A stretch of DNA of 23,128 nucleotides, taken from IMG/VR virus record IMGVR_UViG_3300006749_000151, positions 1-23,128 of that record; one strand, written 5' to 3'. Position 1 is the first letter of the stretch, and each line of letters opens with the position of its first letter. The notes beneath the pieces are model-generated. The model did no database searches and had not been told where the DNA came from. It saw only the letters and a program-made list of their open reading frames with translations. Shown here in pieces: positions 1 through 23,128 of the stretch. Position numbers and translations under genes: made by a program. Origin of the DNA: a virus.

Positions 1-1043
1 ATTCGGACGGCGATGGCATCTGGAACTTAACAGGTAACACACAAAACCAAGCAGTAAGCTTTAAATTCCGAGGCACTCATGCTGGAAATATTGAGGGCTG
101 GATGTATGCTTCTGGCGATGGATGGTTTGGCTGGCTCAACGATGCTGGTGGTTGGAAAATAAAGAGCTACATAGCTGACAGCTATTCACCAAACATCTGG
201 TTCCAGGAGGATGCCGACACGAGTTGGACGGGTAATCCCGTAAGCAATCACGGAAAGATTGAATATCATTCAGATCGTTTTTATATCGCATCCGGATCAA
301 ACTCTAATGAGGTCTGTCGGTTTAGAAGATCTGGAACTGACGTTGCATATTTCAACAACAGTGGAGTTCTTTATAGTCCGGCAGTGTATGACATTAATAA
401 CACGGGCTATTACATCGACCCTGCTTCTCACAGCAACTTATATACGGCACGTTTTCAAGGCAATGCTGCCTACATCCGTGGTGGTTCGCCGACACTATAT
501 TTTCAGGATACAAACCAAAATAGCGCCATGCTTCACAATGACAGTAATTTACTGTATGTACTAAGAGGTGGCACCGATGCAACAAGCTGGAGTCAAATTG
601 GTGGTCATTGGCCCTTTATTTTTTACCTAGCTAACAATAATGCCAAGTGTGGGGGTTCGTTTGAAGCAGTTGGTGACATCACTGCTAATTCATCCGATCG
701 TCGTTTAAAACAAAATTTCAAACCAATTGAATCTGCTCTTGACAAAGTCCAATCATTAAATGGATTGCTCTTTGATTGGAAGCCTGAGGTCATTGATTTA
801 GGATTCACTCCAGCTCAGATGGAGGACAATGTTGGATTAATTGCACAGGAAGTTCAAGCAGTTCTCCCCCAAGCAGTGAAGCCAGCTCCATTCGATCAGA
901 TCTGGGATAATGATTTAAAAAAGAATGTATCTAATTCAGGAGAAGATTATATTACCGTTCAATATGAGCGACTAGTACCCCTGCTTGTTGAAGCAATCAA
1001 AGAGCTTACCTTACGGTTAACTACCCTCGAAAATAAAGAGTAG
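1..1043 (+). CDS. Tail fibre/spike protein, C-terminal part with peptidase S74 chaperone domain (partial)
   Basis: The frame is open from the left edge (first full codon at base 3), so the gene starts outside the window; the Met at 102 is internal. The visible ~346 residues are Trp-, Asn- and Gly-rich beta-type sequence typical of phage fibres. A C-terminal intramolecular chaperone domain (peptidase S74 family) follows, recognisable from the S-S-D-R-R-L-K signature near base 690 and the G-L-I-A-Q-E-V segment near 830. It ends in a leucine-heptad coiled coil. In this family the chaperone trimerises the fibre and then cleaves itself off at the Ser of the S-D-x-R-x-K motif. The role is host recognition at the virion surface. 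It heads the late-type operon continuing to the right. Domain call is secure; exact fibre type is not known. Confidence 0.88.
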   Translation, partial: SDGDGIWNLTGNTQNQAVSFKFRGTHAGNIEGWMYASGDGWFGWLNDAGGWKIKSYIADSYSPNIWFQEDADTSWTGNPVSNHGKIEYHSDRFYIASGSNSNEVCRFRRSGTDVAYFNNSGVLYSPAVYDINNTGYYIDPASHSNLYTARFQGNAAYIRGGSPTLYFQDTNQNSAMLHNDSNLLYVLRGGTDATSWSQIGGHWPFIFYLANNNAKCGGSFEAVGDITANSSDRRLKQNFKPIESALDKVQSLNGLLFDWKPEVIDLGFTPAQMEDNVGLIAQEVQAVLPQAVKPAPFDQIWDNDLKKNVSNSGEDYITVQYERLVPLLVEAIKELTLRLTTLENKE

Positions 1044-1075
1044 TTGATAGAATTGTTTTAGCCAGTTCATATATT

Positions 1076-1273
1076 ATGATTGACCACGATAAAAATCTTG
1101 AGACTGTTCTCGAAGCACGTAAGACTTTGGCAAATGAGCTTACTGAACTTCAGGCTTCAATGGATCAAAAAAGAGAAATTTTTCTCAAATACAGCGGGAT
1201 TATCGAATACCTGAGTTCTCTTAAAAAAGCAGAAGATAGTAAAGAAGCAGCCACCGAAATCGAGGAGGAATGA
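1076..1273 (+). CDS. Small acidic coiled-coil protein, hypothetical
   Basis: A 65-residue protein, almost wholly alpha-helical by composition. It has Lys/Glu/Leu heptad-like spacing, consistent with a coiled coil, and an acidic tail ending in Glu-Glu-Glu. No catalytic motif, signal peptide or membrane segment is seen. The ATG lies 32 bases after the fibre stop. The stop overlaps the next gene's start by 4 bases (ATGA at 1270-1273), so the two are probably translationally coupled. Position directly after a fibre gene suggests a virion or fibre-assembly accessory protein, but this is inference from context only. Confidence 0.7.
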   Translation: MIDHDKNLETVLEARKTLANELTELQASMDQKREIFLKYSGIIEYLSSLKKAEDSKEAATEIEEE

Positions 1274-1614
1274 ACTACACCACCCAGATCACTGCTTTAA
1301 AGCGTAAGGACGTTGAAGACTTCAAAGATGTCGTTACGCATGTCAGCTGGCAATTAACCGGCACATCTCATGATGGATATAAATGCCATTTCTCAGGTGC
1401 TACACCAATTGAGGATTTCTCTCAACTTGATGAATTAACGTTTATTCCGTATCAGGATTTACGTGAAGAGCAGATCATTACTTGGATTGAGGGTGTTCTT
1501 GCTGCTGATCCTGATTACAAGCAGCACATCATAGATTACATCAAAGGGTTCATTGACAGTGAAAGAGAGATAAGTATCGCTGAAGAGAATTCGCTCCCTT
1601 GGGTCGAATCTTAA
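1270..1614 (+). CDS. Hypothetical cyanophage protein (DUF7936-like)
   Basis: A 114-residue protein. It starts with a beta-strand region containing T-G-T-S-H-D-G and F-S-G-A-T-P, continues with a helix carrying E-E-Q-I-I-T-W-I, and ends in a short S-L-P-W tail. This order resembles a small conserved family seen next to tail-fibre genes in many cyanophages that I associate with DUF7936; the name is from memory. Function is unknown; a virion-associated role is plausible. The ATG overlaps the previous stop by 4 bases, and the upstream GAGGAGG at 1262-1268 is a strong ribosome binding site. Its stop (TAA 1612-1614) interlocks with the stop of the reversed peptidase gene (TTAA at 1611-1614). Confidence 0.72.
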   Translation: MNYTTQITALKRKDVEDFKDVVTHVSWQLTGTSHDGYKCHFSGATPIEDFSQLDELTFIPYQDLREEQIITWIEGVLAADPDYKQHIIDYIKGFIDSEREISIAEENSLPWVES

Positions 1615-2306
1615 ATCCGTCTGATATCCATCATCCAACCGGAACCCTCTCCCTCGACTATCCATCGGGGGTTCCAGTTTTTGAATGAGTAAGAAACAGA
1701 CTCACCTTGGTCATGGTTGATATAACCACCATGTACAAGATCTGCTTCACCAAAAGGGTCATGAACCCTCCAGGAGCAATCTGTGTATCCAATGACCACT
1801 GAGTAGTGACCTGACCCAGTGGGTTTATAGCTAGGCCCAGCATGCAGCCAGCCACAGGGAGTTGGAATCCCAGAATCGATCTGTCTTTTAAGGTCGTCGG
1901 TTGAGGCATTGGTGATGAACTCTGCCTTGAGGCCCAATGAAGCCAATGCTTTCACATGCGCTGAAGCAAGAGTTGAGTCCCCATACTCAGCCCTAATTGT
2001 GTTGTACTCGTCGTCGTTCTTTACTACCCCGTAATACATGCCGACCATTCCGCAGCAGCTAGAAAAACACTCCCTCCATCCGGTGCCGGTCTCGTTATCC
2101 AATTGAGACTGAAAGGGGACTTGTAATGGGTTAAGTAGTTCTCTTTTGACCTGATTCCGGTAGGTCTTCACCCAAGTGGATTCAGAATCCTTTAGGTCAG
2201 AAGGAAGGCGGACGTATAGCTGCTCCAGTGCTGCTTCTTGATGCGCAACACCTTGCTTATAGTAATTAAAGAAGTCTTTGAACTGATTAAGGTTTAGCTG
2301 AGACAT
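1611..2306 (-). CDS. C39-like papain-fold cysteine peptidase, candidate endolysin
   Basis: Residue numbers here count from the upstream ATG at 2327; I prefer the second ATG at 2306 because it gives the usual N-terminus of this protein type. The catalytic Cys is C87, in R-E-C-F-S-S-C-C-G-M-V-G-M-Y-Y-G. H174 lies in G-H-Y-S-V-V-I-G-Y and D190 in V-H-D-P-F-G, giving a peptidase C39-like Cys-His-Asp triad. The first ~65 residues form a helical region (F-x-x-Y-Y-K-x-G-x-x-H-Q) resembling N-termini of cyanophage lysis proteins. It probably cuts peptide bonds in peptidoglycan or a protein substrate. It is the only leftward gene in this late block, and its stop overlaps that of the preceding + gene. 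No strong Shine-Dalgarno is seen. Peptidase fold is likely; endolysin role is inference. Confidence 0.78.
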   Translation of the reverse strand: MSQLNLNQFKDFFNYYKQGVAHQEAALEQLYVRLPSDLKDSESTWVKTYRNQVKRELLNPLQVPFQSQLDNETGTGWRECFSSCCGMVGMYYGVVKNDDEYNTIRAEYGDSTLASAHVKALASLGLKAEFITNASTDDLKRQIDSGIPTPCGWLHAGPSYKPTGSGHYSVVIGYTDCSWRVHDPFGEADLVHGGYINHDQGESVSYSFKNWNPRWIVEGEGSGWMMDIRRI

Positions 2307-2363
2307 CTTAATCCGATTTATATACATTCTAATCGTTTAAAATAGGTTAGTGAGGTAATTATC

Positions 2364-2642
2364 ATGTCCCCAGAAGATCGTCAAAAATTTTGGCAATGTG
2401 TAGAGAGCGGGGACAATCCTTTGCTTTCGGCGATGTCATCCCTTGTCGAACGCTGGGGCATGCCTGCAATTGTGATGTGCCTGGGTGATATAGCCAACGT
2501 GCTTTCTGAAGATGCGATTGACGCAGAAAACCTGACACCGAACCAACGTGGGTTGGTCATGAGTTGCTGTGCACAGGTTTCAAATCTCAGTGATCTAATG
2601 CATGCAGAAATGGATTTCGTTAAAAGTGAAGGTTCAAAGTGA
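2364..2642 (+). CDS. Hypothetical helical protein
   Basis: A 92-residue mostly helical protein, Cys- and Met-containing, with no recognisable motif. The short hydrophobic stretch around residues 31-47 is part of a helix rather than a convincing membrane segment. The start is supported by GAGGT at 2351-2355, eight bases before the ATG. The stop overlaps the GTG start of the next gene (GTGA at 2639-2642), suggesting coupling. The gene diverges from the reversed peptidase gene across a short AT-rich gap (2307-2363) that probably holds promoters for both directions. I do not recognise the family. Confidence 0.65.
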   Translation: MSPEDRQKFWQCVESGDNPLLSAMSSLVERWGMPAIVMCLGDIANVLSEDAIDAENLTPNQRGLVMSCCAQVSNLSDLMHAEMDFVKSEGSK

Positions 2643-3373
2643 GCGATTCTCTAAAACGCCTTGCAGGTGAAGCATTCAACATCATGCCTGACCGGATGAA
2701 CCTATTCCTCAGGTACATGACTGGCGTAGGCAATGAAGCATTAAGGCTGGATGAATCAACACTCCGCTCTATTCGTCAGGCAACAGAGCAGCCAGACAAG
2801 GTTGTTGACTACATCGACCCAGAGCAAGCTGCTCGTGAAATATTCGTGGATAATCCTGAAATGAGTGCTCGTTTTCTAGAGAGCAGCAAGTCACCTATAC
2901 AAAAAACAACTTATAAGTATGGGCCTAACCTCCCCACCTCCGGGCCAGTAGATCCTTATATTTTGAATTCTGATAAAGCAGTAACTCAAACGCTCGGACG
3001 ATTTGTTGCTGATGTCAACGATGACGGGTCTATTCGAGTGACCGATACCTACGACATGCTTAATGAAGCCGAAGACCCAGATTTAGTGTCTGGCTCTTTC
3101 CGTCCTGACAAAGCTCTACTAAAACTGCAAGGACTTTACAACCCGGAAGCTCGAGCAAGGCTTATCAATCAAATCAACATCGAGCAAGGCAACGAACCAA
3201 CGATGATGCGACCACCTATGGATAATCGGAGTTATCAGGAAAAAATAAAAACTGGAGGCGACAGCCCAACCGGATCGCCATTGTCGCAAGTTGCTCGAGC
3301 TGCGATGTATTTGGCTCCTTACAAGCCGCAGCCGTTTGATATTGACATAACTGTCCCACCACAAAAATACTAA
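2639..3373 (+). CDS. Hypothetical protein, possible virion component
   Basis: A 244-residue protein starting at GTG (2639), with GAAGG six to seven bases upstream and a 4-base overlap with the previous gene. The N-terminal ~70 residues are helical and the rest is mixed and Pro/Asp-rich. The C-terminal third is polar and low in hydrophobic residues, with T-G-G-D-S-P-T-G-S-P and a proline-rich end. There is no signal peptide, membrane segment or catalytic motif. Its place in the structural operon suggests a tail or virion-associated protein. I do not recognise the family. Confidence 0.68.
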   Translation: MSDSLKRLAGEAFNIMPDRMNLFLRYMTGVGNEALRLDESTLRSIRQATEQPDKVVDYIDPEQAAREIFVDNPEMSARFLESSKSPIQKTTYKYGPNLPTSGPVDPYILNSDKAVTQTLGRFVADVNDDGSIRVTDTYDMLNEAEDPDLVSGSFRPDKALLKLQGLYNPEARARLINQINIEQGNEPTMMRPPMDNRSYQEKIKTGGDSPTGSPLSQVARAAMYLAPYKPQPFDIDITVPPQKY

Positions 3374-3375
3374 TT

Positions 3376-3651
3376 ATGTCTATCAGAAAAGCAGGAGAAA
3401 TTTTCTCCGGACTAAACAAACCTAAGAAAACTCCAAAGCATCCAAGTAAGTCACATGCTGTTGTCACTAAGTGTGGCGGCAAGGAGAAGCTAATTCGTTT
3501 TGGTCAGCAAGGGGTCAAGGGTGCAGGCAAGTCTCCTAAAACTGAAAAGGAAAAAGCACGTAGAGATTCATATTACGCAAGACACAATGCACAAGATTCA
3601 AAACCTGATAAATGTTCTGCGCGATATTGGTCACACAAAGTGAAGTGGTAA
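3376..3651 (+). CDS. Small basic conserved cyanophage protein
   Basis: A 91-residue Lys/Arg-rich protein. It contains K-C-G-G-K-E-K-L-I-R-F-G-Q-Q-G-V-K-G-A-G and then a basic stretch ending in A-R-Y-W-S-H-K-V-K-W at the C-terminus. The R-x-x-Y-x-A-R-H ... Y-W-x-x-K-V-K-W ending is, from memory, a recurrent feature of small cyanophage proteins of unknown role. The high positive charge suggests nucleic-acid contact or packaging with DNA, but this is inference. It starts two bases after the preceding stop, so it belongs to the same operon. Confidence 0.72.
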   Translation: MSIRKAGEIFSGLNKPKKTPKHPSKSHAVVTKCGGKEKLIRFGQQGVKGAGKSPKTEKEKARRDSYYARHNAQDSKPDKCSARYWSHKVKW

Positions 3652-3697
3652 AGCTGATTAATTATTAGTTAGAATAACATTAGTGTGGACTGGTGTC

Positions 3698-3874
3698 ATG
3701 GCATTAAAGATTGGGTCTAGCACGGTCGTCGATAACAACCGCAAGGGCATTTTCGTTGGATTAAACCCTGGCGTTTTTAATAATTCAAACCGTCCTAGCC
3801 ATGCTGCAGGTAAAATTATTTACAACAGCGATACAGGAAATATTCAAGTTAGCAATGGGAGTGCTTGGGCGTAA
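3698..3874 (+). CDS. Short fibre N-terminal module, duplicate of the next gene's start
   Basis: A 58-residue protein reading K-I-G-S-S-T-V-V-D-N-N-R-K-G-I-F-V-G-L from residue 4. The same pattern (K-I-G-S-N-T-V-I-D-N-S-R-T-G-F-F-Q-G) opens the next gene, and both modules end in N-G-S-A-W. The module is common at the N-terminus of cyanophage fibres, where it would dock the fibre or form a small beta unit. I chose ATG 3698 rather than 3683 because the paralogous next gene starts at the equivalent residue. Its stop TAA overlaps the next ATG by one base (TAATG at 3872-3876). It looks like a stand-alone duplicate or remnant of the fibre module. Confidence 0.65.
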   Translation: MALKIGSSTVVDNNRKGIFVGLNPGVFNNSNRPSHAAGKIIYNSDTGNIQVSNGSAWA

Positions 3875-4881
3875 TGTCATTTAAAATTGGATCTAATACA
3901 GTTATTGATAACAGCAGGACTGGATTCTTTCAGGGTGTTCAAGTAGGAACTTCTCAACCAAGCAGTCCGTCAACTGGAGAGCTTTACTACAACACTAGTA
4001 CGGGACTGCAGGTCTATAACGGATCTGCCTGGGTTGCTGTTGGAGGTGGAGGTCAGGGGTCCTCGTCTACTGCAGATGGTGGCGGTATAATTTTCCAAGG
4101 AGGTCGCGTATATCACGTTTTTACAAGCCCTGACACTTGCACGGTGCATAAAACTATCAGTAACGCATGTCTAATTTGTGCTGCCGGAGGTGGCGGGGGC
4201 GGAACATCTATTGGCGGAGGCGGCGGTGCCGGTGGTTTTCGTGATTCCAACCATTTTACTCTTAACAGTGGAACTTATACCGTTACTGTTGGAGCTGGTG
4301 GTTCGCAGGGTCAGAACGGCTCACCTTCTTCTTTCGGTACAGTACTAAGTTGCACTGGTGGTGGCGCTGGTGGCTCCAATGGGCAAGGGGGCAACCCTGG
4401 CGGTAGTGGAGGCGGGGGTTCTCACGGGGGACCTCCTAATGGTGTTCGAAATAACAAAGGTAGCGGCATTAGTGGTGAAGGTCGCGATGGAGGCAACGGA
4501 GGAAACAACGGTATGTCCTGCTTCACTGGTGGTGGAGGAGGTGGTGGATCAGGAGCTGGTGGTCCTGCAAACCTCAGGCCTATCGGAAGTGGACGTACTG
4601 TAGGTGGCTACGGTGGCGGTGGTATAAGTGTCTATGAAATCGGCCAAAACTTGAAGTTCTGCGAGGGAGGCGGTGGTGGTGTAAATAGAGGTCAACCTAA
4701 TATTCAAGAACCAGGACCATCAGGGGCTCATGGTGGCGGTGAAGGCAACTGGCCCCAAAACAACAAGATAATAGATGCATTCTCCTCAGGATCAGGCGGC
4801 GGAGGCGCAGGTCAAGGAGTTCCTGCAGGCAGGGGATGCGGAGGAATGATCATCCTCCACTATTCAACTTCACAGCTCTAG
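3874..4881 (+). CDS. Glycine-rich tail fibre/adhesin
   Basis: A 335-residue protein. Residues 1-55 are the K-I-G-S-N-T-V-I-D-N module ending in N-G-S-A-W, shared with the preceding gene. Residues ~75-105 form a beta linker. From ~105 to the end there are repeated runs of four to seven Gly separated by Ser, Asn or Ala, with F-x-L-N-S-G-T-Y-T-V-T-V-G-A-G-G as an ordered strand. This is the Gly_rich-type fibre tip known from cyanophages and related in idea to polyglycine-helix adhesins of T-even phages, where loops between Gly runs recognise the host surface. The ATG at 3874 overlaps the previous stop; ATG 3865 is less likely. Three oxygenase genes follow after one small gene. Confidence 0.83.
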   Translation: MSFKIGSNTVIDNSRTGFFQGVQVGTSQPSSPSTGELYYNTSTGLQVYNGSAWVAVGGGGQGSSSTADGGGIIFQGGRVYHVFTSPDTCTVHKTISNACLICAAGGGGGGTSIGGGGGAGGFRDSNHFTLNSGTYTVTVGAGGSQGQNGSPSSFGTVLSCTGGGAGGSNGQGGNPGGSGGGGSHGGPPNGVRNNKGSGISGEGRDGGNGGNNGMSCFTGGGGGGGSGAGGPANLRPIGSGRTVGGYGGGGISVYEIGQNLKFCEGGGGGVNRGQPNIQEPGPSGAHGGGEGNWPQNNKIIDAFSSGSGGGGAGQGVPAGRGCGGMIILHYSTSQL

Positions 4882-4883
4882 TC

Positions 4884-5324
4884 ATGTTTTTAGCAGAATT
4901 GAACGAGAACAATCAAGTCGTTTCTATTCACGAAACGTATAAATACTTGTTGTGGGACTTTGTTGATCCTGAAATGACTGAAGAGCAGAAAGCCGTTGTT
5001 TATATGCGATCAATTTTAGGGGACGATGTGAAGTTAGTTGAGACAAGAGAAACAAATGAGGAAGGTTCCTTTCGAGAACGGATGGCAGAAATTGGAGGAA
5101 CTTACGACTACGAGGGTGAATACTTCATTAGCAAGCAACCCCATGCAAGTTGGGAGTACAACATTGAAAAACACGATTGGTTTGCTCCTGTAGAACATCC
5201 AAATACTGAAGCTGCTAACCTCGCGGGTTTGACTATAGAAGAACTAGAATATCAAAATAAAGACATATCAACATATTGGTGGGATGAAGATCAACTTGAT
5301 TGGATCGAGCTCAAAGACGAATAA
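4884..5324 (+). CDS. Fibre-associated acidic protein of the AHFAEL type
   Basis: A 146-residue acidic protein opening M-F-L-A-E-L-N-E-N-N-Q-V-V. It has a central R-E-R-M-A-E-I-G-G-T-Y-D-Y-E segment and a Pro/Trp-rich end (P-H-A-S-W-E, W-W-D-E-D-Q-L-D-W). The order N-N-x-V ... A-x-I-G-x-x-Y-D ... P-x-x-S-W ... W-D-E matches, from memory, a small protein widely found beside fibre genes in cyanophages. Its role is unknown and likely virion-associated. The ATG is two bases after the preceding stop; the ATG at 4836 would overlap the fibre gene and adds 16 unlikely residues. The last 41 bases overlap the first oxygenase gene. Confidence 0.68.
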   Translation: MFLAELNENNQVVSIHETYKYLLWDFVDPEMTEEQKAVVYMRSILGDDVKLVETRETNEEGSFRERMAEIGGTYDYEGEYFISKQPHASWEYNIEKHDWFAPVEHPNTEAANLAGLTIEELEYQNKDISTYWWDEDQLDWIELKDE

Positions 5325-6129
5325 GAAGATTGAGCTTGAAAAAGAACGAAATAAAGCAATAGACAATCAAGAAGGTGCTCCAGGAATTGAAGCAGCTTTT
5401 CCCAAATTAGTTCCTGACAATACGATTCTTGACTGGACACTAGAGGCGGGAAAGTTTACTTGGCATAAGTACGAAGCACCAGATGGATCGCCACCTCCGT
5501 CTGACGAAGAAATTTGGCATGAATATCGCAGGGCCTTTCTTCGTTGGCTTACAAAAACACAAGAAATTAAGCTGTTTAGCACTCCTTTACTTTCATCATT
5601 TCCGACGGTAGACCTAAAAGCAATCAAACAAGATTGTCTAAAATTAGCCGAAGAACAAGCACAGACTGAAATCTCTAACCTTGGCGGCTATCAAGGTCAT
5701 AATTTTTCTAATCAAGAGCTTCATGATGCAATCCTAAATGCCATTCCGCCTGTAAATGTAAACAGTACGTTTGATTTTGAAGTAGAACAAGTTTATTGCT
5801 GGGTTAATATTAACGGCAAGGGTGACGCCAATGTAGTTCACGATCATAAAGGAATTGAGGGTCATCACACTCTATGGTCTGGAGTTTTCTATGTAGAAGT
5901 ACCACCTGACTCAGGTTCAATTGTTTTTGTAGACCCTAGAATTGGACTAATGGCAGACGCTAATCATGTACTTTATGATGGAAATTCTGCATTTGAAATA
6001 ATACCGCAGTCTGGTCAACTAATTCTATTCCCAAGCTGGCTTCAACACTTTGTAAAAGCTAATAAGAAATCAGTTGAAAGAATCAGTATTGCATTCAATG
6101 TAACCGGAACACCGATAAAAAGACAATGA
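5284..6129 (+). CDS. 2OG-Fe(II) oxygenase (TIGR02466-like), first of three
   Basis: A 281-residue protein. Residues 1-125 are a Trp/Glu-rich N-terminal region; the rest is a double-stranded beta-helix oxygenase. Seen motifs are V-V-H-D-H-K-G (H186, D187, H188), W-S-G-V-F-Y-V-E-V-P (199-207), V-D-P-R (216-219), and G-Q-L-I-L-F-P-S-W-L-Q-H-F-V (H255) followed by E-R-I-S-I-A-F-N (R266). In this family H186/H188 and H255 would bind iron and R266 would bind 2-oxoglutarate. Such enzymes hydroxylate a protein or small-molecule substrate, which is unknown here. The ATG at 5284 overlaps the previous gene by 41 bases. The stop overlaps the second oxygenase gene by 4 bases. Confidence 0.8.
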   Translation: MKINLIGSSSKTNKKIELEKERNKAIDNQEGAPGIEAAFPKLVPDNTILDWTLEAGKFTWHKYEAPDGSPPPSDEEIWHEYRRAFLRWLTKTQEIKLFSTPLLSSFPTVDLKAIKQDCLKLAEEQAQTEISNLGGYQGHNFSNQELHDAILNAIPPVNVNSTFDFEVEQVYCWVNINGKGDANVVHDHKGIEGHHTLWSGVFYVEVPPDSGSIVFVDPRIGLMADANHVLYDGNSAFEIIPQSGQLILFPSWLQHFVKANKKSVERISIAFNVTGTPIKRQ

Positions 6130-6731
6130 GCTGCTCTGCACTAGTATTCTTCATGACAGAATTACCCAAGGATGTGGTTAAAATTCTGGTCAAAGAATTA
6201 GAAGAAAAGTATGATGAACAGTGCGAGCCGTCTCTGCTTCATGGTGCTGTAAATTACAACAAATTACGCAATTCGTACAACGCTTGGGTCCCTGATTCAA
6301 GCTGGGTTGCTGGTTTCATTATGCACTATGTAATGAAAGCCAATCAAACCAACTTCAAATACGATATTGATAATATTGACGGAAATCATATTCAGTACAC
6401 CAGATATGGTCCAGGTCAAACTTATGGTTGGCACCCAGATCACGGAATAAATGATATGCAAAGAAGCAAACCCCGTAATTCAAATGAAGATGATGTTGTA
6501 GTAAATGAAGGCCAACGCAAATTATCATTTTCATTACAGCTATCAGAACCAGATGAATACTCAGGCGGGAACTTTCAACTGATCGACGACAACAACGATT
6601 TTATGATTGCCCCAAGGCAGCTGGGCTCATTGATCGTCTTTGATTCACGGATGCGCCACAAAGTATGTCCAGTCAAAACTGGAACACGGAGGTCATTGGT
6701 TGGCTGGGTTATGGGTCCGAGGTTCAGATGA
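6126..6731 (+). CDS. 2OG-Fe(II) oxygenase, PKHD/prolyl-4-hydroxylase-like, second of three
   Basis: A 201-residue protein. It has the iron-binding H-x-D in G-W-H-P-D-H-G (H103, D105). A strand region R-K-L-S-F-S-L-Q-L-S (131-140) and Y-S-G-G-N-F (145-150) follow. The distal His lies in D-S-R-M-R-H (H178), with Arg at R188/R189 just before S-L-V-G-W-V. This is the order of PKHD-type/P4Hc hydroxylases common in T4-like cyanophages. It would use Fe(II), O2 and 2-oxoglutarate to hydroxylate a substrate, probably protein side chains. The ATG overlaps the first oxygenase stop (ATGA at 6126-6129), and its own stop overlaps the third oxygenase start, so the three are translationally coupled. Confidence 0.88.
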   Translation: MSCSALVFFMTELPKDVVKILVKELEEKYDEQCEPSLLHGAVNYNKLRNSYNAWVPDSSWVAGFIMHYVMKANQTNFKYDIDNIDGNHIQYTRYGPGQTYGWHPDHGINDMQRSKPRNSNEDDVVVNEGQRKLSFSLQLSEPDEYSGGNFQLIDDNNDFMIAPRQLGSLIVFDSRMRHKVCPVKTGTRRSLVGWVMGPRFR

Positions 6732-7381
6732 AGGAAATCCAAGAATCATTGGCTCTGGAAATGCTAGAGAAAAATAGCAGTTCGTGGACTAATAATAAGG
6801 AGTTTGATAGCAACGGTGCACTACTTATTAAGAATGTAGTAGATGGATCTCTTCTTAAAAGACCTAAGCCAGAAAGAAACGAAATATACTATTACAAAAA
6901 AAGGAAGCTAGAACAAAAGTTACCCAATGAAGCTCAGGTTTCAGGGAGTATCGAAACCTATAATTACCCCGATTATCAGCATTATCACCGTCATACAGTT
7001 CGCAGGGTAATTGAAAAAAATATTGGTAGGCTTGTTTATCCAACTTACTACTACGATCGATACTATCTAGAACATCAATCACTACCACCTCATATTGACA
7101 GAGATGCTTGCGAAATTTCTGCATCATTGTTGATCAGTACTTCACTTGAAGAGTCTTGGCCATTATATGTAGTTAAGCCATCTAGTGATATTAATGAACT
7201 AGAAGCCAAGATGTATAACGCTACTGACAAGGACTTAATCATATACAAGGGTGCAGAGTGTATTCACTTTAGGAATAATATTCCTCGTGGTGATAACACG
7301 CATCATCAAGTATTTTTTCATTATGTACTTCAGGATGGAAATCGTGCTTATTGCGCTTATGACAATGGTCGAATTTACTAA
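6728..7381 (+). CDS. 2OG-Fe(II) oxygenase-like protein, third of three
   Basis: A 217-residue protein using ATG 6728, which overlaps the previous stop (ATGA); the upstream ATG at 6665 would lie inside the second oxygenase gene. The N-terminal ~80 residues are variable. The core carries L-P-P-H-I-D-R-D-A-C-E-I-S (H122, D124) as the H-x-D iron site, then S-L-L-I-S-T and W-P-L-Y-V. A late Y-K-G-A-E-C-I-H-F-R segment (H180) would be the distal iron ligand, followed by H-H-Q-V-F-F-H-Y-V. This arrangement matches a divergent cyanophage 2OG oxygenase subfamily. The 2OG-binding residue is uncertain (R182 is one candidate). The substrate is unknown. It has the lowest confidence of the three but is clearly placed by context. 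Confidence 0.75.
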   Translation: MKEIQESLALEMLEKNSSSWTNNKEFDSNGALLIKNVVDGSLLKRPKPERNEIYYYKKRKLEQKLPNEAQVSGSIETYNYPDYQHYHRHTVRRVIEKNIGRLVYPTYYYDRYYLEHQSLPPHIDRDACEISASLLISTSLEESWPLYVVKPSSDINELEAKMYNATDKDLIIYKGAECIHFRNNIPRGDNTHHQVFFHYVLQDGNRAYCAYDNGRIY

Positions 7382-7414
7382 AATAAAATAAAGCCCGTAC
7401 TGCTGTGTATATCG

Positions 7415-8464
7415 ATGTCAAATTTTGATAAAAAATGGAGTGAACTTTCAAAGAAGGAAAAGAAAGCTATAAAAAATAATAGTCAGTACCAGTCCAAGCA
7501 AGGGTGGCAGGACGCAAAGGCTGTATCGTTAGGTTACAAAGACGAGTCAGATCGCAAAACAAAGCAAAATACGCAATCAGCTAGTACAAATACTACTTCT
7601 TCAACCAACGTAACATCAGGTAGCTCGCCTGCCCCTTTGACAAATGCGGAAAGGAAAGAAGCATTCAATCAGCAAGCTGACTCATTTGGTGAGAATCTGA
7701 AGAAAGGTCAAGATTGGGGACCCACTCATACAGTCAAGTTTGGGGATGATGGGTTTATAAACATGCAGAATACAAGCACTCACGATCAGCTATTTAATTT
7801 AGACAAGCTGTTTGAGCTCGGTTATTCAGAGGGTGATCGTATTTACAAAGGAGGTCAAAAAGGAGAGCGCTTTGGTACTGGATTGATGGGAGCAAGTGGC
7901 TTACAAGTACAACAATCCCAAATTAGTGAGCATTTCATAGGCGGCAGCAGCTATAACCCTCAAGTTGCTCGATTACTTGATTCAGGTCAACTTAAACTCA
8001 ATGAGAAGACAGGCGATTGGAGTTCTTATAACAAGCAAGGGGGTCTGATTCAAAGCGGCAAAATTGATACTAATAGAAAGCGTTATGGATATACTCACGA
8101 ATCAGCAGGTGCTGTAAGGGATGAGTTTAAATATGCAGATCGTAATTACAATTCAGCTAGCAACAAGAATATTAGAAATCAAGCTTCTGAATTTACTAAG
8201 CAGCAACAAGTAAGAGATGCAGAAACCAGAAAAGCGGAGGAGATAAGATCTGCTGCAGGTTACATGCCTAACTTTGATGGTGCTTGGAGTAATCCAAAAG
8301 CAAATGAAATGTATCGCGAAACAGGTGGCTCAAAAGAGTTCAACCCTTCTGCATATGCTGATCAAGGGACGCAGAAAAATTCCAAGCTACAAGATCAGAT
8401 CAACAAAAGCTATGCAAACATGAACTTTGAATTTGACCCTACCCGTTTTATTCAAGGTCAATAA
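7415..8464 (+). CDS. Hypothetical polar protein, possible virion component
   Basis: A 349-residue, very polar protein rich in Ser, Thr, Asn, Gln, Lys and Gly. A charged helical N-terminus is followed by a Ser/Thr/Asn low-complexity stretch near residues 48-72. A middle part contains F-G-D-D-G-F-I-N-M-Q and G-Y-S-E-G-D-R-I-Y-K-G-G, and a helical C-terminal part is Gln/Ala/Arg-rich. No enzyme motif, signal or membrane segment is seen. It starts 33 bases after the oxygenase cluster and ends one base before the next gene's ATG. Composition and location suggest a structural or internal virion protein. I do not recognise the family. Confidence 0.7.
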   Translation: MSNFDKKWSELSKKEKKAIKNNSQYQSKQGWQDAKAVSLGYKDESDRKTKQNTQSASTNTTSSTNVTSGSSPAPLTNAERKEAFNQQADSFGENLKKGQDWGPTHTVKFGDDGFINMQNTSTHDQLFNLDKLFELGYSEGDRIYKGGQKGERFGTGLMGASGLQVQQSQISEHFIGGSSYNPQVARLLDSGQLKLNEKTGDWSSYNKQGGLIQSGKIDTNRKRYGYTHESAGAVRDEFKYADRNYNSASNKNIRNQASEFTKQQQVRDAETRKAEEIRSAAGYMPNFDGAWSNPKANEMYRETGGSKEFNPSAYADQGTQKNSKLQDQINKSYANMNFEFDPTRFIQGQ

Positions 8465-8465
8465 C

Positions 8466-8699
8466 ATGAAAAATAAACGTTCAAAAGCTAAGGGACTTGC
8501 CAAAGCTTTCAAGAAAATGTCTCATCGAAAAAAAGGTGGTACTAAAGGAACTTTTACAGCAGCAGCAACAAAAGCTGGACATCCGGATACACCTGATGGC
8601 CGTAAAGCTTTCGCCAATGAAGTTCTCAAAGACCCTGATGCTTCGCCTAAAATGAAGAAGAAGGCCAACTTCTATAAAAACATTATCAATAAAGACTAA
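8466..8699 (+). CDS. Small basic phage protein (G-T-F-T-A ... K-K-A-N-F type)
   Basis: A 77-residue Lys-rich protein with K-K-G-G-T-K-G-T-F-T-A-A-A, then F-A-N-E-V-L-K-D and K-M-K-K-K-A-N-F-Y-K-N. The K-G-x-F-T-x ... V-L ... A-N-F-x-x-N order is a recurrent small-protein pattern in phages and cyanophages with no assigned function; its basic charge suggests DNA or RNA contact. I chose ATG 8466, one base after the previous stop, over 8427, which would overlap the preceding gene by 38 bases. Its stop overlaps the next ATG by one base (TAATG at 8697-8701). Confidence 0.72.
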   Translation: MKNKRSKAKGLAKAFKKMSHRKKGGTKGTFTAAATKAGHPDTPDGRKAFANEVLKDPDASPKMKKKANFYKNIINKD

Positions 8700-8848
8700 T
8701 GCCTGGAACTAATTCAAAACCTGATTTTCTTGATATGGACGGCGATGGGGACAAGCAAGAACCCATGAGAGATGCTGCCAAAGACCCTGCAGCCCAAAAA
8801 TTCAAAGATAAGAAAATGGCTGAAGTAATGTCTAAGAGGAAAGGCTGA
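8699..8848 (+). CDS. 49-residue protein with an EF-hand/dockerin-like D-M-D-G-D-G-D motif
   Basis: A short ORF read directly from the sequence: ATG 8699 overlaps the previous stop (TAATG) and TGA 8846-8848 overlaps the next ATG (TGATG). The protein begins M-P-G-T-N-S-K-P-D-F-L-D-M-D-G-D-G-D-K-Q-E-P-M and then becomes Lys/Asp/Ala-rich. D-x-D-x-D-G-D-x-x-x-x-x-M resembles one calcium-binding loop of EF-hand or dockerin type (F-L-D-x-D-G-D-G). One-base junctions at both ends and a sensible protein make it a real gene. Its function is unknown; calcium binding is inferred from the motif only. Confidence 0.68.
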   Translation: MPGTNSKPDFLDMDGDGDKQEPMRDAAKDPAAQKFKDKKMAEVMSKRKG

Positions 8849-9033
8849 TGTCTGAAAAAAACAAATCAAAAGTGAATGAAGCCGGAAACTATACAAAGCC
8901 CGGCATGCGTAAACGCTTGTTTGAAAGCATCAAATCTGGCGGTAAAGGTGGCAAACCCGGTCAGTGGTCTGCCCGTAAAGCACAGATGCTTGCCAAGGCT
9001 TACAAAGCAAAAGGTGGAGGTTATAAGAACTAA
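8848..9033 (+). CDS. Small basic conserved protein (DUF5872-like)
   Basis: A 61-residue basic protein with Y-T-K-P-G-M-R-K-R-L-F, then G-G-K-G-G-K-P-G-Q-W-S-A-R-K-A-Q-M-L-A and ending Y-K-A-K-G-G-G-Y-K-N. The K-G-G-x-P-G-Q-W-S-A-R-K-A-Q-x-L-A ... Y-x-x-x-G-G-G-Y block is a well-conserved small family in phages and bacteria that I associate with DUF5872; the number is from memory. Function is unknown. ATG overlaps the upstream TGA, and TAA overlaps the next ATG (TAATG at 9031-9035), so it sits in a chain of coupled small genes. Confidence 0.78.
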   Translation: MSEKNKSKVNEAGNYTKPGMRKRLFESIKSGGKGGKPGQWSARKAQMLAKAYKAKGGGYKN

Positions 9034-9467
9034 TGACTAATTACAGCCAACGTAAGGCTCAAGTTCATGCCAATAAATCTATAGACAAAGTCGTTGGTAA
9101 ATGCCCACAGGCAACCCAGGACGTTGATGAAAACACTAAAAATAGAAATTGGACAATAGATAATTATGGCTATGGACCTATGAATCCTGACATGCCCAGC
9201 ATTAAATTCTGGGAAGAAAAGGCTGACATTTTTAATACATCCGTAGAGGAAGCACAATCAACTCGTTGCGGTAACTGCGCTGCATTTGATCAATCTAAAA
9301 GAATGCTCAACTGTATAATTAAAGGTATCAACGAGAAAAACAGTGTTGCTGATCCTAAGAAAGTCGTAATCTACGGCAATCTTGGTTATTGTCAGCTATT
9401 TAAGTTCAAGTGTGCTGGTGATCGAACCTGTGATGCTTGGGTTCATGGTGGTCCTATTACAAGTTAA
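9033..9467 (+). CDS. Cysteine-rich HiPIP-like iron-sulfur protein
   Basis: A 144-residue protein. The C-terminal half has C-G-N-C-A-A-F-D, then L-N-C, then G-Y-C-Q-L-F-K-F-K-C-A-G-D-R-T-C-D-A-W and G-G-P near the end. The C-x-x-C ... G-Y-C ... F-x-C ... R-T-C-x-A-W order resembles the high-potential iron-sulfur-like proteins reported in cyanophages, so a metal or Fe-S cluster is plausible. It could instead be a structural zinc protein. The N-terminal ~60 residues are polar with one extra Cys. ATG overlaps the previous stop by one base. No signal peptide is seen, so it is probably cytoplasmic or packaged in the virion. Confidence 0.68.
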   Translation: MTNYSQRKAQVHANKSIDKVVGKCPQATQDVDENTKNRNWTIDNYGYGPMNPDMPSIKFWEEKADIFNTSVEEAQSTRCGNCAAFDQSKRMLNCIIKGINEKNSVADPKKVVIYGNLGYCQLFKFKCAGDRTCDAWVHGGPITS

Positions 9468-9472
9468 AGGAT

Positions 9473-9922
9473 ATGAAACTAGCAGGTGATATTTTTAATA
9501 CAGCTATGGGACCAGTGCTTCAAGGATTATTTCCTAATTTACAAGCACAGCTCCGTCCACTACCAACACTTAAGGATTTTGATGGGAGGATGAATCATTA
9601 CCCAACTTATCCCGGAAGTGGCAGGGTGCACGATGGCAAAGGCAGCTATCCGCAAGTAGACATCTTTGAAGGTCCTATCCAAAATTATCCTCCTTATCGT
9701 CGATACCCAGAAGATAGAACCTGGGGAATTCCTAAAATTTCAAATACAAGAACTATGGAATTTAGAGACCGTAATGGGAACGGTATTGATGACAGAGATG
9801 AATTTGGAATAGGCCGTTTACAACAGATAGATCCAATAGTGCAGGATGCTCTGGATCGGATGGCAGCTGATAGACGCGATGGTATTGCAGGGACATTTCT
9901 ACCGGTTAATACTTATGGCTAA
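9473..9922 (+). CDS. Hypothetical protein with one EF-hand/dockerin-like loop
   Basis: A 149-residue protein. The ATG at 9473 has AAAGGA four to eight bases upstream; the in-frame ATG at 9437 would overlap the previous gene. The N-terminus is helical, followed by a Pro/Tyr-rich middle (Y-P-T-Y-P-G, N-Y-P-P-Y-R-R-Y-P). A late R-D-R-N-G-N-G-I-D-D-R-D-E-F segment fits the D-x-N-x-N-G-x-I-x-x-x-x-E calcium-loop pattern. It is the second such motif among the small genes here (see 8699-8848), which hints at calcium-stabilised virion proteins. Its stop overlaps the next gene by 8 bases. Family not recognised. Confidence 0.66.
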   Translation: MKLAGDIFNTAMGPVLQGLFPNLQAQLRPLPTLKDFDGRMNHYPTYPGSGRVHDGKGSYPQVDIFEGPIQNYPPYRRYPEDRTWGIPKISNTRTMEFRDRNGNGIDDRDEFGIGRLQQIDPIVQDALDRMAADRRDGIAGTFLPVNTYG

Positions 9923-10172
9923 GGCTAAATCTCAAAAAAGTCTCGATTCCTGGACTAAGGAGGACTGGGGCACCAAGAGCGGTAAGAACTCCACCCAGGG
10001 CAAGGACGCCAGTGGTGAGCGGTATCTGCCCCGGAAGGCGCGTGAAGCGCTCTCAGACAAGGAGTACGCCCGATCAACTGCAAAGAAGCGTGCAGCAGCT
10101 CGCAAGGGCAAGCAGCACAGCAAGCAGCCTAAGGACGTGGCTAAGAAGACCGCCAAATATAGAAGTTCATAA
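9915..10172 (+). CDS. Small basic protein with W-T-K-E-D-W motif
   Basis: An 85-residue very basic protein: S-W-T-K-E-D-W-G-T-K-S-G-K-N-S, then G-E-R-Y-L-P-R-K-A-R-E-A-L-S, E-Y-A-R-S-T and K-K-R-A-A-A-R-K-G-K-Q. The W-T-x-x-D-W-x-T-x-S-G-K ... G-E-R-Y-L-P block is a conserved DUF in phages and some algal viruses with no known function; nucleic-acid binding is likely from charge. I chose ATG 9915 (8-base overlap with the preceding gene) over 9846. Its DNA is visibly richer in G+C than all genes to its left, marking a composition change. Confidence 0.74.
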   Translation: MAKAKSQKSLDSWTKEDWGTKSGKNSTQGKDASGERYLPRKAREALSDKEYARSTAKKRAAARKGKQHSKQPKDVAKKTAKYRSS

Positions 10173-10373
10173 ATGTTTGCAGAAGATTCCGATGACGTGA
10201 GGATGGTGTGTGAGCTGGACGAACGGACCTGCCGCGCTCTCCTCTCAGCAATTGAATTCACCCTTGAGAAGTGGGTAGGGCAAGGTGAGCTTGATCAAGA
10301 GCAGCTCTTCGCTTTGAAGCCCACGCTTCAAGGGATGATCCTGGAGTTCAACCTGCTCCGAAAATCTGCATAA
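10173..10373 (+). CDS. Hypothetical small acidic helical protein, last gene of the late block
   Basis: A 66-residue helical protein with V-C-E-L-D-E-R-T-C-R-A-L-L-S-A-I-E-F-T-L-E and a C-terminal amphipathic helix. No known motif is seen. The ATG follows the previous stop directly (TAAATG), which supports reading as one operon. A stem-loop begins seven bases after its stop. Composition is G+C-rich, like the preceding gene and unlike genes further left. It could be a small regulator or a structural accessory; nothing in the sequence decides. Confidence 0.6.
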   Translation: MFAEDSDDVRMVCELDERTCRALLSAIEFTLEKWVGQGELDQEQLFALKPTLQGMILEFNLLRKSA

Positions 10374-10376
10374 AGG

Positions 10377-10409
10377 AAAACCCCCAGTCCCGGTGAAGGG
10401 CGATGGGGG
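10377..10409 (-). terminator. Rho-independent terminator, best oriented leftward
   Basis: CCCCCA at 10381-10386 pairs with TGGGGG at 10404-10409, and CCC at 10389-10391 can pair with GGG at 10398-10400. On the minus strand the stem is followed at once by TTTTCCTTTA. On the plus strand it is followed by GCTCCTGAGG, a poor U-tract. It therefore fits a leftward transcript coming from the non-coding region better than the + operon that ends at 10373, though it may act in both directions. Confidence 0.6.
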
Positions 10410-10670
10410 CTCCTGAGGTTTCGGGTTAGGTCCTGCATCCTTTTGAGAAGCAGGTTGTTGGTTGTTACCCAGGAACAATCTCGGGCTTACCGCTTCTTGT
10501 GGAACTTCCGTGAGGAAGGCGTCACTGCGTTCGCTACCGGCCTGGAGGGAGTTCGTTTGAGATCCCTAGGAAAGAGGACAACTGTCCAAGACAGTCTTAG
10601 CACGGGTGCGACGACGGGTGACGACGTGCTTGTGCTCTGGTTCAAACGAGGTCTGGACCCATCTTCCAAA

Positions 10671-10688
10671 TTGGTAGACGTCTACCAA
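10671..10688. repeat. Perfect 18-bp palindrome TTGGTAGACGTCTACCAA
   Basis: The sequence equals its own reverse complement. Each half contains GGTAGACGT, the same core found twice just upstream of the integrase (10878-10900). AATTGGTAGACG at 10669-10680 also matches 12 bases of the D-arm region of the tRNA-Leu gene (minus strand, 13040-13051). It is a likely dimer binding site for an integrase accessory factor or repressor; the role is inferred. Confidence 0.6.
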
Positions 10689-10877
10689 ACGTCGCTGAGA
10701 TCCCTGTGTTGGCCTTGACGGCACGCGACTTAAAATCAGTGCATCCAAAACTTAAGAAATGCAGTACACACCGTTGTACCTAGCCAAAATCATTGCCGCA
10801 AGGGGGTTCTGAAGCGGAAACGAAGAGATGACTAAAGCCGAAGAGAGCAAGCGAAGCGACGATAAAAGCCGAAATTA

Positions 10878-10900
10878 GTAGACGTTTTGGTAGACGTTTT
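10878..10900. repeat. Tandem direct repeat GTAGACGTTTT (two copies, 12-bp period)
   Basis: The 11-mer occurs at 10878-10888 and 10890-10900, about one helical turn apart, so both would face the same side of the DNA. The second copy is preceded by TTG, extending its match to the palindrome at 10671-10688. They lie 48-70 bases before the integrase ATG and are followed by ACTAG-TTT-CTAGT at 10902-10914. They are candidate integrase arm sites or operator for the integrase promoter. Confidence 0.55.
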
Positions 10901-10947
10901 AACTAGTTTCTAGTAAGGTCGCATGTATCCACCAGAATCCAGGAGCC

Positions 10948-12138
10948 ATGGCGCAAACCACAGCCTGGAGAGAGCACCTGACCCTCTTCAACAAAGCGCT
11001 GAAAGAAAACAAGGACTATTGGGTCAATGGCACCTATGTACGCGGTCGGGTCAAATCAAAACCCAATCGGTTTGGAAATCGGTCGCTTGATCTTGTGGCC
11101 GACTGGAACAGCGAGGAGGACGTAACAACACGACGTTTAAAAGTAGAGATAAAAACTAATGATCTAAATGGATCATTTAGCAAGGCTTTATTAGAAGCAA
11201 AAGAGCTCATTCTTCAAGCAAACATGGGATTATCGACTAGACGATTGACCTATGACGATAAAGCAATTAGGCCAAAACAACTGCGTCAAATCCAAGCAGC
11301 TCAGTTGGTAAAAGCAAAAAAATATTTAGCTGCTCGTTCTGAGCGACTTAATAATAATGATCGAACATTAGCCGATCACATTCGCTGGACCGAACATGTC
11401 TTTGGATATTCGAAACAAGAAGGACGGGAGATTTCGTTGCAATTGTGGGCAGAGGCAACAGCAGTCCTTTACCCATGGCGTGGTCAAGCTTCCTATAAAC
11501 GTTCCCTTGAAATAGGGAAGAATGTATGCCGTGAGTTAAAGGTGCCTCTGGGTATACAAGAGGAAGACAAACCTGCATACAAACAAAACACTTCAAATTT
11601 GTTGAGCACACCAAGCGAAGCCGAGGTGCGAGAACGTTTAGAGGCAATTCAAGATGCCGACGAACAAAAGCTTGCCTTCGCCATTACATCAACAGGATTG
11701 CGTCATATGGATATTTATAGTGTCGACTGGAATACCTATCTACCAAAAACAGGTCGTGCAAGATATTGGTGCTCTAAAAAGCAAAAGCAATACGTCATGG
11801 TACCTTGCGCCATTGATGGCTTCTGGTTAGACCTTTCCGGTTGGCGGCCACCAGAGTACGAGACTTATCATTTGTGGGGGGAGAAAGCAGATCCTAATTT
11901 GGAAAGAATTAAATTTCTGCAGTCGCACAAATTATCCAAATGGTACAGCCATGTGATGGGATTTAGTAGCACAACAAATCGACATCGTTACTGTTCATTT
12001 ACAATCTCAAGTGGATTTCACAGCATTGAATCTTGTGCCAGAGCTGTGGGTACATCTGCTAGTCAGATTGATGCGACGTATGGCAACGAATCCTGTGAAT
12101 ACGATTACCACTTAGGACTGGCGGCAGAGAAGGCATAA
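10948..12138 (+). CDS. int: Tyrosine recombinase/phage integrase with atypical active site
   Basis: A 396-residue protein, usual length for a phage integrase. A basic N-terminal DNA-binding region is followed by a core-binding part and a C-terminal catalytic domain. Box I is T-S-T-G-L-R-H-M-D-I (R252), with a Lys-rich beta hairpin S-K-K-Q-K-Q near 276-281. Box II aligns at N-R-H-R-Y-C-S-F-T (R347), and the nucleophile is Y378 in Q-I-D-A-T-Y-G. The two usual His are missing: the H-x-x-R position is N344, and L-G-H is V-G-T (T369). It would integrate or excise the element, plausibly at tRNA-Leu encoded 0.8 kb downstream. CAGGAG at 10940-10945 lies only 2 bases before the ATG. The end overlaps a reversed HTH gene by 80 bases. 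Confidence 0.82.
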   Translation: MAQTTAWREHLTLFNKALKENKDYWVNGTYVRGRVKSKPNRFGNRSLDLVADWNSEEDVTTRRLKVEIKTNDLNGSFSKALLEAKELILQANMGLSTRRLTYDDKAIRPKQLRQIQAAQLVKAKKYLAARSERLNNNDRTLADHIRWTEHVFGYSKQEGREISLQLWAEATAVLYPWRGQASYKRSLEIGKNVCRELKVPLGIQEEDKPAYKQNTSNLLSTPSEAEVRERLEAIQDADEQKLAFAITSTGLRHMDIYSVDWNTYLPKTGRARYWCSKKQKQYVMVPCAIDGFWLDLSGWRPPEYETYHLWGEKADPNLERIKFLQSHKLSKWYSHVMGFSSTTNRHRYCSFTISSGFHSIESCARAVGTSASQIDATYGNESCEYDYHLGLAAEKA

Positions 12139-12343
12139 CCCGGCCTTGACTGTGGCCAAGTTTGTGCATCGCATCAATATCAAACCGGAGTTGTCGAGGA
12201 CCAAACCGCCAACAATGCTTCCCTTCAATCAAAAGTCCGAGGTCCTCCCATTCTTTGCAAAGACTGCGAAGACGACGAACGCTGATTCCAAAATGATCTG
12301 CCACATCGGCAGCAGTGGCCCAAACGGGCGGAAGTTTTGCCAT
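12059..12343 (-). CDS. Small HTH protein, candidate excisionase/recombination directionality factor
   Basis: A 94-residue protein. An N-terminal helix-turn-helix of MerR/excisionase type is visible in A-D-V-A-D-H-F-G-I-S-V-R-R-L-R-S-L-C (residues ~13-30). It is followed by a wing-like L-L-I-E-G-K-H-C-W-R-F-G and a basic tail. Small HTH proteins beside an integrase are often excisionases (Xis) or integrase regulators, so that role is inferred from context. The last 80 bases lie antisense to the 3' end of the integrase gene, so the two transcripts would interfere. No clear Shine-Dalgarno is visible before ATG 12343. The sequence just upstream is TATATAA. Confidence 0.68.
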   Translation of the reverse strand: MAKLPPVWATAADVADHFGISVRRLRSLCKEWEDLGLLIEGKHCWRFGPRQLRFDIDAMHKLGHSQGRVMPSLPPVLSGNRIHRIRCHTSHQSD

Positions 12344-12448
12344 TTATATAAGCAGTCAGGACCAGACCCCAAGGGCCGTGGCCAGGAGTCTAAAGGAAGT
12401 AGGTGCTGGCCCGGAGATGGGTTTGATAAGATTTGTTAAATGCCGGAG

Positions 12449-12940
12449 CTAAGCGGCACGACCAATGTTCAAGCCTCGATACGTAGCCGTTTGAGCATGG
12501 CAGTTTGGGCAAAGCAACTCTAGATTTTCGAGGCTGTTATTAGTGCTGTCTCCATCCTTGTGCTCAAGCTCTAATGGAATCGGCCTGCCTCTCCATCGTT
12601 TCAAACCACATCCAGCACACTTCCTGGGAAGCAGCTTTTCCGTAAAAATCTTGTGTTTTAATTTGTAGGACTGGATTGGTACACCCTTATCAAGGAAATC
12701 AGAAATTGGTCTTTGAGGACCAGTTCGGATATGTCTGAGCCCCTTGTTCCAGGCACGGCCTTTAAAGTGGCTTGAATCAATACAAAACTTATCTATAGAC
12801 TTTTTGATGGTCGAGTAGTTGCCACCAGCTTCCTTAAGCCCAAGTTTTTTCAAAACCTGACGCAAAGAAGTCGAATCAGCGACGGCTGCTCTTAAAGACT
12901 CCTCATTCCAGGTACGAGGCTTGGGCAAGCAACCAGCCAA
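12449..12940 (-). CDS. HNH endonuclease with N-terminal helical DNA-binding part
   Basis: A 163-residue protein. Residues 11-55 form a helical segment (W-N-E-E-S-L-R-A-A-V ... L-R-Q-V-L-K-K-L-G-L) as in homing-type HNH nucleases of phages. The nuclease follows: C-A-G-C (108-111), L-E-L-E-H-K-D-G-D (H127), N-N-S-L-E-N-L (134-140) and C-P-N-C-H (144-148). These give both zinc-binding Cys pairs and the His-Asn-His core, so it is probably active. It cuts DNA; as a free-standing nuclease beside an integrase and tRNA it may be a homing element or part of the mobile module. ATG 12940 lies 40 bases downstream of the tRNA-Leu 3' end on the same strand. Confidence 0.85.
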   Translation of the reverse strand: MAGCLPKPRTWNEESLRAAVADSTSLRQVLKKLGLKEAGGNYSTIKKSIDKFCIDSSHFKGRAWNKGLRHIRTGPQRPISDFLDKGVPIQSYKLKHKIFTEKLLPRKCAGCGLKRWRGRPIPLELEHKDGDSTNNSLENLELLCPNCHAQTATYRGLNIGRAA

Positions 12941-12980
12941 TCGAAGCCTGTTTTATCTAAGGATCGTCTCATGTCAAGAG

Positions 12981-13064
12981 TGGGACCAGAGGGAATTGAA
13001 CCCTCACCTCCTTTCGGAGAACGCATTTTAAGTGCGGCGCGTCTACCAATTCCGCCATGGTCCC
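12981..13064 (-). tRNA. tRNA-Leu, anticodon TAA
   Basis: Read on the minus strand, the 84-base gene has acceptor GGGACCA pairing with TGGTCCC and discriminator A. The D-region is G-C-G-G-A-A-T-T-G-G-T-A-G-A-C, and the anticodon loop CTTAAAA gives anticodon TAA. A long variable arm TCTCC-GAAA-GGAG fits class II Leu tRNA, and the T-arm is GAGGGTTCAATTCCCTC. CCA is not encoded. The group I intron found in trnL(UAA) of many cyanobacteria is absent. The 3' end faces the HNH gene and integrase, as expected of a tRNA used as an integration site. It could be host-derived attachment sequence, a phage-carried tRNA, or both. Confidence 0.96.
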
Positions 13065-13137
13065 GACGAACTAACAATAGCAGAGAAAGTCCGTGATATA
13101 AATGTAGTTAAAATAGAGCTAATAAGTGATATATATC

Positions 13138-13281
13138 ATGGAATTCCTCTCCAAGCCAGAAACCTGGATTATCATTGCTGCTCTCAGTGAGATCATTGCA
13201 ATTAGTCCCCTTAAAGACAACAGTGTGGTTCAGCTAATCATGACCGCCATCAAATCGCTGAAACCTGCAAAAAAGAGGTAA
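13138..13281 (+). CDS. Small membrane-type protein (47 aa), possible frameshift donor
   Basis: An ORF read directly: M-E-F-L-S-K-P-E-T-W-I-I-I-A-A-L-S-E-I-I-A-I-S at the start and K-P-A-K-K-R at the end. Residues 10-23 are strongly hydrophobic and short for a membrane helix; the C-terminus is basic, consistent with an inner-membrane peptide or small amphipathic protein. No strong Shine-Dalgarno is seen; the leader is AT-rich (gtgatatatatc). Codons 44-46 read GCA AAA AAG, the exact slippery sequence of E. coli dnaX, and a -1 shift here opens an 85-codon frame to 13532. Alone, it is a plausible small lysis-type or host-effect peptide. Confidence 0.62.
   Translation: MEFLSKPETWIIIAALSEIIAISPLKDNSVVQLIMTAIKSLKPAKKR
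13269..13275 (+). promoter_or_regulatory. Candidate -1 ribosomal frameshift site A AAA AAG
   Basis: The heptamer is phased as GCA AAA AAG in the 47-residue frame, two codons before its stop. Established knowledge: this heptamer drives efficient -1 slippage in E. coli dnaX. The -1 frame is the one that carries the start-less ORF to 13532. Only a weak hairpin (CATC/GATG, 13286-13299) follows, and no upstream Shine-Dalgarno stimulator is evident, so efficiency is uncertain. Confidence 0.5.
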
Positions 13282-13532
13282 GCAACATCCCAAAAGATGG
13301 CAAATGGATATTTCAGTATGACAGCCGGTCAAGTTATGATCGGTTTCATCGATATATTCAAGAAAGAAAGTTTTATGCCACTCTGCCTAAGAAACTAGAC
13401 CAGGCCGAAGATGCCTGGCTCAAGTCTCAAGAGGACCTGCCTCCTCAGGTTGAATTTAAAGAGACAGGGGAGTTTGGCAAAACAGGTTGGTCGATTTCCT
13501 ACAAGCATCCATCGAGCAAGCGCAATGGTTGA
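13275..13532 (+). CDS. Start-less ORF, probable -1 frameshift extension of the preceding gene
   Basis: Frame open from the stop before it to TGA 13530-13532, 85 codons from GAG 13275. It contains no ATG, GTG or TTG at any useful place. Yet it encodes a balanced protein-like sequence (W-I-F-Q-Y-D-S-R-S-S-Y-D-R-F-H-R-Y-I, L-P-K-K-L-D-Q-A-E-D-A-W, T-G-W-S-I-S-Y-K-H-P). Reading from 13138 and slipping -1 on A AAA AAG (13269-13275) would give a 131-residue fusion: membrane-type N-terminus plus a soluble, charged C-terminal domain. The next gene's ATG (13525) overlaps its stop by 8 bases, supporting that ribosomes arrive here. Alternatives are a non-AUG start (ATC 13287 after GAGG) or a sequence error in the six-A run. 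Confidence 0.55.
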   Translation, partial: EVSNIPKDGKWIFQYDSRSSYDRFHRYIQERKFYATLPKKLDQAEDAWLKSQEDLPPQVEFKETGEFGKTGWSISYKHPSSKRNG

Positions 13533-13764
13533 ACAATTGGTACCCGCCTTAATCGCACTTGTTTCAGGCGGCTTCATTCTCACAAGCAAAATCAATACCA
13601 GCATTAAAGAGCTTGACAGGCGCATTGATGGTGTTGAGCTGAGAGTTGCAGAGTCGTATGTGAGCAAGGACACATTCAACGTGATTATTGAAAGATTTGA
13701 GACACATCTTGCGCGAATGGAAGACAAGATTGATCGGTTGAATTCAACAAGATTCGACTCGTAA
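13525..13764 (+). CDS. Small membrane-anchored coiled-coil protein, lysis-type candidate
   Basis: A 79-residue protein: M-V-E-Q then a hydrophobic segment L-V-P-A-L-I-A-L-V-S-G-G-F-I-L (residues 5-19), followed by a charged helix with heptads (I-K-E-L-D-R-R-I-D-G-V-E-L-R-V) continuing to I-I-E-R-F-E-T-H-L. One N-terminal membrane anchor plus a long coiled coil is a layout seen in spanin- and holin-like proteins and in many small phage membrane proteins. ATG 13525 overlaps the upstream stop by 8 bases; the longer frame from 13411 would overlap that ORF throughout. The gene at 14512 has the same layout and may be a distant paralogue. Confidence 0.68.
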   Translation: MVEQLVPALIALVSGGFILTSKINTSIKELDRRIDGVELRVAESYVSKDTFNVIIERFETHLARMEDKIDRLNSTRFDS

Positions 13765-13782
13765 GATCCATACACTGGTGAT

Positions 13783-13799
13783 AAGTTGATAATCAACTT
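13783..13799. promoter_or_regulatory. 17-bp palindrome AAGTTGAT-A-ATCAACTT abutting the HNH gene start
   Basis: The eight-base arms are perfect reverse complements around one central A. It ends one base before ATG 13801 and covers the place where a ribosome binding site would be. As DNA it suits a dimeric repressor; as RNA the tiny loop makes a weaker hairpin. It also overlaps an alternative TTG start (13786). GGTGAT at 13777-13782 is the only Shine-Dalgarno-like sequence nearby. Confidence 0.5.
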
Positions 13800-13800
13800 T

Positions 13801-14253
13801 ATGGCACAATATGCAGAACACTGGGGCGAACTCTTGTTCAACCTAGATCACCTGTCCAAAAGAACTGCTAGAAAACAGTTCAGACAAGATATAAGATATG
13901 CCTGGGGAGGACTCTGCTGTTATTGCCGAAACGAAAAAGCCACAAGTATTGATCATGTCCACCCTCGCAGCAAGGGCGGTTCCAACTTAAAAAGTAACCT
14001 TGTGCCAGCATGCCGGTCGTGCCAGGAATCCAAGGGAAATAGATTGGGTTGGTATGATTGGTTCAAGGAGCAGCCATTTTTTAATCAAAATGCAGCTGAC
14101 CTAATCACTGATTGGATTTCAAATAAAAGGTTTCTGGAACAACATGATGAGCGAACTGAACATCGAGCAGAGGTTTGCACTCACCAGAGCGCGTTACGAA
14201 TGCTCCAAGATGAGCCGTCCAGCCTTGGAAAGGACTGTATTACGGCTGCTTAA
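13801..14253 (+). CDS. HNH endonuclease
   Basis: A 150-residue protein. The HNH core is C-C-Y-C (39-42), S-I-D-H-V-H-P-R-S-K-G-G (D51, H52), N-L-K-S-N-L-V-P-A-C (N66, C71) and C-x-x-x-K (C74, K78). These match canonical active HNH nucleases with a zinc-binding Cys4 knuckle. A helical C-terminal part with W-Y-D-W-F-K-E-Q-P-F-F follows. The ATG at 13801 is preferred; a TTG at 13786 inside the palindrome is possible. The last 110 bases overlap the next gene in another frame, unusual for this genome. Roles could be DNA degradation, packaging help or homing; it is not next to a terminase here. Confidence 0.85.
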   Translation: MAQYAEHWGELLFNLDHLSKRTARKQFRQDIRYAWGGLCCYCRNEKATSIDHVHPRSKGGSNLKSNLVPACRSCQESKGNRLGWYDWFKEQPFFNQNAADLITDWISNKRFLEQHDERTEHRAEVCTHQSALRMLQDEPSSLGKDCITAA

Positions 14254-14476
14254 GTCGAGAATGGAACAAAAGAACGGTGTTCAAGAAGCCTTAATGGCAA
14301 ATGGCATCGTCTTTAAAATTGACGAGATGTCTAACGGACTGCCCGAAATCATTTCCGAGCAGACGTTTTGTGATCTGCTTATGATGAGCGATGAGGACGA
14401 TCAGATGTCAACTGACATAAACGATCCAGGCTACGAGTATGACGATCTAGACGATGACGATCTCACTTTCGTCTAA
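14144..14476 (+). CDS. nblA: NblA-like phycobilisome degradation adaptor with acidic C-terminal extension
   Basis: A 110-residue protein. Residues 4-54 match the NblA pattern: L-N-I-E-Q-R-F-A-L near the start, S-K-M-S-R-P-A-L-E-R-T-V in the middle, then L-L-K-S-R-M-E-Q-K-N and a final amphipathic helix. NblA proteins (~60 residues) link phycobilisome subunits to the Clp protease and cause pigment loss; active NblA is known from marine cyanophages. Here residues 60-110 form an extra tail ending in a run of Asp (D-D-L-D-D-D-D-L-T-F-V), not part of classical NblA. ATG 14144 (or 14147) lies inside the HNH gene, 110-base overlap. Alternative: an unrelated small helical protein. Symbol tentative. 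Confidence 0.52.
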   Translation: MMSELNIEQRFALTRARYECSKMSRPALERTVLRLLKSRMEQKNGVQEALMANGIVFKIDEMSNGLPEIISEQTFCDLLMMSDEDDQMSTDINDPGYEYDDLDDDDLTFV

Positions 14477-14511
14477 ATATCGCTAGACTTCTAGTGACTG
14501 AACACGTATAA

Positions 14512-14757
14512 ATGGAATACATTGTTGGCCCTGTACTTGCGCTTCTGATTGGTCTTAAATTCACTCACCATCAAAGTGGTGTCGCAACTAAAAAGCTTGA
14601 CGAACTTGATGAGAGAATTGAGTTCCTTGAGAATGAAATCATTCAAGTCAGAGTGGATCGCGAAAAGAAAGATGAGGAGTTATCTCGCAGGGTTGTAGAA
14701 ACGGTAATGCCTGTAGCCAAAGCAGTAAACAAGCTGAATCAGACTGTAGGCATCTGA
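14512..14757 (+). CDS. Small membrane-anchored coiled-coil protein
   Basis: An 81-residue protein. Residues 3-16 are hydrophobic (Y-I-V-G-P-V-L-A-L-L-I-G-L-K) and would insert into the membrane. The rest is a charged helix with clear heptads (L-D-E-L-D-E-R-I-E-F-L-E-N-E-I-I) ending in V-N-K-L-N-Q-T-V-G-I. It repeats the layout of the 13525 gene, with a similar (K-x-L-D-E-x-I) transition. A lysis-accessory (spanin-like) or membrane-stress function is possible; no lipobox is present. The start is near an AT-rich run (cgtataaATGG) with no clear Shine-Dalgarno. Confidence 0.68.
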   Translation: MEYIVGPVLALLIGLKFTHHQSGVATKKLDELDERIEFLENEIIQVRVDREKKDEELSRRVVETVMPVAKAVNKLNQTVGI

Positions 14758-14813
14758 TTTAAATCAAGATTGAATACCCTTTAAAATAATATAAGTATGC
14801 GATAAACAAATAA

Positions 14814-15182
14814 ATGTCGGTCAACATAACGAACCCGCCTATTGACCGCAGGAGTTTGTCTGCCAAGGATCGCGCTGATTACAACAGAAGCGGTGGCCAT
14901 TCAAGAGCTCAAAAGGCATTGGCTCGAACAAGAGCATACCGAGGAAGACAAAGACAACGACGCAATACGCCGATGGGGTCTGAATCACGTACACCTGGAA
15001 CAGGTGGATACGGTGGTCTTCAAATTCAACAACAAAGGGTACGTCAAATTGGCAATGAAAGACGTAGAGCTGAGTCCTTTAGGCCTGAAATCTCAGTGCC
15101 AAACAATACTCAGAATCCGGCTAATAGAAGACAGCAGATGATGTATGAAAATTACCGTAATAGAAGGGATGCTATTAACTAA
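14814..15182 (+). CDS. Arginine-rich basic protein, hypothetical
   Basis: A 122-residue protein, strongly basic with Arg-rich runs (R-A-Y-R-G-R-Q-R-Q-R-R near residue 41 and N-R-R-Q-Q-M-M-Y-E-N-Y-R-N-R-R at the end) and a polar Gly/Gln/Asn middle; it looks largely disordered. Composition suggests nucleic-acid binding or a role like small virion proteins. The ATG follows an AT-rich leader (gataaacaaataaATG) after a 56-base gap, which may include a promoter. The alternative frame from 14842 uses TTG and gives an unlikely mixture. Function unknown. Confidence 0.62.
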   Translation: MSVNITNPPIDRRSLSAKDRADYNRSGGHSRAQKALARTRAYRGRQRQRRNTPMGSESRTPGTGGYGGLQIQQQRVRQIGNERRRAESFRPEISVPNNTQNPANRRQQMMYENYRNRRDAIN

Positions 15183-15197
15183 AGGGAGACTGGACTA

Positions 15198-15377
15198 ATG
15201 AGAAGAGCAGCTGGAATTCGACTTGGAGTAGATCTCTCAGGATTGAGGAGCCTGGAAGGACCAGTGCCTCTACGTGACCTACAAAAAATGACCCCCCTAA
15301 GGGAGCCAGAAGAATTAGTTGATCTCAGGGATCTTGATGGATTACGAGGGTTGAATCGGCTTCGATTTGTTGTTTGA
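15198..15377 (+). CDS. Short leucine/arginine-repeat protein (59 aa)
   Basis: An ORF read directly, with GGGAG at 15184-15188 nine bases before ATG 15198. It shows repeated L-R-x-L units: L-S-G-L-R-S-L-E, P-L-R-D-L-Q-K, P-L-R-E-P-E-E-L, L-V-D-L-R-D-L-D-G-L-R-G-L-N-R-L-R. This repeat could be an amphipathic helix or a miniature leucine-rich-repeat-like strand. It follows the Arg-rich gene by 15 bases and ends directly against the 3' end of the opposite-strand gene at 15378. Reality is moderately supported by the ribosome site and repeat regularity; function unknown. Confidence 0.5.
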   Translation: MRRAAGIRLGVDLSGLRSLEGPVPLRDLQKMTPLREPEELVDLRDLDGLRGLNRLRFVV

Positions 15378-15575
15378 TCAGCAGGTGTAAGAAACGCCCC
15401 GATAAACGCACTGATGATGTTCGTGTTGTTGGGGTGCACAGTCAGTGCAGTAAGGCACGCCTCGGTATGCCGTCTGTGAAAGACGAACACGCTGAAGCTC
15501 TTTTTGAGCACGGACGTACTCTTTATGCGCCTTTTCAATAGCGCGTGCTTCGATCATGGTCATTGGAAACTCCAT
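15378..15575 (-). CDS. Small Cys/His protein with duplicated Y-R-G-V-x-Y motif
   Basis: A 65-residue protein. The N-terminal ~35 residues are a charged helix (E-K-A-H-K-E-Y-V-R-A-Q-K-E-L). The C-terminus holds A-Y-R-G-V-P-Y-C-T-D-C and V-Y-R-G-V-S-Y-T-C, two copies of Y-R-G-V-x-Y flanking a His-rich Q-Q-H-E-H-H-Q-C. The Y-R-G-V-x-Y unit resembles the short DUF4278 motif of cyanobacteria, suggesting host-derived origin; the Cys and His could bind zinc. On the minus strand ATG 15575 has GGAACGGGA ~15-23 bases upstream but no close Shine-Dalgarno. A promoter with a hairpin leader is visible at 15657-15685. Function unknown. Confidence 0.6.
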   Translation of the reverse strand: MEFPMTMIEARAIEKAHKEYVRAQKELQRVRLSQTAYRGVPYCTDCAPQQHEHHQCVYRGVSYTC

Positions 15576-15656
15576 AGTGATGTGAAATTTCCCGTTCCTT
15601 CAGCCCCTTCTTTGGCTTACTTGCGTCCCAGTAACGTGGGATGAACGTACATTTAT

Positions 15657-15685
15657 AGTGTAGCAACGATACCGGTTCATGGCAA
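15657..15685 (-). promoter_or_regulatory. Sigma70-like promoter with hairpin leader
   Basis: On the minus strand TTGCCA (15685-15680) and TACACT (15662-15657) are separated by exactly 17 bases. A second candidate -10, TATAAA, overlaps just downstream. The leader to ATG 15575 contains a small hairpin TCCCA-CGTTAC-TGGGA at 15626-15641. It would drive the 65-residue protein gene. The promoter sits next to the 3' end of the kinase-like gene. Confidence 0.45.
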
Positions 15686-15690
15686 ACATA

Positions 15691-17178
15691 TTATCTGCCA
15701 AATAACAGTTCGGTTAGTCCAAACTCAAGCCTACTTGGATTAAATCTATCAGAAGCCATACGAAATCTACGAGTACGGTTACTCTGCTGTGGCCCCATTT
15801 CTTCTAAAGGAGTTGCCCTTCCAAACAATGTTGGATTATCACCTAAACGTTGGACGGTAGGCGGATTATTAATCTGATTTAGCACTGCAGTCAAACGCTC
15901 TTTAGCGCTTGCATTTTTGCCTGCATAACCAGTACGTTCCTTAGTGCCAATAGTTTGACGTATTTTAGATAGTGCGCTTTCACCAGTTGTTTGTCTTGTA
16001 AGCTCGTTACCTGCTGCAATAGCATTAGTCAACACAGCTGCACCACCTGCACCTACAGCAAAAGGTCCTAAAGCAGGGACAGCATTGGTAACTAGACCTA
16101 CACCCGCACCTATAGGTGCACCTAAAATGATCTCATTGGCATATTCTCCAGCTCCTGATAGCACACCTTCTTCCGCAGTTTTACGGATTACTTCAGGAGA
16201 AGGGATTGCTTCAGCTAAACCAAAAGCACCAGCAGCAAATCTGCCTCCTACATTGTTTTTCGGTGGCATTCTTTGACCACTAAAGTTACGTATAAACGAC
16301 GGTGTTGAACTATGTCTTCTTGGAGAGTTCCTAAAACTTTGGTTAAAGTCTTGTGGACCTTCTCTTAAAATTTCTATAGGACCATCGGCACTTGCTTTAG
16401 TCTCTACTTTAGATTTACGATCAAATCTTACAGGATCAATATTTTGATCAACCATTAAAGCAACATCTTCGCCTTGATTAATAAAATCTTCTCTAGCTGA
16501 TCTTGCCGCTGGTGATCTATTCTCGATTTCTGATTGAATAAGCTCATAATTGTGCTCATTAAAAAGATCAAGCATATCTGAATTGCCAGAATTATTTAAA
16601 GCTTTTTGAATAAGCCTAGTACGAACATCTAAATCATTTATACCTAGTCTTTTTACAGATGCTCTATCTTTCGCCAAACCATAATCAAGAATTACTGCTT
16701 TATTTGTTTTAGGATTAAATTTAATATTCCCTGGATGTGTGTCAGTATGAAAGACTCCAGAGTTTTTATATAAATCAATCAATCCTTTGGCTTCAGCAAT
16801 TCTCCTTGCTCTGCTCGGTACAGTTTCTGCAAAATCAGCTTTATCCATTACGATAAAACTAGTGCCTTCTTGATTAGCATCAAATCTAGAGCTGCTTTCA
16901 TCAAGGAGAGATTTTTCTATAACCTCTCCTGTAGGAAAAAATCCAGTCTCCCCTAATCGAGGCACTTCATACATATCTGATTCTGCCATAACAGCACGCA
17001 TTTGTTTGTCAATTTCATTGTCATACGTTCTAAAAAATCCATCTTGTATTTTGACAACTTTACCTGGATAATCTGGTGATTCAAATACACCACCATACAT
17101 AGAGGGATCTCCTATTTGTTTCCAGTTTGCATTATTATTGTCACGGATATCTTGCAACTCTTTTAATGTAAAATCCAT
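15691..17178 (-). CDS. Protein-kinase-like protein fused to a Gly/Ala-rich hydrophobic C-terminal region
   Basis: A 495-residue protein. The N-terminal kinase-like domain has K-V-V-K-I (K43), a possible helix-C Glu (E55), a hinge S-F-I-V-M-D-K (107-113), catalytic loop H-T-D-T-H-P-G-N (H144, D146, N151) and metal-binding D-Y-G (D165), all in order. The H-x-D-x-H-P-G-N form is closest to ABC1/UbiB, Kdo and RIO-type kinases. Residues ~225-310 are charged and disordered. Residues ~355-390 are Gly/Ala/Val-rich and hydrophobic (G-A-P-I-G-A-G-V-G-L-V) and could insert in a membrane. A basic tail follows. It may phosphorylate host proteins, as T7 gp0.7 does, or act as an injected effector. The gene is visibly A+T-richer than the polymerase next to it and has no Shine-Dalgarno; a perfect hairpin abuts its ATG. 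Confidence 0.7.
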   Translation of the reverse strand: MDFTLKELQDIRDNNNANWKQIGDPSMYGGVFESPDYPGKVVKIQDGFFRTYDNEIDKQMRAVMAESDMYEVPRLGETGFFPTGEVIEKSLLDESSSRFDANQEGTSFIVMDKADFAETVPSRARRIAEAKGLIDLYKNSGVFHTDTHPGNIKFNPKTNKAVILDYGLAKDRASVKRLGINDLDVRTRLIQKALNNSGNSDMLDLFNEHNYELIQSEIENRSPAARSAREDFINQGEDVALMVDQNIDPVRFDRKSKVETKASADGPIEILREGPQDFNQSFRNSPRRHSSTPSFIRNFSGQRMPPKNNVGGRFAAGAFGLAEAIPSPEVIRKTAEEGVLSGAGEYANEIILGAPIGAGVGLVTNAVPALGPFAVGAGGAAVLTNAIAAGNELTRQTTGESALSKIRQTIGTKERTGYAGKNASAKERLTAVLNQINNPPTVQRLGDNPTLFGRATPLEEMGPQQSNRTRRFRMASDRFNPSRLEFGLTELLFGR

Positions 17179-17205
17179 TATAGATATTGACCAACAATAT
17201 CTATA
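17179..17205. promoter_or_regulatory. 11-bp perfect inverted repeat abutting the kinase start codon
   Basis: TATAGATATTG (17179-17189) and CAATATCTATA (17195-17205) are exact reverse complements around ACCAA. The repeat ends immediately next to the kinase ATG (17178-17176, minus strand), so it occupies the whole ribosome-binding region. It could be an operator or an RNA hairpin that controls translation. On the plus strand it is followed by TTTTATCT, but the AT-only stem makes a rightward terminator less likely. Confidence 0.6.
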
Positions 17206-17249
17206 TTTTATCTACTGAAAATGTTAATTAGAGTGGCAAAGAGCGGGCA

Positions 17250-18566
17250 TCAATGGGTGTCAGCCCAGGTCTTGCCAATATCAGAGGCAGCAGTGATTGG
17301 AACCTTAAAACCATAATGCTGACCAGCCAAAGGTGCAGCCTGGACTAAGATGTTGGCAACACGTTCTGCTTCTTGTGGTAGCACTGATAGCTGCTGTTCG
17401 TCATGCACATAAGCACAGCGAGTGTAATCAACATCGTAAGTCAGCCCTGCCTCATCAAGCATTTGTTGAGAGATAACCAGCCAGCGCTTAGATAAAATCG
17501 CGCCAGCGCTCTGGAGCAAAAAGTTCAAAGAACTGTGTTCAGCTCGACAATAAATAGGACGTCCATCTAGCCCCCTTAAGTATCCATGCTCTCGGACACG
17601 CTCTTTAACAGCCTCAATTAGAGGTTCAAGACCTGGAATAGCTTCGAGAAATTTTTTACGCAGTTCTTGTCCAAGACTCTTTTTGGCTGCGTCAGAGTAT
17701 TCAGGCTTCACAATATGGGCCAAGCGAACATCGCCAGCTCCATAGATGAACCCATAGGTTAGATTTTTTACAAGTTTCCTTGAAACGGGGACCTCTGGGG
17801 TAGTAACCCTGTCAGCATTTTGTTGATGGATGTCTCCATTAATTACAACATCAGCAAAAGAGCCCCCATCAAATCTGTGGAGATAGCCACCTAAGCATCT
17901 CAATTCCAGCCCTTCAAGGTCACTTCCCACCATGACATGTCCGGGATGAGGAATAAATAGTTGACGTGCCCAAGGTGCACTAACCACCTGGCCCAAATTT
18001 GGAGATCGGTGTATCTGACGGCCACTGACCGTGGCTAAGAGGCAACTGTGATGAATACATCCGTCCTCTTCTACAGTATTAAACCAACTGTTATTACCTT
18101 CAGAAAGCTGACCAAGCCATTTTTGCAGTGTCAGTAAACGAATAAACATCTCGCATTCCTGATGGAGCAGCTGGTTGTCAGACTGAAGGGCCTGGACCTG
18201 AATCTCACTTAGGGCAGCTTCATCAACCTTGGGTTTACCTGTATCAGTGACCTTCGTAAACCGAGCTTGGCGGAATTGCTGAAGAGCCCAAGCAATGTTC
18301 TGGCGGCTGGTGGGATTAAAAATTTCAAGGCGCGTCATGGGAGCGCCTGCGACATAACCCTTCTTCTTGTCCGAACGCTTAGGAGTGAATACCTTGCCTG
18401 GGACATAGGGAAAGCGGACAAGGATCTGCTGCTCAAGATCGTTGTATTCCTGCTGCAGCTCGGCTCGGACCTCGATGGCACGCTCCATGTCAAAGCGGAA
18501 ACCTGAACGCTCCTGCTCGGCCATGATTTCGGCCATCTTCATTTCCAGTTCTAAGTAATCACGCAT
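17250..18566 (-). CDS. DNA polymerase, family A, polymerase subunit (T7-like, split gene)
   Basis: A 438-residue protein carrying the thumb, palm and fingers of a T7 gp5-type polymerase. Motif A is S-D-L-E-G-L-E-L-R (D216); motif B is R-K-L-V-K-N-L-T-Y-G-F-I-Y-G (R263, K267, Y271); motif C is V-H-D-E (388-390). T7-type signatures Y-V-A-G-A-P and F-N-P-T-S-R lie at 71-88. The region equivalent to the T7 thioredoxin-binding insert is reduced to about 20 residues before Y-V-A-G-A-P. Tyr271 sits where T7 has Tyr526. The 3'-5' exonuclease is not in this ORF but in the upstream one, whose TGA overlaps this ATG by 8 bases (18559-18566). It replicates phage DNA. Confidence 0.95.
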   Translation of the reverse strand: MRDYLELEMKMAEIMAEQERSGFRFDMERAIEVRAELQQEYNDLEQQILVRFPYVPGKVFTPKRSDKKKGYVAGAPMTRLEIFNPTSRQNIAWALQQFRQARFTKVTDTGKPKVDEAALSEIQVQALQSDNQLLHQECEMFIRLLTLQKWLGQLSEGNNSWFNTVEEDGCIHHSCLLATVSGRQIHRSPNLGQVVSAPWARQLFIPHPGHVMVGSDLEGLELRCLGGYLHRFDGGSFADVVINGDIHQQNADRVTTPEVPVSRKLVKNLTYGFIYGAGDVRLAHIVKPEYSDAAKKSLGQELRKKFLEAIPGLEPLIEAVKERVREHGYLRGLDGRPIYCRAEHSSLNFLLQSAGAILSKRWLVISQQMLDEAGLTYDVDYTRCAYVHDEQQLSVLPQEAERVANILVQAAPLAGQHYGFKVPITAASDIGKTWADTH

Positions 18567-19170
18567 AGTGCTTCATCCGATTTGTGAGATGGACATAAAG
18601 GAGATATGTGACATATGTGTCCTGTGAGCAATAGTCGAGCATTTCTGGGGTGTATCGAGACCAAGCATCAGGCTGCTTACCGAAATCACCTTTGTGACAA
18701 CGCAGTCTCCACCCCCAGGCCTCGAGACTGTGCCTTCCATACAAACGAACAGGCATTCCCTCAGGTGACTTGTCGTAGTCACGCTCAAGAATGTGTGGAT
18801 AGAAGAGCCTGCTCAGCACAAGGGTGTCTATCTTCTTACCCCTAGGCGAAAATTGAGGGAACTGCTCCTTGAGAAGGGGCAGGTCATAGCTCAAGATATT
18901 GTGTCCGATTATTAAATCGGCAGACATGATCTCATGGACGCCAGCAAAGATTTGAGAACTGACTTCCCAAGCTGCTTCTTTCTTATCTTGAGCCTCCTTG
19001 ACTAGGTATTGGTCCTGGACGTAGCTGACGGGAACATCACATTCACCTAAGTGGCGATTGACAATGCAATGAATTTGTGAACCCTGACGCAACAGGCCAG
19101 TGGTCTCCAAGTCAAAGATCAGCTCGGTCTTCGTCTTGGATGTCTTCGCTGGTTTGAGGGTCGTAGTCAT
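18559..19170 (-). CDS. DNA polymerase 3'-5' exonuclease subunit (split T7-like gp5)
   Basis: A 203-residue DnaQ-fold proofreading exonuclease. Exo I is F-D-L-E-T-T-G (D20, E22), Exo II is G-H-N-I-L-S-Y-D-L-P (N91, D96) and Exo III is Y-C-S-Q-D (Y180, D184); all catalytic acids are present. Between them lie R-H-S-L-E-A-W-G and W-S-R-Y-T-P-E-M-L-D-Y, as in T7 gp5. It corresponds to the first ~190 residues of T7 polymerase. ATG 19170 is chosen because it starts just ahead of the conserved core; the frame extends upstream to 19287 only through the preceding gene. It overlaps the deaminase-like gene by 59 bases and the polymerase gene by 8. The two proteins presumably assemble as one enzyme. Confidence 0.93.
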   Translation of the reverse strand: MTTTLKPAKTSKTKTELIFDLETTGLLRQGSQIHCIVNRHLGECDVPVSYVQDQYLVKEAQDKKEAAWEVSSQIFAGVHEIMSADLIIGHNILSYDLPLLKEQFPQFSPRGKKIDTLVLSRLFYPHILERDYDKSPEGMPVRLYGRHSLEAWGWRLRCHKGDFGKQPDAWSRYTPEMLDYCSQDTYVTYLLYVHLTNRMKHYA

Positions 19171-19675
19171 CTGGCTTATAAGCGTCGGTGTAGAGAGACG
19201 TATCGACTTGCTGATCGATGATGTCTTGAGCGTTAACAGCGAAACGCGGATCTTTGTTGTCAAAGAATGGTTCGATCGCCATTCCAACTTCTCGAGCTAG
19301 TCGAGCAGCACGCCTGAATTCGTCCTTGTAAAAGGGCTCCCAATCATGCGCCAATACATAGATCTGACGGATACCCATCAGATGGCACTGAAAGACAGAA
19401 GCAGAGAATGGGTATCGTGTTGAGTAAACAACAGATCCAACTGTCGGTGTGCCACGTTTGCAAGCAGCAGCGATGGCATAAGAGACACAGTCAATCTCCA
19501 CCTTTGAATGGGTTAGCAATGTGCGCCCATCACCAATAATTTCACGATCACGAACAATTACGCAACCGCCAGGTGTTTTGGGATGAGTGGATGCATTGCT
19601 GACAATCTTGGCTACATCCATAAAGAATTTTTCCTTATTCTTGATGTATGTAGGGTCACCTTTTGGACTGGGCAT
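19112..19675 (-). CDS. dCMP deaminase-like protein lacking zinc ligands (pseudoenzyme candidate)
   Basis: A 187-residue protein aligned with the cytidine/deoxycytidylate deaminase fold: K-F-F-M-D-V-A-K-I-V-S at the start, then G-G-C-V-I-V-R-D-R-E-I-I-G-D-G, Y-A-I-A-A-A-C-K-R-G-T and G-S-V-V-Y-S-T-R-Y-P. The zinc site is not conserved. The H-A-E motif is replaced by K-V-E-I-D, and P-C-x-x-C by P-F-S-A-S, so all His/Cys ligands are gone (the Glu remains). The protein is therefore unlikely to deaminate dCMP. It may have been kept as an allosteric, structural or nucleotide-binding protein. A C-terminal Asp-rich extension overlaps the exonuclease gene. It belongs to the replication operon. Confidence 0.75.
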   Translation of the reverse strand: MPSPKGDPTYIKNKEKFFMDVAKIVSNASTHPKTPGGCVIVRDREIIGDGRTLLTHSKVEIDCVSYAIAAACKRGTPTVGSVVYSTRYPFSASVFQCHLMGIRQIYVLAHDWEPFYKDEFRRAARLAREVGMAIEPFFDNKDPRFAVNAQDIIDQQVDTSLYTDAYKPDDYDPQTSEDIQDEDRADL

Positions 19676-19680
19676 ATCTC

Positions 19681-19694
19681 ACACTTACCAGTGT
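19681..19694. promoter_or_regulatory. Inverted repeat ACACT-TACC-AGTGT in a divergent control region
   Basis: This sits in the 64-base gap between the deaminase-like gene (leftward) and the DUF3310 gene (rightward). The 5-base arms are perfect. On the plus strand TTGCTTATATTAAAG follows, with a possible -10 TATATT at 19702-19707. It may be an operator shared by the divergent genes; evidence is limited to the symmetry. Confidence 0.35.
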
Positions 19695-19739
19695 TTTGCT
19701 TATATTAAAGTCATATTCTTGAACTTGTGGGTTATATCC

Positions 19740-20111
19740 ATGGACTATGAAATGATGATCGGCGAACTGAAGACATATGACGATTACAGCAGGAAGGAAA
19801 TGAAGGAAACTCTGAAATGGAGTGACCTTGACAACAAGCACACCGTTAACGAGAAATGGACATCTATGTATCCAGCTGCATCTAATGATGCTGTGAATAG
19901 TCCAAGTCACTACGCGTATTTGCGTAACGGCGTGGAGGCTATTGACGTCATTGAAGACGCCATTGCTTCAGCCCCCACAGTAGTGGAAGGAATGCTCCAA
20001 GGTCAAGTCCTTAAGTACCTGCTTCGCCTATGGCATAAGGACAATCCGAAACAAGATGCCGAAAAGAGTTTGTGGTATTTGAAACGTCTGATCGAAAAAA
20101 TGGAAGGGTAA
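19740..20111 (+). CDS. DUF3310 family protein
   Basis: A 123-residue protein. The C-terminal ~70 residues carry the DUF3310 pattern: N-S-P-S-H-Y, G-V-E-A-I-D-V-I-E-D-A-I, G-Q-V-L-K-Y-L-L-R-L-W-H-K and D-A-E-K-S-L-W-Y-L-K-R-L-I. This family is widespread in phages, often annotated as nucleotide kinase-like or SaV-like, without a proven function. The N-terminal 50 residues are charged and variable. ATG 19740 is preferred over 19587, which would run through the opposite gene and add a hydrophobic leader. It is the only rightward gene in the replication block and is closed by a bidirectional terminator at 20129-20146. Confidence 0.88.
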   Translation: MDYEMMIGELKTYDDYSRKEMKETLKWSDLDNKHTVNEKWTSMYPAASNDAVNSPSHYAYLRNGVEAIDVIEDAIASAPTVVEGMLQGQVLKYLLRLWHKDNPKQDAEKSLWYLKRLIEKMEG

Positions 20112-20128
20112 TTTAGATAGAATAGTAA

Positions 20129-20146
20129 AGCCCGTGAATTCGGGCT
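20129..20146. terminator. Bidirectional terminator between convergent genes
   Basis: AGCCCG (20129-20134) and CGGGCT (20141-20146) pair around TGAATT. On the minus strand CGGGCT is followed by TTACTATT; on the plus strand it is followed by AACAG. The strongest T-tract is on the minus strand. It lies between the stop of the DUF3310 gene and the end of the leftward gene at 20145, so it would separate the two transcripts. Confidence 0.6.
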
Positions 20147-20540
20147 AACAGCGGCGGAAATATATATCGTAGTCCCTTAGCTGGAGTGTCTCATGCTCCA
20201 AGACGTGTGATTGAAGAATATCGTACGTAGTAATAGGGTCGAGGACGCAATGGGTGAAATAAAGAGAAATTCCTTCAGATAGTTCGGGTTCTGAGGGGTC
20301 ATACCAGGCAACAGCTTTGAGCGACTCCCAAGGTTGAAAATCTTGCCTAATCCAGCTGTTCAGCTCTTCTAGACGCTGAGCAGTTTTTTGTATATGAGCT
20401 TCATGAGCAATCGTCAGTGGCGGGACAAGACAAGCATCCTTCCAACTAAAAATGCCATCCTTAATAATCAACCTTGAAGGATGTACTGAACTGCCAGAAG
20501 GAAGAGGCATCAAGTATTGAGGATCAATATTCTTAGGCAT
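20145..20540 (-). CDS. Hypothetical protein, replication operon
   Basis: A 131-residue protein with no known motif. A mixed N-terminus contains L-P-S-G-S-S-V-H-P-S-R, the middle is helical, and the end is Y-D-I-Y-F-R-R-C. Ser/Pro-rich at the start and Trp/Asp-rich in the middle (A-V-A-W-Y-D-P-S-E). The start overlaps the previous leftward gene's stop by one base (20540), so it is coupled to the methylase-like gene. It may act with that protein. I do not recognise the family. Confidence 0.65.
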   Translation of the reverse strand: MPKNIDPQYLMPLPSGSSVHPSRLIIKDGIFSWKDACLVPPLTIAHEAHIQKTAQRLEELNSWIRQDFQPWESLKAVAWYDPSEPELSEGISLYFTHCVLDPITTYDILQSHVLEHETLQLRDYDIYFRRC

Positions 20541-21211
20541 TAGAGATCTCCTCTACATTCCTCGTAGTAATCAAGATCCTTGTACCAATTATCTCCTGCG
20601 TACTCGCTATAAATAACTCGACCTATATCACGGAATGTGTTGTAGAACATCGTGACCTTGTCGATATCAGACAGAACCTGGTCCATAGGCGGCCCATAAA
20701 TTAAACAGTTCCATGTACTAGGACAAACTGGTTCAAATCCTTTTGCTGTTGCTCGCAGCTGCTTCACTCGTTTAAAAGGGATGCACACCGGGTAGTCCCA
20801 CATCACGGGAGCAGCACGCATCAGTTCGGAAGCACTAGTGAAAAAGACAAAGCTATTGATGTTTCCGTTGCGGTACTCACTAATAGTCTTGTTCAACCAG
20901 ATTCTGGAATTACGTACAGCTCCTTTAGGTGCAACCCATACGTTCCCATGCCATGTCTCTTGAAGAGGGTTGATTTCAATGTTGGGAACCGAGGTCGCAT
21001 TAACAAGAACTTGTTGTACAGGATCAGAAGTAGGGTCCCAATCAATACTTCCCATCACTGTCCGAGCACGCTCAATGATTTGAGGTGTCGGATATAGAGG
21101 CAGCTTTAGTCCAGCAGTCTTGAGCTTATCCGCTAAATTCTGATGCGATCGTTCGGAGGCTTTCTTGGCTCCCTCCTGCTTCGAGACTAAATGTTCTTGT
21201 TCCAGCATCAC
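20540..21211 (-). CDS. DNA N6-adenine methyltransferase-like protein without the [DN]PP[YF] motif
   Basis: A 223-residue protein. From residue ~41 it follows the phage Dam-like family: Y-P-T-P-Q-I-I-E-R-A-R-T-V-M-G-S-I-D-W-D-P-T-S, then W-H-G-N-V-W-V, then F-V-F-F-T-S-A-S-E-L-M-R. The catalytic N-P-P-Y-G that should follow W-x-G-x-V-W is V-A-P-K-G here, so the target-base pocket is lost. The P-V-C-I-P-F-K-R-V-K-Q-L-R part resembles the R-x-x-F region of the family. It is probably a non-catalytic relative (DNA binding or regulatory), or the reading is a divergent unrelated protein. The N-terminal 40 residues are extra, helical and overlap the upstream gene by 86 bases. Confidence 0.66.
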   Translation of the reverse strand: MMLEQEHLVSKQEGAKKASERSHQNLADKLKTAGLKLPLYPTPQIIERARTVMGSIDWDPTSDPVQQVLVNATSVPNIEINPLQETWHGNVWVAPKGAVRNSRIWLNKTISEYRNGNINSFVFFTSASELMRAAPVMWDYPVCIPFKRVKQLRATAKGFEPVCPSTWNCLIYGPPMDQVLSDIDKVTMFYNTFRDIGRVIYSEYAGDNWYKDLDYYEECRGDL

Positions 21212-21548
21212 TGATAAGTGTAATTAAAACGTTTTTAGACCAATCGTTATCATCAATCTTTTCGATCAAGCTACGGAGAAAGTCAACGATTTCCGTATCA
21301 TCGTTCGATTCAGCCACAGCAATATCTCTTTCGACATCCTCACCGGACATAAAGACCGTTGAGTCATTGCAGAGATTGATCACCAGGGAGCCAGCGCCTG
21401 ACGTATTGACTCCATTAATCGCAATGTTAATAAAGTCAGTAAGAATCAGCTCAGCAGTAGTCGCGAGAAATTTTTGCTCTTGCTCCTTTTCATCACCCCA
21501 TTTGTCTGAGGCAATAAGTTGCTGAAGTAAATCTGTACGGCGAGACAT
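21126..21548 (-). CDS. Hypothetical acidic protein
   Basis: A 140-residue acidic protein: an N-terminal helix (M-S-R-R-T-D-L-L-Q-Q-L-I-A-S), a mixed middle with G-A-G-S-L-V-I-N-L, then E-I-V-D-F-L-R-S-L-I-E-K-I-D-D-N-D-W and a C-terminal G-S-Q-E-S-L-R-T-I-A-S. No known motif, signal or membrane segment. It overlaps the methylase-like gene by 86 bases in another frame; a later start in that downstream gene would shorten the overlap. It belongs to the leftward replication operon. Family not recognised. Confidence 0.6.
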   Translation of the reverse strand: MSRRTDLLQQLIASDKWGDEKEQEQKFLATTAELILTDFINIAINGVNTSGAGSLVINLCNDSTVFMSGEDVERDIAVAESNDDTEIVDFLRSLIEKIDDNDWSKNVLITLISDAGTRTFSLEAGGSQESLRTIASEFSG

Positions 21549-21582
21549 AACGATAAGACTCTTTAATTACATTAAGTTAGTT

Positions 21583-22404
21583 TTAATCTTTTTGTGGGGT
21601 ATCTTCAGGTTCATCTTCATCGATATCCTGCTGATTATCAATGAGATGATTGAATAGTTTTGCACCGTCTTGTACCTGACTGATGTGATTGCCTCCCATC
21701 AAGTCAGTAATTACTGCATCAAGGCGATCAGCAAATTCAACATTGCCATCAAACAGAAGGCCAGCTCTAGCAGCTGACTCAGCAGAGCCAAGAAGTTTCT
21801 CTTCTTCCTTGATTGCCTCTTCCATCTGGTACTCAATCACCTGCTGTTTGAGCGTGTGTATCTGTACCGCCAGCTCAAAACTTTCCATATAACTCTCGTC
21901 GTCTACAAAGACTCCAATGTTTTGCGGAATAAGATGAAAAGGATTACAGCAATACTTGTTACCGCAAGTGCTTTTAACACCGGTATATCCAAGATCGCCC
22001 CAAGTAAACCACATAGCAACCCGCTGGGGATGATGCTGAGTAGAACTCGATATTCCATGACGTCTCCAAGCAAACTGAGGTTGACCGGTTTTTTTATTGA
22101 TGCATCCCTGCCAATCCCAACAATCGTCAGGTTCACCAATGTCAACCTGGCTCCAGAATTTGAGTGCACGTTTGCGATGTTTTTTTAGCATGCGTGATAC
22201 GTCAAAGCTCAGACGACCCTCGCGAGCAGCAGCAACACAGCGCGTACATGCCTGATGACTGTCATAACGCATGCTGGAAGCAGAGAAGCGTCCAACGGAA
22301 TGACCGGAATAGATGCACAACTCTCCAGCTTCCGATGTATTAGATAGCTGAAGATTGCGTCGCCCATAGGCATGCCCTTTGCTATTAGATTTTGCTTCTG
22401 TCAT
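21583..22404 (-). CDS. Zinc-finger plus HNH_3-like protein (first catalytic His not found)
   Basis: A 273-residue protein. Residues ~28-60 hold C-I-Y-S-G-H-S-V (C30, H35) and C-T-R-C (53-56), a likely zinc ribbon. Residues 83-160 follow the HNH_3 layout: C-W-D-W-Q-G (95-100), Q-R-V-A-M-W-F-T-W-G (127-136), then T-C-G-N-K-Y-C-C-N-P-F-H-L (146-158). The usual V-x-H-x-C is V-K-S-T-C here, so the general-base His is missing; the Asn and last His remain. An acidic coiled C-terminal part follows (E-E-A-I-K-E-E-E-K-L). It may bind DNA without cutting, or the catalytic His may be supplied by the histidine pair in the Q-H-H-P segment (124-125). Its 5' end lies two bases from the next leftward gene's stop. 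Confidence 0.68.
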   Translation of the reverse strand: MTEAKSNSKGHAYGRRNLQLSNTSEAGELCIYSGHSVGRFSASSMRYDSHQACTRCVAAAREGRLSFDVSRMLKKHRKRALKFWSQVDIGEPDDCWDWQGCINKKTGQPQFAWRRHGISSSTQHHPQRVAMWFTWGDLGYTGVKSTCGNKYCCNPFHLIPQNIGVFVDDESYMESFELAVQIHTLKQQVIEYQMEEAIKEEEKLLGSAESAARAGLLFDGNVEFADRLDAVITDLMGGNHISQVQDGAKLFNHLIDNQQDIDEDEPEDTPQKD

Positions 22405-22406
22405 GC

Positions 22407-22640
22407 TTAGCTAGATGATTTTCGTTGGTGAGTACCACCGTGTGCGGGGTATTGATCTTTTGTTGGAAGTAGTTCGATTAAAGGATTAATCATGTACTCA
22501 TATCGAGTACTATTCTCATACTTTAAACGAACAAGTTGAGCGCGAGGTGAATAGTATTCAGGGTCGCTAACAACGAGTGCAGTTAGTCCATTAGGAATAA
22601 CGCGAACACGCTGTCCTATTTTGATGTCTTGAGCAAGCAT
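22407..22640 (-). CDS. Small SH3/KOW-like protein, hypothetical
   Basis: A 77-residue protein: I-K-I-G-Q-R-V-R-V-I-P-N-G-L-T-A-L-V-V-S opens a five-strand beta pattern like small SH3 or KOW-type folds. A variable Y-E-N-S-T-R-Y-E-Y loop and a polar, basic tail follow. The end lies two bases before the next gene (ATG 22404). The gap to the primase stop (22680) is 39 bases. Possibly a nucleic-acid or protein-interaction module; no function is evident. Confidence 0.62.
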   Translation of the reverse strand: MLAQDIKIGQRVRVIPNGLTALVVSDPEYYSPRAQLVRLKYENSTRYEYMINPLIELLPTKDQYPAHGGTHQRKSSS

Positions 22641-22679
22641 ATATCAAAACCTGATATCTCTTTTTCAAGACAAGTATAT

Positions 22680-23128
22680 TTAATACTCACCCATAATGTG
22701 GTTTTCTGGATTAATAGGATCGTTTTTTGGACGTTGCCACAAACGAACTGATTTTTTATTTCCAGTATCATCTTCACGCGTAGTATTTAATCGACGCCAG
22801 CCAAGTGACGTCAACACATCACAAACACGCCGAGAAGCTCTCCGGTCCTGCTTAGTGGGTTCAAGGTTGAGTGCAGTGCTCAGTACGTCAACAGCACGTA
22901 CTTCCTCGCGGCTATTGACATAACGGCTAACGATCTCAGTCCAAGGATCAGGATCACCAAATTCTTGAATGTACTCATTGATCTGGTTAATCTCATCGGA
23001 ATGAAACTCGTGTCTGACGTTCGATCGATAAGCAGCAATAGCTGATGCCCACAGGGAATCACGCTCATTAGCAATCTGCTCAAACGGGATTTTGAAACCA
23101 GACGGGATCTCAAGAGGAATGAATCGGC
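22680..23128 (-). CDS. VirE-family primase/helicase-type protein, C-terminal end (partial)
   Basis: Reading the minus strand from the right edge (first full codon at 23126) gives an uninterrupted 148-residue frame to TAA 22682-22680; the start is outside the window. It begins R-F-I-P-L-E-I-P and continues R-D-S-L-W-A-S-A-I-A-A-Y, then D-P-W-T-E-I-V-S-R-Y-V, R-A-V-D-V-L-S-T-A-L-N-L and R-R-V-C-D-V-L-T-S-L-G-W-R-R. It ends with L-W-Q-R-P. The F-I-P ... W-x-x-A ... Y ... L-G-W-x-x ... W-x-R-P order matches the ends of virulence-associated E (VirE) primase/helicase proteins of cyanophages. It would unwind DNA and prime replication with the split polymerase. Confidence 0.76.
   Translation of the reverse strand, partial: RFIPLEIPSGFKIPFEQIANERDSLWASAIAAYRSNVRHEFHSDEINQINEYIQEFGDPDPWTEIVSRYVNSREEVRAVDVLSTALNLEPTKQDRRASRRVCDVLTSLGWRRLNTTREDDTGNKKSVRLWQRPKNDPINPENHIMGEY

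Follow-up and report, generated by a model that had tools for sequence, protein, structure and literature searches.

A probable programmed −1 ribosomal frameshift in a membrane-protein gene of the lysis module in cyanophage-related phages

Most known cases of programmed −1 frameshifting in tailed phages are tail chaperone genes. In dnaX of E. coli (tau/gamma), frameshifting gives the shorter product, with an upstream Shine-Dalgarno (SD) sequence and a downstream hairpin as stimulators. The gene considered here shares with dnaX both the heptamer A_AAA_AAG and its phase (PMC5009743), and in each a stop follows shortly after. Unlike in dnaX, frameshifting would lengthen the product, and no SD-like element was detected. 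The lambda G/GT tail chaperones offer a second comparison, as there too ribosomes shift to −1 close to where a short ORF ends, so that a minor product gains a C-terminal domain, and the lambda-type heptamer G_GGA_AAG is that of one relative of our locus, S-EIVl. The lambda product, however, is a soluble tail chaperone encoded beside the tape measure gene, whereas the product here would be a lysis-module membrane peptide; identity with G/GT was rejected because the neighbors are lysis genes and a membrane segment is predicted in the product.

Dual-start holins (lambda S105/S107; SPP1 24.1/24.1* and 26/26*) are alike in that one lysis gene gives two membrane protein forms, as described for both SPP1 genes (PMC6316719). 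Those forms are made from two start codons and are distinguished by their N-termini, whereas here the C-termini would differ through frameshifting; no frameshift is reported in the SPP1 holin genes (PMC6316719). The two-component holins XhlA/XhlB and SPP1 gp24.1/gp26 likewise consist of two small membrane proteins, one with a coiled coil, beside an endolysin, but similarity to XhlA is weak and sub-threshold here. In the open-licence literature, to which the search was confined, phage frameshifts are described in tail genes and a few others, including a lactococcal lysin reference, and no earlier report of frameshifting in this gene or in a cyanophage lysis cassette was found. The mechanism would be an ordinary −1 frameshift; judged by that search, its use in this gene is new.

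The two reading frames in the window

The window (the whole stretch of DNA analyzed, 23,128 nucleotides) contains the following features at the proposed frameshift site.

13138..13281, + strand: 0-frame ORF of 47 codons; one predicted membrane segment (residues 9–25), Lys-rich end; PHROG 22542
13269–13275, + strand: slippery heptamer A_AAA_AAG, in phase, one codon ahead of the 0-frame TAA; phase conserved in homologues
13275..13532, + strand: −1 extension, 85 codons long (EVSNIPKDGKW...SYKHPSSKRNG); KBS-S-2A, S-CBS1, and many metagenomic phages have homologous −1 extensions
13282..13301, + strand: weak predicted RNA hairpin that begins 6 nt past the heptamer; homologues do not share it as a single structure

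The peptide opened by the ATG at 13138 reads MEFLSKPETWIIIAALSEIIAISPLKDNSVVQLIMTAIKSLKPAKKR* and its ORF closes with the codons GCA AAA AAG AGG TAA, the TAA standing at 13279; the original prediction, which had a 47-residue ORF ending two codons after GCA AAA AAG, holds base for base. The GTG at 13126, in the same frame, is an alternative start that could give the membrane peptide 4 more residues. Hydropathy analysis gives the 47-aa peptide a single hydrophobic segment. In a PHROG search, this short product matches phrog_22542 (E 7e-21), a 49-aa family whose model spans the short form only. A Pfam search gave it no match, and PHROG 22542 has no assigned function, so no known holin family was matched.

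The −1 frame is closed by the TGA at 13530–13532 and holds no ATG, GTG, or TTG between its upstream stop and the domain. Its stop overlaps the ATG of the next gene (13525) by 8 bases. The overlap, the 85-codon length from 13275, and the missing start codons had all been described at the outset and are as described. Translation across the slippery site is predicted to give the junction peptide ...KPAKKEVSNIPK... and an AlphaFold model of the extension has a long helix at residues 20–52, with low overall confidence (pTM 0.36). Taken alone, the heptamer is not above chance, as the window has 7 copies of AAAAAAG against 8.8 +/- 2.6 in shuffled sequences. Its significance comes from the conservation of its position in homologues and not from its frequency.

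In the mechanism that we propose, most ribosomes would make the 47-aa membrane peptide, ending at the TAA at 13279, and a fraction would slip at GCA AAA AAG (13267–13275) into the −1 frame and read on to 13532. The slipped product would be a protein of ∼130 aa in which the same membrane segment is followed by a C-terminal domain that is mostly helical and probably cytoplasmic.

The three heptamers that we find at this locus in different phages (A_AAA_AAG, C_CCA_AAG, and G_GGA_AAG) belong, in E. coli, to the −1 sites that are most prone to shifting (PMC5009743). An upstream SD-like stimulator was not found (mean duplex energy −0.5 versus −1.3 kcal/mol at control positions); such an element is an optional feature and is not needed at every programmed −1 site. 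Predicted 3′ structure in the homologues is somewhat stronger on average than in synonymous shuffles (mean z −1.08) but heterogeneous, and a search of the homologues for a universal downstream hairpin found none, with clades differing. The downstream structure in the window has a z of −2.07 against dinucleotide shuffles, and the hairpin predicted at 13282..13301 is a possible stimulator.

Conservation of the slippery site and the −1 protein

A protein search with the 85-residue extension as the query returned the cyanophages KBS-S-2A and S-CBS1. Each carries the matching stretch in the −1 frame, downstream of a homologous membrane peptide of 49 or 52 aa that ends in GCA AAA AAG AGC TGA or CAA AAA AAG GAC TGA. 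A_AAA_AAG and the two-ORF layout are also present in S-CBS3 and in the T7-like phages S-B28, WH11-B, and 7B11-B, whose extension is shorter and shares the C-terminal FxETGxFGxxGWSIS stretch of the window's extension, and S-EIVl combines G_GGA_AAG with a related extension. A related membrane peptide with neither heptamer nor extension occurs in the uncultured phage MedDCM-OCT-S37-C6 and in P60, which thus serve as natural negative controls. The KBS-S-2A extension is unannotated, and those of S-CBS1 and S-CBS3 are annotated from internal starts only: S-CBS1 gp23 (3022–3234 of locus L004) and S-CBS3 gp22 (3177–3344 of locus L085) appear as independent genes and are probably truncated calls of the −1 extensions. 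A DNA-level search with the whole window found no close isolate, and a scan of genome contigs found no prophage copy of the frameshift gene. Two hits (L002 and L172) were dropped as due to chance. The host assignment rests on relatives; among isolates, the closest ones have Synechococcus as their host.

Viral contigs were scanned three times, with the KBS-S-2A extension, the S-B28 fusion, and an alignment of −1 domains as seeds, and each scan gave 80 loci, with partial overlap. Removal of near-duplicates at a threshold of at least 90% identity over 150 nt left 90 membrane-peptide ORFs. A homologous −1 extension is present in 87 of these 90, and 86 of the 87 carry a canonical in-phase −1 heptamer 0–3 nt ahead of the stop. 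A_AAA_AAG, whose retention in the same phase the original prediction had looked to for support, accounts for 61 of the 87 extension loci, C_CCA_AAG for 24, and G_GGA_AAG for 1. All three homologues without the extension lack the heptamer. When loci were picked by the −1 domain alone, 62 of 63 had it. The sole exception, L250, keeps the extension behind a degenerate site, G_CCA_AAG (reading TTG CCA AAG). Across the isolate genomes and more than 100 contigs, the 0-frame stop is always 0–1 codon behind the slippery site.

Three loci (L227, L234, and L242) read TTC CCA AAA AAG just before the extension, a sequence that holds A_AAA_AAG plus a C_CCA_AAA step. This arrangement is a plausible evolutionary intermediate between the C_CCA_AAG and A_AAA_AAG sites.

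The range of heptamers bears on two explanations that do not involve the ribosome. A miscounted A-run could have split one gene in two, through sequencing error or in a pseudogene; runs of six A's are well-known sites of sequencing error, and in one contig (L048) the frame is continuous through an indel further upstream. The same split nevertheless recurs in isolate genomes and in more than 100 contigs, some of which carry CCCAAAG or GGGAAAG and so contain no A-run at the site, and we consider this explanation extremely improbable. The six-A error first raised as an alternative is refuted for the family, in which relatives use C_CCA_AAG or G_GGA_AAG, and could hold at most for the window copy. 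Transcriptional slippage is very improbable as the source of the fusion: A-runs can cause polymerase slippage, but six A's are short for it, and the −1 relation is kept at the 24 loci with C_CCA_AAG and the 1 with G_GGA_AAG, which have no such run. Thus, two heptamer types without an A-run exclude both sequencing error and transcriptional slippage as the general cause.

As for L048 itself, a one-base indel near 3935–4001 joins peptide and extension and alters the stretch after NSVIQ. The joined frame there is probably an error or a mutant.

At loci with A_AAA_AAG, AAA AAG is preceded by GCA, GGA, CCA, GAA, TCA, CGA/AGA, ACA, CAA, or GTA. The residue at this position is therefore of nine kinds (Ala, Gly, Pro, Glu, Ser, Arg, Thr, Gln, and Val), and the third base is always A, although codons ending in A are the minority for each of the nine residues within the same ORFs. 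An invariant third-base A has a log10 P of about −6.4 with each amino acid counted once, and of −34.6 if every sequence is counted and relatedness ignored. Because the amino acid varies and the third base is fixed, selection at this position acts on the site and not on the protein. The extension itself carries the mark of a translated sequence. Differences at its three −1 codon positions number 13973/9985/25491, and this bias toward the third position indicates translation in the −1 frame under coding constraint; residues F33, T36, L37, D42, W48, and P79 are near-invariant.

These data also bear on whether the two frames are separate genes, with the downstream ORF started at a non-AUG codon (ATC at 13287, or a CTG or TTG near the first stop) or by stop-restart coupling. 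The overlap GGC TGA TCC found in many relatives does create CTG and ATC codons in the −1 frame, and some relatives have a TTG at +23. No start is conserved, however. Among 67 loci, the downstream ORF has no ATG, GTG, or TTG in 46, only GTG or TTG in 20, and an ATG in 1; homologues with an ATG of their own, which had been named as contrary evidence, are therefore confined to that single locus. The GTG and TTG codons usually fall inside a conserved motif and are not conserved family-wide, the common TTG lying within the DGRWL motif, and the CTG is missing from the window, L037, L125, and the T7-like phages. The ATC at 13287, suggested originally as a possible start, is not favored, since relatives conserve no start in that frame. 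Separate genes would also leave the conserved heptamer and the invariant A before AAA AAG unexplained, and we regard them as highly unlikely.

Comparison thus establishes a conserved slippery site and a conserved −1 reading frame, and the in-phase heptamers of the homologues support the programmed −1 frameshift at a dnaX-type site that had been predicted. Slippage itself and its rate are inferred. In our judgment, the locus is very likely a programmed −1 ribosomal frameshift gene that belongs to the lysis module of marine, cyanophage-related phages.

Gene neighborhood and a possible role in lysis

Gene order was compared at 67 non-redundant heptamer loci. An endolysin gene is nearby in 61, usually directly after the frameshift gene, and a small membrane/coiled-coil gene adjoins the frameshift gene in 53. 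The window has both kinds of gene.

13525..13764, + strand: 79-aa partner protein with an N-terminal membrane segment and a coiled coil; weakly XhlA-like (E 0.021, below cut-off)
1611..2327, − strand: endolysin-like protein with a C39-type peptidase domain; PHROG 10051 endolysin

The window endolysin is far off and on the other strand, so the link to lysis rests here on the relatives. In S-B28, WH11-B, and 7B11-B, the gene pair sits between the tail-fibre region and the terminase genes, the position that holin gene 17.5 occupies in T7. Of the lysis or tail role proposed at first, lysis agrees with the conserved gene order, whereas that order led us to reject a tail gene. It is also conceivable, if rather unlikely, that the frameshift is real and the gene acts outside lysis, for example as a membrane anchor for another late function. 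The short form does belong to a PHROG of unknown function, but the nearby endolysin, the frequent membrane/coiled-coil partner, and the position of the gene in the T7-like relatives argue against such a role.

Judged solely by size, hydropathy, and synteny, the short form is most likely a holin-like peptide or a component of a holin; with no known holin family matched, we use "holin-like" and not "holin". The Lys-rich end follows the membrane segment, and by the positive-inside rule this suggests that the tail of the long form is cytoplasmic. By analogy with dual-start holins, the long form would most likely be a minor partner that tunes the short form, either antiholin-like or as a scaffold. 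Lysis function, topology, and the roles of the two forms are likewise inferred.

In most loci, the ATG of the next gene lies 8–62 nt before the end of the −1 ORF. This frequent overlap suggests translational coupling as a second effect of frameshifting: because the −1 ORF ends across the start codon of the next gene, translation by slipped ribosomes may also be coupled to the endolysin or the membrane/coiled-coil gene. Were coupling to the downstream lysis gene the main purpose, the fusion protein would matter less. The overlap would fit that reading, but the extension is conserved as a protein, with its third-position bias and near-invariant residues, and in S-EIVl, L133, L061, and L062 the nearest candidate starts are downstream of the −1 stop; we consider a frameshift that serves mainly for coupling unlikely. 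A fuller proposal, which we hold tentatively and with slightly less than even confidence, is that a fixed frameshift ratio sets the timing of lysis, with a holin-like peptide and a C-terminally extended regulator made from one start and the slipped ribosomes feeding the overlapping lysis gene.

Several other features of the window were recorded. Near the frameshift gene, positions 14512–14757 (+ strand) encode a small protein with an N-terminal hydrophobic segment and a coiled-coil-like tail that has weak family matches only. A 110-aa protein at 14144–14476 (+ strand) weakly resembles NblA (phycobilisome degradation), below the threshold (Pfam E 0.017); some cyanophages carry genes of this type. 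A DNA polymerase I-type polymerase domain at 17250–18566 (− strand) and a separate upstream exonuclease-like ORF at 18559–19287 overlap by 8 bases, and the pair (17250–19287) is either a split gene or another recoding case. A tRNA-Leu(UAA) gene at 12980–13064 (− strand) is near a 396-aa ORF at 10948–12138 (+ strand) that looks like a tyrosine integrase by eye and has no match in PHROG; the tRNA gene is a possible attachment site.

Overall, this locus represents a widespread set of slippery sites, with three heptamers at one position, in a membrane gene of the lysis module. If confirmed, the frameshift would be a new route to two forms of a holin-type protein, and the annotation of a recurring gene would be corrected. 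It would also give a testable handle on the timing of lysis for phages that infect ecologically major bacteria and whose lysis genes are poorly defined.
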